From assembly GCA_020073585.1 (NCBI GenBank), contig JAIQEV010000002.1:1-64000 (forward strand): DNA of 64,000 nucleotides, in the 5' to 3' direction. How positions within the stretch are numbered: the stretch's first letter is position 1; each line of letters starts with the position of its first letter. A model generated the notes under the pieces. It made no database searches and had not been told where the DNA came from. It worked only from the letters and a program-made list of their open reading frames with translations. This document shows, in pieces, positions 1 to 64,000 of this stretch. Made by a program: the position numbers and the translations under genes. This DNA comes from Terriglobia bacterium. Its GTDB lineage: Bacteria; Acidobacteriota; Terriglobia; Acidiferrales; UBA7541.

Positions 1-273
1 CAGTCGGTCACCGCAGGCGTGTTGTGGACAACGTTCGCCTTCGCAGGCACGCTCGGCCTGAACCGCTCCATGGCCGTGGAAAAAGATCGCGGCTGCATGG
101 ACGGCTTGCTCCTCGCGCCCGTGGATCGCGCCGCCATCTACTTTGGCAAAGCGATCAGCAATTTAGCCTTCATGCTCATCGTGGAAGCCATTGTCCTTCC
201 GGTGTACAGCATGTTGTATAACGTCAACCTCTTCAACCCAGGTCTGCTTGGCGTGATACTGCTCGGCTCCATC
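1..273 (+). pseudogene. ccmB: CcmB-like heme exporter subunit, fragment
   Basis: The frame is open from the first base and encodes about 91 residues of a CcmB-type cytochrome c maturation membrane protein, recognisable from ALNRSM-like and AVEKDRGC, LLAPVDRAAIYFGK and LIVEAIVLPVYS stretches. CcmB is normally about 220 residues and forms the membrane part of the heme-handling ABC transporter with CcmA and CcmC. The 5' end is cut by the window edge. Near base 273 the CcmB reading stops making sense and the frame runs into antisense folK, so the last membrane helices are missing. No ccmA or ccmC is visible. Whether the break is natural or an assembly join cannot be told from here. Confidence 0.75.
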
Positions 274-645
274 AAATCTCCGCAAATGCATGCGCGGGTG
301 CGGCACTTGCAGCTCCGGCTCGTTGATCGTCTCCTGCCCGTAGAGAAGAATGTCCAGATCGATCAACCGCGGCCCGCGCGCCACCGGCTTGCGGCTGCCC
401 ATCTCCGCTTCGATTCCGCGCAGCGCGTGCAGCAGTTCGAGCGGCGGCAGCTCCGTCTCCGCCTCCACCACGCAGTTCAGAAACCACGGCTGCTCGAGAA
501 AATCCACCGGCTCGGTCTCGTAGATCGCCGACGCCCGCAGCACGCGCACCCCGCGCTCCCCCAGCAAGGCCAGCGCCCGCGCAAGATTCTCCCCGCGCTC
601 CCCCACGTTCGACCCCAGCGACAGGTAGATTTCCTTCTTCCCCAT
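163..645 (-). CDS. folK: HPPK, 3'-truncated chimeric frame
   Basis: 6-hydroxymethyl-7,8-dihydropterin pyrophosphokinase transfers pyrophosphate from ATP to the pterin in folate synthesis. The N-terminal LSLGSNVGER, the central GPRLIDLDILLYG signature and the PHPRMHLRRF stretch are intact over about 124 residues. After that the frame reads through roughly 36 codons of antisense ccmB (bases 163-273) before a chance stop. The family is normally about 160 residues, and the real C-terminal 30-40 residues (the final strand and helix after HPRM) are gone. The ATG at 645 has only a weak AGG upstream. The product is probably not fully functional if the junction is real. Confidence 0.8.
   Translation of the reverse strand: MGKKEIYLSLGSNVGERGENLARALALLGERGVRVLRASAIYETEPVDFLEQPWFLNCVVEAETELPPLELLHALRGIEAEMGSRKPVARGPRLIDLDILLYGQETINEPELQVPHPRMHLRRFDGAEQYHAKQTWVEEVDVIQHAVHRKDNGFHDEHEG
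268..279. other. Tail-to-tail break between ccmB and folK
   Basis: The plus strand matches CcmB up to the VILLGS(I) codons ending about base 273. The minus strand matches FolK up to the RRF codons whose last base is about 274. Both genes lose their 3' ends at the same point with no spacer, marking a deletion, inversion or chimeric-contig breakpoint. Confidence 0.7.
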
Positions 646-766
646 GACCTAGCCCATTGTAGCCTCTGACCTTCGCTTTGCTTGTAAAGAACGTGATTGG
701 CTCAGGATGACGGTGTATGGTTAGTTGTCCAGGTATTCATGAGATCGCTGGCAGAAAGGGGGCTTG

Positions 767-1309
767 ATGAATTACTACTCCGCGAGAGAGCTGGCGGAAA
801 GTTTCCGCACCGTGCGCAAGAACACGATCCTCATTGCGCAGGACGTTCCGGAAGAGAAGTACGCCTTTCGGGCGTTTCCGGAGGCCCGCAGCGTGGGCGA
901 GCTGCTGGCCCATATCGCATTGGCCTGCGGCATGCAGTATCAGCTCCACGCTGTCGAACGCAGGTCTTCGTTTGAGGGATTCGATCTCGCGTCGTTCATC
1001 CAGCGTGCGAAGGCGGAGGAAAAGCAGGCGCGGAACAAGGGTCAGATTGTGGAGATGCTCCGCAGCTCCGGAGAGAAGTGGGCCGGATTTATCGAGGGGC
1101 TCAGCGAGACTTTCCTCGCGGAGCGGGTGCACATGCCTCCCGGCTCGGCGCCGCCATCCCGGAGCCGCTTCGAAATGATTCTTTCCGTCAAGGAACACGA
1201 AATGCACCACCGCGGACAGTTGATGCTGCTCGAGCGGCTGTTCGGCATCGTGCCGCATCTGACGCGCGAGATGCAGGCACGCATGGCTGCGGCCGGCATA
1301 AAGATCTAG
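767..1309 (+). CDS. DinB/DUF664 family metal-binding protein
   Basis: A protein of 180 residues with the four-helix DinB fold. Three histidines expected for the metal site are visible: one in GELLAHIA near residue 46 and two in KEHEMHHRGQ near residue 144. Family members include thiol-dependent S-transferases and many uncharacterised stress proteins; the substrate cannot be inferred here. An ATG at 767 is preceded by AAAGGGGG four bases away; an in-frame TTG lies directly before it. It stands alone, convergent with ruvB (20 bp between stops), without an operon partner. Confidence 0.8.
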   Translation: MNYYSARELAESFRTVRKNTILIAQDVPEEKYAFRAFPEARSVGELLAHIALACGMQYQLHAVERRSSFEGFDLASFIQRAKAEEKQARNKGQIVEMLRSSGEKWAGFIEGLSETFLAERVHMPPGSAPPSRSRFEMILSVKEHEMHHRGQLMLLERLFGIVPHLTREMQARMAAAGIKI

Positions 1310-1328
1310 CGCAGCGCTCGAAGAAGAC

Positions 1329-2384
1329 TCAAAACAGCCGCGGCTGGCGCTTCGGCAGCTCCCGCCCGAAATACTCGTACGCCCGCGCCGTGGCCACGCG
1401 CCCGCGCGGCGTGCGGTCGATCATCCCGATCTGCATCAGGTACGGCTCGTACATCTCCTCGATGGCATCCTCTTCCTCGCTGAGCGCCGCGGCCAGCGTG
1501 CCCACGCCCACGGGCCCGCCGCCATACTTATCGAGCAGCGCCAGCATCAGGTTGCGGTCCACCTCGTCCAGGCCGCTCGCGTCCACGCCCAGCATGCGCA
1601 GCGATTCCTGCGCCACTTCGCGCGTGATGCGTCCCGCGGCGCGCACCTCGGCAAAATCTCGCGCGCGGCGCAGCAGCCGGTTGGCCACCCGCGGCGTTCC
1701 CCGGCAGCGCCGCGCAATCTCTTCCGCGCCGCCCTCGTCCATCTCGATGTTCAGGATCTGCGCCGAGCGGTGCAGGATGATCAGCAGATCCTCCGGCTCG
1801 TAGAAATCCAGGCGGTGCACGATGCCGAAGCGCGAGCGCAGCGGCGCGGTGATCAGCCCCGCGCGCGTCGTAGCTCCGATCAGCGTGAAGTGGCCCAGCG
1901 GAAACGGATGAATCCGCGCCCCCGGCCCCTGCCCGATGATCAGGTCCACGCGAAAATCTTCCATCGCCGGGTAGAGCACTTCCTCGACGGCGGGCTGCAG
2001 GCGGTGAATCTCGTCCAGGAAGAAAACTTCCTTGCCCTCGAGCGAGGTGAGGATCGCCGTCAGGTCGCCCTTGCGCTCCAGCAGCGGCCCCGCGCTGGTC
2101 TTGATCGGCACGTTCAGCTCGTTGGCGATGATCTGCGCCAGCGTGGTCTTGCCCAGTCCCGGCGGGCCGTAGAGCAGCACGTGGTCCAGCGCCTCGCCGC
2201 GGCTGCGCGCCGCCTCGATGGCGATCTGGATGTTCTCCTTCACGCGCTTCTGCCCGATATATTCGGCGAGGCGCTTCGGGCGCACGCTCGCTTCGATGCG
2301 CGCGTCCTCGTCGTACGCCTGCCCCGAGACGATCCGCCCCGCCTCGCGCTGCGCCTGCAACCGTTTTGCTGTGCCGTCCGGCAT
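1329..2384 (-). CDS. ruvB: Holliday junction DNA helicase RuvB
   Basis: The hexameric AAA+ motor that, with RuvA, drives branch migration of Holliday junctions in the cytoplasm. At 351 residues it has the normal length. Walker [10 protein letters not shown] is at about residues 73-81, Walker B is FLDEIHRL, sensor 1 is GATTRAG, and the arginine-finger segment is LLRSRFGI. The C-terminal winged-helix domain ends with [15 protein letters not shown]. It lies 60 bp downstream of ruvA on the same strand, the usual ruvA-ruvB order; ruvC is not adjacent. Confidence 0.97.
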
Positions 2385-2444
2385 TCTTCTTCTCTGTGTT
2401 TCCTCAGCGCTCTCCGCGTCCCTGCGTTATCTTCTTCCCTCGCC

Positions 2445-3065
2445 TTACGTTCCCCGCGCCGCGCGCCCCTTCGTCTGGCTCAGCCCCTGCAGCGCCGCGC
2501 GCAGCAGCTTCTCGAAATTCGCCGTTCCGGCCTCGCGCTTGGCCTCTTCCACGGCCTTTTCCGCCACCCGCCCTTCGTAGCCGAGGTTCACCAGCGCGGA
2601 AACCACGTCCGCCTCGGTCCCCGCGGGCGACGACGCCGCCGGCCTCTCCTGCTCGATGCTCACCGCTTCCAGCCGGTCCTTCAGCTCCACCACCATGCGC
2701 TCGGCCGTCTTGCGCCCCACGCCGGGAATCCGCGTCAGCCGCGCCAAATCCCCGGTGCGGATCGCCGGGATCAATTCCTCCACGCTCATCCCCGAGAGAA
2801 TCTTCAGCGCCAGCGACGGCCCCACGCCGGAGGCCGACAGCAGCATCTCAAAAAGGTGTTTTTCGCGCGAGGAAAGAAAGCCGTAGAGCGCCAGCGCGTC
2901 TTCGCGCACGTGCATGTGGATCAGCAGCGTCACTTCGGTGTGCAGTTCGCCGAGCGCGGCGTAAGTCGAAAGCGGCACGTGCACCAGATAGCCGACACCC
3001 CCGACATCCACCAACACCTGATTCGGGCGCTTGTCGGCAAGGCTACCGCGCAACTGGCCGATCAT
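2445..3065 (-). CDS. ruvA: Holliday junction-binding protein RuvA
   Basis: RuvA tetramers hold the four-way junction open and load RuvB. The 206-residue product has the N-terminal OB fold (MIGQLRGSL...VDVGGVGYLVHVP), two helix-hairpin-helix motifs (SGVGPSLALKILS and IPGVGRKTAERMVVEL) and the C-terminal RuvB-contact domain (ADVVSALVNLGYEG). It is the first gene of a ruvAB pair. Its upstream side meets a mobile-looking inverted repeat (3095-3583), which may have separated it from an ancestral upstream gene such as ruvC; that separation is inference. Confidence 0.97.
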   Translation of the reverse strand: MIGQLRGSLADKRPNQVLVDVGGVGYLVHVPLSTYAALGELHTEVTLLIHMHVREDALALYGFLSSREKHLFEMLLSASGVGPSLALKILSGMSVEELIPAIRTGDLARLTRIPGVGRKTAERMVVELKDRLEAVSIEQERPAASSPAGTEADVVSALVNLGYEGRVAEKAVEEAKREAGTANFEKLLRAALQGLSQTKGRAARGT

Positions 3066-3112
3066 CGCCAGCCAGTATTGCCGCTTTTTCTTCGCCTGTC
3101 AACGCGCCCCGC

Positions 3113-3184
3113 GGGCAAGAGATACGCACACCCTGTTTCTACCCACCTCTGGACGCGAATTTGAAGATTGGACTTGTCCGGTTA
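3113..3184 (+). repeat. Left inverted-repeat arm
   Basis: This arm pairs with 3501-3573 in inverted orientation. Differences are scattered single-base changes and small indels, so the two arms have drifted since they were created. Confidence 0.7.
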
Positions 3185-3261
3185 GCGCGTTTGCCAGGCA
3201 CTGGGTCCATTTCAAGCTGGGAAATAGCGACAACTAGCCGATGGAATTGTAGAATTCCGGG

Positions 3262-3483
3262 ATGCCAAGCGTATGGGTGAAATGGCGGCTATCGCCTTTT
3301 GAATATTCTGAAATAACTATCAACGACGTACTGGGTGAAGCAAGCCGCGCCTTGGATGAAGCTCCGTGCGAAGCACGAGGCGAAGTTCACAGTGGGAAGA
3401 CGTACATCGTAAACACAAAGCGAGGGTTGTACGTTCTTTGCCGTCGCTGTTGTAAGACGCTCGGCCTGCCAGTTCACGGCTAA
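3262..3483 (+). CDS. Small hypothetical protein inside the repeat element
   Basis: A 73-codon frame starting MPSVWVKWRL and ending in a cysteine-rich LCRRCCKTLGLPVHG tail. I do not recognise a family. There is no convincing ribosome-binding site. It lies wholly between the two inverted-repeat arms, so it may be element cargo or a chance frame. Its base composition is lower in GC than the flanking ruvA. Confidence 0.3.
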   Translation: MPSVWVKWRLSPFEYSEITINDVLGEASRALDEAPCEARGEVHSGKTYIVNTKRGLYVLCRRCCKTLGLPVHG

Positions 3484-3500
3484 CTCCTGATTAGCCGGGT

Positions 3501-3573
3501 TACCGGACAAGTACCATCTTCAAATTCGCATCCAGGGGTGGGGTAGAAACAAGGGGGTGCGTACCTCTTACCC
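3501..3573 (-). repeat. Right inverted-repeat arm
   Basis: Inverted partner of 3113-3184. The sequence TGTCAACGCG directly outside it also occurs outside the left arm in the same orientation. Confidence 0.7.
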
Positions 3574-3609
3574 TGTCAACGCGAGGCGCATCCGAGCGGT
3601 TGGCGGCAA

Positions 3610-4191
3610 CTAGCGGCCGAAGCGGCCCAGCAGTTCGCCCTGCGCTAGGATGTGGCCCTGCATGGCCTTCTCCACGGCGGCTTTGGTGGCGCCGGATTTC
3701 AGCGCCAGCTTGGCGTCCAGCGCGTAGAGCTTGAAAAAGTAGCGGTGGGGCTTTCCCGGCGGGGGGCACGGGCCGCCGTAGCCGGTCTTGCCGAAATCGT
3801 TGCGGCCTTGCCGCGCGCCGCTGGCGAGTTCGGGCTGCTTCTCGACGCCGGGCTCCAGCGCGCGCGCATTCCCCGGCAGATCGAAGAGCACCCAGTGCAC
3901 CCAGGTGCCTCCCGGGGCGTCGGGATCGTCGGCGATGAGCGCGAAGCTGCGCGTGCCCGCGGGCGGCGCGCTCCATTCGAGCGGCGGCGAGACGTCCGCG
4001 CCGCTGCACGTAAATTTCGGGGGAATTTTTTCGCCGGAAGCGAACGCGCTGCTGGAGAGCGTCAGCTTCGCGGCAGAGGCAGGTTTCGGAGAGCCCGGCA
4101 TGCAAGCACCTCCTGCGCAAACCACGAGCGCCGCGCACGCCGCGGCCAGCCAAACCCGGCGGAAGCATGCGCCGTGCTTTCCCCGGCCCAT
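3610..4191 (-). CDS. YbhB/YbcL (PEBP) family lipoprotein
   Basis: Phosphatidylethanolamine-binding-protein fold, bacterial YbhB/YbcL branch, 193 residues. The anion-binding signatures are present: [20 protein letters not shown] (conserved region 1) and [22 protein letters not shown] (conserved region 2). The N-terminus is a hydrophobic export signal ending AGGAC, a plausible though non-canonical lipobox, so the protein is probably membrane-anchored on the periplasmic side. The family function in bacteria is poorly defined. It sits alone between the repeat element and the molybdo-subunit gene. Confidence 0.85.
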
Positions 4192-4223
4192 TGCCGATGG
4201 CTCCCGCTGAGCGCGAACGGCGC

Positions 4224-6485
4224 TCAGGCCAGTTGCGCGCGGGTGAGCGGCAGCTCGCGGATGCGCTTGCCCGTCGCGGCGAAAATCGCGTTGTACAGCG
4301 CCGGCGCGAACGGCGGCACGCCCGGCTCGCCGATGCCCGCGGGCGGCGCGTCGTTCTCCACGATGTGCACGTGCGTCTCGCGCGGCGCCTCGCTGATGCG
4401 CGCCACCGGATAGTCGCCGAAGTTGGACTGGTCGATCACGCCGTTGGTCGCCGTGATCTCCCCGTTGCGCGCCAGGCTGGTCGCGAATACCGCCGCGCCT
4501 TCGAACTGCTGCCGCACCATCTCCGGGTTGACCACCAGCCCCGCGTCCACCGCGCTGTCCACGCGGTGAATGATCACCTTGCCGCCGCTGGTCACTTCCG
4601 CGTGAATCACGGTGGCCACGTAAGTCAGGAAGCTGCGGTGCACCGCCAGGCCCATCCCGTGGCCCTTGGGCAGCTTCTTCCCCCAGCCGGCCTTCTCCGC
4701 GGCCAGTTCCAGCACGTGCCGCATCCGCCCGATGTCGATCGGGTAGGCCTTGTAGTCGGCGGCCTGATTCGGATAGTCGTCCGGGAGCTCCTTGCGGTCC
4801 ATGATGCGCGCCGGTCCCAGCAGCGCGAGCACGTATGCCAGCGGATCCTGGCCCGCGGCGTGCGCCAGCTCATCCACAAAAGAATGAATCGCGAAGGCGT
4901 GATAGACGTGGGCCACCGAGCGCAGCCAGCCGATGCGCACGTGCGCCAGCGCGGCCCCGTTCTCCACGCGGTGGTTCGCCAACGCAAACGGCACGTCGGT
5001 GAAGCCCAGGCTCATCTCGAAGGGCTCGCTGTTCACCGCGCCGGGCACAAACGTGGAATTGATCGGCGGAAAGACCGTCCGCTGCAGCCAGGCCTCCGGC
5101 TTGCCGTCGCTGCCCAGCGTGGCCTTCATGTACATGGCCGCGACCGAATGATAGGAGTCGAACTTGATGTCGTCCTCGCGGCTCCACACCACTTTCACCG
5201 GCCGCCCGGCCTTCTTGGAGAGCACCGCGGCTTCCACGGCGAAGTCCGGGAACGATTTCCGCCCGAAGGCTCCGCCCAGCAGCGTGACGTGGCAGGTCAC
5301 GTCTTCCTTCTTCAGGCCCAGGGTTCCGGCAATCGCTTCCTGCACCCCCTGCGGATTCTGCGTGCAGGCCCATACCGCGACCTTGCCGTCGCGGTACTCC
5401 GCCACCGCGGCCGGCGGCTCCATCGGCGCGTGCGCGAGCAGCGGCGCGTAGTATTCCGCCTCGACAACTTTTCCGCCCTTCGCAAAGGCCGCATCCACGT
5501 CGCCGATGTTCCGGAAAACCTTGCCGGGTTTCTTGGCCGTTTCCAGCAGCTCCTTCTTATACGCTTCGGAATTGAATACGCTGTGCGCCCCGTGCTCCCA
5601 CTCGATCTTCAGCTTCTTCCGCCCCTGGAAGGCAGCCCAGGTGCTGTCCGCCAGGACGGCCACGCCGCCGAGCGCCTGGAAACCGTGCGGCGGCTTGAAC
5701 GGATCGATCGCCAGCGTCTGCTTCACGCCCGCGACGCGCAGCGTTTCCTGGTCGTCCAGCGATTTGACCTTGCCGCCGAGCACCGGCGGATGCGCGACCG
5801 CGGCGTAGAGCATGCCTGCGATGCGCGCGTCCTGCCCGTAGATGGCCTTCCCGGACACGAGATCCGCGATGTCGTAGCTCTTGGCTTCTTTGCCGATGTA
5901 GCGCCACGCGCTCTTCGGCTTGAACTGCAGCTCTTCCTTCTTGGGCACCGGCAGCTTGGCTGCCGCGGCGGCCAGCTCGCCGTAGCCCAGCTTCTTTCCG
6001 CTCGCCGCGTGCACCACTGCATGCAGCTCGGCCTTGCATTCCTTCTCCGGCAGATTCCATTTCTGCGCCGCCGCGCGCACCAGCATCAGCCGCGCCGTCG
6101 CGCCCGCCTGGCGCATCGGCTCATAGAAATCGCGCACCGAGTGCGACCCGTCCGTATCCTGCGAACCGTATTTCTCGTCGCCGATCGCCTGCTCCAGCTT
6201 CACGCGCTTCCAGTCCGCTTCCAGCTCGTCCGCGAGCACCCGCGGCAGCGCCGTCTTGCTGCCGTTGCCCATCTCCGAGCGGTGCGCGATGATGTGCACC
6301 GTTCCGTCGCTCTCGATCGCCAGATAGACGCCGGACTGAAACGCTGCGCCGCTCAGCGCATCGCCCCCGGCGGTTGCCGCCGCCACCAGCGTTTCCGGAA
6401 AGACTTGCACGCTCAGCACAAAAGCTCCCGCCGAGAGCATCCCCTGCAGGAATCCGCGCCGGCTGACGTTTGCGATCTCTTTCAT
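4224..6485 (-). CDS. IorB-like molybdopterin-binding subunit
   Basis: Large subunit of a xanthine-oxidase-family hydroxylase, closest in style to isoquinoline 1-oxidoreductase beta (aldehyde-dehydrogenase-like proteins with two half-domains), 753 residues. A twin-arginine signal ([18 protein letters not shown]) implies Sec-independent export of the folded cofactor-loaded enzyme. Mo-cofactor loops [12 protein letters not shown] and [13 protein letters not shown] are seen; the Glu of GEPGVPP is the expected catalytic base. GGAAGGAA lies four bases before the ATG. The [2Fe-2S] alpha subunit that normally precedes this gene is not adjacent; an ankyrin gene lies upstream instead. Confidence 0.88.
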
Positions 6486-6633
6486 GAAGTTCCTTCCGTC
6501 GCGACCCGGGCCTCTTGACTGCCCTCATCCTGCTTCGGGTGCGGAGCGACACGCATTTTCTCTCCCCCGCCGCGCCAACGCAAGCGCGGGAAGCCGCCAG
6601 GCGGCGAGAAAATCCAAAGAAACCGCCGGGCGC

Positions 6634-7302
6634 TCACGCCGAAGCCGCCCGCCCGCGCAGAAATTCCGCCACGTGCTGGTGTCCGCGGGCTTCGGCGAGG
6701 CTCAGCGCGGTCTGGCCATCGTTGGTGCGCGCGTGCAAATTGGCGCCGTGCTCCAGCAGCAGCTTCACAATTTCGAGGTGCCCGTTGGCCGCCGCGGCGT
6801 GCAGCGGCAAATAACCCGGGCCGTAGCGGTAATTCGCGTCGGCTCCTTTCGCGAGGAGCAAAGCGGCGATTTCTTTGTGGCCGCTGGCCACGGCGCCGGT
6901 GAGCGCGGTGTAGCCCGTGCCATTCGTCGCCGCCGCATTTACGTCCGCGCCATTGGCGATAAGATATTCCATGATCGCGCGGTGCCCGAAAACCGCCGCC
7001 AGCGCGCACACCGGAAAGCCGTCCGGCGAATAGCTGGCCGCCAGCCCGGGATTCCCTTCCACCAGTTCCACCACGCGCGCGAGGCGGCCCGCCGCCGCAG
7101 CTTCGTGCAGCTCCAGCACAACGCCGCGCGCCAGCAGCAGGTCGCGGATCGCCGTCCTTCCACTGTAGATCGCCGCAAGGATGGCCGATTGACTGCGCTC
7201 ATTTACCGCGGCGGCGAGGGAGGGCTCGGCGTCGAGCAGGGCCTGCACGGCGGTTTCGTCGCCCGCCTGAATGGCCTGGAAGAAAGAAACGGAAGTTTTC
7301 AT
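6634..7302 (-). CDS. Ankyrin-repeat protein
   Basis: 222 residues built of about five to six ankyrin repeats, with clear copies TALTGAVASGHKEIAALLLAKGADANYR, LPLHAAAANGHLEIVKLLLEHGANLHA and TALSLAEARGHQHVAEFLRG near the C-terminus. No signal peptide or catalytic domain is seen; the likely role is protein-protein binding in the cytoplasm. The ATG at 7302 is chosen over that at 7308 because GGAGGG (7309-7314) sits six bases before 7302 but directly abuts 7308. Partner unknown. Confidence 0.88.
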   Translation of the reverse strand: MKTSVSFFQAIQAGDETAVQALLDAEPSLAAAVNERSQSAILAAIYSGRTAIRDLLLARGVVLELHEAAAAGRLARVVELVEGNPGLAASYSPDGFPVCALAAVFGHRAIMEYLIANGADVNAAATNGTGYTALTGAVASGHKEIAALLLAKGADANYRYGPGYLPLHAAAANGHLEIVKLLLEHGANLHARTNDGQTALSLAEARGHQHVAEFLRGRAASA

Positions 7303-7344
7303 GGCCATCCCTCCGCGGCGCCGCGAAGCGCGGGAAGAGGAAAC

Positions 7345-8157
7345 TCAGCGGCGGGAGCGGTCTTTGCGCACGGCTTCGTCAATCAGCGCTTCGAGCTCTT
7401 TGGGAGTGAACGTGATGCGCTCGCCCTCGCCGGATTCGGCGACTTCGGCGGTGACGGGGAGTTCGGGACTGGCGCCCGGCGGGGGCGTGCAGCCGTAGCG
7501 CGAGCGCGCGGCAATCAGCTTGGCCACTTCGCGCCCGGAAAGCAGCTTGGAGCTGCCCAGCAGGCCGGAGACCAGGGCGATCTTGGCGAACTGCTCGACG
7601 GTTTCCATGCGGTAAAAGGCGGTGAGCAGTTCCGGGCCGACGGTCACTACGCCGTGATTGGCCAGGAGAATGGCGTCGTAGTGCGGAACGTAGGGCTCGA
7701 GTGTGGCGCTGAGCTCGGGAGTGCCCGGCGTGCCATAGCGCGCCAGGGGCACCTGCCCGAGGCCGATCACCACTTCGGGAAGCAGCGCCTGATCCAGGGC
7801 GCGGCCGGCGGCGGCGAAACCCGTGGCCGTCGGGGGATGCGCGTGGCAGATGGCCAGCACATCCGGGCGCAAGCGGTAGATGAGCAGATGCATGCCCAGC
7901 TCGGAAGAGACTTTGCGCGCGCCGCCGAGCTGCCGCCCCTCGAGATCGGTGATGACCAGATCGCCGGGAGTGAGCAGGCTCTTGTTCATGCCGGTCGGGG
8001 TGGTCAGGATGCGCTTGCCGTCGAGGCGCACGGAGAGGTTGCCTTCGCACGCCACGATGAAGCCGCGCTCGTACATCCAGCGACCGGTCAGGCAGATGTC
8101 TTGACGGTGCTGCTCTTCCGTCTTGGGCTGGCGTTGCGAAGAGGACTCCGGAAACAT
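7345..8157 (-). CDS. Class II aldolase/adducin family protein
   Basis: Zinc-dependent class II sugar-phosphate aldolase or epimerase of the FucA/AraD fold, 270 residues. The catalytic Glu (SSELGMH) and zinc ligands (CHAHPPTA and NHGVV) are present, so it should bind metal. The substrate is probably an L-fuculose- or ribulose-phosphate-like sugar, but no kinase or isomerase is nearby to fix it. The start at 8157 has AAAGGTG seven bases upstream; the frame stays open for another 520 bases without family similarity. A long C-terminal tail (after TPPPGASPELP) is not part of the core fold. A palindromic repeat lies just upstream, in the probable leader. Confidence 0.85.
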   Translation of the reverse strand: MFPESSSQRQPKTEEQHRQDICLTGRWMYERGFIVACEGNLSVRLDGKRILTTPTGMNKSLLTPGDLVITDLEGRQLGGARKVSSELGMHLLIYRLRPDVLAICHAHPPTATGFAAAGRALDQALLPEVVIGLGQVPLARYGTPGTPELSATLEPYVPHYDAILLANHGVVTVGPELLTAFYRMETVEQFAKIALVSGLLGSSKLLSGREVAKLIAARSRYGCTPPPGASPELPVTAEVAESGEGERITFTPKELEALIDEAVRKDRSRR

Positions 8158-8177
8158 GTCGCGCACCTTTATTTCTG

Positions 8178-8194
8178 TGACCGCGAAGCGGTCA
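8178..8194. repeat. Dispersed palindrome, copy 1
   Basis: TGACCGC-GAA-GCGGTCA, a perfect 7-bp inverted repeat with a 3-bp loop, about 20 bp upstream of the aldolase start. Related copies occur at 17250, 17664-17752 (four tandem copies) and 18455. Confidence 0.75.
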
Positions 8195-8518
8195 ACTCGC
8201 AAGCGCAGGGAATGAGGCCTGCGCCGAATTTCGACCTTTCGGCTCGACCCATCACGGAGTAGGGACATGCTCCGCGGTCCAGGGACCCCCCGGCACACAC
8301 CTCGCTTGGAGCGAAGATTACACATTTCCGGCCCCTCGCGCCAGTACCAACCTTGGCGGGACCTTGGTCCTGTGAGGAAGGGCCGGCTTGCGGGTTTTTG
8401 CGGAAAGTGGCGCTGGTCCGCGGAGACGGGCAGCCAGGCGTAAAGTGCTAAGAGGGATTCTGCAAGGGCCAACGGGTGGGAAGTAAACATAACGCCACCG
8501 CCCCCGGGGTTTTTCTGT

Positions 8519-8608
8519 AAGTGTGGATTACAAAAGACTTTAAGTTCAGCGATTTTGGAAGTGTGGATTCCAAAGGGGTTGCGGGCGGATTTTGCGGAAG
8601 TGTGGATT
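8519..8608 (+). repeat. Three-copy 39-40 bp periodic motif
   Basis: AAGTGTGGATT occurs at 8519, 8559 and 8598, each followed by a short A- and G-rich tract. The intervening sequence is only partly conserved. It may be a cluster of protein-binding sites upstream of the aldolase gene or a decayed tandem repeat. It lacks the long identical repeats needed for a CRISPR. Confidence 0.5.
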
Positions 8609-8794
8609 GTAAAAGGGTTAGCGGGCGAGGGGTGCGGCGGGCGGAGTGGCTGCTGCGTACTCACGGCACATGTTAGCACAGTAGTACATGCGGTTCAAGG
8701 AGTTATTGGGAGGAATTGGCGGGGGGTCGGGGGAGGCGGCGGATTCGAATGAGGTTGTGCGCGGCATTGCCAGGCGCAGGAAGAAACCGCGTAG

Positions 8795-11700
8795 TCAGTT
8801 CGGTAATGAAACGCGGTTTTCGAGTAATCTCAATTGGCGGGTTTCAACCAGTTCATCGAATGCATCCGCCAATGTTTTCTGGATATGATTTCCTGCTCGC
8901 TCAAAGCCGAAGATCCGAGCGACATACAGGAGGAGTTTGTCCCGTTCGATACTCAAGCTATCGCGGGTGAGGTTCTTCATGGCTAGGGCGATTTCCTCCT
9001 CTGGAATTTCCTCGATCGAGCGGCGTGACTGATCATCGTCAGGGTTTGGCTGTCTGACTATCACCTGGCAAGTTTCAGCAACGGGCCACAGGAACTCGCC
9101 CTGAATTCGTAGCAACTTCTCACGGCTGAGTGATCGCCAGGCGGACTTGACCGCATTCATCATCCGTTCGCCAACGCGATCGAGTTCCCACGCATTTGCC
9201 AAGCGTGTAGCTGCCACATCCTTGTGAACTGGTCCCTCAGTCTTGACGATTTGGGAAAGCATGTGCTTTAGGACCGGCAAAGCATCCGGATCGTGGAACT
9301 GCAGACCACGCGTCTGTGGCGCTCGTGGTTTACACACGCGGTACATTTCGACCCATTCGGGGATCACGAACTTTTCATCAATCCTGGGGATTTCCTTCTC
9401 AACGACGATAGGAGCGTTCCTGGAGAGTGGGCCATTCAACGTGGTTGAGGGTCCGGTGTGGGCGTTCTCTTTCCGATCTCTGAGTGCGGTTTCAATAGCC
9501 ACTTTCAGCCGATTTCCTTCGGTTTCGTTACGTGTCACCCAGTCTGGAGACCAAATCCGATGGATTTTCCAACCCAGTTTCTCAAGGATTTGCTGCCGAA
9601 TTCGATCACGATCTCTTGCTGTAGCCGACGAGTGGTACGAGGCACCGTCGCATTCAACCCCGAGTATGAACCTGCCAGGATGAGCTGGGTCAATCACTCC
9701 TAGATCGACGCGGAACGAGCTACATCCGACCTGTGGAACAACCACAAAGCCCAGACCGCGAATTCTTGCGGCGACTGACTGTTCAAAGGGCGATTCAAAC
9801 TCACCCCCACCAGTCTGCAGGGCAAGCGCATCCTGGCCTCTTTCCGCGAAATCCAGATACCTCTGGAGGACCCGTACACCTTCCCTATTGATTTCACCGA
9901 GATCGAAATCAGAGGCACGAATCGAACTGACAACGATGACCTTCTTTCGGGCACGGGTCACGGCCACGTTCAGTCGTCTCTCGCCTCCCGTACCGTTTAT
10001 TGGCCCAAAGTTCATGGTCAATCGGTCAAACTTATCCTTGCCATAGCCAACGCTGAAAATAAGAACGTCTCGCTCGTCCCCCTGCACGCTCTCCAGGTTC
10101 TTTACGAAGAACTTTTCGAACCTATCCGGAGCAAAGTATCGCTCAAGTTCGGAATTTTGTCGGCGGAACTGCTCAAGATGATTCTCGATTGTATCGGCTT
10201 GAGCTATGTTGAAGGTTACTACGCCGAGCGATTGATTTGGATTTCTGCGCAGATGTTCCTCAACCAGGCCGACGACTTTCTCGGCTTCGCGGACATTATC
10301 CCTTCGTCCCCCACGGTCGTAGATACCGTCAGGCACATGTACGAACTTCACGCCAAGTCCTTCGTCCTCTTGCAGCCAGGAAGGAAAGGTAATCAGGCTG
10401 TAGTCGTAGAACGTGCAATTAGAAAATGCGATCAGGGATTCGTGTTCACTGCGGTAATGCCATTTCAACTGGCGCTGTGGCATCACGGCAGCGCATGCAT
10501 CGAGAACGCTATCGAAAACATCGAAAGCCTCAACCGCGTTTGGATCATCAGCCTCATCAGACAAGTCGTCGGACATTCCTTGTTCGAAGAAAGTCGTGGG
10601 AGGTAATTGTTTGTTATCCCCGCACACAACCAACTGTTTCCCACGGTACACGGAACATATCGCATCTTCCGATCTAAGCTGAGAAGCTTCGTCGAAGATC
10701 ACCAAGTCGAATTTCATCTTTTCCGGGTCTAGGAACTGGCTTACCGAAATAGGACTCATGAGCAAGCAAGGCTTCAGTTGCGTAAGAAGGTTGGGGATGA
10801 TCCCAAAGAGCTTTCTCAATGCAAGGTGACGTCTTTGCTTGTTCGCTTCTTTGAAGAGAACCTGAACCTCACCACCAGGAATCACCACGCTTGAAGCCGG
10901 CCTGTGTCGATTTATCTCTCTTATGACGCTGTGGACGCCCTGTTCCCAATGTTTTTTGTCCAGCTCTCGAAATTCTAAAATGAGCCTTTCGTGATTCTCA
11001 CCTCGGAACGTTCCAAGGCAAGGGTCATCGGCGAACACCCAGTTCAACCACGCTTGCAGCAATGACCTCCGCAGGGCGTTCGGAACCTCCCCCGGGCTGA
11101 GGGATGAGGCCTTCGAAACCAGATTAGCAAAAAGCTCACCCAACCCCTGTTCTTGGAAGTCTTTTTCTAGAGCTTTGAAATCTATCCAGTCCCTAAGTGC
11201 CTCAAGTTGATCCAACATTTTCTGAAGACGCGTGACAATCTCAACGAAGTCAACCTGCAACAGCAGCGTCCCACCAATCGCCGGAAACCCCTCGGAGAAA
11301 TTACTCGATAACTGTTGGAAGGCGGCCTGAGCTCGATTCAGGTCATTGGCGAGAGTTTCGTGCTGAGGTGCTTTTTCTTTCCCCACGACAACAATATTCA
11401 GCAAGCTCTCAGGGATTTGCCTGGCCTCCATCTGGCTCTTGAACCGCACGGCCCATTGAACTGCCGCAAACACTTGATCCCAGGCTGTCTGGATGCCGAC
11501 AAATCGCAGTCCAAACCTCTCTTGGAGATGCCCAGATTCGGCGGCAATTTCAGCTTCAACTTTGCGAAGTTCGCCGAGACACTCAAGGTCTCCAATCATT
11601 CTCTGACACGTAAAACCGTCAGGGGATCGTGTACAAGACAAAACGCCGCCGATCAAGTCGCGAATTCTCCCTGACCTATCTGCCAACTCGACGGACCACG

Positions 11701-14425
11701 GCTTCAAGTCGGCTAGATGCCTTTCTTCAAGTGGTAAAGCTGAACCGTCCCAATAATCTGGAGGCAGGTATTGCTTCACTTGCAGAAGTTTTTTCCCCCA
11801 GTCCTCAATGCTTTCCTTCAGACGGGCAGCAACGGTGCGCAGATCAAGTGTGGCGAGACCCTGAGCAGATGCTTGGCGGATGAATTGATTAGCTAGTGGT
11901 TGCACCCCGGCCAACTGAACCAATTCCTGTGCGTTAGTTAAAGCACGTCCAACCCGTCCGAAATCCGTCTCGAACCCGCGGAAGCATGCGCCCAACAGTT
12001 CCTTATAGCGGGGAAACTCCTTAACGAGCTGAGCTTCAAGGTCTTTCAAACCCTGGAGTCTGCGGAGATCGGCAATGATCGAGACCGGGAATCGCCCATC
12101 CTTTCGAAGGCGTCTGATTTGTCGTTTTGACTTATAGTAGGTGGGCCGAAAAAATCGGAAGATTGAGGAAAAAGGTCCAGAATACTTCTCAATCAAGTCT
12201 TTGGTATCGAGATCAAGTATCCCCGCTTCATAGTCTGCGAAAAGCGATCTTCGGTCTCTATTTCTTTCCTCGAAGTTCTCGCGAATCGATGGCAAAGACT
12301 GAGTTACTTCCCTAAGTTTTGTTATCTCGAACCATGTTTCGTCCGCCCTATCCTCTGATTCGCACAACTGGGCGATCCGCACCAGTTGACGTAGACGTTT
12401 AACGTTCAAATTGGATTGCAGTCCTAAAGACTGTTGTATTGAAACACCGTCCTTGACCCAATTCTCCAAGCGTGTCGAAAAGTCCTGTGCCCATTTCGAA
12501 AGTGAACTCCGATTCGCAATAAAGGTTGCGTCGTCTCCCAGGGAACGTCTCACGCTGGAAGAGAGCTCTTCTAAGGATTGTCTAAGGCGGCTGCAGAGAT
12601 CAGGGGGAAGCGACAGATAGGCGGCTGCGTAAAGAGAATCGAGGGCACTGCGATTCTCATCGTGAGTTCTCGAAAGACGCTGGTAGCGCTCGGTTTCCGA
12701 AGTAATTTCGTTTAGGTCAGCGCCAAGGATCCATTGTTTCTCGATACCCGGGCAGTCTTGGAGCAGGCGAGTCGTTTCCAGTAACCACGCAGCACCATTG
12801 ACGCGGGCAGGTACCTCCAAACCCAGGTGCTGTGCGAGATGGCTTGAGCTTCGCTGAAGAGCCGCGACAGATGCGATGCATTCATCAAGGCTTTCTTGTA
12901 ACCTCGCTTTGAGCGCTAGCGTAAAATTGGTTAGGGCGCAGCCAAACCACGGGAAGTCTTGACCAGCAACGGCTACCTGCCATAGCAGTTGCAGGTGATT
13001 AGCCAGTTGTCCGGCGTTGTCGAGGCTCTCCGGAATTAGGCGGGAAGCGTCGAATGAGCCGGCCGGAACGTAGGGCACATCTCCTAGCTGCGAAACCCAT
13101 CCCAGGCCATCGAAGGCACTGCAACCTAACGGGCTGCGAACTACGTGAAGCGAGTGGACATAATCATTCAGCTTTTTCCGCCTCTCAACGAGTTGCTTTG
13201 CCTCAAAATCTGTTAGGCCCTTCTTAGGCTGAAGTTGTTCAGTATGGGTCTTATAAAGCTCCTGAATGACTTCCCGTTTGTTTGCTCGGTGACTGTGAAG
13301 TTGGAGGCAGAAGTGCCCGAGACTTGCGTTTTGGAGACGCTGGAAGACAACTTCAAGCGCCGCCATTTTTTCGCTAACAAACAAGACGCTTTTCCCCCGA
13401 GCAATGAATTCGGAGATCAGGTTCGTGATCGTTTGGCTCTTTCCCGTACCTGGCGGACCCTGAATGACCAAGTTGCTTCCTGCTTTGACGGCTTCAATGC
13501 AAACGAGCTGACTGCTATCTGCATCAGCAACGAGAAAGCTAGTGTCTGGGGTGGTCTTCTTGTCCAATTCATGCGGGTCCGGGGGCTCTAGGGTGACAGG
13601 CTCCCTCTCTTCCTCGCAGAGGCACCGGACAACGGAGTGCGCTCCAAGTAGCTCGGCGTGTGTTTTCAAGTCGTGATAGATGACCAACTTATGGAACGAA
13701 AAGAGACCTAGCCAGCACTCTTCTTTGACTGTCCATCCATACTTCGTGATCTGGCTCCGGAACCCTTCAAGGAATTTATCGAGCGAAATTGAATCCCAAT
13801 CATCAGGAACGGATGGCAGTTCAATCTTGAAATCATCTCCCAGCTTTACAGCTAGCGCTGGATTGATGACGATTTCTTCGTCCACGGGACAAAGCTGAAA
13901 CGGATCGTTAACAGACTCCCGCCTTAATTCGACAGGCACCAGAAGTATCGGTGACTTTACGATTTCACTCTGTTCGACCTCCTTCCACTCCAGCGTGCCA
14001 AATGTAAGGAAGAGAATTCGAACTCCGCGCTCTTCAAAATCAGTTCGAGACCGACGATATAAGTTGCGCAGGATACTGCGAAGCCTGGCCCCGTCCTGTA
14101 TGTCCGTCAGAAGCTCGTCAACGCGACGATCGGCAGGAATTTCACCCTCCCGCTCCTCGGGCTCCTCGCCTTCTCGTTCTTCAAGCAGAGATGGCTGTGT
14201 ATCGCCCGGTGCGCCCCCATCAGGAGTTTGCGGAGCATCTGGGGGCATGTAGAATTCCCAAACTTTTTCCGAATTCACCAGGCGGTGAAATATCTCCGAT
14301 ATAGCAGGTTCCGTGAGCTTGAGCGTTGATCCCCGTGTTCGAGCGAAATACAAGGAGCGATTCCGGCGGGATAGATCGACGATCTTCCGCTTCCATTCCT
14401 CTACGCGTTGAGCGACGCGACTCAT
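8795..14425 (-). CDS. DUF4011-SF1 helicase-Vsr-like nuclease, probable defence protein
   Basis: A 1,876-residue multidomain protein. The N-terminal DUF4011-type region (about residues 1-270) is followed by an SF1 helicase with Walker A GPPGTGKSQT (323-332), Walker B FDEASQL (about 1240), HYRSEHESLI (about 1332), the QGDERDVLIFS segment (about 1450) and the motif VI-like NVAVTRARK (about 1490). Next is a PD-(D/E)xK/Vsr-like nuclease (about 1545-1630) with FRVDLGVID and GVECDG as the likely metal ligands, then a DUF3320-like C-terminus. Single genes of this architecture are reported antiphage systems (known to me as Hhe; name from memory). GC is clearly lower than in both neighbours, suggesting transfer. 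Confidence 0.88.
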   Translation of the reverse strand: MSRVAQRVEEWKRKIVDLSRRNRSLYFARTRGSTLKLTEPAISEIFHRLVNSEKVWEFYMPPDAPQTPDGGAPGDTQPSLLEEREGEEPEEREGEIPADRRVDELLTDIQDGARLRSILRNLYRRSRTDFEERGVRILFLTFGTLEWKEVEQSEIVKSPILLVPVELRRESVNDPFQLCPVDEEIVINPALAVKLGDDFKIELPSVPDDWDSISLDKFLEGFRSQITKYGWTVKEECWLGLFSFHKLVIYHDLKTHAELLGAHSVVRCLCEEEREPVTLEPPDPHELDKKTTPDTSFLVADADSSQLVCIEAVKAGSNLVIQGPPGTGKSQTITNLISEFIARGKSVLFVSEKMAALEVVFQRLQNASLGHFCLQLHSHRANKREVIQELYKTHTEQLQPKKGLTDFEAKQLVERRKKLNDYVHSLHVVRSPLGCSAFDGLGWVSQLGDVPYVPAGSFDASRLIPESLDNAGQLANHLQLLWQVAVAGQDFPWFGCALTNFTLALKARLQESLDECIASVAALQRSSSHLAQHLGLEVPARVNGAAWLLETTRLLQDCPGIEKQWILGADLNEITSETERYQRLSRTHDENRSALDSLYAAAYLSLPPDLCSRLRQSLEELSSSVRRSLGDDATFIANRSSLSKWAQDFSTRLENWVKDGVSIQQSLGLQSNLNVKRLRQLVRIAQLCESEDRADETWFEITKLREVTQSLPSIRENFEERNRDRRSLFADYEAGILDLDTKDLIEKYSGPFSSIFRFFRPTYYKSKRQIRRLRKDGRFPVSIIADLRRLQGLKDLEAQLVKEFPRYKELLGACFRGFETDFGRVGRALTNAQELVQLAGVQPLANQFIRQASAQGLATLDLRTVAARLKESIEDWGKKLLQVKQYLPPDYWDGSALPLEERHLADLKPWSVELADRSGRIRDLIGGVLSCTRSPDGFTCQRMIGDLECLGELRKVEAEIAAESGHLQERFGLRFVGIQTAWDQVFAAVQWAVRFKSQMEARQIPESLLNIVVVGKEKAPQHETLANDLNRAQAAFQQLSSNFSEGFPAIGGTLLLQVDFVEIVTRLQKMLDQLEALRDWIDFKALEKDFQEQGLGELFANLVSKASSLSPGEVPNALRRSLLQAWLNWVFADDPCLGTFRGENHERLILEFRELDKKHWEQGVHSVIREINRHRPASSVVIPGGEVQVLFKEANKQRRHLALRKLFGIIPNLLTQLKPCLLMSPISVSQFLDPEKMKFDLVIFDEASQLRSEDAICSVYRGKQLVVCGDNKQLPPTTFFEQGMSDDLSDEADDPNAVEAFDVFDSVLDACAAVMPQRQLKWHYRSEHESLIAFSNCTFYDYSLITFPSWLQEDEGLGVKFVHVPDGIYDRGGRRDNVREAEKVVGLVEEHLRRNPNQSLGVVTFNIAQADTIENHLEQFRRQNSELERYFAPDRFEKFFVKNLESVQGDERDVLIFSVGYGKDKFDRLTMNFGPINGTGGERRLNVAVTRARKKVIVVSSIRASDFDLGEINREGVRVLQRYLDFAERGQDALALQTGGGEFESPFEQSVAARIRGLGFVVVPQVGCSSFRVDLGVIDPAHPGRFILGVECDGASYHSSATARDRDRIRQQILEKLGWKIHRIWSPDWVTRNETEGNRLKVAIETALRDRKENAHTGPSTTLNGPLSRNAPIVVEKEIPRIDEKFVIPEWVEMYRVCKPRAPQTRGLQFHDPDALPVLKHMLSQIVKTEGPVHKDVAATRLANAWELDRVGERMMNAVKSAWRSLSREKLLRIQGEFLWPVAETCQVIVRQPNPDDDQSRRSIEEIPEEEIALAMKNLTRDSLSIERDKLLLYVARIFGFERAGNHIQKTLADAFDELVETRQLRLLENRVSLPN

Positions 14426-14719
14426 CTCAGTAATATCTTCAAGACTTCACGATCATGGACGTACAACAGAATGGCATCTCTTTCGATGTATCTCGAAATC
14501 TGTAGAAAAGTGGATAGCGCATTTTCTCTGAGAAGTCATGAAAATCTTTTCTTTTGCGCAGCGGCCTTTTCTTTACCTCCGATGGAGCAGCAACCATAAC
14601 GGAATTCGTAGGGTGGGCGCTACGGGAAAACTGCAGGGAGAGAGGCCGGGCTCCCGGCGGGGTCCCGAGGGAATCGGGACGAGCCGAGAGCCCGGCGCTA
14701 GACGGAACGAGGCGCGGGG
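14426..14719. other. Spacer upstream of the helicase gene
   Basis: About 290 bp separate gdhA from the helicase gene, both on the minus strand. The half near the helicase is AT-rich and probably holds its promoter, but I cannot pick a convincing -35/-10 pair. The half near gdhA holds a nested hairpin (14645-14696). Confidence 0.5.
14645..14696 (-). terminator. Nested hairpin after gdhA
   Basis: Outer arms GCCGGGCTC/GAGCCCGGC (14645-14653, 14688-14696) enclose inner arms GTCCCGA/TCGGGAC (14662-14668, 14674-14680). The hairpin starts 24 bp past the gdhA stop. No T tract follows, so it is a factor-assisted terminator, an mRNA 3'-end stabiliser or a repeat. Confidence 0.45.
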
Positions 14720-15991
14720 TCAGGCGTAGATGCCGCGGAGGCGGAGGGCGATGGCTACGCGGTCGATGGCCAGCATGTAGGCGGCGATGCGGTTGTTGAC
14801 TTTGTGCATCTCCGCGTAACGCACCACCGCGTCAAAGGAGCCGTCCATGACGTCCTGCAGGCGCTCGTTGACCTCGCTCTCGCGCCAGAAGAAGCCCTGG
14901 CGGTCCTGCACCCATTCGAAATAGCTGACGGTGACGCCGCCGGCGTTGCCGAGAATGTCGGGCACGATGAAGATGCCCTTGCCGTCGATGATGGCGTCGG
15001 CCTTGGAGGTGGTGGGCCCGTTGGCGCCCTCGCAGAGAATCCTGGCCTGCACCTGGTGGGCGTTCTTCTCGGTGATCTGGTTTTCGATGGCCGCGGGGAT
15101 GACGATGTCGCAGGGCTGGAAGAGGACGTCGCGCGCGCTCATCTTCGTGCCGCCACCGGGGAAATCCTGCAGCGGCTTCTTCTGGATGTAGACCCAGTCG
15201 ATGACCTGGGGCACGTCGAAGCCCTTCTCGTTGTACAGGCCGCCGGCGATGTCCGAGAGGCCCACGATCTTGTAGCCGGCTTCATGCATGAGCTTGGCGG
15301 CCATGGAGCCGACGTTGCCGAAGCCCTGCACCACGACGCGGCAGCCGGCGATGCGCATGCCCAGCTTGGTGAGCGCCTTGTTGCAGCACATCAGCACGCC
15401 GCGGCCGGTGGCTTCCTTGCGCCCGCGCGAGCCGCCCAGCTCGATGGGCTTGCCGGTGACCACGGCGGTGGTGGCCTGGTGAATGTGCATCGAATAGGTG
15501 TCCATGATCCAGGCCATAGTCTGCTCGTTGGTGCCCACGTCCGGGGCGGGCACGTCCTTCTCGGGCCCCAGCCAGTCGGCGAGTTCCGCGGTGTAGCGGC
15601 GCGTCAGGCGTTCGAGTTCGTTCTTGGACATTTTGCGGGGGTCGCAGATGATGCCGCCCTTGGCGCCGCCGAAGGGAATATTCACCACCGCGCACTTCCA
15701 GGTCATCCAGGTGGCCAGGGCGCGCACTTCGTCGAGGGAAACGTCGGGGGCGAAGCGGATGCCGCCCTTGCCCGGACCGCGCACCGTGGAATGCAGCACG
15801 CGGTAGCCGGTGAAGACTTCCAGTTGCCCGTTGTCCATGCCCACCGGGATGTACAGGGTGATCTCTTTGCTGGGATGTTTCAGATAGCGGTAGAGCCCTT
15901 CTTCGAGCCCCAGCTTTCTTGCGGCCACTTCGAAACGCGCTTCGGCGTTCTGATAAACGCTCAACTCTTCCGGTGCAGGCGGGTGCGACAT
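14720..15991 (-). CDS. gdhA: Glu/Leu/Phe/Val dehydrogenase (glutamate dehydrogenase)
   Basis: Catalyses reversible NAD(P)-dependent amination of 2-oxoglutarate to glutamate in the cytoplasm. The 423-residue length fits the hexameric class. The substrate region [14 protein letters not shown] and the catalytic lysine loop [10 protein letters not shown] are intact, as are [14 protein letters not shown] and the Rossmann motif [10 protein letters not shown]. An ATG at 15991 is preceded by AAGGAGAG with six-base spacing; the longer open frame upstream is not used. Coenzyme preference is not assigned. It lies 10 kb from the ammonium-transport/P-II region, fitting an ammonium-assimilation role. Confidence 0.93.
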
Positions 15992-16226
15992 GAAGGGCTC
16001 TCCTTGATGCGTATGTACAGGCCTGTGTCTTTGCGCAGGCTGGTAGCAGGGCCATAGGGCGAAGGTGGCGGCTACCCCGTAATCGCCATACCCGTTTGGC
16101 CGGGTGGCCAGTATACGAAGCTCTCTTGCGGGCTGCAAGCGGCGGGGCGCGAAGGTGCGGCGAATGCGGCAGCAGGCAAGGCGGCCCGCCGGGGAGGAGG
16201 AGAGGAAAGCGCGCGCGGGAAAGCGT

Positions 16227-18401
16227 CTAGCGCTGGAGGCGGAACTGGATGGTGACCGTCAAGTGCGCGGCAGCGGGCTTGCCGTCCAGGAGGGCGGGCT
16301 GATACCGCCATTGGCGCAGGGCGTCCCTGGCGGCCTGCTGCAGCAGCGGGTGGCCGGAGAGGATCTTCATCGCGGTGACTTGGCCGTTGGCGTCGATCAG
16401 CGCGTCGAGGACCACGTCGCCGGCGATGTTCTCGCTGCGCGCCAGCGACGGATAGACGGGCGGCACGGAGGAGAGCAGGCGCGCCGGTTGAACCCCGCTG
16501 CTGCGCGGCGCCGCGGGTTTCGAGTGCACGGCAGGGAGCCCCGCGGCGGCATCCGCAGCCACGGGAGCGCCCGGCAGAGTGCCCAGGTTTGCGTCTTCCG
16601 CTGCCGCGCCGGGCCGCGCGGCGCGGGGCGCGACCACCGGCGCGGCCAGGCGAATTCCCGGCGGGAGTTTCTTTGGCGGCTTTTCCGGATCCACGAATTG
16701 CAGCGCCGCTGGAGCCTTGCTCGCCTTGCCGGCCACGCCGACTACGGGCGCATCCCGCTTGGCTGGCGCCGCCGGCGAATCCATGACAATGGGAATGGGC
16801 GGCAAAGAATCCGCAGGAGACGCCGCCAAGCTCACGGAGGTGGAAACCGGGTTGCCGGCAACAGCGCTCGGCGTCGCTTCGGGCTGGGGCACCGTCTTCG
16901 CTACCGCGGAGGAGACCGCCGCTGGGGCCGCCTCGGCTACCGCAGCGTCTTGGTGGGGCTGCGCCGCCTGGCGCAGATACCACTTGGCCCCCGCCAGACT
17001 GACCAGAATCGCTGCAGCCGTGGCCAGGTAGAGGAGGCCGCGGCCCGCGCCGGGGCGCGCCGCGGGCGCGCTCTTCTCCCCGGCCAGCAAGATACCGCTG
17101 CCAAAGGCCGGCGTTTCGCGGACGGCGCGCGGACCGGGCACGAATGGTTTGTCGCCCAGTTGCAGGTAGCCAATCGGCTCGGCCACGTTGGTCGCCAGCT
17201 CCGGCTCGGTGCGGCGTTCCGGGAGCGGCAGGATCTTCGAGTCGTGTGACCGCGAAGCGGTGAACGCGAGAGCGTTGGTTTCGCTCTTTGCGGCGGGCAT
17301 TGCTTCTGCGCGCGGCTCGGAAGGCGGGGCCAGCGCCGCGGGCGAGAGCCAATTCGGCACGGCCACCTCTTCATTTTTGCTCAGGAGGGAGTGCGCAGGC
17401 CGCTCCTGCGGCTTGTCCTGCGCCGGGCCGGCAGGCCATGCGGACGCCTCCGGAAGCGTGGCCGGTTCGGGCGCCGCTTGCGCTTCCGGTTCCTGCGCCG
17501 CAAGCGCAGATACGGGCGCGACGGGAGAGAGAAAGGTCAGCGACGCGGGTCCCGTCTCCAGCACCGCGGGAGGCTCCCCGGGCGCGAGGTTTTCTTCGCG
17601 CACCGCGGGAATCGCCAGCGACTCGGGCGCAGTTTGCTCGGGCGCATCTTCCTTGTTCTGGGTGACCGCTGAGCGGTCAACGTTCTGGGTGACCGCAGAG
17701 CGGTCAACGTTCTGGGTGACCGCAGAGCGGTCAACGTTCTGGGTGACCGCAGAGCGGTCAACGTTCTGGAACGCAGGAAGAGGCAGGGGCTCCGCGGGCG
17801 CAAGAGGGGTCTCCGCAGCAGGGACGGAGGCGGCGATGGGCGGTGGCGCCGAGAGATAGCTCTCGGCCGGGCCGGCCGCAGGAGGCGGCAGCACGACTTT
17901 GGGCAGCGGCGGCGCCGCGAAACTCTCCGCGTTCACCGCCGCCGGCAAGGCAGCAGTCCCTGGCGCGGACGCAGTCCCCGCGGCGGAGCGCTCTCCCGGA
18001 AAGCTGACGCCCCAGAAACCGGGGCAGGGTTCGCAGAATTCCAGCTCGACGTAGCCGCTGACGTTGCGATAGCTCTTGGACTTCACCACTTGGCAGACGA
18101 TCTCGCGCTTGCTGCGCTCGTTGGTGAGAAAAAGGAGCTGGCCCGGGGAAACGCTGGCGGCCAGACGCAGCACCGCGCCGCCGGCAAAGATCAGGACGGT
18201 GCGCGTGGCCTCGTGAAACTTTTCGCGCTTGTCGCTGCCCTCGACGTTGCAGGCTCCGTGCACGCTTACGGGCATCTCCAGGCACACCGGTTGCGGCTTG
18301 GGCGCCTCCGGGTTTCGGGCGTTCGGGCGCGCGGCGGGCTGCAGCGGCGCCGCAGCGGGCGCATCCTGTGCAATAGCGGACTCGTTTTGGGTCGGCGGCA
18401 T
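16227..18401 (-). CDS. PilZ-like domain/TonB C-terminal fusion protein
   Basis: 724 residues. Residues about 38-135 resemble a PilZ-like beta barrel ([17 protein letters not shown]... ending [10 protein letters not shown]), sharing its pattern with the separate PilZ protein at 36332-36841. A Pro/Ala-rich linker follows, then one membrane segment (about 452-474, [21 protein letters not shown]) and a TonB C-terminal domain (about 640-724, [25 protein letters not shown]). The cytoplasmic PilZ end could couple a signal to the periplasmic TonB end. The linker holds four copies of VDRSAVTQN (about 213-249) encoded by tandem palindromic DNA repeats. No ExbB/ExbD is adjacent. The start lacks a strong ribosome-binding site. 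Confidence 0.8.
17250..17266. repeat. Dispersed palindrome, copy 2, inside a gene
   Basis: TGACCGC-GAA-GCGGTGA, one mismatch from copy 1, within the linker of the PilZ-TonB gene, where it encodes part of FTASRSHDS. Confidence 0.65.
17656..17763. repeat. Four tandem 27-bp palindromic repeats, in frame
   Basis: Four head-to-tail 27-bp units begin at 17656, 17683, 17710 and 17737. Each contains TGACCGC-NNA(G)-GCGGTCA. The first differs by one base in the loop (CTG for CAG); the rest look identical. Because 27 is a multiple of three they add a nine-residue peptide repeat to the TonB-fusion linker without a frameshift. Confidence 0.9.
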
Positions 18402-18454
18402 GGCTTGCTCACTTGCGCAGCGAAGTATCGCTCCTCTGCGATACCCGCATTTTG

Positions 18455-18471
18455 TGACCGCAAAGCGGTCA
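18455..18471. repeat. Dispersed palindrome, copy 3
   Basis: TGACCGC-AAA-GCGGTCA about 55 bp upstream of the PilZ-TonB start codon. A second short inverted repeat, TATCGC...GCGATA, lies between it and the gene (about 18426-18443). Confidence 0.7.
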
Positions 18472-18569
18472 ACGTCCCCCGACTTCTATGATTATCGGCA
18501 GGATAGGACGAAGGCTATAGTACTTAGGTACCAGCGTGGAAACAGGGTGTGGGAAAAGTCTTCGCCGCT

Positions 18570-18595
18570 GCGGGCAAGGGCTTGCCCTTGCCCGC
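18570..18595 (-). terminator. Perfect 12-bp stem hairpin
   Basis: GCGGGCAAGGGC (18570-18581) pairs perfectly with GCCCTTGCCCGC (18584-18595) across a TT loop. It lies 37 bp past the stop of the AhpD-like gene and upstream of the PilZ-TonB gene, both on the minus strand. It is followed on that strand by a short CTTTTCCC tract, so it may terminate transcription. Confidence 0.6.
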
Positions 18596-18631
18596 GGGAG
18601 TGTTGCACGGGGCGAAGCGGGCTGTGCGGCG

Positions 18632-19030
18632 TCAGGACGTCTTGAAGCGCTCGTCGATTTCTACTTGATAACCGCTGACGAGCTTGTTGGTCTCGTTGGC
18701 CATGCCGATGACGGCTTGCAATTCCTTGAACATGGCGTCGGTCATGCCCTTGTTTTTCGCGGAGGCGGTGTGCGAGGCGATGCAGTACTGACAATTGTTG
18801 GTGACGCTCACGGCGACGTAGAGGAGTTCCTTGGTCAGGGGATCGAGCGCGCCGGGCCCCATGATCTGCTTGATGTCGTCCCAGGTGCGCTTCAGCGTGG
18901 CCGGATCGTGGGCGATGGCCTTCCAGAAATTGTTGATCCAGTCGGTCTTGCGCGTGGCCATGATGTCGTCGTAGATGGCCCGCACCTCCGGGCTTGCATC
19001 CTGGTATTCGATCAGTCCGAATGTCGCCAT
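18632..19030 (-). CDS. Carboxymuconolactone decarboxylase/AhpD-like protein
   Basis: 132 residues of the alkylhydroperoxidase (AhpD)/carboxymuconolactone decarboxylase fold. The redox CxxC with downstream His is present (NNCQYCIASH, near residues 79-85), so a thiol-peroxidase or disulfide-reductant role is more likely than decarboxylation. GGGGGAG lies five bases before the ATG. It is a single-gene unit with a strong hairpin downstream. The electron donor is not encoded nearby. Confidence 0.85.
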   Translation of the reverse strand: MATFGLIEYQDASPEVRAIYDDIMATRKTDWINNFWKAIAHDPATLKRTWDDIKQIMGPGALDPLTKELLYVAVSVTNNCQYCIASHTASAKNKGMTDAMFKELQAVIGMANETNKLVSGYQVEIDERFKTS

Positions 19031-19476
19031 AAGTCTCCCCCGGGTTGGTTTGCGCGAAATCCGAGTACGAAGTTAGCAGGAATCCGCGCCGGGAGCCAGA
19101 TTGACCGCTCATCCCGCGCTAGGCATTCCGAACCCTTGCAGCGGAATAAAAGCCGAGAATTCTGAGGTGAGTTTCGCTGTCCCCATGAACTTGCGGGACA
19201 GCACACCGGCGACTGGAATAGGCACATTACAAAGATCCAGTAGGTTGATACTGGCGGCAGGCCCAGGAAGATCTCCTTGATTTCAACGTAACACCTGCAA
19301 ATACAATCACTTACATTTAATTTCGGTGGAGTTGTTTTTAGGAAACAGCAGAGCTGTTTCAAATTGGCACTCAAAGGTGGTCCTGGTACTCTCTTTCAAA
19401 GGTTAAATAAGCTGCCCGTATCACAAGGGGTTGGCGAATAAAGCGATCAAAAATTCAAAAGGAGAAAATCACGATA
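19031..19476. other. Divergent intergenic region
   Basis: About 450 bp between the AhpD-like gene (minus) and the barrel gene (plus). It is AT-rich towards the right and contains a perfect palindrome at 19342-19360. No further gene is supported. Confidence 0.6.
19342..19360. promoter_or_regulatory. Palindrome upstream of the barrel gene
   Basis: GAAACAGC-AGA-GCTGTTTC, an 8-bp perfect inverted repeat with a 3-bp centre, 117 bp upstream of the outer-membrane barrel start. The size and symmetry fit an operator for a dimeric regulator, or a small hairpin. No regulator gene is adjacent. Confidence 0.4.
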
Positions 19477-20178
19477 ATGAGATTATTTCGCGCAAGTTTG
19501 ATAGTACTAGGATTACTGGTATTGAGTTGCGGAGTTCCTGCTTATGCCCAAAAGGGCAGCGACGAAGGCTCCAAGGTCGACCTTTTTGGCGGTGTTTCCT
19601 TCCTGGAGAACCAGTATCCCAGCGTGGCCTGCTGCGGTGGGAACTATACGATCAAGGGATTCCACATCCAGGGGACGTATAACCTGACCAAGCACCTCGG
19701 CTTCATGGCCGACTTCAGCCGGCACAGCAATACTTCCGACGAAAGATCTACCAATACTTCGAATGGCAACTTTGAGACGCTGCACGTCGACCAGAGTATG
19801 CGGACCATTGCCTTCGGCCCCGCGTTTTCGGTGGAAGCCGGGAAGATGAGACTTTCGGCGCACACCCTGGCCGGGTTCAGCACGGGCGAGCTGACGTCTC
19901 ATCGTGCGGGGACTTATTGGGGTAGCCCTTTCGATTATCTCTACACCTACCCCTCAAACACGGGCATGGCGTTCGTTCTGGGCGGCTCGGCGGATTACAT
20001 GTTCAAGCCGCGCTGGGGCTGGCGCATCGCGCAGGTGGACTATGTGCACAGCACCCTGCAGGCATGCGAAACAGGGTTGCAGCCAGGGAACATCTACACA
20101 CCTGGGACCGGTTGCGACTACGGGGTGAAGAACCTTCGTCTCTCCACCGGGCTCGTCTTCCGCCTCGGCGGGAAGTAA
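19477..20178 (+). CDS. Outer-membrane beta-barrel protein
   Basis: 233 residues with a clear signal peptide (hydrophobic LIVLGLLVLSCG, cleavage after AYA before QKGS). The mature part alternates amphipathic strands (SKVDLFGGVSFLEN, HLGFMADFSRH, MRLSAHTLAGFS, WRIAQVDYVHS) and ends LRLSTGLVFRLGGK, typical of an eight-stranded OmpA/OmpX-like porin-family barrel. A CCGG cysteine pair near residue 53 is unusual for a barrel loop. AAAAGGAG precedes the ATG by about 12 bases. It is monocistronic and ends at a strong shared hairpin. Function unknown. Confidence 0.78.
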   Translation: MRLFRASLIVLGLLVLSCGVPAYAQKGSDEGSKVDLFGGVSFLENQYPSVACCGGNYTIKGFHIQGTYNLTKHLGFMADFSRHSNTSDERSTNTSNGNFETLHVDQSMRTIAFGPAFSVEAGKMRLSAHTLAGFSTGELTSHRAGTYWGSPFDYLYTYPSNTGMAFVLGGSADYMFKPRWGWRIAQVDYVHSTLQACETGLQPGNIYTPGTGCDYGVKNLRLSTGLVFRLGGK

Positions 20179-20191
20179 CGATCCCTCATTC

Positions 20192-20236
20192 CCTGGCTTT
20201 CCTCTCCGGCTGCGTGAGCGGCCGGAGGGGTGCCAG
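20192..20236. terminator. Bidirectional hairpin between convergent genes
   Basis: CTGGC and CTCTCCGGC on the left pair with GCCGGAGGGG and GCCAG on the right around a TGCGTGAGCG loop. It lies between the stops of the barrel gene and the 5'-nucleotidase gene and probably terminates both. Confidence 0.6.
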
Positions 20237-20280
20237 GAAAGTACGCCTCAAACAGTTTCTGCAGTCACAAAACATCGCAC

Positions 20281-21825
20281 TTAAAATCCTGCACGAGCAG
20301 CCGTTGCGGAAAAATGGCGGGGGCAGTTCCCTGCACCGGCGACTGGCTCGGCCTTCCACTGCGTCTTCATCTCTTCGATCAGGGCGAAGCGGATGTCGCG
20401 GAATTCGCGCAGCGCGCTTACGCCGTCCGCGGTGCGCGTGAGGAAGTCCAGGCCCTGCTCCTTGCCGGTCAGCAGATAATCGCTGATCGCGATGCGGTAG
20501 CTCTTCTGGGGATCGAGCGGCTTGCCGCCCACCGTCCAGGAAGCCCCGTCCGCACTGGGGGCGATGTTGGCGAGCTGCAGAAAGCCGCCGCTGCCGCGGT
20601 TGGCGCGGCCGGCCTCCAGGACGCGGGCGAGCAGGCTGCCTTTCATCTCCACGCCCAGCACCTTTCCGCCAAATGGCAGGATGCGCAGGATGTCGTACTG
20701 GGTGACCGGCCCGGGGGGAATCTCGTCGTCAATGCGGATCGAGCCGGAGTTGAAGATTGCCGCGTCCGCCTCCGGCCATTCGCGCAGCATGGCCTGGCCA
20801 ATCAAGCTGGTCAGGGCCGTGCTGCCGTTGCGCACGCGGCTCTCTTCGCCATCCAGGGCGATGGGGGCCTGCGCCACGGTGGCCTCCGGCGCAAAGCCGC
20901 GCGCGCGGAAGGCGCGGAAGGCCTTCTCCGTCCAATCGCGCACGACGGCGGCAGTGGCGGGATCTTCCGGAATCTCCGGGGTGATGCGGCGCAGGGTGGA
21001 GCGGATTTGCAGCGTTTTGGCGCCGGTGTCGAAGACCAGTTCGTGAACATAGGCCGAGCGGGCGTTGGCATCGGCCTTGAGAATGGGGGTGAAGTGCGCG
21101 CCGCGGTACAGGCGCCAGTTTTCGTGCTCGTGACCGCCGAGGATCAGGTCCAGCTCGGGCACGGTCTCCGCAAGGCGTTGGTCGTCCGCGAGCGCGAGAT
21201 GGGTGACGGCGATCAGGATGTCCACCTTGGGGCGCAGGGCTTGGGCCTGCTGGCGCGCGGTCTCGAGGGGGTCGAGATAGCGCACCCAGGGGGCCTTCGT
21301 GGAATCGAGGGTCACGCCGATGAGGCCGATGCGCACCGCGGCGCCCTGCGCGCCGCGCACCGTGAAGATGACCGACTCCGGCACGCCGGGAAAGGGCTGG
21401 CCCTGGAGGTCGCGGCAGTTGCCGGAAAACCAGACGGCGTGCGATTCCCGGATGCGCGCCAGGAAGTGCGCCTCGGGAATATCGAACTCATGATTGCCGA
21501 AGGTCGCGTAATCCAGCCCGGCGGCGTTCAGCGCCGCCACCATCTGCGCGCCGTCGATGCGCGCGCCGTCCAGCTCGGCGGTACCCAGGGCCGAGGGGCT
21601 GAAGGCGTCTCCGGCCAGCAGCAGAAAGGTGCGCGGATTCTCGCGCTGCAGCTGGCGGCGGAGCGTGGCCAGGCGCGCGATGCCGCCTTCCCGGCCGCCC
21701 TGCACGGGGGAGATCTCATAGACGTCGTTGATCTGGAGCAAGGTGATGGGCACGCGCTCGGCGGCGGCCGGCAGCGCGATGGACAGCGCCAGCACGAGGA
21801 TGCGGATGCGGTGCGTCCAGGACAT
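20281..21825 (-). CDS. Exported 5'-nucleotidase/UshA-type metallophosphatase
   Basis: 514 residues with an N-terminal export signal (LVLALSIALPAAAE) and the two-domain UshA architecture. The metallophosphatase domain shows LLQINDVYE, LAGDAFSPS, FGNHEFD and LGGHEHE; the usual NDxH is NDVY here, so one metal ligand of the standard set differs. The C-terminal nucleotidase domain shows NSGSIRIDDEIPPGPVTQYDILRILPFGG. It likely hydrolyses nucleotides or related phosphate esters in the periplasm. The ATG at 21825 has AAAGGGAG six bases upstream; the longer frame is not needed. Confidence 0.88.
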   Translation of the reverse strand: MSWTHRIRILVLALSIALPAAAERVPITLLQINDVYEISPVQGGREGGIARLATLRRQLQRENPRTFLLLAGDAFSPSALGTAELDGARIDGAQMVAALNAAGLDYATFGNHEFDIPEAHFLARIRESHAVWFSGNCRDLQGQPFPGVPESVIFTVRGAQGAAVRIGLIGVTLDSTKAPWVRYLDPLETARQQAQALRPKVDILIAVTHLALADDQRLAETVPELDLILGGHEHENWRLYRGAHFTPILKADANARSAYVHELVFDTGAKTLQIRSTLRRITPEIPEDPATAAVVRDWTEKAFRAFRARGFAPEATVAQAPIALDGEESRVRNGSTALTSLIGQAMLREWPEADAAIFNSGSIRIDDEIPPGPVTQYDILRILPFGGKVLGVEMKGSLLARVLEAGRANRGSGGFLQLANIAPSADGASWTVGGKPLDPQKSYRIAISDYLLTGKEQGLDFLTRTADGVSALREFRDIRFALIEEMKTQWKAEPVAGAGNCPRHFSATAARAGF

Positions 21826-21973
21826 GAGCTTCTCCCTTTTCCCTGCGGCAGCGAGGAATGGGCGAATCATACCACTGCGGGTGTCCGGGCCTGTCTTTTG
21901 GAAACGGCACAGCATAAGAGCACAAGCTCCCGACCGAGTCGGGACAAGTTCCGCCTGTGCTACTCGGAGCGGA

Positions 21974-23026
21974 TCAGGCGCGGGAGCGAGGGCGGAGGAC
22001 GAATTCGTCGAGGAGCAGGCGGGCGAGGCGGCGCGCGTCGTGGCGGATGACGCCGTACTCTTCGAGCAGGTCGTCGAGAATCACGCGCAGGCCCAGCTTC
22101 TGCAATTCGTGGAGGTTCACGTCCACGGGCTCGGCGCCCTGGGCGCGGTAGCGCCTGGCCACGTCGGGGGAAACCGGGCGGCGATTGGCCACAACCCAGT
22201 CCACGAAGCGGCCGGAGGTATGGCGGTGGATGGCGCGCAGGTGGTCGGCAAGGGTGTAGCCGGAGGTCTCGCCGGGCTGGGTCATGAGATTGGCGATGTA
22301 CACGCGGGGGGCTTTGGATTTGGCGATGGCGCTGGCCAACTCCGGAATCAAAAGGTTGGGCAGGATGCTGGTGTAGAGCGAGCCGGGACCGAGAAGAATC
22401 AAGTCGGCGGCGGCGATGGCTTGCAGGGCTTCGGGGAGCGGACGGACGCGGCGCGGCACCAGGGCGATGCGGCGGATGCGCAGGCGGCTTTTGGAGATGC
22501 GCGTTTCGCCTTGCACGCGGCGGCCGTTTTCGAGGGTGGCCTCGAGGGTGACGTTGGCCAGCGTGGAGGGGAAGATGCGCCCGCGGATGGCCAGCACCTT
22601 GCTGCTCACGCGCACGGCTTCGGTGAAATCGCCGGTGACGTGGGTCAGCGCGGTCAAAAAGAGGTTGCCGAAGCTGTGCCCGCGCAGGCCGCGTCCGGCG
22701 TGGAAGCGGTACTGAAAGAGGCGGCCGAGCAGGGCCTCGTCATCGGAGAGCGCCACCATGCAGTTGCGGATGTCGCCGGGGGGCAGGATGCGGTATTCGC
22801 GGCGCAGACGCCCGGAGCTGCCGCCGTCATCGGTGACGGTGACGATGGCGGCGAGATCGGCGATGGGGTGCGCGCGGTTCGCGCTGGCCGGGCCGGGCTC
22901 GGCGGGGCCGTGCGCGAGGTACTCCTTGAGGCCGCGCAGCAAGGTGGACAAGCCGGTGCCGCCGCCGAGAGCGACGATGCGTGCTCCGCGCGGCGCGTGC
23001 TTCGCCGTTCTCCGTTGTTTTTTCAA
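21974..23026 (-). CDS. yvcK: YvcK/CofD-like gluconeogenesis factor
   Basis: 350-residue YvcK-family protein, a nucleotide-sugar-binding cytoplasmic factor needed in other bacteria for growth on gluconeogenic carbon and for correct cell-wall synthesis. Diagnostic motifs are GGGTGLSTLLRGLK, VTVTDDGGSSGRLRREY, PPGDIRNCMVALS and LLGPGSLYTSILPNL. The common neighbours rapZ and whiA are absent; instead a TPR gene ends 18 bp upstream on the same strand, suggesting co-transcription. The N-terminal basic tail (KKQRRTAKHAPRG) is an addition to the core. Confidence 0.92.
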   Translation of the reverse strand: MKKQRRTAKHAPRGARIVALGGGTGLSTLLRGLKEYLAHGPAEPGPASANRAHPIADLAAIVTVTDDGGSSGRLRREYRILPPGDIRNCMVALSDDEALLGRLFQYRFHAGRGLRGHSFGNLFLTALTHVTGDFTEAVRVSSKVLAIRGRIFPSTLANVTLEATLENGRRVQGETRISKSRLRIRRIALVPRRVRPLPEALQAIAAADLILLGPGSLYTSILPNLLIPELASAIAKSKAPRVYIANLMTQPGETSGYTLADHLRAIHRHTSGRFVDWVVANRRPVSPDVARRYRAQGAEPVDVNLHELQKLGLRVILDDLLEEYGVIRHDARRLARLLLDEFVLRPRSRA

Positions 23027-23044
23027 GGAAGGTCCTACCGCAGA

Positions 23045-23680
23045 CTAGCCCGACGTGCCGTCTTTCTCCGGATAGAGCAGTTCGGTAAAGCGCGGGTCTT
23101 CCTGGAGGAAGGCGAAATCCTCGTCGTTGCGCGCATGGTAGCGGTTCTCCGGGCGGAGCTGAATGGCGGTCTTGAGGTTGTCCATCGCCGATTCCGCTTC
23201 GCCGGTCAGGCAATCGAGCGCGGCCAGGGCATAAAAGATGTAGTCGGTCTTGGGGGCCAGTTTCCTGGCCTTCTGCAGATGCTCGCGGGCTTCGTCCCAG
23301 CGCGCCACGTTCATGAGCGTGACGCCGCGCTGGTAGTGCTCTTCGGCGGTGCGCGGGCCCTGCTCGCTGCTGGGCTTCATGCGCTGTTCGACGATGCGCA
23401 GATGCATGCGCGCGCGGTCCGCCAGTTCCTTGCTGGGGCCGCCGAGCACTTTCTCGAACTCCAGCTTGGCCTTGGCGAACTTCTGCTGGTGCACGAGGAG
23501 CGAAGCGTCCTCGTAGGTCTTCAACTGCGCCTGCACGCGGGGGTCAACCAGCTCGACACCGCCGCGGGAAGGCGGCGGCGGGGGCGCTAAAGCCTTCTTC
23601 TTCTGAGGTTTTGATGCGCCGCGCGCAGCGCTCTTTTCCCAGCTTGCTGTGCCCGAAGCGGGCTTCCGCGCTTTTGCCAT
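23045..23680 (-). CDS. TPR-repeat protein
   Basis: 211 residues. A basic, low-complexity N-terminus (about 1-45, with PPPPP) is followed by tetratricopeptide-type helices: QLKTYEDASLLVHQQKFAKAKLEFEKVL, AEEHYQRGVTLMNVARWDEAREHLQKARKLAP and YIFYALAALDCLTGEAESAMDNLKTAIQLRPEN. No signal peptide is seen. It is probably a cytoplasmic scaffold, co-transcribed with yvcK. Specific function not recognised. Confidence 0.82.
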   Translation of the reverse strand: MAKARKPASGTASWEKSAARGASKPQKKKALAPPPPPSRGGVELVDPRVQAQLKTYEDASLLVHQQKFAKAKLEFEKVLGGPSKELADRARMHLRIVEQRMKPSSEQGPRTAEEHYQRGVTLMNVARWDEAREHLQKARKLAPKTDYIFYALAALDCLTGEAESAMDNLKTAIQLRPENRYHARNDEDFAFLQEDPRFTELLYPEKDGTSG

Positions 23681-23900
23681 GCGCGCATGCTAGCAGACCA
23701 GTCAAATAGCGTCAATGTAGCGCTTTTGGCCCGGCAACGGCCCCCGGGGAGCGTGAGGCCCGGCCCGGAAGAGTCCCCGGGTGGCGTCTCCGCGACATGC
23801 GCGGAAAATATCGTCCCGGAATGGAGCATTGTGCCTGACACTGTCTGTAGCACACGGGCGTGACAGGCGGGGGAGAGTACTAGCCTGCCCGCTCGGCGTA

Positions 23901-23909
23901 TGCTATAAA
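23901..23909 (+). promoter_or_regulatory. Extended -10 promoter for the MglA gene
   Basis: TGCTATAAA matches the extended -10 pattern TGnTATAAT about 30 bp upstream of the GTG start; no clear -35 is needed for this class. It lies in the 258-bp divergent spacer shared with the TPR gene. Confidence 0.4.
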
Positions 23910-23938
23910 TTTTGTGTTTTGGGTTGGGCTGACGACAA

Positions 23939-24526
23939 GTGCCGTTCATCAACTTTCCTGCGCGCGAAATCAACTGCAAGCTCGTGTATTACGGTCCAGG
24001 TCTGGGCGGAAAGACCGCCAACCTGCAGTGGATCTACGACCACACAGGGCAGAGCGCGCGCGGGAAAATGGTTTCCCTGGCCACGGAGACCGACCGCACA
24101 CTCTTTTTCGACTTTCTGCCCCTGGATTTGGGCACGGTGCGCGGCTTCAAGACCCGCTTCCATCTCTATACCGTTCCCGGACAGGTCTTCTACGAAGCCA
24201 GCCGCAAGCTGATCCTGAAGGGGGCGGACGGGGTGGTGTTCGTGGCCGACTCCCAGGAAGAGCGGCTGGACGCGAATTTCGAGACCTTTGAAAACCTGAT
24301 GGAGCACTTGAAGGAACACAACCTGAACTTCGCGACGATTCCGTACGTGCTGCAACTGAATAAGCGCGACCTGCCGAATGTGCTGTCCGTCGCGGAGCTG
24401 ACCAAGCAATTGCAGAAGAAGGGCGAGCCGGTCATCGAAGGCGTGGCGGTCACCGGCGTGGGGGTCTTCGAAACGCTCAAGGAAGTGGCCAAGCTGGTGC
24501 TCGCGGAACTGAAAAAGGGCGGGTAA
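23939..24526 (+). CDS. MglA-type small GTPase
   Basis: 195-residue Ras-like GTPase of the bacterial MglA family, which sets cell polarity and motility in Myxococcus. It starts at GTG with [30 protein letters not shown], matching the family N-terminus, so the start is secure. The P-loop is GPGLGGKT, switch II region LYTVPGQ, and the base-recognition motif NKRDLP. The usual partner GAP, MglB (a Roadblock protein), is not adjacent. Downstream is the divergent STAS gene. In organisms without known gliding its role could be polarity of pili or secretion. Confidence 0.9.
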
Positions 24527-24567
24527 ACACACCTCTCCGCAGTAGAGAATCTCCACCTCAGGAAGTA

Positions 24568-24906
24568 TTACGAAAAGTTGGCCAGGGCGGCGGTTTCCGT
24601 CTCGAACGTGGGAATAGCCTCGATCAGGCGGGTGATGGTGAGGGCGTCGCGGACGCGGCCCGGGCCGCAGACCAGGCGGAGTTCCCCGCCGGCGCGGGCC
24701 AGGGCCAGGGAATTGCGCACCAGGGCGGCGATCCCCGTGGTGTCCATCTGGGCGACGCCGTCGAGATTGAGGACGATCTTCCTGGCGCCGTTTTCCGCGA
24801 GCTTGCGCAGCGCTTCATGGAGGCGCTCGCTGGTGGTCCCGATGGTCAGGCGCCCGGTGACGCTAACCACGCGAATTCCGTTCGCTTCCCGGACGGCGAT
24901 TTCCAT
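24568..24906 (-). CDS. STAS-domain anti-sigma factor antagonist
   Basis: 112 residues, a single SpoIIAA-like STAS domain: EIAVREANGIRVVSVTGRLTIGTTSERLHEAL then IVLNLDGVAQMDTTGIAALVRN. The normally phosphorylated serine in D-S-S/T-G is threonine (DTTG), which can also be phosphorylated in this family. It presumably binds an anti-sigma kinase in a partner-switching pathway; neither the kinase nor a phosphatase is in the window. It diverges from the endonuclease V gene with under 60 bp between them. Confidence 0.88.
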   Translation of the reverse strand: MEIAVREANGIRVVSVTGRLTIGTTSERLHEALRKLAENGARKIVLNLDGVAQMDTTGIAALVRNSLALARAGGELRLVCGPGRVRDALTITRLIEAIPTFETETAALANFS

Positions 24907-24963
24907 GTGCGCGCGCGATCCCTTCGCAAAAGATCTGGGGAGCCGGACAAAAGGCTGTTGGCG

Positions 24964-25761
24964 ATGCCCCGCGTGCATTATACGATGACCGCGCTGGACC
25001 ACCAACGCATGCGCATCCGAAAGTTGCATCCGTGGAACGTGACGCCGCGGCGGGCGGCGGAACTGCAGAGCGAGCTGCGCCGGCAGTGGGAGGGCCGCGA
25101 CCGCCTGCCAAAAATAGAATACGTAGCGGGAGCGGACGCCGCGTTTCTTTTCAGCGGCCCGCAGGCGCTGCAGAAAGGCCGGCGGCCAGGCGCGGCCCGC
25201 GCCGCCAACCGGGCCATCGCCGGGGTGATCGTCTACCGCTTTCCGGAGATGGTGGAAATCGAACGCGTCTCCGCGGTGGTGCCGTTGCGCTTTCCCTACG
25301 TTCCCGGGCTGCTCAGTTTCCGCGAATGCCCGGCCTTGCTGGCGGCCTTCCGCAAACTGCAGCACGCCCCGGACGTGGTCTTCTGCGACGGGCAGGGCTA
25401 CGCCCACCCACGGCGCTTCGGCCTGGCCTGCCATCTCGGCCTGCTCCTGGACCGCCCCACGATCGGCTGCGCGAAATCGCGGCTAACCGGGCGAGAGAGC
25501 GAGCCGGCGCAAAAGGCGGGAAGCTGGACGGCGCTGCTCGCGGAGGCCGACGGGGAGGAAGAGATCCTCGGGGCGGTGCTGCGCACGCGCGAGGCGGTGC
25601 GCCCCATCTACGTTTCGCAGGGGCACCGCGTGAGCCTGGCCACGGCCATCCGCCTCACCCTGGCCGTGTGCGACGGCTTCCGCATCCCCCGCCCGACGCG
25701 CGACGCCGACCACTACGTCAGCGCCTGCAAGCGCGCCTGGGTGGCGCGAAAGCGCGCATAA
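24964..25761 (+). CDS. nfi: Endonuclease V (deoxyinosine 3' endonuclease)
   Basis: Cleaves DNA (or RNA) near inosine in repair of deaminated adenine. Family landmarks are in order: HPWNVTPRRAAELQ, the metal Asp in GADAAF, the wedge loop RFPYVPGLLSFRE, the second metal Asp in FCDGQGYAHPRRFGLACHLG, the lysine loop GCAKSRL, and a C-terminal RDADHYVSACKRAW. Starts at 24964, 24985 or 25009 are all in frame and none has a strong ribosome-binding site; the family usually begins near MRIRKLHPW (25009). With the first start the product has 265 residues. Confidence 0.9.
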   Translation: MPRVHYTMTALDHQRMRIRKLHPWNVTPRRAAELQSELRRQWEGRDRLPKIEYVAGADAAFLFSGPQALQKGRRPGAARAANRAIAGVIVYRFPEMVEIERVSAVVPLRFPYVPGLLSFRECPALLAAFRKLQHAPDVVFCDGQGYAHPRRFGLACHLGLLLDRPTIGCAKSRLTGRESEPAQKAGSWTALLAEADGEEEILGAVLRTREAVRPIYVSQGHRVSLATAIRLTLAVCDGFRIPRPTRDADHYVSACKRAWVARKRA

Positions 25762-25818
25762 ATTGAGTTAAGTCCCGGGGGTACTTATTATTTATGGGCA
25801 GGAGCGCGGCGCATTGCC

Positions 25819-25824
25819 TATAAT
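25819..25824 (+). promoter_or_regulatory. -10 box for amtB-glnK
   Basis: A perfect TATAAT lies 31 bp upstream of the amtB start. No good -35 is seen at 16-18 bp, and I found no sigma-54 GG-N10-GC element, so activator dependence is possible but unproven. Confidence 0.35.
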
Positions 25825-25854
25825 TCTCCGGCAGTCGCCTCGCAGGAGGAGCGC

Positions 25855-28816
<2,962 letters not shown>

Positions 28817-28855
28817 GTCCAGCGATTATAGGCCCGGGGCGGATTGCACGGAAGC

Positions 28856-28892
28856 GCCGGCAGGCCTTAGGTAACTCCTACGGCCTGCCGGC
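28856..28892 (-). terminator. Long hairpin between antiporter and amt2
   Basis: GCCGGCAGGCC (28856-28866) pairs with GGCCTGCCGGC (28882-28892), extended inward by TAGG/CCTA after one mismatch, around a five-base loop. It lies about 110 bp past the amt2 stop on the minus strand and just upstream of the antiporter gene. It may be a terminator or a REP-like element; no T tract follows. Confidence 0.5.
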
Positions 28893-29004
28893 CACCCCGT
28901 TCCGGTCATAATTTGCACCGCATGCTGAGTGCCCTGAATTCGCAACAATCGGGTTGTTTTCTGAAGGCTCCCGATGTTGGCACCGTCTTGGCTGTCATAC
29001 GCGC

Positions 29005-30564
29005 CTATTCTTTAGGCATTCCGCCAGGCGTGCCGACGGCGGTAATGACATATTCCGGATAAGCCGAAATGCCATGCTCGTGCAGATCCAGACCATAGAG
29101 CTCGCCTTCCTCCGACACGCGGAGAGTTCCAGTGAGGTTGACCAGGTACATGACCACCATGGCAACCGCGAATGTCGCGAGGGTGATGACGCCACTTCCA
29201 ATCGCTTGGGCTTTGAGCACTTGAGTTCCGCCACCGTAGAAGAGTCCCTTCAGAGGCGCGGAATTATCGGCTGTGATGGGACCGGTCGCCCCATACTTGC
29301 CACAGGCAAACAGGCCGAGCGAAAGGGTGCCCCAGATGCCGCAGAAACCGTGGACGGGAACGGCACCGATCGGATCGTCGATGCGAAACCATTCGAGCAA
29401 TTCAACACCGAGCACCACCAGGACGCCTGCGATGCCCCCTAAGAGGATGGAGCCGGTCGGACTGACCCAGTAACAAGGGCAGGTGATGGCAACCAGGCCG
29501 GCCAAGAATCCGTTCGTGGTGAAACCCGCGTCCCATTTCTTGGACGACCAATAAGCCCAGAACATGGCGGTCAAGCCAGCCGCGCACGCGGCGAGCGTTG
29601 TGTTGGCAGCGACGCGGCCGACCCCTTCAAAGTCCATCGCCGAGAGGGTGCTGCCGGGATTGAAACCGTACCAGCCAAACCAGAGAATCAGGCCGCCGCT
29701 GACCGCGATCGTCAAATCGTGCGGCAGCATCGGAGCACCGCCGTCACGCTTGAATTTGCGGCCCAAGCGCGGACCGAGAACAATGGAGCCGGCCAGAGCA
29801 ATGAAGCCGCCAATCGTGTGTACGACCGTCGAGCCCGCAAAGTCATGGAAGCCCATTCCCAAGGACGGAAGAAAGTGGCCATCGCTGCCCATTAGAGCCA
29901 ACCAGCCGTCCGGCCCCCAGGCCCAGTGACCAATGATCGGATAGATGAAACCGGAAACCGCGAGGCTGTACAGGAGGTCGCCGACGAACCCGGTGCGGCC
30001 GATCATGGCTCCCGAGGTGATGGTGGAGCAGGTATCGGCAAAGGCAAACTGGAAGATCCAGACCGCCAGAAACGCGACGCCCGTCGTTTCGTAAGTAGCC
30101 GGCGCATTCTGCAAGAAGAACCAGTGATAGCCGATGAACCCGTTACCGTGGCTGAACATGAATGCGAAACCGATGGCGTAGAAGAGAATGCCGCAAAGGC
30201 AGGTGTCCACGACGCATTCCATGAGCACGTTCACGGTCTCACGGGAGCGACAGAAACCGGCCTCCAGCATCGTGAAGCCGACTTGCATGCCAAAGACCAG
30301 GAATGCAGCCACTAGAGTCCAGGCGGTGTTGACCGGATTGACGACGTCAGCGGCTTTGACCTCCGCATCGGCGGCATAGACGCGGCCTAGGAAGAGGTAG
30401 GTCACCACGGCCATTACGGCCAGCGCCAATCCGACGCCCAGTAGTTTGCCGGCGAACAGAACCTTTCCGTAGCGCCGCCATTCAGAATTCCGCAGCCGCA
30501 CGGCCAGCCGCGAAAACTTCTCCGAGAGAGACAGCTTTTTCCCATATTGCGGGATTACACTCAT
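29005..30564 (-). CDS. amt: Second ammonium transporter (Amt family)
   Basis: 519 residues. A basic cytoplasmic N-terminus and a first membrane segment (about 38-60) precede the Amt core. Twin histidines occur in GSTVVHTIGGFIAL and VPVHGFCGIWGTL. Sequence and length differ clearly from AmtB at 25855, with the AWTLVAAFLVFGMQVGF and GEAGFCRSRETVNV-like start typical of longer Amt1/Rh-like members, so it is a distant paralogue. The start at 30564 has AGGAGG six to seven bases upstream. It follows a porin gene by 61 bp on the same strand, likely one operon. Confidence 0.93.
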   Translation of the reverse strand: MSVIPQYGKKLSLSEKFSRLAVRLRNSEWRRYGKVLFAGKLLGVGLALAVMAVVTYLFLGRVYAADAEVKAADVVNPVNTAWTLVAAFLVFGMQVGFTMLEAGFCRSRETVNVLMECVVDTCLCGILFYAIGFAFMFSHGNGFIGYHWFFLQNAPATYETTGVAFLAVWIFQFAFADTCSTITSGAMIGRTGFVGDLLYSLAVSGFIYPIIGHWAWGPDGWLALMGSDGHFLPSLGMGFHDFAGSTVVHTIGGFIALAGSIVLGPRLGRKFKRDGGAPMLPHDLTIAVSGGLILWFGWYGFNPGSTLSAMDFEGVGRVAANTTLAACAAGLTAMFWAYWSSKKWDAGFTTNGFLAGLVAITCPCYWVSPTGSILLGGIAGVLVVLGVELLEWFRIDDPIGAVPVHGFCGIWGTLSLGLFACGKYGATGPITADNSAPLKGLFYGGGTQVLKAQAIGSGVITLATFAVAMVVMYLVNLTGTLRVSEEGELYGLDLHEHGISAYPEYVITAVGTPGGMPKE

Positions 30565-30625
30565 TCCATTTCCTCCTCTATCGAATTTCCTCAGGAATTT
30601 GAACACCCACATCTCGCCGGAAGAG

Positions 30626-31888
30626 CTACCGCTTGGGCCCGAAGAAGGCGACGACGCCCAGCGTGAGCGTGTCCTGGCTCTTGGACGTCCCGACCGGCCC
30701 CATGTACGTCCCCGATAGATCCAACGGGCTTACCGAAGCGCCGCGCTGGAAGAAGGGCTGATTGGACCAGTCATGGCGGTATTCGAGGCGGGCCAGCAAG
30801 CCTTCCGGCAGCTTGTATTCGCCGGTGATGGTGACCTCCTTGAGCTGCTGCTGGATGCCAGTGCCGGTGGCGAAGCCGTCGCGGTCGTTGAACCACTCGA
30901 CGCGCGGGGTGAAGGACACTTTTCCGGTGGCCTGGTAGTGCACCGCCACGGCGGCGCCGTACCACACTTGCGATCCCGGGCCGATGTTCTTGTCCGAGCC
31001 GTAGTCGAAATTGAGGTAGGCGTTCCACTTGGCCGTGGGCGTAAGCAAGAGCGTGGTGTCGTAGAGATTGCGGAAGCCTTTATTGGTGCCGGGTTTTTCC
31101 GGCCCGGTGTGGAAATTGTTGGTCCACGCGAATTTTTTCGCGGTGTAGGTTCCGGTGAACATCAGGGTCTTGCCGGAGTTATTGTCCTCGACGTTGTTCC
31201 AGCCGTTGACGACCATCACGCCGCCGGTGAAGTGCTTGCCCACGGGGAAAGAGGTGCGCACGCCGAAGTGGTAATAAGGAATGGCCCAGGCGAAGAGCAG
31301 CGAGCGCGAGTAGTTCCAGTTGCCGTTGGTTTCGATGACCTCAGCGCCATCGCTGGTGACGAATTTTCCGAAGTCCACCTGGAAGCCCTTGGCCTTCGCG
31401 GGCTTCCAGCTCAAATAGGCCTGCTCGAGATAGCGGAAGATCTGCGGGGCCTTCTCATTGGTGGAGATAATGTCGAAGGCGCGGCCAAAGCCGAAATCCA
31501 CCTGGAAGCCGACGGGGTCGGCGGTGTGCGCCAGAGACAGTTTGGCCATGTTCAAGCTGAACTCATTGGAGCGCACATTGAAGTTGTAGAGCTGATTGAA
31601 TCCCGAAGCGGGATGGTTGAAGTTGAAGCTGTAATAACCATCAATCAGGCCGCTGAAGTCGATGGGCCCCGCGGACCAGGTGGGCGAGGAAGCCGGAGCG
31701 GGCTCCTGCGCCGGCGGGGTTGCCGCCGGGGCCTGGCTCGCTGCCGGAGCCGAGCTTGCCGCCGGGGCCGGAGTTGCCGCAGGGCTGGCGGGAGCAGCCT
31801 GGTCCGCCGGGGCGGCAGCCGCCTGGCCCCTGGCCGAGGAGGCCACCGCCAAACCGAAAAGACATAAGAACAGAGACGCTCGGGACAT
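30626..31888 (-). CDS. Outer-membrane porin-like barrel (BBP2-type)
   Basis: About 420 residues: signal peptide (SLFLCLFGLAVASSARGQ), a Pro/Ala-rich linker (residues about 22-65), then a barrel of many short amphipathic strands (FSGLIDGYYSFNFNHPASG, FQVDFGFGRAF, KWNAYLNFDYGSD) ending LTLGVVAFFGPKR. The family forms outer-membrane channels for small solutes. It heads an operon with amt2, suggesting an outer-membrane route for a nitrogen source. An in-frame GTG at 31894 has better spacing (seven bases) to AAGGAG than the ATG at 31888, so the start may be six bases earlier. Confidence 0.8.
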   Translation of the reverse strand: MSRASLFLCLFGLAVASSARGQAAAAPADQAAPASPAATPAPAASSAPAASQAPAATPPAQEPAPASSPTWSAGPIDFSGLIDGYYSFNFNHPASGFNQLYNFNVRSNEFSLNMAKLSLAHTADPVGFQVDFGFGRAFDIISTNEKAPQIFRYLEQAYLSWKPAKAKGFQVDFGKFVTSDGAEVIETNGNWNYSRSLLFAWAIPYYHFGVRTSFPVGKHFTGGVMVVNGWNNVEDNNSGKTLMFTGTYTAKKFAWTNNFHTGPEKPGTNKGFRNLYDTTLLLTPTAKWNAYLNFDYGSDKNIGPGSQVWYGAAVAVHYQATGKVSFTPRVEWFNDRDGFATGTGIQQQLKEVTITGEYKLPEGLLARLEYRHDWSNQPFFQRGASVSPLDLSGTYMGPVGTSKSQDTLTLGVVAFFGPKR

Positions 31889-31989
31889 TCGCACTCTTGA
31901 TCTCCTTCGACTAGACGTGGCGAGCAACGCTGCGAGCCTCGCTTGAGGGCGGACTGTACAGACGGCGATTTCAAAAGGCCAACGTAAAG

Positions 31990-32053
31990 TTTCAATCGGA
32001 GAAATGAAAAATTCACGGCAGGCTTACAAATTTCAATCGGAGAGATGCAAATT
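31990..32053. promoter_or_regulatory. Paired 24-bp direct repeats in the porin/glnK2 spacer
   Basis: Two near-identical 24-bp copies sharing TTTCAATCGGAGA start at 31990 and 32031, 41 bp apart (about four helical turns), in the 280-bp divergent region between the porin-amt2 and glnK2-glnD operons. The position and spacing suit cooperative binding by a regulator that controls both directions. They do not match the NtrC or sigma-54 consensus. Confidence 0.5.
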
Positions 32054-32087
32054 ATGAAGTTGGCGCGGCGCGCAAGCGTGTGCATGA

Positions 32088-32510
<423 letters not shown>

Positions 32511-32552
32511 GTCTTTTGCAGGACGGCGCGCTGGCCCTGGCATGGCCCAACA

Positions 32553-35144
32553 ATGACAGAGCGCAGCACGCATCTTCCGCAAGTCAGGGCGCAAACCCTG
32601 GTGGCCATGCTGGCCGGCGCTTGCGAAGAGCGCCGGGAGGGCATCCGCCGGGCCTTCGAAAGCGCAGGCTCGGGCGCGCACACCCTGCGCGCGCTCTGCG
32701 ATTTCGCCGACGAAACGCTGCTGCGCGTCTGGAACGAGCTGCGCCCCGCCACCCCTTGCCGCTTTTCCCTGCTGGCCCTCGGCGGCTACGGCCGTCGCAT
32801 GCTCTTCCCGTACTCGGATCTCGACGTGCTGTTTCTTTTCGAGGACGCGCCGGCGGAAAAGGAGTTCAAGCCGCTGGTGGGGGAACTCTCGCGCACCTTG
32901 TGGGACCTGGGCTTCCGGGTCAGCTCCGCCGGGCGCACCGTGGACGAATGCAAGCGCCTGGAGGAGGACAACGCGGAATTCCATCTGGCGCTGCTCGACC
33001 GGCGCTTCCTCGCCGGGGACCGCGAGCTTTACGACTGCCTGGACATGCGCATCCTGCGCGAAGCCGAGCGGCGGGCGCGCGGCTTTCTCACCGCGGAGAT
33101 CGTGCGCCTCACGCGCGAGCGGCACGCGCGCTACGGCGACACCATCTTTCACCTCGAGCCCAACGTGAAGGACGCCCCCGGCGGGCTGCGCGACCATCAC
33201 GCCGCCGCCTGGCTCGATGCCCTGGCGCAAAAAGCCGGCGCGGAGCCCCGCTCGCCGGCACCCCTCGAGCCGCCGCCCGCCCAGGCCCTGGAGTTCCTCA
33301 GCGCGGTGCGCTGCTTTCTCCATTACGCCAACGGCCGCAACGACAACGGCCTGACCTACGAACTGCAGGAGACCGCGGCGCGGCGCGCCCTGGGCGCGGC
33401 CGACGGGGTCGCGCGCGATCCCGCGGAATGGATGCGGCTCTATTTCCAGCACGCGCGCACGCTCAACCGCGAGTTGCTGCCGAAGATCGAGGAGCAGCCG
33501 AAGCGGCGCTCTTTCTGGGAGCGGCGCTTTCCCGCCCTGGCGCGCCGCGAGCGTGGCCCCTTCCTGGTCGCCGACGGACGCCTGGAACTGGCCGCTGCGG
33601 GTGCCCTGCGCAGCCGCGGCGATGTCTTCGCCTTTCTGAGCGAAGCGGCGCGGCGCGGCTGCCCACCCACACACGAAGCCGAGCGCGTCCTCGGCGAGGT
33701 GTGGAGGCGCGCCGCCGCGGGGCCGCAAGACGCCGACGGCCTTTGGCCGCCCTTGCGCGGAATCCTCGACACGCTGCATCCCGCCGCGGCCCTGCGGCCC
33801 ATGCACCGCATCGGCCTGCTCGCGGACATTCTCCCCGAGTTCCGGGCCATTGACGCGCTGGTGGTCCGCGACTTCTATCACCGCTACACCGTGGACGAAC
33901 ACTCCCTGCGCACCATCGAACACCTGCAGGACCTGGCCGAGCCGCAGGACGAACGCGCCCGGCACTTTTGCGAGCTCTGGAAATCGCTGGAGCGCCGGGA
34001 CCTGCTCATCTTCGCCATGCTCCTGCACGACATCGGCAAGGGCCTGCCCACGGAAAACCACGTGGCCGGAAGCCTGGAAGCGCTGCGGAGCGCGGCGGCG
34101 CGCCTGGGCCTGGACGCCCAGGAAAAGGACGAGGTGCACTTCCTGATCGAGCACCACCTGGACATGTCCGCCACGCTGCTGCGCCGGGATATTTTCGACC
34201 CCGGCACGGTGGCCGCCTTCGCCCGCACCGTGGAGACCCCCGAGCGCCTCACCCGCCTGTGCCTGCTCACCTACGCCGACATCCAGGCGGTGAATCCCGA
34301 AGCGCTCACGCCGTGGAAGGCCGAAATGCTCTGGCAGCTCTTCGCGGCCACCGCCAATCACCTCAGCCGCAGCGTGGACCGTGACCGCCTGCACATCGCG
34401 CACGAGACGCCGTTCCTGGACGAAGCGCGGCGCCTAGCGGGAGCCAGGGGCGAGGACCTCGAGTGGTTTCTCGAAGGCTTCCCGCGGCGCTATCTCGCGG
34501 TGCACTCTCCGGCGGAGGTGGCCGCGCATTTCGCGCTCTACCGGCGGCTGGCGGAAGAGCCCGTGCAGGTGGAGCTGAGAGCCGTGCCGCACGCCTTTTC
34601 GCTGACCGTGCTGACGCCCGACCGCCCGGGGCTGTTTGCGAACATCGCCGGGGCCCTGGCCGGCTGGGGAATGAACATCGTCAAAGCCGACGCCTTTGCC
34701 AACGCCGCGGGCATCGCCCTGGACACCTTCCACTTCGAGGACCTGCACCGCACGCTGGAGCTGAACCCGGGGGAGGAAGAGCGTTTTCGCCGCAGCCTGG
34801 CGGATATCGTCAGCGGCAAGGTCCCGCTCGAGCCGCTGCTGAAGGGCCGCTTGGGCCGGGCCCGCGCCCGCCCGCCGAAAGTGGCGGTGGCCACCACCAT
34901 TCGCTTCGACGACGCCTCCTCGGCGCAAAGCACGCTGCTGGAGCTGATCACCCAGGACCACCCCGGCCTGTTGTATGCCATCGGCTCGGCCCTGGCGCGC
35001 CTGGGGTGCAATATCGAAGTCGCGCTCATCGACACCGAGGGCCAGAAGGCGATCGACGTGTTCTACCTGACCGCACAAGGGAAAAAACTCAGCCCGCAAA
35101 CGCAGGACGCGCTGCGCGAAGCGCTGACGGAAGCTCTGGCCTGA
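32553..35144 (+). CDS. glnD: [Protein-PII] uridylyltransferase/uridylyl-removing enzyme
   Basis: 863 residues, the standard bifunctional GlnD. The nucleotidyltransferase domain shows [19 protein letters not shown] (about residues 75-93). The linker includes [15 protein letters not shown]. The HD domain for UMP removal shows the [14 protein letters not shown] and [11 protein letters not shown] signatures. Two C-terminal ACT domains bind glutamine ([21 protein letters not shown] and [20 protein letters not shown]). It converts glutamine levels into the uridylylation state of the two P-II proteins. No strong ribosome-binding site is seen, consistent with coupling to the gene 42 bp upstream. Confidence 0.96.
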
Positions 35145-35165
35145 TTTCCAGCGGGAAAAACAGAA

Positions 35166-35218
35166 ACCCCGCCACCGCTGGCCCAGTGTCCCCTCGAAGG
35201 GCTTTGCGGAGGCGGGGT
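35166..35218. terminator. Bidirectional hairpin between glnD and tonB
   Basis: ACCCCGCC (35166-35173) pairs with GGCGGGGT (35211-35218), continued inward by CCGC/GCGG. It sits between convergent stops. The loop is long (about 28 bases) with internal short pairs. Confidence 0.5.
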
Positions 35219-35256
35219 CTCCCTCACATGGGGGTGTGAGGAGCTTTGCGCCGGCG

Positions 35257-36132
35257 TCACTGCATCCGGAACGATACGGTTACATTCATCAGAACGGGCA
35301 CGGGCTCGTCGTTCAGATACGTCGGCTCGTATTTCCACATGCGCACGGCATTCATCGCCGCGTCGTAGAGCAAGGGGTGGCCGCTGACAACCCGCGCGTC
35401 CACGACATTGCCCTGGGCGTCAATCGTCGCGTCGATGATCACGTCGCCCTGGATGTGCGCGCTTCGGGCCAGAACCGGATAGTCGGGTGCGGTCTTCAGC
35501 AGCGCGCGCGGCGGCCGCACACGGCCTCCGATGCGCACCGGCGTCTTGGCCTTTGCCGCGGGCGGGGGCACAACTGCCTTGTTGCTGAGAATGCCGCCGA
35601 GGACGCCACCGAGCACTCCGCCCATTTGCCCGCCCGGCACGCCGCCGGGAACACCGCCCGCGACGCCCTCGATCCCGGAAACATCCGGGAGCGGCGCTTC
35701 CCTGAGCACCGCCACCTGCTTGGGAATGAAGCTGGGCGCCAGGAGCTTGCCGCCGGCGGTGAAGACGCGGCGCGGGGCCGGCGTGCGGACAAGCGCGGCG
35801 GCGGCCGGAGGCGGAGGTGGCGGCGGAGGCGGACCGACCAGCAGCGTCGCGGTGTATGCGCGCAGATTGAGCGTGTCCGTGTACCACAGCGAAAGCAGCA
35901 GGGGCACGCCGATGACCAGCACGTGCAGCACGATGGAAACGGCGAGCTGCAGCGCGCGCGAGCCTGCCGGCACGCGGTTCATCTCGATGAGCGATTTCGT
36001 GAAGTCGGCCGCGACGCGCGGGCGCGGCGCTTCCGCGGGTCTTGCTGCCGGTACAGGAAGAAGGAATGAGGGAGCAACAGTTCTGACGCGCACCCCCAAG
36101 ACTGGGGGCTCCAACAAAGGAGCGCGGGCCAT
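35257..36132 (-). CDS. tonB: TonB-type energy transducer
   Basis: 291 residues: cytoplasmic N-terminus, one membrane segment (about 60-84, LQLAVSIVLHVLVIGVPLLLSLWY), a nine-proline run and Gly/Val repeats (VPGGVPGGQMGGVLGGVLGGIL) spanning the periplasm, and a C-terminal TonB domain (PDYPVLARSAHIQGDVIIDATID to VTVSFRMQ). It transmits proton-motive force from ExbB/ExbD to outer-membrane receptors, such as the two large ones in this window. No exbB/exbD is adjacent. AGAGG lies eight bases before the ATG. Confidence 0.88.
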   Translation of the reverse strand: MARAPLLEPPVLGVRVRTVAPSFLLPVPAARPAEAPRPRVAADFTKSLIEMNRVPAGSRALQLAVSIVLHVLVIGVPLLLSLWYTDTLNLRAYTATLLVGPPPPPPPPPAAAALVRTPAPRRVFTAGGKLLAPSFIPKQVAVLREAPLPDVSGIEGVAGGVPGGVPGGQMGGVLGGVLGGILSNKAVVPPPAAKAKTPVRIGGRVRPPRALLKTAPDYPVLARSAHIQGDVIIDATIDAQGNVVDARVVSGHPLLYDAAMNAVRMWKYEPTYLNDEPVPVLMNVTVSFRMQ

Positions 36133-36331
36133 GGAATTTGCCTCTGCGATGGTAGTGGCATTCTGAATGCCACCGGCGGGAACGGAAGATGCACGCTAAC
36201 CTATTCTAGATACGGATGTTATCTGAGGGAAGGAGGCGGATCGCGTTTCCGCCTGGGGCACCTGGCGCAATTTTCCAAGCGGGGTGCGAATTATGCCCCA
36301 CTCCGCGGCGAGCGTTCGGCGTAAACCGCGC

Positions 36332-36841
36332 TTACTTTTTCAGCTCAGGCTTGGGAGTTGAAGTTAGGGGCGAAGCGGGCTTGGGGGCTGGCGTGGCAAC
36401 TGGTTTTGCACCCTGAGCGGCAGCGGGGCGCTGGGGCGTCGGGGCTGCCCCGGCTCTGGATGCGGGGCTCTTGGCTTCGGGGCTGCGCGGCGTCCAATCC
36501 GCCGGAGGAAAGGCAATACGCCAGAAAAAGGGCATGGGCTTCAGGAACTCGATGCCGACTTCCACATTGCTCAACTGCGCCTGATTCACGAAAACCACGC
36601 GGCAATGAGTCTCATCGTTGGTCTTCAGATTTTTCACGGTAACCTGCTGGCCGATTTCCACTTTCAGATTCAGCTGCACCAGCGCGCCGTGGGCATTCAC
36701 CACCATGGTGCGGGTTTTTTCCGAGACGGGTTTCTTCTCTACCCCCTGCTGCGCGGTGATCTCCACGGGGAGGCTCAGCAGCACGCGCTGGCTGCGGCGC
36801 TGATTGCTGCGCTCGGCAACTTGAGTAGAAAAAGGTTGCAT
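36332..36841 (-). CDS. PilZ-domain protein
   Basis: 169 residues. The PilZ-like barrel occupies about residues 13-112: RRSQRVLLSLPVEI, TRTMVVNAHGALVQLNLKV, CRVVFVNQ and VGIEFLKPMPFFWRIAFP. RRSQR fits the c-di-GMP RxxxR element, but the second motif (D/N-x-S-x-x-G) is NAHGA and lacks the serine, so ligand binding is uncertain. The last 55 residues are a Pro/Ala/Lys-rich tail. Its pattern matches the N-terminal domain of the PilZ-TonB fusion at 16227-18401. Confidence 0.8.
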   Translation of the reverse strand: MQPFSTQVAERSNQRRSQRVLLSLPVEITAQQGVEKKPVSEKTRTMVVNAHGALVQLNLKVEIGQQVTVKNLKTNDETHCRVVFVNQAQLSNVEVGIEFLKPMPFFWRIAFPPADWTPRSPEAKSPASRAGAAPTPQRPAAAQGAKPVATPAPKPASPLTSTPKPELKK

Positions 36842-36978
36842 AAGCTATACGCTATCACGCCTGCAGCACATTGCCCCGAAGCTGTCCAGCGGCTGTTTCT
36901 TGGAGAGCACCTGGGCGCCCCGCTGCGCGGCAGGCCGCGCAGCGGGGCCTGCCGGAGCGAAGAAATCCTTTGCGCGGA

Positions 36979-38379
36979 TCAGCCGGCGGGATGCGCGTGC
37001 TGCATGCGCCACCACTCCTGGCCCGCCTCGGGCAGTGTGTAGATGGGATCGTAGTATTCGTACTGACGGGTCAGCGCTCCAGGATCCTGGGCCTCGATGC
37101 CGGTCTTGTAGTTCTTGGTCCAGTAGGTGACGCCCTTGTCGCGGTCGTACTGGCGGACCTGGTGCACCCAGCGCTTGCCCACGAAGGGCACGTCGCAGAC
37201 GATGCGCGGGGTGGCGAAGCCCGGGAGATAGCCCATGATGTCGTGCTGCAACTGCTGGGCTTCGTAGACCGCCACGCGCCAGTGTTCGGCGTTGGGGATC
37301 ATGTCGCACATGTAGAAGTAGTAGGGAATGATCGAAGCGTGGTCCAGGAGAGTGAAGCACAGCTCCAGCAGTTCCGTGGAGGAAGCGTTGACGCCGCGCA
37401 GCAGCACGCCCTGGTTGCGCACGTCGCGGAAGCCGATCTCCAGGAGCTTGCGGGAAGCCCGCGCCACCAGCGGGGTGACCTGCGCGGCATGGTTGGCGTG
37501 GGTGTGAAACGCCAGGCTGACACCGCGCTCCCGCGCCTTCCTGGCCAGGCGCTCGTAGCCGTGCAGCACCTCGTCCTGCAGGAAATGCTGGGGGAGGCCC
37601 ACCAGCCCCTTGGAAGCGAAGCGGATGTCGCGGATGTTCTCGAGGTCCAGCAAGGCGCTGACAAAGGGCTCGAGCTGCTGGATGGGCAGGTTGCCGATGT
37701 CCCCGCCGGAAACCACCACGTCGCGCACCTGCGGCGTGCGCCGCAGATAATCGAGCATCTGTTCGAAGCGTTCCTTCTGCGGAATCTGGAAGCGCAGCTT
37801 GGTCACCTGGGGCACGTCGTTGCCCACCAGGTCCATGCGCGTGCAGTGCCCACAGTACTGCGGGCACGTGGAAACCATCTCCGCCAGGACCTTGGTGGGG
37901 TAGCGGTGGGTCAGGCCCTCGACCGCCCACATGTCGGACTCATGGAGGCTGTCGCGGCTGGCGTGCGGGTGGCTGGGCCACTCGGGATGGCGGTCGTCGA
38001 AGGCCGGGAGCATGTAGTGGCGCACCGGATCGTTCCACAGGTCCTGCTCGTTCATGGTGTTGATCATCTGCGGGGGAACGAGCATGGACATCGTGGCGCG
38101 CTCGCGGATGTCGCGCTCGATGCTGGCGGCGAGGTCGTCGGGGAGCAGAGCTCCCAGGACCTCTTTCAGTTCCTTGAGGTTCTTGACCGTGTGCTGCCGC
38201 TGCCAGAGCGCCGTCTCCCACTGCTCCCGGGTTACGTCCTTCCAGCCGGGAAAGCGCCGCCAGTCGGGCTCTACAAAGGCCCGCTCCAAAGGATATTTGA
38301 ACGGCTGTCCGCCTACACCCACGCGGGTCGTGGGTCTCCAGACGGGCCGCGCCGCTTTAGTGGTCGTAGACGTAGCCAT
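36979..38379 (-). CDS. kamA: KamA-family radical SAM aminomutase
   Basis: 466-residue radical-SAM/PLP enzyme of the lysine 2,3-aminomutase family, which moves the alpha-amino group of lysine (or glutamate in some branches) to the beta carbon. The [4Fe-4S]-SAM motif CPQYCGHC has cysteines at about 172, 176 and 179. The SAM-binding VVVSGGDIG stretch follows. The PLP-binding lysine is probably Lys402 in CDVPFVGK. Substrate cannot be fixed from sequence. No beta-lysine acetyltransferase (ablB) is adjacent. AAGGAG precedes the ATG by eight bases. Confidence 0.85.
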   Translation of the reverse strand: MATSTTTKAARPVWRPTTRVGVGGQPFKYPLERAFVEPDWRRFPGWKDVTREQWETALWQRQHTVKNLKELKEVLGALLPDDLAASIERDIRERATMSMLVPPQMINTMNEQDLWNDPVRHYMLPAFDDRHPEWPSHPHASRDSLHESDMWAVEGLTHRYPTKVLAEMVSTCPQYCGHCTRMDLVGNDVPQVTKLRFQIPQKERFEQMLDYLRRTPQVRDVVVSGGDIGNLPIQQLEPFVSALLDLENIRDIRFASKGLVGLPQHFLQDEVLHGYERLARKARERGVSLAFHTHANHAAQVTPLVARASRKLLEIGFRDVRNQGVLLRGVNASSTELLELCFTLLDHASIIPYYFYMCDMIPNAEHWRVAVYEAQQLQHDIMGYLPGFATPRIVCDVPFVGKRWVHQVRQYDRDKGVTYWTKNYKTGIEAQDPGALTRQYEYYDPIYTLPEAGQEWWRMQHAHPAG

Positions 38380-38547
38380 AACGGGAACTCCTTCTGGTGC
38401 TAACGCAGGGGACGACAAACATATCCATTCTATCAATTTTCCGCGGCTTGCGGGGGCGCCGGGGCTCCGATCGAGCGGAATCGCGGGAGCGCGAGGGACG
38501 AACGAACGGGATGTTCCCGCGCGGCGCAACGGGCCGCGCACGCGCGG

Positions 38548-39201
38548 TTAGAGCAAGCCGCGCTTTGCCGCGTGGATCACGGCTTCCAGCCGGTTGCGTG
38601 TTCCGAGCTTCCGGTTGGCGTGATGCAGGTGATTGCGCAGTGTGCGGTCCGTAATTTTCAGGGTGCGCGCCACCTGCTGCGGACTCTTGCCCTCGGAGAA
38701 CAAGCTCAGCACGCGTTTCTCCTGCACGGTCAGAGGGGAAACCGGGGCCAGCGCAGCGGGACTTTCCTGCAGCGCGGCCAATTCCCTGGCCGCGCCCAGG
38801 ACTTTCCGCGCCAGTTCATCTTTCTTCTCACGGGAGGTGATGTCGCGGGCCAGGTGGATGTGCAAGCGGCGCCCGGAACGGGCATCGCGAAAGACGATGA
38901 TGGAAATATTCACCCAGAGCTGGCGGCCGCCCCGGCCGAGGAGTTGCAGATCGTAGTTCTCCATCTCGCGGCGAGCAGCCGCGCATTGCAGCACGTTGCA
39001 GTCTTCCTTGCAGACGATGTTTCCTTGTGGGCCATGCCCTTGAAACAGACTGGCACAGGACTTCTGGAGAACCGCGGAAGAGGGATAGCCAAAAAGTTTC
39101 TCCGCCGCGCGATTCCAGGAACGAATAATGCCCTGTTCGTCCACCGTGAAGGCCGCATCGGCCGTGCCTTCCAGAAGCGAGAAGAGTTCACTCTCCAACA
39201 T
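38548..39201 (-). CDS. PAS-LuxR transcriptional regulator with cysteine cluster
   Basis: 217 residues: a PAS domain (about 5-125, ADAAFTVDEQGIIRSWNRAAEKLFGYP, later LHIHLARDITSREKK) and a NarL/LuxR helix-turn-helix (about 155-217, LTVQEKRVLSLFSEGKSPQQVARTLKITDRTLRNHLHHANRKLG). Four cysteines lie inside the PAS domain (49, 64, 68, 73), spacing that could hold an Fe-S cluster or redox disulfides. It lacks a receiver domain. It diverges by 104 bp from the Rrf2 gene heading the molybdoenzyme operon, so it probably helps control that operon. The ATG at 39201 has GGAG eight bases upstream. Confidence 0.85.
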   Translation of the reverse strand: MLESELFSLLEGTADAAFTVDEQGIIRSWNRAAEKLFGYPSSAVLQKSCASLFQGHGPQGNIVCKEDCNVLQCAAARREMENYDLQLLGRGGRQLWVNISIIVFRDARSGRRLHIHLARDITSREKKDELARKVLGAARELAALQESPAALAPVSPLTVQEKRVLSLFSEGKSPQQVARTLKITDRTLRNHLHHANRKLGTRNRLEAVIHAAKRGLL

Positions 39202-39217
39202 GAACGACTCCGTGACA

Positions 39218-39301
39218 TTTGTCCTTGAGACTGAGACAAACCGCCGATTGACGGGACCTGCCAAGTGTAGAGAATTCGCTCAATGGATTAAAAGGTCCTT
39301 T
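39218..39301. promoter_or_regulatory. Inverted repeats in the PAS-LuxR/rrf2 spacer
   Basis: TTTGTC (39218-39223) and GACAAA (39235-39240) form an inverted repeat with an 11-base centre. AAAGGTCCTTT (39291-39301), a near-perfect palindrome, overlaps the rrf2 ribosome-binding site. Either could be an operator of the two flanking regulators. Confidence 0.35.
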
Positions 39302-39305
39302 AGTT

Positions 39306-39794
39306 ATGCTTACCTCACTCTTTTCCCGGCCCTGTAGCTACGCCCTGCGCGCGGTTACCTACTTGGCTGCGCAGCCCCAGGGGAAACTTACCGGGAAGAA
39401 GGAGGTTGCCCAACGCGAGTCTATCCCTTCGGCCTTTTTGAGCAAAGTTCTTCTTTCTCTGTGCCATAACCACGTGCTGCGCTCACGCAAAGGCCTCCGC
39501 GGCGGGTACGAGCTTGCCGTTCCCGCGGAACAGATTTCCTTGCTCACCGTGGTCCGCGCGGTAAGCGGCGAACCCTTCCAGGATTGTCTGCTGGAAGAGC
39601 GGCAGTGCTCCAGCACCCATCCCTGCGAGCTTCATGACTCCTGGGCCGTGGTTCGCGGGCAACTGCTGGAGTACTTCGAAACGCTGACCGCAGCCGATCT
39701 GGTACGGCTGCGCCGGCATGAGGACAGCGGAAGCGACCTGGGAAGTGCGTCGGGCGTTGCGCAAACGGTTCGTCCAACGGAACGAGGAGAATGA
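39306..39794 (+). CDS. Rrf2-family regulator with Fe-S cysteines
   Basis: 162 residues. The N-terminal winged helix (SRPCSYALRAVTYLAAQ...SKVLLSLCHNHVLRSRKGLRGGYEL) is typical of Rrf2/IscR/NsrR. Three conserved cysteines at about 94, 101 and 107 (DCLLEERQCSSTHPC) are the expected cluster ligands, so it should sense iron-sulfur status, oxygen, NO or redox state. It is the first gene of the molybdo-oxidoreductase operon, ending two bases before the preferred start of the next gene. Autoregulation is likely for the family. Confidence 0.9.
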   Translation: MLTSLFSRPCSYALRAVTYLAAQPQGKLTGKKEVAQRESIPSAFLSKVLLSLCHNHVLRSRKGLRGGYELAVPAEQISLLTVVRAVSGEPFQDCLLEERQCSSTHPCELHDSWAVVRGQLLEYFETLTAADLVRLRRHEDSGSDLGSASGVAQTVRPTERGE

Positions 39795-39796
39795 CC

Positions 39797-42316
39797 ATGG
39801 CGACGATGCAAAGCACTCCGATTTCTCCGAGCGCGGGCCGCTGGATTCCCAGCACGTGCGGCATGTGCCTGCATGGCTGCGGCATCAAGGTGCAGGTGGT
39901 GGACGGCGTGGCGGTGAAAATCGAAGGCGACCCGACGAATCCCGACAATCTCGGCAAGCTGTGTCCCAAGGGCAACTCCGGCCTGGCCCGCCTCTACGAT
40001 CCCACCCGGGTGCTCTATCCGATGAAGCGCACGAACCCGAAGAAAGGCCTGCACGAAAAGCCGGGCTGGGTGCAGATCGGCTGGGAAGAGGCCTATGAGA
40101 TAGTGGCGCGGGAACTCGGCAAGCTCCGGAAAGATGATCCGCGGAAGCTTCTCTGTGCCATCGGCGATTTCCAGCGCATTCTCCTGTGGGGCTGGCCCGC
40201 GGTGTTCGGCTCGCCCAACTTCTTTACCTCCCTGGGCAATTACTGCGGCGGCTCCTACCATCCGGTGAACGGGAGCGTGGACGGTTCCTTCGCCGCGATC
40301 AACGATTACGAGCATTGCAACTACTGGATTCAGATCGGCTCCGGCGACGGCTTCTCCTCGCACCTGCATCTCTCGGGAAGCGCCAAGCGCATGGCCGATG
40401 CGCGCATGCGCGGGATGCGGGTCGTTTCGCTGGATCCGCGCTGCTCGGTTGCATCCGCGAAGGCGGATGAGTGGATCCCCATTCTCCCCGGCACGGACCG
40501 CGCTTTCGTCCTGGGCATGGCGCATGTGCTGGTGCACGAACTGCGCCGCTATGACCGGGAGTTTTTGCGCGAGCGCACGAATGCTCCGTATCTGGTGAAG
40601 GCCGACGGCTATTTCCTGCGCGATAGCGAGGGCAAAGCCCAGGTCTGGGATCTGCGGGTCAACGCCGCGCGCGCCTGGGATGCGGTCCCCAGCGAATCCA
40701 TGGCGCTGGAGGGAGCCTTTTCCCACGCGGGAATGAACGTGCGCACCGGCTTCCAGGTGTGGATGGACATCCTGCTCGAGAACACGCCCGAGAAGATGAG
40801 CGAAGTCACCACGGTCCCGGCCGCGACCATCCGGCGGATTGCGCGGGAATTTGTGGACGCCGCGCAGATCGGGGCCAGCATCGAAATTCAGGGCAAGACC
40901 TATCCGTATCGTCCCGCGGCGCTCAATTACTACCGCGGCTCGCAATCCCATGCCAACGGCCTCTTCGACAACATAACCTACAAGCTTTTCAATATGCTGG
41001 TGGGAAACATCGACGTGCCCGGGGGGCATCTCGGCGTTCCCCTCGATCACCGCGGGTTCTTCGTCAGTCCGGGCGAGGACGGGATGCTCAAGCCCGAACC
41101 GCACCAGTTGCATCCCGCGCCGGAATTCAAGTACCCGCCGGATTCCACGCACTTGCTGGAGTGGTTCCCCATCGGTTTCGACGCCGGGCAGCTCAACGCC
41201 GAAACGGTGTTGAATCCGGAGCGCTTCGGCTTGAATTACCGGCCGGAGGCCATGCTGCTCTACCACTCCAACCCGTGGTGGAACATGCCGGAAACCGACA
41301 AGATCGAAAAGATCTTCCAGAGCATGAAGTTCGTCGTGGCGATCGATATTCAGGAGACGGAATCCACGCAATGGGCCGACGTCTTCCTGCCGGACCGCAC
41401 CTTCCTGGAATCCACGCTGCTCAATTGTCTGGAGCCGCCCGCGGTCACGGGCCACGCGCTGCGGCAGCCGGTGGTCGAGCCGCTCGGCGACACCCGGGAC
41501 GCTTACGAAATCCTCACCGAATTGGCCGAGCGCATGGGTTTCCGGGATGACTGGAACGATTTTCTGAATATCGTTTGCGGGTATACGGCCAAGCCGAAAT
41601 ATCTGCTGGATCCGGACAAGCGGCACACGGTGGACGAGTTCTGGGACCGCTACGCGCGCAGCATCTACGGGGAGGACAAAGGGCTGGAGTGGTTCAAGGT
41701 GCACGGGCACGCGGTGCGCTACCGCACCCCGGAGGAAACGTACCTGCCTTTCGGCAACCTGCGCATCCCCTTTTATTTCGAGTTCATCAAGCGCACCGGG
41801 GAGCAGATGCGGGTCCGGCTCTCCGAAGCGGGCATGAAAGACTGGCCGCTCGATAATTACCAGCCGCTGCCGTTCTGGAAGAACTCGCAGGTGATCGAGG
41901 ACGGAAAGGCGGGGTACGAATACTACGGCATCACCTTCAAGGAAAGCCTGCATACCTTCGCGGACACCATGGTCATGCCGTGGCTATCGGAAGTCAGCGA
42001 CAAAGATCCCATTCACGGGGGGATCCTGATCAATTCCGCCACCGCCGGCAAACTGGGGATCAAGACGGGCGACCGGTTGCGGCTAACTTCACCGGCGGGC
42101 AGCATCGAGGGGGCAGCGCAAGTGGTGGAAGGGATCCATCCGCAGGTCCTGGGGGTCAGCAATACCATCACGCGGCAGGTGGTCAACAATAAACGGGTGC
42201 GGGCGAAGGGCAGCCACTTTAACCGCTTGCTGACCGGATCGATGCGCTATACCGACAGCGCGACCGGCGGGCTGGAGTCCACGGCGCGTGTGCGCGTGGA
42301 ACGCCTGGGAGCGTAA
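39797..42316 (+). CDS. DMSO-reductase-family molybdo/tungsto-oxidoreductase catalytic subunit
   Basis: 839 residues, bis-MGD enzyme. An N-terminal [4Fe-4S] site has cysteines at about 21, 24, 28 and 56 (CGMCLHGC ... LCPKGN). A cysteine at about 150 (SLGNYCGGSYHP) is a candidate metal ligand. The C-terminal molydopterin-dinucleotide domain shows GILINSATAGKLGIKTGDRLRL. No twin-arginine signal precedes it, so the enzyme appears cytoplasmic, unlike most PsrA/PhsA/DmsA relatives. The ATG at 39797 has GAGGAG seven bases upstream; the in-frame ATG at 39791 is too close. The substrate is not assignable; pyrogallol-, sulfur- or arsenic-type reactions are all conceivable. Confidence 0.9.
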   Translation: MATMQSTPISPSAGRWIPSTCGMCLHGCGIKVQVVDGVAVKIEGDPTNPDNLGKLCPKGNSGLARLYDPTRVLYPMKRTNPKKGLHEKPGWVQIGWEEAYEIVARELGKLRKDDPRKLLCAIGDFQRILLWGWPAVFGSPNFFTSLGNYCGGSYHPVNGSVDGSFAAINDYEHCNYWIQIGSGDGFSSHLHLSGSAKRMADARMRGMRVVSLDPRCSVASAKADEWIPILPGTDRAFVLGMAHVLVHELRRYDREFLRERTNAPYLVKADGYFLRDSEGKAQVWDLRVNAARAWDAVPSESMALEGAFSHAGMNVRTGFQVWMDILLENTPEKMSEVTTVPAATIRRIAREFVDAAQIGASIEIQGKTYPYRPAALNYYRGSQSHANGLFDNITYKLFNMLVGNIDVPGGHLGVPLDHRGFFVSPGEDGMLKPEPHQLHPAPEFKYPPDSTHLLEWFPIGFDAGQLNAETVLNPERFGLNYRPEAMLLYHSNPWWNMPETDKIEKIFQSMKFVVAIDIQETESTQWADVFLPDRTFLESTLLNCLEPPAVTGHALRQPVVEPLGDTRDAYEILTELAERMGFRDDWNDFLNIVCGYTAKPKYLLDPDKRHTVDEFWDRYARSIYGEDKGLEWFKVHGHAVRYRTPEETYLPFGNLRIPFYFEFIKRTGEQMRVRLSEAGMKDWPLDNYQPLPFWKNSQVIEDGKAGYEYYGITFKESLHTFADTMVMPWLSEVSDKDPIHGGILINSATAGKLGIKTGDRLRLTSPAGSIEGAAQVVEGIHPQVLGVSNTITRQVVNNKRVRAKGSHFNRLLTGSMRYTDSATGGLESTARVRVERLGA

Positions 42317-42322
42317 CGGGCC

Positions 42323-42610
42323 ATGCCGATCGCCAAAATCGCCGCTCTGGGGAGTACCCGCAAGATGCTGGGATTCAGCCGGCAGACGCTGGAGTTTGAG
42401 GGCGCCACGATCGCCGACCTGCTGCGCCAGTTGCCCACGCGGGACGGCGGCAGCCTCTACGACAGCCTGGTGTGCGACGGCAAGTTGCGGAGCGACTTTG
42501 CGATCGTGGTGGATGGGCTGAGCTTGAAAGCCGGCGAACTGGATAAGGAACTGCGGGGCGGCGAGGAGATCGTCACGCTGGCGATCATCCGCAGCCTGGC
42601 CGGCGGGTAA
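42323..42610 (+). CDS. MoaD/ThiS-like ubiquitin-fold protein
   Basis: 95 residues with the small beta-grasp pattern (TLEFEGATIADLLRQLP, FAIVVDGLSLKAGELDKELRGGEEIVTLAII) and a C-terminal Gly-Gly (SLAGG), the feature needed for adenylation and thiocarboxylate formation. It lies six bases after the catalytic subunit, so it is translationally linked. It may donate sulfur to this enzyme's molybdo- or tungstopterin, or act as a dedicated accessory protein; the E1-like activating enzyme is not in the window. Confidence 0.82.
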   Translation: MPIAKIAALGSTRKMLGFSRQTLEFEGATIADLLRQLPTRDGGSLYDSLVCDGKLRSDFAIVVDGLSLKAGELDKELRGGEEIVTLAIIRSLAGG

Positions 42611-42636
42611 CGGGTATCACTCTGCGAGGTGCTGCA

Positions 42637-43251
42637 ATGGCCCGACTGGGCATGGTGATTGATTTGAAGCGCTGCATCGGCTGCAATGCCTGCACGCTGG
42701 CCTGCAAACAGGAAAACGGGACGCCCGAGGGCATTCATTACGCCCGCGTCGTCACGCAGGAGGCCGGCGTCTATCCCCGGACGAAGCGCACCTTCCTGCC
42801 CGTGCTCTGCAATCATTGCGCGGATGCGCCGTGCGCCGAGGCCTGCCCCACCGGGGCGACGTATATCCGTCCCGACGGCATTGTCATGGTGGACCACAAG
42901 AAGTGCATCGGGTGCCGCGCATGCAATGTGGCCTGCCCGTATATGAACCGCCACTTCATCGAGCGCGGACTGCTGAAGCACGGGTACAGCAGCGACGGCA
43001 TCAGCCCGTTCGAAGCGCTCAAGTTCGCGGACTTCGACGAGGGGACCAACATCAAATGCACGCTCTGCGCCCACCGTGTGGATGAGGGCCTGGAGCCGGC
43101 TTGCGTCGTGACCTGTCCCACCGATGCGCGCGTGTTCGGAGACTGGGAAGAGGAAAACGGCAAATTGCAGCGCCTCGTCAAGGAAAGAAAGGCCTGGACC
43201 TTGCTGCCGGAGTACGGCACGAAGCCCAGCGTGCAGTATCTCGACGAATAG
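42637..43251 (+). CDS. Four-cluster ferredoxin-type electron-transfer subunit
   Basis: 204 residues, DmsB/PhsB/NrfC class. Four cysteine-rich groups are visible: CIGCNACTLAC, CNHCADAPCAEACP, CIGCRACNVACP and CTLCAHRVDEGLEPACVVTCP. These would bind four [4Fe-4S] clusters and carry electrons between the catalytic subunit and the NrfD-type membrane subunit. No export signal; it would be co-localised with the catalytic subunit on the cytoplasmic side. Third structural gene of the operon, 26 bp after the MoaD-like gene. Confidence 0.93.
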   Translation: MARLGMVIDLKRCIGCNACTLACKQENGTPEGIHYARVVTQEAGVYPRTKRTFLPVLCNHCADAPCAEACPTGATYIRPDGIVMVDHKKCIGCRACNVACPYMNRHFIERGLLKHGYSSDGISPFEALKFADFDEGTNIKCTLCAHRVDEGLEPACVVTCPTDARVFGDWEEENGKLQRLVKERKAWTLLPEYGTKPSVQYLDE

Positions 43252-43285
43252 CGCGCCGACGCGGGGATTTGAGCGGAGAAACGAT

Positions 43286-44194
43286 ATGACGACACGAGAG
43301 TTGTTGATTGCGCCACACCGCTTCGCCTTTGGATACCATCGCCAGACGTTCTGGAACTGGCTGATCGGAACCGCCTTTTTCCTGGGCGGCGTGGGCGGCG
43401 GATTGTTCCTGGTCTCGCTGCTGACGGGGCACGTTGCGGGAATGCTGGCGGGTGTCCTGATCGTGGTTGTCGGCAAGAACAGCGCGCATCTGGCTTTTCT
43501 GGGACGGCCCGAGCGGTTCCTGCGCGCCGCCGCCCGGCCGGACCGCTCCTGGATCGCCCGCGGAATCTGGGCCACGGGCGTCTTTGCGGTGACCGGATTC
43601 CTGAGCGTTTTGCTCCGCGCGCACTCGCCGCTCCTGCAACTTCCCGAGTGGGCCGCCAACTTGAATTACGCGCTGGCCGCCGCGTCCGCGCTGTTCATCG
43701 CGTGCTACGACGGCTTCCTCATGCGCTCTTCCGCGGGTGTGGCGTTCTGGCGAACGCTGCTTCTGCCGCTGCTGTTGTTCATGTATGCCGCGCTCGGAGG
43801 GATCACGCTGTCCCTGACCATACGCGAGCTTCAAGGGGAAGCGCCTCCGGAGATCCTCCCGGCGCTCGAGCATGGGCTGCTCGTCGCGAACTTTTTCCTC
43901 CTGGGCATCTATCTGTTGCGGATGAACCGGTCGCTTCCGGCGGCGCGCGCAACGCTGCGGCAGTGGCTCAACGGACGCTATGCGCGCTTCTTCTTCGGAC
44001 TCGTGGTGCTGGTGGGGCTCCTGGCAACCTTGCTCCTTTCGCTGCTGCATGGCAGGGTGCAGACCTCCTGGCTAGTCTTGCTGATCGCCGCCTGCGAGCT
44101 GGCCGGGGACTTTTCGATGATGATGCTGCTGCTCAAATCGGGGCTGTTTGCGCCGCAGGCCGCGCCCGCCTATAGCCGGGGCACGGCAGGCTGA
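43286..44194 (+). CDS. nrfD: NrfD/PsrC-like integral membrane subunit
   Basis: 302 residues with about eight to nine membrane helices (WLIGTAFFLGGVGGGLFLVSLLTG, GMLAGVLIVVVG, FWRTLLLPLLLFMYAALGGITLSL, FFFGLVVLVGLLATLLLSLL). NrfD-type subunits anchor such complexes and exchange electrons with the quinone pool. The ATG at 43286 has GCGGAG about eight bases upstream; the frame is open further upstream but that part lies inside the ferredoxin gene. It closes the rrf2-led operon. Confidence 0.9.
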   Translation: MTTRELLIAPHRFAFGYHRQTFWNWLIGTAFFLGGVGGGLFLVSLLTGHVAGMLAGVLIVVVGKNSAHLAFLGRPERFLRAAARPDRSWIARGIWATGVFAVTGFLSVLLRAHSPLLQLPEWAANLNYALAAASALFIACYDGFLMRSSAGVAFWRTLLLPLLLFMYAALGGITLSLTIRELQGEAPPEILPALEHGLLVANFFLLGIYLLRMNRSLPAARATLRQWLNGRYARFFFGLVVLVGLLATLLLSLLHGRVQTSWLVLLIAACELAGDFSMMMLLLKSGLFAPQAAPAYSRGTAG

Positions 44195-44304
44195 CCAACC
44201 CTGTTTTGTCTGATCCGTCGTTTTTCAAAGCAAGTGGGCCAAAGAAAATACCCGGGGGTTCGATACAGAAAGACTGCACCTAAAAAAGCAACGTGGAGAC
44301 CCAC

Positions 44305-47300
44305 ATGAATCGTCGGCTCGTTTCCGGTTATGCGATCTGGAGTTCCTGTCTTTTGGTTTTGTGCTTGTTGCTGTCCGCACCCGCCGTTCAGTCCCAAACT
44401 CTCGCGGACCTGTCGGTGTCCGTCCAGGACACGAGTGGCGGAGCGATCTCGGGAGCCTCGATCGTTCTGACCAGCACAACGACGGGGCTGCAACGCCAGA
44501 CGGAGAGCGATGAGAACGGGGTCGGGCGAATTATGAACATTTCGCCGGGGGAGTACGAGTTGCACGTCGAGTTTCGGGGGTTCAAGCCGGCGACGAAGGC
44601 GCTGCATATGCAAGTGGGGCAGAGCGCTTCCTTGACCATGACGCTGGCGGTCGAGGCTGCGGCCACGGCGGTGACCGTCACGGCCACGGAAGAGGAAGGG
44701 ATCCAGCCGACGAAGTCGCAGGTCAGCGAAGTGATCAGCGAGCGCCAGATCGTGGACCTGCCGATCAAGGGCCGCAACTTCATCGATTTCGTGATGCTGA
44801 CCCCGGAGGTGACGTTGGGCAACAGCACGTCGGTGGGGAGCCAGGCGCCGTTCACCGAGCAAACGCCCAAGCTGAGCTTTGCCGGGGTGCGGGAATCGCA
44901 CTCCGTGTTCATTTCGCTGGACGGGGTGGATTACACGACGAGTCTTTCCGGGCTGCAGCGGAGTTCCCCGGCGCAGGAATGGGTGCAGGAGTTCCGCGTG
45001 GTGACGAGCAGCTACGATTCCGAAGTGGGCCGGACGCTGGGCGGCATCGTGAACACGGTAACGCGTTCGGGCAGCAACGTGGTGCATGGCGGAGTTTACG
45101 AATATTTCCGGAACAACGCCCTGGATGCGAGCAATCCGCTCTCCTCGCCGGGCATGGACGCTTTGCGCCTGAATCAGTTCGGCGGGACGCTGGGCGGCCC
45201 CATCGTCAAGGACAAGACCTTCTTTTTCACGGGGTACGAAGGGCAGCGCCGGGCGCAGTCGCCGCGCTATTCGAGCTTCATTCAAGCGAATATCGCGGGG
45301 ATCAACGCCACCAAGCAGTTCTTCGGATTGTCGCAGGAGAATCTGGGGTCCGTCCTGATGGTGAACGACTACGACAAGCTGATCGGCAAGCTGGACCATC
45401 AGTTCACCGGCAGCACCATACTGGCCGTGCGTTATCTGTTCTCTGACGAACGCAATCCCAACAGCCCCGGCGCGCCTCCGGGGCTGGGTTTGCCCAGCAC
45501 CTTCCGGGACAATCCGATCCGGGATCAGTCGCTGGCGGCAAACCTGATTCATACCTTCTCCCCCAAGCTCACCGGGGATACCGTGTTCCAGTTTGCCCGC
45601 CGTACCTTCCATCTGGACCCGGTGGGCGCCGGGCGGGAACCGTTCATGGCCATCCCGAATCTGGTGCAATCCGGCGGTCCGGTGGGGAGCTTTATCTTCT
45701 ATCGGGAGACGCGGTTGCAGTTTGGCCAGAACATGACCCGGACGTATTCCAAGCACACGGTGAAATTCGGCGGAGAGTTTCATGAGATTTGGAACTCCAC
45801 GAAATCGCCGATGTTCACGCCGGCGGTGAGCGTATTCAGTCCGCAAAGCTACTTCGGACTGGCGCCGTTCACGCAGCCGACCGCGGTGGTGTTCTACTTT
45901 GGCATGCCAAGGTCGCTGTGGGGACAGCAACTGCTGCCGCGGGGCACGGATTGGCAGGCCAGCCTGTTGCCGCAGTCGATGCTGGACGCGTTCGACAAGG
46001 CTTCCTCGGCGAACTTTACACGGCAGATTGCCGGCCTATACCTCCAGGACAAATGGCAACCTATCACGCATCTCACGCTGACGTACGGGTTCCGCTACGA
46101 CTTCGAGACGCGGCCGTTTCACGATCGCAACTGGTATGACCAGGATTGGCGGGATGTCCAGCCGCGCGTTGGCTTCTCCTACGCCTTCAATGACAAGACC
46201 GTGGTGCGCGGGGGCTTTGGCATTTATTTTGGCCCCTTCAACTGGAGCGAACTGACGGGCACGACCACGGCGTTCGGACCGATCACCGGCTACCTGAACA
46301 ATCCGCTGGTGGGGCCTTTTGTGAATTCCACGCAGAGCCTGGTGGGCCTGGCAGAGTTCGGCCCGGTGGGAGTGGCGTTTCCCGGCCCCGGCGGGATACC
46401 GGCGGCGACGGCGTTCGCCAATTTCACCAGCACGGGGTCCTATCCGGCGCCGGATCAGCTGATTGGGTTCTCGCACGGGTTCACGACCAAGCACTTCCCG
46501 AATCCCTATTCGGAAAATGCCAGCCTGCAGGTGGAACGCAGCCTCGGAGCGGACATGCAGATGTCGATTGGCTACTCCTATGTGCATGCGCTGCGAATCC
46601 ATTATTTCGGCAACGCCAACGCCAAGCCAAACGGCACTTTGCCGGATGGCAAGCAGGCGCTCACGCTGGCCGATCCCAACTTCGGATTTGCCTTTCTGGA
46701 TTCCCCGGATGCGAAATCCATGTATCACGCCGGATTCCTGACGTTCAATAAGCGTTTCCGGAATCATTACGGCGTAATGGCCAATTACACGTGGTCGAAG
46801 TCCATCGACAATCAGACCACGATCCAGTTTGCCACCGGACCGCAGAACTATCTGCGGAGAGACCTGGAGCACGGGATTTCCGACAACCACGTCGCGCACC
46901 GCTTCATCCTGACGGCGCTGGGCGATTCGCCCTTCCACAACCCCGCGGCGAAAGACTGGAACCTGGCGCTCACGGCCACCCTGCAGAGCCCCCGCTACCA
47001 ATCGATCCTCGTGGGCTTCGATTCCAACGGAGACGGTTTCCCCTTCTCCGACCGGGTCGGCTTGCTGGGGCGCAATACCTACGCGGGAGACGTGTTCCGG
47101 ACTTTCGACATCCGGTTGCAGCGCGATTTCCCCTTCGAGCTCTCGCAGCACTCCGGGAAGATGACGTTCAGTTGCGAGATATTCAACCTGCTGAACCGCG
47201 TGAACGTGCTGGATGTGGACAACATTTACGCGGCGCCGGATTTTATCGGGCCGGTGCCGCAGCATTACGGCGATGGCGTGCAGGGGGCCCAGCCAGGCTT

Positions 47301-47364
47301 CGGCCTGCCGCGCAGCGTCGCCGACATGCGCCAACTCCAGTTTTCGCTGCGGTTCACCTTCTAG
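44305..47364 (+). CDS. Oar-like TonB-dependent receptor
   Basis: 1,019 residues. A signal peptide (LVLCLLLSAPAVQSQ) is followed by a carboxypeptidase-regulatory/Cna-like domain (about 33-110, LSVSVQDTSGGAISGASIVLTS...LHVEFRGFKP), a plug (QIVDLPIKGRNFIDFVMLTPEV, GVRESHSVFISLDGVDYTTS, GRTLGGIVNTVTRSGSN) and a large 22-strand-type barrel ending MRQLQFSLRFTF. This class is abundant in Acidobacteriota and probably imports large or complexed substrates. It lies between the two molybdoenzyme gene sets on the same strand. The ATG at 44305 has GGAG seven bases upstream; a GTG at 44293 is in frame. Confidence 0.92.
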   Translation: MNRRLVSGYAIWSSCLLVLCLLLSAPAVQSQTLADLSVSVQDTSGGAISGASIVLTSTTTGLQRQTESDENGVGRIMNISPGEYELHVEFRGFKPATKALHMQVGQSASLTMTLAVEAAATAVTVTATEEEGIQPTKSQVSEVISERQIVDLPIKGRNFIDFVMLTPEVTLGNSTSVGSQAPFTEQTPKLSFAGVRESHSVFISLDGVDYTTSLSGLQRSSPAQEWVQEFRVVTSSYDSEVGRTLGGIVNTVTRSGSNVVHGGVYEYFRNNALDASNPLSSPGMDALRLNQFGGTLGGPIVKDKTFFFTGYEGQRRAQSPRYSSFIQANIAGINATKQFFGLSQENLGSVLMVNDYDKLIGKLDHQFTGSTILAVRYLFSDERNPNSPGAPPGLGLPSTFRDNPIRDQSLAANLIHTFSPKLTGDTVFQFARRTFHLDPVGAGREPFMAIPNLVQSGGPVGSFIFYRETRLQFGQNMTRTYSKHTVKFGGEFHEIWNSTKSPMFTPAVSVFSPQSYFGLAPFTQPTAVVFYFGMPRSLWGQQLLPRGTDWQASLLPQSMLDAFDKASSANFTRQIAGLYLQDKWQPITHLTLTYGFRYDFETRPFHDRNWYDQDWRDVQPRVGFSYAFNDKTVVRGGFGIYFGPFNWSELTGTTTAFGPITGYLNNPLVGPFVNSTQSLVGLAEFGPVGVAFPGPGGIPAATAFANFTSTGSYPAPDQLIGFSHGFTTKHFPNPYSENASLQVERSLGADMQMSIGYSYVHALRIHYFGNANAKPNGTLPDGKQALTLADPNFGFAFLDSPDAKSMYHAGFLTFNKRFRNHYGVMANYTWSKSIDNQTTIQFATGPQNYLRRDLEHGISDNHVAHRFILTALGDSPFHNPAAKDWNLALTATLQSPRYQSILVGFDSNGDGFPFSDRVGLLGRNTYAGDVFRTFDIRLQRDFPFELSQHSGKMTFSCEIFNLLNRVNVLDVDNIYAAPDFIGPVPQHYGDGVQGAQPGFGLPRSVADMRQLQFSLRFTF

Positions 47365-47478
47365 GAAGTGAAGCAGAGGATGGCCGGGGCGGCGGCAGGC
47401 CGGATGCCTGGCGCCGCCCCGGGATTGAAGAGGATGGCGGCCGTCTGGCCGGGGCGCGTTTCTCGCGAGGAGGGCACG

Positions 47479-48366
47479 ATGGGAATCTCGGGAGTCAGGG
47501 AATTCTGCAGGCCGCAAAGCGCCCGCGACGTCGTGGATCTGCTCGCGAAGCACGGAGACCGGGCGGTGCTCCTCGCGGGCGGGACGTTCCTCCATGGGCT
47601 GTTTGCGCGGGGGCTGGGATCGGGCGTTGAAGTTCTCGTCGATTTGCAGAAAGCCGGTCTTTCCTATGTGAAGGCTGCAAACGGCGGCTTGGCTCTCGGG
47701 GCGATGACCACGTTCCGGGAACTCGCGGAGAGCGAGGCGGTTCAGAAGACGGCCGAATTCGCCGCGATCCGCGATGCTCTGCAGTATCCGCCAGCGCAGA
47801 TCCGCAACCAGGCAACCGTCGGGGGATGCGTGGCCAGCGCCTCTTCCTTGTTTGATCTGCCGGTGGCCCTGCTGGCGCTCGATGGCTCGGTCAAGTCACT
47901 CGGGCCGCGCGGGCCGCGCGAGACCACGCTGGCAAAGTTTTTTGTGGACTATTTCGAGCACTCCCTGGAGAAAGGCGAGTTCCTCACCGAGGTGCTGCTG
48001 CCGAAGCTGCCTCCGCGCTCGGCCAGCGCCTTTCTCAAGCTGGAGACGAACTCGAACGACCTCGCGCTGGTCAACGTGGCCGTGCGCATCACGCTGGACC
48101 AGGCCGGCCTCTGCCGGGATGCCCGCGTGGTGATCGGCGGCGGGGTGGGCAAGGCGCCGGTGCGCGCGGTGTCCTGCGAAGCCGTGCTGAAAGGACAACG
48201 TCCATCGCGGACCCTGTTCGAGAGCGCCGCGCAGGAGGTTTCCTCCGACATTCAGCCGGTTTCCGACCACCGGGCGTCCGGGCAATACCGGCGGGCGGTG
48301 GCCAAGGTTTATCTGCGCCGAGCACTTCTCCGGGCGGCGGAGCGGCTGGGCGTGGAGATCGCGTGA
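47479..48366 (+). CDS. FAD-binding subunit of a molybdenum hydroxylase
   Basis: 295-residue CoxM/XdhB-type medium subunit. The FAD diphosphate motifs are AVLLAGGTFLHGL (about 31-43) and QATVGGCVASASS (about 110). A CO-dehydrogenase-flavoprotein C-terminal domain follows. It passes electrons from the 2Fe-2S subunit to the acceptor. GAGGAGG lies six bases before the ATG at 47479. It is first of a three-gene set in the order FAD, Fe-S, Mo subunit. Confidence 0.9.
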   Translation: MGISGVREFCRPQSARDVVDLLAKHGDRAVLLAGGTFLHGLFARGLGSGVEVLVDLQKAGLSYVKAANGGLALGAMTTFRELAESEAVQKTAEFAAIRDALQYPPAQIRNQATVGGCVASASSLFDLPVALLALDGSVKSLGPRGPRETTLAKFFVDYFEHSLEKGEFLTEVLLPKLPPRSASAFLKLETNSNDLALVNVAVRITLDQAGLCRDARVVIGGGVGKAPVRAVSCEAVLKGQRPSRTLFESAAQEVSSDIQPVSDHRASGQYRRAVAKVYLRRALLRAAERLGVEIA

Positions 48367-48445
48367 GGCGGGCGCCAGGCGCCGGCCGGAACATCGGGCA
48401 CTGGTCCGGCAAGCAAGAAGAATGCGTGAATTGGGAGACTCAGCC

Positions 48446-48910
48446 ATGAAACAGGTAATCGCTCTGGAAGTGAACGGCGAGCGGCACGAGATTGCGGTGC
48501 AGCCTTCTGCCACGCTGCTGCAGGTGCTGCGGGAAGAACTCGATCTGCTGGGCACGAAACAGGCCTGCGATGCCGGAGGATGCGGCTGCTGCACGGTTCT
48601 GCTGGATGGCCGTGCCGTCTATTCCTGCATGGTGTTTGCCATGTCCGCGCAGGACAAAAAGATAACGACGATCGAAGGTTTGCCAAAAGACGGCAAGCTC
48701 GATCCGCTCCAGGAAGCATTCATTCAGGCTGGGGCGGTGCAGTGCGGCTATTGCACCAGCGGCATGATCATGGCCGCCAAGGAGTTTCTCACGAGTGCGC
48801 GCGCGCCGAGCGATCCGGAGATCCGCCAGGCCATTTCGGGAAATCTGTGCCGCTGCACCGGCTATCACAAGACGGTGGACGCCATTCGCATGGCTGCATC
48901 CGGCCGTTAA
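48446..48910 (+). CDS. [2Fe-2S] subunit of a molybdenum hydroxylase
   Basis: 154-residue CoxS/XdhC-type small subunit. The plant-type cluster uses CDAGGCGCC...C (cysteines at about 41, 46, 49 and 61). The second, C-terminal cluster uses CGYC and CRC (100, 103, 135, 137). Both are complete, so an electron path from the Mo site to FAD is intact. The ATG at 48446 has GGGAG eight bases upstream. No Tat signal is present, so the enzyme is cytoplasmic. Confidence 0.93.
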   Translation: MKQVIALEVNGERHEIAVQPSATLLQVLREELDLLGTKQACDAGGCGCCTVLLDGRAVYSCMVFAMSAQDKKITTIEGLPKDGKLDPLQEAFIQAGAVQCGYCTSGMIMAAKEFLTSARAPSDPEIRQAISGNLCRCTGYHKTVDAIRMAASGR

Positions 48911-48934
48911 GGGATTCTTTCAGGGGGACGGAAC

Positions 48935-51274
48935 ATGTCCAAAATGAAGATTGTCGGCAACAGGGTTCTCAGGACGGATGCCTACGATAAGGTCACCGGG
49001 GGCAAGAGTTATACCGTCAACCTCCGGCTGCCGGGCATGCTGCACGCCAAGCTCCTGCGCAGTCCCTATCCGCACGCGCGCGTCCTGCGCGTGGACACTT
49101 CCCGAGCGGAAAAGCTTGCGGGCGTGAAGGCCATCCTGACGGCGGCGGACGTACCGCAGATCAAGTATCACCCCGTGTATTTTGCGCCGAGCACTGCCGC
49201 GAGCATGGTACGCGACATGCTGATCCTGACCAGCACCGTGCGCTTTGCCGGCGAGCCGGTAGCCGCGGTGGCCGCGACACGGACGGAGATTGCCGAGGAA
49301 GCGCTGGAGCTGATCCACGTGGAGTACGAGGCGCTCCCCGCGGTCTTCGAGGCGGCGGAAGCGATGAAACCCGGCGCACCGCAGCTCTATGAGCACGCAC
49401 CGAATAACGTGGTCATGAATCCGTCGTTCAGCTTCGGCGATGCGCAGAAAGGCTTCGACGAGGCCGACTACGTTTTCGAGAACACCTACCGCACGCAGCG
49501 GGTGCACACCTGCTACATGGAGCCGCGGGTCTGCGTGGTGGACAGCGACACCAGCGGGAACCTCACCATCTGGTCCTCCACGCAGCACATCTTCGGACTG
49601 CGGGAAAAGCTGGCCTTTGCCCTGGGCATTCCCGTCAGCAAGGTGCGCGCGGTGAAGCCTACCTACATCGGCGGGGGATTCGGCGGCAAGCTGGACATGG
49701 GTTTCCTGGAACCGGTGGCCGCGCTGCTGAGCCTGAAGACCGGGCGGCCGGTGCGCCTCGAGCATACGCGTTATGAGGACTTCATCACTACCGCCAGGAA
49801 TCCCTTCGAAGTGCAGCTGAAGACGGGGGTCAAGAAAGACGGAACCTTCACCGCCCGCTGGGCCAAGAGCATACTGGACACGGGCGCGCATGCCACGCAT
49901 GGCGCCGTGGTGCTCATGGTCCATGGCTTCTTCGGTTTCCTGCTGCCCTACCGCTGCGCGAATCAAAAATGGGAAGGCATGACGGTGTACACCAACAACA
50001 TCATCGGCGGAGGGTTCCGCGGCTACGGCGCGCCGCAGGCGGCGTTTGCGGTGGAATCGCAGATTGATGAAATCTGCGACAAGTTGAAGCTCGACCCCAT
50101 CGAGTTCCGGCTGAAAAATGCGCACAGCGAAGGCGAGCAGCACCCCTTCGATCCCAACTTCACCCTGTCCACGTATCGTCTTGCCGAGTGCCTGAAGAAG
50201 GGCGCGGAACAGATCGGCTGGTCCAAACGGCTTCCGGCCGGCGCCGGCAACGGCACGAAAAAACGAGGCATTGGATTCGCCTGCCAGCCGCTGTGGGTCA
50301 GCGGCTGCGTGGGCTTCCCGGACATCTATGAGCATTCCGGCGCGATCCTCAAACTGAATGTGGACGGCACGGTGAATCTGTCCATCGCCACGGTGGATAT
50401 GGGTTGCGGGCAGAACACGGTCCTCAGCCAGATCGCCGCGGAAGAGCTGGGCGTCGCGGTCAAGGACATCCGGGTCACCTATGCGGATACAGATACCGTT
50501 CCTTTCGACGCCCCCAGCCACGCCAGCCGGGTCACCTATTCGGCGGGAAATGCGGTGAAGGCCGCGGCCGCGTCGGCCAAGCGGAGAGTGTTCCAGGTGG
50601 CCAGCGGGCTCTTGAATAGTTCTGCCGAGAATCTGGAGATCGTGGACGGGCGGGTGCAGGTGAAAGGCGCGCCGGCAAACGGGATGCCGCTGGCCGACGT
50701 CGTGAAGCGCGCAGAATCGCCTTGCGTCAACATGGTGCCCGACGGCATGCAACGCACTCCGCTCGAGGAGAAGGGAACCATCATGGGTAGCGCCTGTCTG
50801 GCTCCCGCCTCCAATCCGTCACCCGCCGCCGTGGAGTTCGTCGAGGTCGAAGTGGACACCGAAACCGGCGAGGTCAAGGTACTTCGCGTTGCCTATGCCC
50901 ACGACATCGGAAAAGTCATCAACCCGCCGGGAGCGGAAGGGCAGGTCGAGGGAGGATTGCAGCAGGGCATGGGCTACGCGCTGATGGAGAACTTGGTCTT
51001 CGATCCTTCGAGCGGCGCCTGCCTGGCGGCGGATTTCTTGAACTACAAGATGCCGACGGCGCTGGAGATGCCCGCCGAGATTACCTGTCAGTGGGTCGAG
51101 TCGAACGAGCCCACGGGACCTTTCGGCGCCAAGTCTCTTGCGGAGGCCTGCGCGATTGTTCCCGCCCCGGCCATCGCGAATGCCATTTATAACGCGGTCG
51201 GAGTGCGCGTGCGGGATTTGCCCATCACACCAGAAAAAATACTGGCCGCGCTTGGGAAGCTCGATCCTGCCTGA
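48935..51274 (+). CDS. Molybdopterin-binding subunit of a molybdenum hydroxylase
   Basis: 779-residue large subunit of the xanthine-dehydrogenase family. Mo-cofactor loops IGGGFGGKLDMG, GGGFRGYGAPQAAFAVESQ and MGCGQNTVLSQIAAEELG are present. The catalytic Glu is expected in FGAKSLAEA. The CO-dehydrogenase active-site loop AYRCSFR is absent, so it is not a form I CO dehydrogenase; a purine, nicotinate, aldehyde or hydroxybenzoyl-CoA type substrate is more likely. AGGGGGAC precedes the ATG. The stop codon begins a 13-bp direct repeat. No maturation gene (xdhC/coxF type) follows. Confidence 0.92.
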   Translation: MSKMKIVGNRVLRTDAYDKVTGGKSYTVNLRLPGMLHAKLLRSPYPHARVLRVDTSRAEKLAGVKAILTAADVPQIKYHPVYFAPSTAASMVRDMLILTSTVRFAGEPVAAVAATRTEIAEEALELIHVEYEALPAVFEAAEAMKPGAPQLYEHAPNNVVMNPSFSFGDAQKGFDEADYVFENTYRTQRVHTCYMEPRVCVVDSDTSGNLTIWSSTQHIFGLREKLAFALGIPVSKVRAVKPTYIGGGFGGKLDMGFLEPVAALLSLKTGRPVRLEHTRYEDFITTARNPFEVQLKTGVKKDGTFTARWAKSILDTGAHATHGAVVLMVHGFFGFLLPYRCANQKWEGMTVYTNNIIGGGFRGYGAPQAAFAVESQIDEICDKLKLDPIEFRLKNAHSEGEQHPFDPNFTLSTYRLAECLKKGAEQIGWSKRLPAGAGNGTKKRGIGFACQPLWVSGCVGFPDIYEHSGAILKLNVDGTVNLSIATVDMGCGQNTVLSQIAAEELGVAVKDIRVTYADTDTVPFDAPSHASRVTYSAGNAVKAAAASAKRRVFQVASGLLNSSAENLEIVDGRVQVKGAPANGMPLADVVKRAESPCVNMVPDGMQRTPLEEKGTIMGSACLAPASNPSPAAVEFVEVEVDTETGEVKVLRVAYAHDIGKVINPPGAEGQVEGGLQQGMGYALMENLVFDPSSGACLAADFLNYKMPTALEMPAEITCQWVESNEPTGPFGAKSLAEACAIVPAPAIANAIYNAVGVRVRDLPITPEKILAALGKLDPA

Positions 51275-51300
51275 ATTTGCAAGCGATTGAATTTGCAAGC
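51272..51300 (+). repeat. Two 13-bp direct repeats
   Basis: TGAATTTGCAAGC at 51272 and 51288, period 16. The inner TTTGCAAGC recurs in inverted orientation as GCTTGCAAA at 51344-51352 inside the tRNA remnant. Confidence 0.7.
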
Positions 51301-51307
51301 AGATAGT

Positions 51308-51353
51308 TGGTGGACATGAGGGAGCTCGAACACCTGCCCCCCCGCTTGCAAAG
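51308..51353 (-). tRNA. tRNA-Ala(TGC) 3'-half remnant (not a functional tRNA)
   Basis: Read on the minus strand, the 46 bases run from an alanine anticodon loop (C-TTTGCAA-G) through a variable region and a TTCGAGC T-loop to an encoded CCACCA end. The T-stem has mismatches and the 5' half (acceptor, D-arm, 5' anticodon stem) is missing, replaced by AT-rich sequence. Such 3'-half copies mark the far end of elements integrated in tRNA genes. Confidence 0.6.
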
Positions 51354-51436
51354 TAAATTAAGAAACGCTATGTCGTTGTTTCGTCTAGCCTTTACCTATG
51401 TCCTGTAGCACGGTTTTTGATGGTGTTTGGCAGTAA

Positions 51437-51456
51437 TTGTTCCCATTTTGTTCCCA
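51437..51456 (+). repeat. Paired TTGTTCCCA direct repeats
   Basis: Two perfect 9-bp copies 11 bp apart, one helical turn, about 85 bp from the tRNA remnant. They resemble arm-type binding sites of tyrosine integrases, but could be chance. Confidence 0.4.
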
Positions 51457-51578
51457 CTTCGTCGTATAGGGGCTGGGCGGGCAGGTGCAACAATCTATGC
51501 CTCATTCCCCATCACCCCTGGGACTCTCCTAATGTCAAGAACGCTGAACGCCCTTCCTACGACGGGCCACCGTTTTCG

Positions 51579-52745
51579 TCAATGAATTTCTCCGTTGACC
51601 GGCTTTGTCTCCTTGAATTGCGCGAAGATCTTTTCCGCATTTCGGTGATAGATCTTGTCGAGGACCACGTTTGGCAACTCGATTCCGTATATTTTCCAAC
51701 GCCCTTGCTCCGGATAACCGTAATAATCGAAATACTCATCAGCGGTTTCCAGCCAGCGGAAGTAATTGCGGTACATCTTCTCATCACTACCAGAATCGCT
51801 GCCGAACAGGATGCGATCCGGATAGGCGAGGAACAGTTTCTGCGCCTGCCGTGGCTGGCGGCCCAGTTCGGCCTCACGCGCTCCAAACTCCATGTAAAGA
51901 TTCGGGTATTTCGCGAGTGCATTCGCCACCCATTCCAGGTTTTCCGGCCAACCCATGTGCAGGGAAACAAAAATTGTGCGCGGATGCCTGGCGATGACGC
52001 GGTTGCGCGCTTCGAGAAGAGACTCAATGCTGGGAAAATCCGGACCGTGGAAACTCCAGTCGGGATGATCGACCAGTTCCTCGTAGCGTTCGTTCTTCGC
52101 ATCGGTTGGATGAAAGAAAGCTTCCGGGTCGCCGGTGTGAATGAAAACGGGGATCCCCAGCCTTCCGCACTCCTCCCAGATGGGGTCGAGTCGCGGATCA
52201 TCCACCGTGATCAGTTTTCCTGTCTTATCACGAACACCCAGGCCCAGATCCTTGAGAACCTTCAGCCCTCGTGCGCCGCGCGCCACCGAGTCGTCCATTT
52301 GCTTGACCATCAACTGACTGAAACCCGGATCGTCAATTTTGCTCCAATCGATCTGGGTGAAGACCAGGAAGCGGCCGGGATACGGCTTGACCATCTCGTC
52401 GAGCACTTTTTGCAGCTTGTCACCCCACATGCCCGTAAGGATGACAATCGTGCGGATGTTGTTCCTGTCCATCATGGCAACAAGCCCGGCCGGATTCACC
52501 TGTTCCTCATCGATGCCCATTGCATCGTTGACATGGCTATGGACATCAATGACCGGGTACCTGGCGCGGGTGATCGAGCGGGCGGGCACATGCACCATCG
52601 ACTCCGGCTTGTAGTCCTTGAGGAGTATTCTCTTTTTCGCATCCGCATCCTGATCCGTCCGGTAACCGATCTGCGTTTGTGCGTCCAAATCCTGGATCAG
52701 GATGAAAGCGGCAATCAAAACGAATAGACGAAATGCCCAGCGCAT
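51579..52745 (-). CDS. Exported amidohydrolase (ACMSD-like fold)
   Basis: 388 residues, amidohydrolase-2/ACMSD-type TIM barrel with an N-terminal export signal (LFVLIAAFILIQDLDAQ). Metal-ligand motifs are DVHSHV (His69, His71), FIHTGDP, SLHMGWP and FGSDSGSD. The family hydrolyses or decarboxylates small carboxylic substrates; the substrate is not assignable. It is 31 bp downstream of the amino-acid permease gene on the same strand, so the two may form an operon. Confidence 0.85.
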   Translation of the reverse strand: MRWAFRLFVLIAAFILIQDLDAQTQIGYRTDQDADAKKRILLKDYKPESMVHVPARSITRARYPVIDVHSHVNDAMGIDEEQVNPAGLVAMMDRNNIRTIVILTGMWGDKLQKVLDEMVKPYPGRFLVFTQIDWSKIDDPGFSQLMVKQMDDSVARGARGLKVLKDLGLGVRDKTGKLITVDDPRLDPIWEECGRLGIPVFIHTGDPEAFFHPTDAKNERYEELVDHPDWSFHGPDFPSIESLLEARNRVIARHPRTIFVSLHMGWPENLEWVANALAKYPNLYMEFGAREAELGRQPRQAQKLFLAYPDRILFGSDSGSDEKMYRNYFRWLETADEYFDYYGYPEQGRWKIYGIELPNVVLDKIYHRNAEKIFAQFKETKPVNGEIH

Positions 52746-52776
52746 AATGACCTCCGATCAGAACCACTCCTGTTTC

Positions 52777-54120
52777 TTATTCCTCTCCCGGAACTTCGAA
52801 CGACAAAGGATTCCGGAACCCGTGTGTCTTCCAGACGCCGAACGCGACGCCGAGCAGCATCCAGATGGAGCCCACGATCATTGCGGGGCGGCTGAGGTTC
52901 CACCACAAGCCGAGACAGATGAAGAAACCGAGCACGGGCGGAATGAAATACGTGAGCTTCTTCTGCGGCTCGCGAACGAAATAGCGTAAAAACGCCGCCG
53001 CATTGACACCCATGAAAGCGATCAGCGCTCCAAAATTAAGCAATTCGATCCCCCGTTCATAACTCAGGAAGAATGATCCGACCAGGGCAATGGCACCGAC
53101 GAAGAAGACGTTATTTCGGGGAATGTGGTGCTGCGGGTCTACAGCGCCAAAGAAGGATTTGGGAAGCGCGTTGCTTCTCCCCATGCCATAGAGCAGGCGG
53201 GCAGCGCCGACTTGCGCTCCCAGGCCCGAGCCGAAATTGGCAATCACCAGCGTGAATCCCACAATGCCGAAAAGCGGCGCCCAGGTGCGGGCCGCCGCAT
53301 AGACATATGCGGTATCCGCATTGGGAAACGGGGTCGACGCCGGCCAGATCAATTGCCCGGCATACACTTCCAGCGCGGAAAGGATGCCGATCACGAAACA
53401 GGTCAACACTGTGGCCAGAAGGATATTGCGCCGCGGATTCTCCGCCTCTTCCGAGAGCGTCGAGATGCCGTCGAATCCGATATACGTCAGGACGGCGAGC
53501 GAAGTGCAACCAAAGAGATTGCCGTAGGTGAATGTTTGCGGATCATAGAACGGCCGCGTGAAAAAACCGGGAGCGCTGTGGGGATGGCCGGAGATGTACC
53601 GAATGGCCGTCACAAAGATCACGATGATCACCGCGCTCATTCCGGCCGCCATGGCCGCATTCACCCGGGCGGACGTCTTGATGCCCCGGATATTGAGGAG
53701 CGTGAAGACCACCACGAAGAATATTTTCCATCCCCAGACCGGGAGTGCCGGCGCAAATTCATGCGCCTGCTGCGCGCACCAGATGGTGCAGATCAGAGGA
53801 TTGAGCATGTAGTCCATCACCATGCTCCATCCGGTCACATAACCGGCTCCCGGATGGATCTCCTGCGCCACATAGGTAAAGGCGGACCCGGCGCTCGGAT
53901 AGGCCCGCGCCATGCGCCCATAACTGATGCCCGTGAACAGCATGGCCACCATGGCGATGAGGATCGCAGTAACGACATGCCCTTGTCCGCGATTGCTCAG
54001 AGCCCCGAAGGAGGACATGGGAGCAACGGGCTGAATGACGATCACTCCATAGAGAATCAGATCCCAGAGAGAAAGTGTGCGCCGCAACCGCGGCCCGGCA
54101 TTTTCGTTCGATCCCGTCAC
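52777..54120 (-). CDS. APC-family amino-acid permease
   Basis: 447 residues with about 12 membrane helices of the amino acid-polyamine-organocation fold. The N-terminus shows LSLWDLILYGVIVIQPVAPMSSFGAL and GRMARAYPSAGSAFTYV, the substrate-site region of this family; TYIGFDGISTLSEEAENPRRNI is the conserved helix 6 stretch. Putrescine- or amino-acid-importing members look alike. A GTG at 54120 with GGAGG seven bases upstream is the preferred start. Confidence 0.9.
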   Translation of the reverse strand: MTGSNENAGPRLRRTLSLWDLILYGVIVIQPVAPMSSFGALSNRGQGHVVTAILIAMVAMLFTGISYGRMARAYPSAGSAFTYVAQEIHPGAGYVTGWSMVMDYMLNPLICTIWCAQQAHEFAPALPVWGWKIFFVVVFTLLNIRGIKTSARVNAAMAAGMSAVIIVIFVTAIRYISGHPHSAPGFFTRPFYDPQTFTYGNLFGCTSLAVLTYIGFDGISTLSEEAENPRRNILLATVLTCFVIGILSALEVYAGQLIWPASTPFPNADTAYVYAAARTWAPLFGIVGFTLVIANFGSGLGAQVGAARLLYGMGRSNALPKSFFGAVDPQHHIPRNNVFFVGAIALVGSFFLSYERGIELLNFGALIAFMGVNAAAFLRYFVREPQKKLTYFIPPVLGFFICLGLWWNLSRPAMIVGSIWMLLGVAFGVWKTHGFRNPLSFEVPGEE

Positions 54121-54564
54121 TAGATTCCTCCCTGGTTCTTGCCACGCTACCCATGCTCTACCCGCGGGACACAAGAGTCTTCGCTGCCTTCCGGAACGGC
54201 AGCCCGTTTTCGGCGTGGAACTATTATCAACAGCAATGACACGAAAGCAACCACAACTATTCGTAAGCTCCCGGGGAGACCCTCACGCGGGGCCCTCGCG
54301 GACTGCCGGGCAAAGGCCCTGCCCGGGGCCTTCGAGGAGAGTTCTTGACAATTCCGGATATAGAAAGTAAAAGAAGCTATACGCAATAACTCGCAACTTC
54401 CCGCCCGAGTCCCGCCTTCTTTCTTTCCCTGGCGGGCCAAGGGCCTGCCGCAGGGAGATGCGCTGGATTACGAGCCTTTCCAAATCGGGTGCGGCTTATT
54501 CCGGTCGGATAGGCTATCTTGTCCCGCGGACGGAACGAGCCGCAGGGTGTGCCGGGAGCGATTG
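54121..54564. other. Divergent regulatory region of the sugar locus
   Basis: About 445 bp between the permease (minus) and the aldolase (plus). It holds a GC-rich hairpin (TGCCCGGG pairing with its upstream complement, about 54305-54327), a candidate promoter (54345-54373) and a GGCGGGCC/GGCCTGCC hairpin near 54431. No gene is supported. Confidence 0.5.
54345..54373 (+). promoter_or_regulatory. Candidate promoter of the aldolase-kinase operon
   Basis: A perfect -35 TTGACA (54345-54350), a 17-bp spacer and a weak -10 TAAAAG (54368-54373). The leader to the GTG start would be about 185 bp and includes a GC-rich hairpin. Confidence 0.4.
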
Positions 54565-55578
54565 GTGAAGATTGCAAAAGGAAAATTGGCAGGGCTGCAG
54601 GCCGTCTCGAACGCGCGCGGCGTCATTGCAGCGCTAGCCATCGACCAGCGGAATGCCCTGCGGACCCTGCTGGCCAAGGCCAAGGAAGCCGCCCCGGAAG
54701 CGATTCCAGACGCAATGCTGGAGCAGTTCAAGGAGGCGGTGAGCCGCGTCCTCACCCCGCACGCCAGCGCCATTCTCCTGGACCCGGAATACGGCCTGCC
54801 GGCGGCGCGGCAGCGCGCGAAAAGCGCCGGGCTGTTGCTGGCCTACGAGCGCACGGGCTATGACAAGGCGGTTCCCGGACGGCTTCCGCGCCTGCTGGAG
54901 CACTGGTCGGTGCGCCGCCTGGCGGGCGAGGGAGCAGACTGCATCAAGGTGCTGCTGTACTATTCGCCGTCCAGCGCGGCTGCGATCAACGACGTAAAGC
55001 ACGCGTGGGTCGAGCGGGTGGGAGCCGAATGCGCGGGCGTGGATGTGCCGTTCTTCCTCGAACTGGTTGTCTATCACGACGCCATGGAGGAAAAAAGCTT
55101 GGAGTTTGCGCGCATCAAGCCGGAGGTGGTGATCCGCAGCCTGGAGGAGTTTTCCAAGCCGCAATACGGCGTGGATGTCTTCAAAGTGGGTGTGCCGGTC
55201 AACATGGCCTTTGTGGGGGACATGAACAAGACCGATTCCGCGTATACGCGGGAAGAAGCGAAAAAGCATTTTCAGCGCGCCGCCGCTGCTGCCGGCAGAC
55301 CCTTTATTTATCTCTCCGAAGGCGTCAGCAATGAAACATTCAATGACGCACTTGAATTAGCGACCGAAGCCGGGGCGCGTTTTTCCGGCGTACTCTGCGG
55401 CCGAGCCATCTGGAAGGATGGAGTGGAGATTTATGTGAAGCGCGGATTGCCTGCACTCGAAGAATGGCTGCAAAATCAAGGCGTAAAGAATATCCAGCGC
55501 GTGAATGAACGATTGCAGGCGGCTTCGCCCTGGTTTGCATTTTATAGTGCCAGCACAGAAGCAGCACTTTCGAGTTAA
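54565..55578 (+). CDS. lacD: Tagatose 1,6-bisphosphate aldolase (LacD-like)
   Basis: 337 residues. Class I aldolase cleaving tagatose 1,6-bisphosphate to dihydroxyacetone phosphate and glyceraldehyde 3-phosphate. Near-diagnostic LacD stretches are ALAIDQRNALRTL, LTPHASAILLDPEYGLPAAR, GLLLAYERTGYD, DVFKVGVPVNM and FSGVLCGRAIW. The Schiff-base lysine should be about Lys207 in FKVGVPVN. GTG at 54565 has GGGAG seven bases upstream. It is first of a four-gene plus-strand cluster with two PfkB kinases and an SIS protein. Confidence 0.92.
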   Translation: MKIAKGKLAGLQAVSNARGVIAALAIDQRNALRTLLAKAKEAAPEAIPDAMLEQFKEAVSRVLTPHASAILLDPEYGLPAARQRAKSAGLLLAYERTGYDKAVPGRLPRLLEHWSVRRLAGEGADCIKVLLYYSPSSAAAINDVKHAWVERVGAECAGVDVPFFLELVVYHDAMEEKSLEFARIKPEVVIRSLEEFSKPQYGVDVFKVGVPVNMAFVGDMNKTDSAYTREEAKKHFQRAAAAAGRPFIYLSEGVSNETFNDALELATEAGARFSGVLCGRAIWKDGVEIYVKRGLPALEEWLQNQGVKNIQRVNERLQAASPWFAFYSASTEAALSS

Positions 55579-55604
55579 AAAGACGGCTGTGCGTCCCGAT
55601 TCTT

Positions 55605-56549
55605 ATGTTTCTCTGTATCAGCATCAATCCGGCCATCGATAAGCGCCTGCGCATGGCTCATCTGCGGCCAGGCGCAATCAATCGGGCCACGGAAGCAATG
55701 CCCGCGCCGGGCGGCAAGGCCGTTCACGTGGCCATGGCCCTGCAGGCACTGGGAGCGGACCCGCTGTGGATCGGCTTTGCCGGCGGATCGAACGGCCGGG
55801 ACCTGGTTGCGGGCCTCGCGGAACTGGGCATTTCCACCCAGGCGATATCCACAGAGCAGCCTACGCGCGTGAATCTGGCCATCCTGGACGACTCCGGGAC
55901 GGTGACGGAGATTCTCGAGCCGGGCGGCGCCCCTTCCCCTGCGGAACTCGACCTCTTTCGAAAGGCCTGCGAAGAATCCTTCGCCCGTGGAAAAGCCGAT
56001 GCCACGGTGATCCTTTCCGGAAGCCTGCCTCCCGGCGTGCCGGATGAGTTTTATGCCGAGTTGATTCGAAGCGCGCGCAAGCAGGGTTGCCGCATTTTTC
56101 TGGATACCAGCGGGAAAGCCTTGCGCCTGGCGCTCGAGCAGCGGCCCGACTTCGTAAAGCCCAATCGAGAAGAAGCCGAGTGGCTGACGGGCAGAGTCAT
56201 CCAGGACATTCCGTCAGCAAGAGAGGCGCTGCGCCAGATTCTTTCCCTGGGGGCGCGCAGTGCGGCGCTGAGCCTCGGGAAGGACGGCCTGCTCTGGTGC
56301 CCGGGCGAAAATCAGCGCGTCTACTACGCGCGTCCGCCCGCCATCGAGGCGCGTTCGGCGGTGGGCAGCGGCGATGTCACGGTTGCCGGGTTCGCCCAAG
56401 CGATGGCCAGCAAACTGCCTCCGGAACAGATTGTGCGCCGGGCAGCGGCCTGCGGAACGGCGAACTGTCTCGTGGAATCTCCGGGGCAGATTCGGTTGTC
56501 GGACGTCCAGGAGATCGAGAAGTCCGTGGCGGTGGAGATGCTTCCCTAG
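55605..56549 (+). CDS. LacC/FruK-like hexose-phosphate kinase (PfkB family)
   Basis: 314 residues of the 1-phosphofructokinase/tagatose-6-phosphate kinase branch: N-terminus SINPAIDKRLRM, PGGKAVHVAMALQALG and the catalytic loop SAVGSGDVTVAGFAQAM with the conserved Asp. In this context the likely reaction is tagatose 6-phosphate to the 1,6-bisphosphate that the preceding LacD-like aldolase cleaves; fructose-1-phosphate kinase activity cannot be excluded. It follows the aldolase by 26 bp. Confidence 0.85.
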   Translation: MFLCISINPAIDKRLRMAHLRPGAINRATEAMPAPGGKAVHVAMALQALGADPLWIGFAGGSNGRDLVAGLAELGISTQAISTEQPTRVNLAILDDSGTVTEILEPGGAPSPAELDLFRKACEESFARGKADATVILSGSLPPGVPDEFYAELIRSARKQGCRIFLDTSGKALRLALEQRPDFVKPNREEAEWLTGRVIQDIPSAREALRQILSLGARSAALSLGKDGLLWCPGENQRVYYARPPAIEARSAVGSGDVTVAGFAQAMASKLPPEQIVRRAAACGTANCLVESPGQIRLSDVQEIEKSVAVEMLP

Positions 56550-56708
56550 GGCGGCGCGGAGGGCCAGTGCCGGAGGGACGCAGGCGCCGGATAGATGTTG
56601 CCAGCGGGGGCGAACTGTGTCAGAGTAGCAGGGACGAAACAAAAGCAACTAATTCGCAATAAAAAGAAACACACCCCGTTTCCGGCCTTTTGCCGAGGAC
56701 ACCGATCG

Positions 56709-57785
56709 ATGCCGAGCCTGAATCCACAAACCGAACACTCCGCCACGCTGGACGAAATTCTCTCCCAACCGGATGTCTGGCGGAAATCTCTGCAGGAATT
56801 GAACCGTGACCAATTGCTGGAAAGAGTTCTGACCCAGACGGAGTCCCGGAAGGAATGGCTTTTTCTCGGTTGCGGCACCAGCTTCTATCTGGCCGAGACC
56901 GCCGCGGCCTCCTGGACTCTCCTGACCGGCCAACGGGCCCGCGCGCTCCCAGCGTCGGAGCCGCTGCTCTTCCCCAACGCGGCCTTTCTGCGCGCTCCCC
57001 ATCTGCAGGCGGTGGTCATCTCCCGCTCAGGCCGCACCTCCGAAGCGCTGCGCGCGGCGAATCTGCTCTCCCGCGAACATCGGATTCCGACGCTGGGCAT
57101 CACCTGCGCTTCGCTGTCCGCTTTGGCAGAAGTCTGCGATCTGACGATTCCGCTGCCTGTCGCAGACGAAAAGAGCACGGTGATGACCCGCTCGTTCACC
57201 TCGATGCTGCTGGCGCTGCAGCACCTGGCGGCGCGGAAGGCCGGCAACCAGGAGTTCCCCGCGGCGATTGAGGCCATGGCCGGCCATTTCGCTTCGCTGA
57301 TCCACCTCCTGGCGGAGCGCGTGGAAACCTTCGTTGCGGACCACACCTTCTCGAATTACGTTTTCCTCGGACAGGGCCCGTTCCACGGCATCGCCCGGGA
57401 GGGCTCGCTGAAGGTCACGGAGATGTCATGCTCCTACGGGCAGGTCTTTCATACGCTGGAATTCCGCCATGGGCCCAAGGCCATTGTCGGACCGGAGACC
57501 TGCCTCACCTTCTACCTGAGCGAAGGCGGGAACAAGGCCGAGTGCGAAGTTCTGGCGGAGATGAAGAATCTCGGTGGAGTGACTATCGCCATCTGCAACC
57601 GCGCGAATGAAACCATCCGGCGCTCGAGCGATTTTGTCTTTGAACTGGGCGCGGATATACCCGAACTGGCAATGCTCGCACCTTTTATCGTCCCTTCCCA
57701 GCTCCTGGGTTTCTTCACGGGAATCAAGAAGGGGCTCAATCCGGACCATCCGCGGAATCTTACCCGGGTTGTCATTCTCGATTGA
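56709..57785 (+). CDS. SIS-domain sugar isomerase/deaminase (AgaS-like)
   Basis: 358 residues with two SIS domains as in GlmS C-terminal halves and AgaS: LFLGCGTSFYLAETAAASW, VVISRSGRTSEALRAANLL, STVMTRSFTSMLLALQHLA, GQGPFHGIAREGSLKVTEMSCSYGQVFHTLEFRHGPKAIV. There is no glutaminase domain. AgaS-type members convert galactosamine 6-phosphate to tagatose 6-phosphate plus ammonia, which would feed the neighbouring LacC/LacD-like steps; that role is inferred from context. The ATG at 56709 is preceded by a GAGG about ten bases away. Confidence 0.82.
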   Translation: MPSLNPQTEHSATLDEILSQPDVWRKSLQELNRDQLLERVLTQTESRKEWLFLGCGTSFYLAETAAASWTLLTGQRARALPASEPLLFPNAAFLRAPHLQAVVISRSGRTSEALRAANLLSREHRIPTLGITCASLSALAEVCDLTIPLPVADEKSTVMTRSFTSMLLALQHLAARKAGNQEFPAAIEAMAGHFASLIHLLAERVETFVADHTFSNYVFLGQGPFHGIAREGSLKVTEMSCSYGQVFHTLEFRHGPKAIVGPETCLTFYLSEGGNKAECEVLAEMKNLGGVTIAICNRANETIRRSSDFVFELGADIPELAMLAPFIVPSQLLGFFTGIKKGLNPDHPRNLTRVVILD

Positions 57786-57807
57786 CGCCCATCGGAGAGG
57801 CGTCCCC

Positions 57808-58740
57808 ATGGCGAAATTCGACGTCAGCGTCGTCGGCGAACTCAACCTGGACATGATCCTCTATGGCCTGCCCCGGGAACTGGAGTTGGACCGCGAGCAC
57901 CTGGCCAAAGACCTCAGCATGACGCTGGGCAGTTCCTCCGCCATCTTCACCCACAATCTGGCGTTGCTCGGCAATAAGGTCGGCTTCAGCTCCTCCATCG
58001 GCAGCGACCCGCTCGGTGAAATCTGCCTGCAGCGCCTCGGCGAATGCGGCGCCGATCTCGGCGGCGTGCGCCGTTTTCCCGGCAAGCTGACCGGGCTGAC
58101 GGTCATTCTTCCCTGCGGGACGCAGCGCTACATCCTCACTTATCCGGGCACAATGTTCGAGATGAGCTACGACGATCTGGACCTGAATTACGTCCTGAAC
58201 GCCCGGCATTTTCATCTTTCCTCGTATTACCTGCATCGAGCGCTGCGGCCGCGCATCGCAGACCTCTTCCGCGCAGCGAAGAAGGCCGGGTTGACGACCT
58301 CGCTGGACACCAATGACGATCCCGAAGATCTCTGGGCCGACGATCTGCTACAGGTGCTGCAGTATGTGGACGTGCTCCTGCCGAACGAGCGGGAAGCCTG
58401 CCGGATTGCACGAACCGAGGATGCGGCGCGGGCCGCCGACATTCTTGCGGAAAGAGTTCCGCTGGTGGTGATCAAACGCGGGAAGGCAGGGGCGATCGCG
58501 CGGCGCGGCAAGGAGCAGTTCGCCTCCGCACCGGTGGAAGTAGAAATGGTCGATCCCGTTGGCGCCGGTGACAGCTTCGACGCCGGCTTCATCCATCAGT
58601 TCATTCGCGGCGCCAGGATCGAGGACTGCCTGAAGTATGGCAACCTGACCGGCGCGCTCTCCACGACACGCGCCGGGGGCACCGAAGCGTTTCGCGACAC
58701 TTCGCACCGCACCCTCTTCCTCCAAAAACACTGGAAGTAA
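57808..58740 (+). CDS. PfkB-family carbohydrate kinase
   Basis: 310 residues, ribokinase-like fold. N-terminal VVGELNLDMILYGLP, SSSAIFTHNLALLGNKVGF (substrate lid region) and the signature VDPVGAGDSFDAGFIHQFI with the catalytic Asp. It belongs to the ribokinase/fructokinase/KDG-kinase side rather than the LacC side, so it is not a duplicate of the kinase at 55605. It may phosphorylate the free sugar at the start of the pathway. It begins 23 bp after the SIS gene, with GGAG in its leader. Confidence 0.87.
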   Translation: MAKFDVSVVGELNLDMILYGLPRELELDREHLAKDLSMTLGSSSAIFTHNLALLGNKVGFSSSIGSDPLGEICLQRLGECGADLGGVRRFPGKLTGLTVILPCGTQRYILTYPGTMFEMSYDDLDLNYVLNARHFHLSSYYLHRALRPRIADLFRAAKKAGLTTSLDTNDDPEDLWADDLLQVLQYVDVLLPNEREACRIARTEDAARAADILAERVPLVVIKRGKAGAIARRGKEQFASAPVEVEMVDPVGAGDSFDAGFIHQFIRGARIEDCLKYGNLTGALSTTRAGGTEAFRDTSHRTLFLQKHWK

Positions 58741-58792
58741 GCTTGTGCAGTGCCTCGAACTGGCGAGGCAGTTCCTTTGCCCGCCGTGTTTC

Positions 58793-61105
58793 TCAGCGGG
58801 GCGCCGGTTCCGGTATCGCCTGCAGCAGCAGGCTATCGGTGAACTCCACCTTCAGCTTTCCAACCGGCCCCACAACCGTGCCGTAATCCTTGTTGTTGAC
58901 GTAGTCGGTGACCCGGTAGGATTTCGCCTCCAGGCCGCGCAGCTCGATCGTGCCGCTGAACGCTCCCGGGGTGCCGCTGCTCTTGGGTGAGCTGGCGGCT
59001 TTCTCCGGCGCGTAGAAGGCGTAATAGATCGCGCCGTCCTTCTCGATCGCATAGCCTTCCGGAACGTCGTAGCCAAGCACGTAGAGGTCGCGGAAGCTGC
59101 CCTTCGAGAGCATCTTCTCGTTGTACAGGCGGATCCACTTCTTCCAGTGGGCCTCTTTCTCCGGGCTGAGATAAACGTTCTTGAACTTGGCGCCGTAGTC
59201 GGGCCAGGTGAATTTTGTGCCGAGCACCCCGCCGGTGCCCAGCGTCGAGGCAAAATCGCTGCCCAGATCCTGCTCCTTGTTGGTGAAGATGCCGGCGATG
59301 CGCGTCAGCTCGACGTGATCGCCATAGACCGCCGCGCGGGGCCCGAGGATCGCCTTGTACATCTTGATGCGGCGGCGCACCTGCACCGAGCCCACCGGGT
59401 CGGCGGTCACGGCCTGGTCCATGTAGCGGAACCACGCCAGGCTCGGCGGCGTGCCGCAGGGGCAGCTCTGCGTGACGCTGTCCGGCTTCAGGGCGCGCGT
59501 TGTTTCGAAAATGATTTTGTAAACTTCGCCCATCGCATAGACCGAATCCATGGGCGATTTGTGGTGGTGCTTGGGGTTGTAGCAGGGCGGCACCGTGAAA
59601 ATATTGTCGAGCTTATGGCCGTCATAGCCCCAGTCGCGGATGAAGCGCTCGGTGAGCTGTTTGTGGTAGGCCTGCACTTCCGGCAGGGCCGGACAGAGCG
59701 CGGCGAGGTTGCGCGTCATGCGCGCCGGTTTTCCGTCCTTGTCCAGAATGAGCCAGTCGGGATGCTCCTTGAGCACATCCGAGACCACATATTTGTGCCC
59801 GCCATAACTATAATGGCCGTCTTCGACGCCAATCGGCAGCCACCACAACTGCGCCTTGATTCCCTGCGCGTGAAAATCGTCTGTCAGCTTGCGGATGGCG
59901 TCGCCCGGAAAGGTGTCTTTGCGTGGGGTCCAGTCGCCATAATTATCGAACCAGCGGTCATCGAGCGTCGCCCAGTGAATCCCCAGCTCTTTCAGCTTGG
60001 GGATGGTGGCGAGCATTTGCGCCGGCGTCACATTTTCTTCGTAGCCCCAGCCGCACCAGCTCACCGCGTAGTTTTCGTCGTTGTTCGCCGGGCGCGTCAA
60101 CCCCTCACGCTCCACCACGTTCGACCAGACGTTCAGAGGTTCGTAGTAATCCCCCGCATACACCGCAACGAACGTGCGCGGCGTCGAATAGATCTCGCCC
60201 GGCTTCAGCACCGTCCTGGCCGGCAAGCGCACGGCCGCTTCCACCCGGTCGTCCGGCTTCGTCTCCACCGGTATCGAAAGGGCCAGAGGCAGCGTTTCGA
60301 TGTGCCCGATGGCTTCCCCGACATTGCGCGTCCAGAAGGCCACTACCGGAATGCCTCCGCCGACATTGAGCAGATCATCCCGCGTATCGACGGGCGTGCC
60401 GAACATGTTCTCCTGCGCGAATTTCGCCGGGAGCGGAATGACATCGTCCTTGCCCCATTTGAGGCTGGAGCCGTGGAACGACCACATCTGGTGCGGCTGG
60501 GCTCCGGCGTCGGCCAGCGAGGCATTCAGCCGGTGCCGCTGCAGCGTCACGCTCTCGATCTCCACATCCTTCTGCGTGGAATTGCGGAAGGAGGCCGAGA
60601 GGAGCGCCAGGCCTGGAAAGTCGTCATACACTTCCAGCGTCAGTTTCTCGTCCAAGCCCGTCGCCGCGCTGGCGCCCGAAACCTCGACGCGCTTGCCCAG
60701 CCGGCCCAGCTTCCCCGCCGCTTCGGCAACGACGGCATGGGCGAGATCCAGCGCAAAGTCTTCGGCCATCTTTTTGCTCTTCGCCTGGCTCACCCCCTGC
60801 CCGGTTTCGCTTCCCGGCTCATCCAGCGTCTTCACCTGCCCGCCGCTTTGCAGACCCGCTTTCAAATAGCCTGACGCGGTCAGCACAAATTCCGCTGCGG
60901 AGGTCTGCACATGGATCCCGTCACTCGCGGTCTGCACGCGGATGGCTGAGGTCTGCGGGACCTGTGCTGCCGCTGGCTGCGCATCCTTCTGCTTGCAACC
61001 GGCAACCTGCAGAACTAGAACGCCAACGAAGAGCAGCGCCAGGACCGGCAGGATCGCTCCGGCAAGAATTCCGGCCTGGCTCTTTGTTTTTTGAATGGGG
61101 TTCAT
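58793..61105 (-). CDS. GH36-like alpha-galactosidase, lipoprotein
   Basis: 770 residues. The N-terminus has a lipobox (VLQVAGCKQK), so it is lipid-anchored in the envelope. An N-terminal beta-rich domain precedes a TIM barrel of the GH36/GH27/GH31 clan: LGIHWATLDDRWFDNYGDWTPRKDTFP and WGYDGHKLDNIF, where the Asp of KLD is the expected nucleophile; an Asp in VTADPVGSVQVRRR is a candidate acid/base. It would release galactose-like sugars for the convergent tagatose-type genes. The receptor gene 194 bp upstream is on the same strand and may be co-regulated. Confidence 0.82.
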   Translation of the reverse strand: MNPIQKTKSQAGILAGAILPVLALLFVGVLVLQVAGCKQKDAQPAAAQVPQTSAIRVQTASDGIHVQTSAAEFVLTASGYLKAGLQSGGQVKTLDEPGSETGQGVSQAKSKKMAEDFALDLAHAVVAEAAGKLGRLGKRVEVSGASAATGLDEKLTLEVYDDFPGLALLSASFRNSTQKDVEIESVTLQRHRLNASLADAGAQPHQMWSFHGSSLKWGKDDVIPLPAKFAQENMFGTPVDTRDDLLNVGGGIPVVAFWTRNVGEAIGHIETLPLALSIPVETKPDDRVEAAVRLPARTVLKPGEIYSTPRTFVAVYAGDYYEPLNVWSNVVEREGLTRPANNDENYAVSWCGWGYEENVTPAQMLATIPKLKELGIHWATLDDRWFDNYGDWTPRKDTFPGDAIRKLTDDFHAQGIKAQLWWLPIGVEDGHYSYGGHKYVVSDVLKEHPDWLILDKDGKPARMTRNLAALCPALPEVQAYHKQLTERFIRDWGYDGHKLDNIFTVPPCYNPKHHHKSPMDSVYAMGEVYKIIFETTRALKPDSVTQSCPCGTPPSLAWFRYMDQAVTADPVGSVQVRRRIKMYKAILGPRAAVYGDHVELTRIAGIFTNKEQDLGSDFASTLGTGGVLGTKFTWPDYGAKFKNVYLSPEKEAHWKKWIRLYNEKMLSKGSFRDLYVLGYDVPEGYAIEKDGAIYYAFYAPEKAASSPKSSGTPGAFSGTIELRGLEAKSYRVTDYVNNKDYGTVVGPVGKLKVEFTDSLLLQAIPEPAPR

Positions 61106-61234
61106 GGTCCCACCTCCACGTGTAGCGACGAATCCTTGACTGCTTCGCCGGCCAGTCCGGCCTTTGAAACAAGACAGCGCCCCGTTCCGGGCGGTCCGGG
61201 GCTTTTCTGCAATTTCAGAAACAGTCTAAGCGAT

Positions 61235-61263
61235 CCCTCGGGGGTTCCCGATCTTTCCGAGGG
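61235..61263 (-). terminator. Hairpin after the receptor gene
   Basis: CCCTCGG (61235-61241) pairs with CCGAGGG (61257-61263) around a loop that itself can pair GGGG/CCC. It lies about 37 bp past the receptor stop and upstream of the galactosidase start. No T tract is seen. Confidence 0.4.
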
Positions 61264-61299
61264 GAAAGCAAGAAGCCGGGAACCCCGCGGGAATTTCTC

Positions 61300-64000
61300 T
61301 TAGAACGACAGCTTCAGAGCGAACTGAATCTGCCGCGGGTCGCGGGCTGCAGTCAGGAAGCCGAACTGCGACGACCCGAACGTGGTGGTGCTGATGGAGT
61401 TCTGCGGTCCGGACTTGGCGAACTGCAGGTTCGCGTGGTTGAACACGTTGAAGAACTCCGAGCGAAACTCCAGCTTCATTTTTTCGCTGATCTGGAAGTT
61501 CTTGAACATGGAGAAGTCCCAGATCTGGTAGCCCGGGCCCCGCATCGTGTTGCGCCCCAGATTGCCGAACGAGCCGGGCGCAGGGTCGGCGAAGGCGCAA
61601 GTATTGAAGAATGTGCCGGGCACGCACGGCGTGGCATGCGGATCGCCAACCAAGTCGGGCCGCTGCTGGCCGTCGGAATTCGCGAAGCTGGCATTGCCAT
61701 CCAGGATGGTGAACGAGTTGCCGGTCGAGAGAGAGGTGATGCCGCCCAACTGCCATCCGCTGACGATTTGGTTTAGCGCGCCGCTGGCGCCGGTCAGGAA
61801 GTGCTTGTCGTGACCGAAGGGCAGTTCGTAGAGATAGCTGAAGACAAACCGGTGCCGGATGTCAAAGTCAGAGTTGCCATTTTCCCATTCGGGATAGATG
61901 TGGTAGCGGAAATCGCCGCCGTTCTGCGCTCCCAGGTCCGCGCTAGAGGCCAAGTCCATGGAGTGCGCCCAGGTCCACGCCGCCAGGAACGTCAGGCCCT
62001 TCGAGAATCGCTTCTCCGCGCGCACCTGTAGGGAGTTGTAATTCGAATGGCCCGTGGACTGGATGTTGGCGATGGAGCTGTCAATCTGTGGAAACGGCCG
62101 CCGGGGCGCCCACGGCAGGTTGGGATTCTTGTCGGGGGCAGCCTGGTTGGCGTTAAAGAACAGATACTGATTGCTGCCCTTGGAGCCCGCATAACCGATC
62201 TCGAGCAGCGTCTGCCCCGGCAACTGATACTGCGTCGAAAGGTGCCATTGCTGCATGTACGGGGTGCGCAGGTTGGGAGCAATCGAAAACAGGAATGGCG
62301 TGTTGGGGTCGGTCAGGGAGTTGGCCGGAAAACCCGCTGAGAGCGTGGGAATTCCCGCGAGGCTGCAATCCAGCGTGAGGGGATTGGCCGAAGCCGCACC
62401 ACACGGATTGTTGAAGTTCTGAATTGTGAAGAAGGGCGGGTTGAAGCCCATGCTGGGGTTGGACCACGGCCCGGATTCATTCCCTCCGTAGAAGATGCCG
62501 TAGCCGGTGCGCACCACCAGTTTCGGCGTGGCCTGATAGGCCAAGCCCACGCGCGGCGCGAAATTGTTCAGGTCAGGCTTGATCAATCCCGGAGTGCCGG
62601 TCGCGCTCAGCGGAATGAGACTGGAAATGTACGGAGTGAGCTGCGCCGTCACGCCCTGAGGCACGATGAGGCTGCCGGTGGCCAGATCAAAAGTGGCCAT
62701 CTGGTTATGGCGCTCCTTGATGGTCGTGAAGAGTTCATAGCGTACACCGAGGTTCAACGTGAGTTTGGAAGTGAGCTTCCAGTCGTCCTGCGCGTAGAAG
62801 GCATACACCGGGCGATGGTAGTCGATGTTGTGCATGTTGTTGATCGTACCGCCGTCGCTGAGCCCGATCAGAAACGAAGCAAAGCCGGAGCCGCCGCTGC
62901 CGATGGCCGCGGGGTTGTCGGTAAAGATCGATCCGAAATTCAGCGCTCCGCGGGGAGCCGCCGGCTGAAAGATGGTGAACTCTTCCAGACGGATTTCCGT
63001 GCCGAACTTCAGGGAGTGCTTGCCGCGCAACCAGGTCAGGTTATCGAGGAAGTTGAAGGTGTTCTGGATTTCATGTGACGGCAGGAAGGTCGGGCTGCCA
63101 ATGGTGGACACGTCACTAAAATAGAGCTGCGGCAGACCGCCGTTCATGGGCACGTTGGGCACGCCCGGGAAGCCGCCCGGATAGCTCAGGATCTGTTCGC
63201 TGGTCTTGTCCGAATTCAACTGCAGGCGCTGGGAATTGACGCGGTTGTAGCCCAGGCGGAATTCGTTGACCAGTTGGGGCCGGAACGTATGCGTCCAGCT
63301 GGCGGCGAAGCTGCGGTAGGCGTTGTCCTCCACGCCGGTGAAGAAGCCGCCGCCGTCGCCGCCGGTCGGGAAGGGGCCGGGAAGCACGCTGGGCTGGTCT
63401 TCATAGCTGAAGCGGAAGAAGCCATAGTCCTTGTCGGTGAACTTCTGGTCCACGCGCACGTCGAAGTTATTGCGGTTCTGCGAACGCACCGGATTGGACA
63501 CGTAGTTGTATCCGAAGCCGTTGGCGTTGGGCATCGGAAAGAGGTTGGTGATGGCCAGAGACAGTGGATCCAGCTGTCCTGCGGGGATGATGTTCAGAGG
63601 GTTTCCAAAACTATCGTATTGAAAAGGCACGCCGCAGCCAACCCCGGCCTGACGGCTGTTGAAAATCTCACCGACGTAAGTGGCAGCCCCGTTGCAGTCC
63701 GTCCCGTTCGGCTGGGTGTAGTCAATCAGCGAGGAGAAATCCCCGGCGCGCATGGCGGTCGTGGGAACCGTGGAGGTCCACGTCTGGGCCTGGCGGATAC
63801 GCAGTCCTTCATAGTCCGCGAAGAAGAAAGTATTGTTCTTCACTACCGGCCCGCCCAAGGTCACGCCAAACTGATTCTGCTTGTAGGGAGCAATGGGCTG
63901 GCCCGCGGGATCGAAAAAGTTCTTGGCGTCGAATTTCTCGTTGCGCAGAAACTCGTAGACGCTGCCGTGCAACTGGTTGGTGCCGGATTTGATCGTGGCG
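61300..64000 (-). CDS. Oar-like TonB-dependent receptor, partial
   Basis: About 900 residues of a receptor whose 5' end lies beyond the window. The visible start ATIKSGTNQLHGSVYEFLRNEKFDAKNFFD is the end of the plug domain, followed by NQFGVTLGGPVVKNNTFFFADYEGLR and a long barrel ending RQIQFALKLSF with a terminal aromatic residue, as barrels require. The signal peptide, regulatory domain and most of the plug are not seen. The placement directly upstream of the alpha-galactosidase lipoprotein suggests import of an alpha-galactoside or its fragments. Confidence 0.92.
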   Translation of the reverse strand, partial: ATIKSGTNQLHGSVYEFLRNEKFDAKNFFDPAGQPIAPYKQNQFGVTLGGPVVKNNTFFFADYEGLRIRQAQTWTSTVPTTAMRAGDFSSLIDYTQPNGTDCNGAATYVGEIFNSRQAGVGCGVPFQYDSFGNPLNIIPAGQLDPLSLAITNLFPMPNANGFGYNYVSNPVRSQNRNNFDVRVDQKFTDKDYGFFRFSYEDQPSVLPGPFPTGGDGGGFFTGVEDNAYRSFAASWTHTFRPQLVNEFRLGYNRVNSQRLQLNSDKTSEQILSYPGGFPGVPNVPMNGGLPQLYFSDVSTIGSPTFLPSHEIQNTFNFLDNLTWLRGKHSLKFGTEIRLEEFTIFQPAAPRGALNFGSIFTDNPAAIGSGGSGFASFLIGLSDGGTINNMHNIDYHRPVYAFYAQDDWKLTSKLTLNLGVRYELFTTIKERHNQMATFDLATGSLIVPQGVTAQLTPYISSLIPLSATGTPGLIKPDLNNFAPRVGLAYQATPKLVVRTGYGIFYGGNESGPWSNPSMGFNPPFFTIQNFNNPCGAASANPLTLDCSLAGIPTLSAGFPANSLTDPNTPFLFSIAPNLRTPYMQQWHLSTQYQLPGQTLLEIGYAGSKGSNQYLFFNANQAAPDKNPNLPWAPRRPFPQIDSSIANIQSTGHSNYNSLQVRAEKRFSKGLTFLAAWTWAHSMDLASSADLGAQNGGDFRYHIYPEWENGNSDFDIRHRFVFSYLYELPFGHDKHFLTGASGALNQIVSGWQLGGITSLSTGNSFTILDGNASFANSDGQQRPDLVGDPHATPCVPGTFFNTCAFADPAPGSFGNLGRNTMRGPGYQIWDFSMFKNFQISEKMKLEFRSEFFNVFNHANLQFAKSGPQNSISTTTFGSSQFGFLTAARDPRQIQFALKLSF

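Follow-up and report, generated by a model that had tools for sequence, protein, structure and literature searches.

Gene content of the operon

In the window, a stretch of 64,000 nucleotides from an Acidobacteriota genome, the forward strand carries at positions 39306-44194 five closely spaced genes, namely rrf2, mopB, a moaD-like gene, a gene for a four-cluster ferredoxin and nrfD (Table 1), which are separated in this order by -4, 6, 26 and 34 bases. The first-pass annotation had described them as one operon, and our analysis confirmed all five as real genes at their assigned positions. Its description of the operon as Rrf2-led applies to the window locus and to four of the six orthologous operons overall, while it does not hold for the remaining two. 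An alignment of four orthologues showed that Rrf2 keeps a C-x6-C-x5-C-x2-H arrangement resembling the Fe-S ligand pattern of IscR, so the regulator may bind an Fe-S cluster. The divergent PAS-LuxR regulator adjoins rrf2 in four of six loci and is kept in G034, L005 and L007. Scans for promoters and terminators gave counts not above those in shuffled sequences.

Table 1. Genes of the operon and associated neighbours in the window.
Feature	Position	Strand	Assignment	Basis
PAS-LuxR	38548..39264	-	PAS-LuxR (GerE) regulator, divergent from rrf2	Pfam PAS_9 and GerE
rrf2	39306..39794	+	Rrf2-family regulator	Pfam Rrf2, 99 bits
mopB	39791..42316	+	DMSO-reductase-family catalytic subunit, 841 aa	Pfam Molybdopterin, Molybdop_Fe4S4, Molydop_binding
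moaD-like	42323..42610	+	MoaD/ThiS-like beta-grasp protein, 95 aa	Predicted fold, Gly-Gly end
ferredoxin	42637..43251	+	Ferredoxin subunit, four predicted [4Fe-4S] clusters, ArrB/DsrO-like	Domain searches, Cys pattern
nrfD	43286..44194	+	NrfD/PsrC-type membrane anchor	Pfam NrfD, 33 bits (cutoff 25.8); hydrophobic segments
XDH-type FAD	47368..48366	+	XDH-type FAD subunit, associated, outside the complex	Domain search; orthologue directly after nrfD in G242
XDH-type [2Fe-2S]	48422..48910	+	XDH-type [2Fe-2S] subunit	Position and sequence inspection
XDH-type Mo	48935..51274	+	XDH-type Mo subunit	NF043082, 662 bits (below cutoff 780); 73% identity to G242

The catalytic subunit and its electron-transfer partners

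All three Pfam domains of MopB scored above their cutoffs, which places the protein in the DMSO reductase family. It keeps the cysteines of its own [4Fe-4S] cluster (Cys23, Cys26, Cys30 and Cys58) and has Lys60, and a further residue, Cys152, is invariant in 18 sequences and falls in the region of the ligand cysteine of ArrA, PsrA and acetylene hydratase, suggesting that it is the metal ligand of MopB. In acetylene hydratase, Asp13 beside a cluster cysteine is catalytic; this residue is not kept in MopB, where Leu27 is aligned with it. The closest solved relatives by sequence are PsrA and ArrA, and the predicted structure (pLDDT 76.8) has PsrA, ArrA and acetylene hydratase as its closest solved folds among the families listed in the fold comparison. 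With a dN/dS of about 0.09-0.12, mopB is under purifying selection. In the ferredoxin subunit, 16 cysteines are invariant in 12 relatives, and the NrfD anchor is probably quinone-reactive.

In six orthologues of MopB we found no RR (Tat) motif within the N-terminal 45 residues, and the N-termini of mid-clade members resemble those of the close clade. As MopB lacks a Tat signal, its active site is most likely cytoplasmic, in line with the initial reading of a leaderless subunit.

A comparison of the catalytic subunit with PsrA, ArrA, transhydroxylase and acetylene hydratase had been proposed in the first-pass annotation. Our tree covered PsrA/PhsA, ArrA/ArxA, acetylene hydratase, DmsA, FdnG, NapA and a putative SoeA as references, and it placed MopB outside every characterised one among them and hence, of the proposed comparisons, apart from PsrA/PhsA, ArrA/ArxA and acetylene hydratase. 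PsrA/PhsA and ArrA/ArxA each form a separate group (both 100/99), and the corresponding models scored MopB at 276 bits (PhsA, cutoff 694) and 168 bits (ArrA, cutoff 1600). The close clade is supported with 100/100 and its union with the mid clade and Sporomusa with 98/98; this lineage is sister to the putative SoeA at a node of 93/90 that is not starred, the SoeA reference having been assigned solely by its DmsC-type anchor. Plasmid searches turned up no characterised homologue that was closer; at full length, Sporomusa termitida gave the best match (29-33%), and our literature search found no described DMSO-reductase operon combining MoaD and NrfD.

The MoaD-like protein

The small protein encoded behind mopB ends in LAGG and contains an invariant Cys51. 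A Pfam search gave no match and TIGR01687 scored 20 bits against a cutoff of 49.5; this weak assignment is firmed up by the predicted fold (pLDDT 84), a beta-grasp fold whose top PDB matches are SAMP1, MoaD, Urm1 and CysO. The C-terminal Gly-Gly is invariant in all six orthologues, and with a dN/dS of 0.14-0.54 the gene evolves faster than mopB, still under purifying selection. It is present at all six close-clade loci (76-94% identity) and absent from the 295 other sampled Acidobacteriota genomes, all of which lack the close-clade enzyme in our phylum scan. Outside this narrow clade, the Tat-less lineage of MopB lacks the gene. The window genome further encodes a moaD-moaE pair, ThiS and two CysO-like proteins, all distinct from it. 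As the moaD-moaE pair sits on another contig (C101) and the MoaD-like protein diverges from that MoaD, with an IRxLxGG end versus PPVSGG, we could rule out that it is the general MoaD of the cell, and the earlier claim of a dedicated MoaD-type protein stands.

Its most likely role would be that of a dedicated cofactor-maturation factor, acting as a sulfur carrier that has a C-terminal thiocarboxylate and depends on the general MoeB/MoaE machinery, or else aiding in cofactor loading. An unusual sulfur-transfer step would be conjecture.

The suggestion of a tungsten cofactor found no backing, as no sequence feature favours W over Mo. An AOR-family enzyme was not found in five of the six genomes carrying the operon; the sole one lies in the genome bin of the window on contig C97, which has a G+C content of 0.57 compared to 0.62-0.68 in other examined stretches and is possibly a contaminant. 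The MoaD adjoining this AOR shows no special closeness to the MoaD-like protein of the operon.

Genomic neighbourhood

The surroundings of the six operon loci are not alike. In G242, a gene for BcrB of benzoyl-CoA reductase (699 bits, cutoff 486.55) lies beside the operon together with Amidohydro_2, acyl-CoA dehydrogenase and SDR genes, and G242 is the only one of the six loci with benzoyl-CoA reductase genes. G034 carries a styrene-monooxygenase-like gene (216 bits, below the cutoff of 550) by the operon, L005 has a similar cluster, and ALDH-like genes adjoin the operon in both; the monooxygenase-like genes suggest an aerobic metabolism. Mid-clade members have CoA-transferase-III-like, CoA-ligase and other catabolic genes nearby. 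No sulfur or arsenic genes were recognised near the operon.

Furthermore, a xanthine-dehydrogenase-type (XDH-type) trio accompanies the operon in three of six loci with a divergence equal to that of MopB. Only two of 95 genomes of the order contain this trio, both with the operon; at the threshold used, XDH-type genes were not found in G035 and G049.

Proposed function and alternatives

We tentatively read the operon as encoding a cytoplasm-facing, quinone-linked Mo (or W) complex of PsrABC type with a dedicated sulfur carrier that would serve the catabolism of an organic, probably aromatic compound, and give this reading as a whole slightly less than an even chance. MopB would be a membrane-anchored bis-pyranopterin oxidoreductase performing its substrate chemistry at a Cys-ligated Mo (or W), with electrons moving between its [4Fe-4S] cluster and a quinone bound at NrfD by way of the four ferredoxin clusters. 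The catabolic neighbours in G242, G034, L005 and the mid-clade loci, plus the XDH-type trio, are the reason for assuming that its most likely role is the breakdown of an organic compound that is probably aromatic or bound to CoA. Counting against this reading are the unlike surroundings of the six loci, with benzoyl-CoA reductase genes in G242 alone and monooxygenase-like genes that point to aerobic metabolism in G034 and L005, and the lack of XDH-type genes in G035 and G049 at the threshold used. The more likely sense would be a water-dependent oxidation feeding the quinone pool, as for PadBCD; the reverse, reductive sense, as for catechol dehydroxylases, would be less likely.

A bolder version, in which the ubiquitin-like carrier supplies sulfur solely to the cofactor or reaction of this enzyme and the complex catalyses an undescribed quinone-linked aromatic step, appears rather doubtful. 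If true, the DMSO reductase family would gain a dedicated sulfur-carrier partner, which to our knowledge has so far been described for AOR-type tungsten enzymes, and there would be a pointer to a hitherto untested quinone-linked reaction by which Acidobacteria of soil and peat turn over carbon. As carrier and enzyme are strictly paired, the role of the carrier is directly testable by gene removal.

PadBCD of Thauera and Aromatoleum comprises catalytic, Fe-S and anchor subunits and acts on a CoA ester. That the operon encodes a true PadBCD, or a close homologue performing a cytoplasmic, quinone-linked alpha-oxidation of another aryl-acetyl-CoA, is unlikely in our view despite the matching three-subunit layout, since we know of no MoaD-like gene in pad operons. 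PadI of phenylglyoxylate dehydrogenase was above cutoff in none of 396 genomes and without match in the window genome (G000), which is evidence against a strict route from phenylacetyl-CoA to phenylglyoxylate. The CoA-type setting with BcrB in G242 and the mid-clade CoA genes would suit such an enzyme, as would the styrene-monooxygenase-like and ALDH-like neighbours and the naming of PadBCD in an organism with the benzoyl-CoA pathway (PMC4148979). A quinol-driven dehydroxylation of catechol or another phenolic seems distinctly improbable. The catechol dehydroxylases known from gut Actinobacteria likewise belong to the DMSO reductase family and act on aromatics, and some of them lack Tat signals, but they are nearest to acetylene hydratase (PMC7028382), whereas the clade of the operon lies nearer to SoeA/ArrA. 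The aromatic setting in G242 is compatible with this chemistry, and the XDH-type partner could be reductive too, like 4-HBCR and Ucdh (PMC12771579).

For the MoaD-like protein, a structural or regulatory role in the complex without sulfur carriage would fit its strict co-occurrence with MopB, its divergent sequence and C-terminal context and its faster evolution; we nevertheless hold this to be unlikely given the invariant Gly-Gly end and the absence of the MoaD-like AorD and AorE from purified AOR (PMC6365974). Still less probable than any of these appears a cytoplasmic sulfite dehydrogenase (SoeABC) or another ArrA/PsrA-kind enzyme with an inorganic substrate. Sulfite would be a possible substrate from the tree position next to the putative SoeA, and among solved relatives ArrA and PsrA rank best, but the anchor-based assignment of the SoeA reference, the long tree distance and the lack of recognised sulfur or arsenic genes nearby speak against it.

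Comparison with known systems

PsrABC and ArrAB, which share the subunit layout and contribute the closest solved sequences and folds, are Tat-exported. They differ from the MopB complex, whose catalytic subunit lacks the RR motif in six orthologues and lies apart from the supported PsrA and ArrA groups. The closest functional analogue of the preferred reading is PadBCD, compared by the description of its subunits and cofactors; the phenylacetyl-CoA:acceptor oxidoreductase is, by the title of Rhee and Fuchs 1999 (via PMC9765128), a membrane-bound molybdenum-iron-sulfur enzyme. The operon described here differs from it in its MoaD-like gene, which is not known from pad operons, and in a genome without a match to the PadI partner. 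SoeABC is likewise a three-subunit, cytoplasmic molybdoprotein complex (PMC6335251) whose putative SoeA is the tree sister of MopB, but this proxy has a DmsC-type anchor, in contrast to the NrfD anchor, own MoaD-like gene and sulfur-gene-free surroundings, as far as recognised, of the operon. The catechol dehydroxylases, compared by description, share the protein family and in part the missing Tat signal, yet are related to acetylene hydratase. Like the operon, aorABCDE of Aromatoleum aromaticum holds MoaD-like genes within a metalloenzyme operon (PMC6365974), although AOR is a tungsten-dependent enzyme of another protein family, whereas MopB belongs to the DMSO reductase family.

Operon organization and regulation

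All five genes of the operon proposed in the first-pass annotation were found on C64, a contig of a 4.03 Mb Acidobacteriota genome (Table), and intergenic gaps of -4, 6, 26 and 34 bases from rrf2 to nrfD make a single transcript likely. Rrf2 keeps a C-x6-C-x5-C-x2-H pattern resembling the Fe-S ligands of IscR, which suggests that the operon is likely to be under redox or Fe-S control. Genes for Rrf2 and the PAS-LuxR regulator lie ahead of the operon in 4/6 close loci. The PAS domain of the latter regulator carries conserved cysteines (VCxxDCxVLxC) and is possibly redox-sensing.

Table. The operon at 39306-44194, its surroundings in the window and the C97 locus.
Feature	Position	Strand	Remark
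radical SAM protein, lysine 2,3-aminomutase-like	36979-38541		named by sequence inspection
PAS-LuxR regulator gene	38548-39264	-	divergent, upstream of rrf2
rrf2	39306-39794	+	coordinates confirmed
mopB	39791-42316	+	all three Pfam domains of its family
moaD-like gene	42323-42610	+	95-residue product
ferredoxin gene	42637-43251	+	coordinates confirmed
nrfD	43286-44194	+	coordinates confirmed
TonB-dependent receptor	44293-47364		carboxypeptidase-regulatory domain; between nrfD and XDH-type genes
XDH-type trio	47368-51274		FAD, [2Fe-2S] and Mo subunits
Amidohydro_2 protein	51579-52745	opposite	apparent signal peptide
AOR-family enzyme gene, then MoaD-like gene, then ferredoxin gene (L128, contig C97)	3388-5250 and downstream

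Catalytic subunit

As had been claimed, MopB lacks a Tat signal, no Tat motif being present in six orthologues. All 18 aligned sequences share Cys 23, 26, 30 and 58 of the [4Fe-4S] site as well as Cys152. Its nearest solved proteins by sequence are ArrA, PsrA and acetylene hydratase; by fold, PsrA (Z 29.6, rmsd 2.9 over 676 residues) and ArrA (Z 28.7, rmsd 3.0 over 690 residues) tie as closest, with acetylene hydratase at Z 26.9 (rmsd 3.0 over 643 residues). An acetylene hydratase is ruled out, since Leu27 stands at the position of Asp13.

The phylogeny called for earlier, a 47-sequence tree without PadB, transhydroxylase and catechol dehydroxylase references, in which ArrA, PsrA and acetylene hydratase figure only as aligned parts from the PDB search, sets MopB apart from PsrA/PhsA, ArrA/ArxA and acetylene hydratase. 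Support is 100/100 for the close clade, 98/98 when the mid clade and Sporomusa are joined to it and 99/97 on adding Natronorubrum; a putative SoeA pair (93/90) and then ArrA/ArxA (94/94) follow outward, in a deep order that is provisional because a number of the sequences are long-branched or biased in composition.

MoaD-like protein

The sequence-based assignment of this protein is weak, as the Pfam scan gave no match and TIGR01687 matched below cutoff only. Its predicted structure (pLDDT 84) best matches SAMP1, MoaD, Urm1 and CysO, and the Gly-Gly C-terminus is invariant in six orthologues. That it might simply be the general MoaD, as the first-pass annotation had considered, is ruled out: a distinct moaD adjoins moaE on contig C101 of the same genome and its product exceeds the Pfam ThiS cutoff, as do ThiS (C23) and two CysO-like proteins (C32, C1), whereas the window protein scores under it.

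For the AOR operon of Aromatoleum, AorD and AorE did not appear in the purified enzyme and were proposed to aid W-cofactor synthesis (PMC6365974), and by analogy the MoaD-like protein may serve in maturation. The likeness is one of gene arrangement and carries no evidence for the tungsten cofactor suggested earlier. The AOR locus on C97, a contig in the bin of the window genome, adjoins TRAP-transporter-like genes; G+C is lower here than on other contigs, and C97 may be a contaminant of the bin.

Distribution and genomic neighbourhood

The data are genome bins, in which contamination is possible, and the searches covered collections with a single genome for each species and only samples of the phylum. 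Full-length close-clade orthologues (76-94% identity) occur in G034, G049 (the contig of L005), L006, G035 (the contig of L007) and G242, which belongs to another class, and a broader clade (33-40% identity) is spread over the phylum. The moaD-like gene, whose constancy the first-pass annotation wanted surveyed, lies between mopB and the ferredoxin gene in 6/6 loci of the close clade and is absent from the examined mid-clade loci L053-L066, where mopB, the ferredoxin gene and, where the contig reaches, nrfD were found. Across a 297-genome phylum sample the MoaD-like profile matched in the window genome (G000) and G242 only, the same two in which the close-clade enzyme occurred in an equal-sized sample.

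The XDH-type trio accompanies the operon in G000, G034 and G242, directly after nrfD in G242 and after a TonB-dependent receptor gene in the window and G034. This receptor gene is absent from that place in G242. The Mo subunit of the trio is 73% identical between window and G242, similar to MopB at 76%; it falls under every NCBIfam cutoff, and among 95 genomes of the order it has matches at E <1e-200 only in G000 and G034. Upstream of the operon G242 encodes benzoyl-CoA reductase BcrB (699 bits, cutoff 486.55), two Amidohydro_2 proteins, an acyl-CoA dehydrogenase and two SDR proteins; in G347 the mid-clade operon likewise has Amidohydro_2 genes nearby. A styrene-monooxygenase-like gene is found upstream in G034, with a similar cluster at L005, and CoA-transferase-III-like, CoA-ligase, uroporphyrinogen-decarboxylase-like or FAD-linked-oxidase genes near mid-clade members, neighbour names without family-scan backing having been given by sequence inspection.

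Proposed function

Operon, distribution, MopB features, tree and context together support a complex with the layout of PsrABC that faces the cytoplasm, is linked to quinone and serves in the catabolism of organic compounds. The position of MopB near the putative SoeA pair would instead suggest a SoeABC-type enzyme (cf. PMC6335251), and a reductive direction could be modelled on the catechol dehydroxylases (PMC7028382, PMC12771579). For the quinone-linked catabolic complex, the closest functional analogue, as judged by description, is PadBCD. PadBCD acts on a CoA ester; its pathway partner PadI, phenylglyoxylate dehydrogenase, was above cutoff in 0 of 396 genomes, which counts against the parallel. 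PadBCD itself is a membrane-bound Mo/Fe-S enzyme (Rhee and Fuchs 1999, as cited in PMC9765128), and it belongs to an anaerobic aromatic pathway (PMC4148979).
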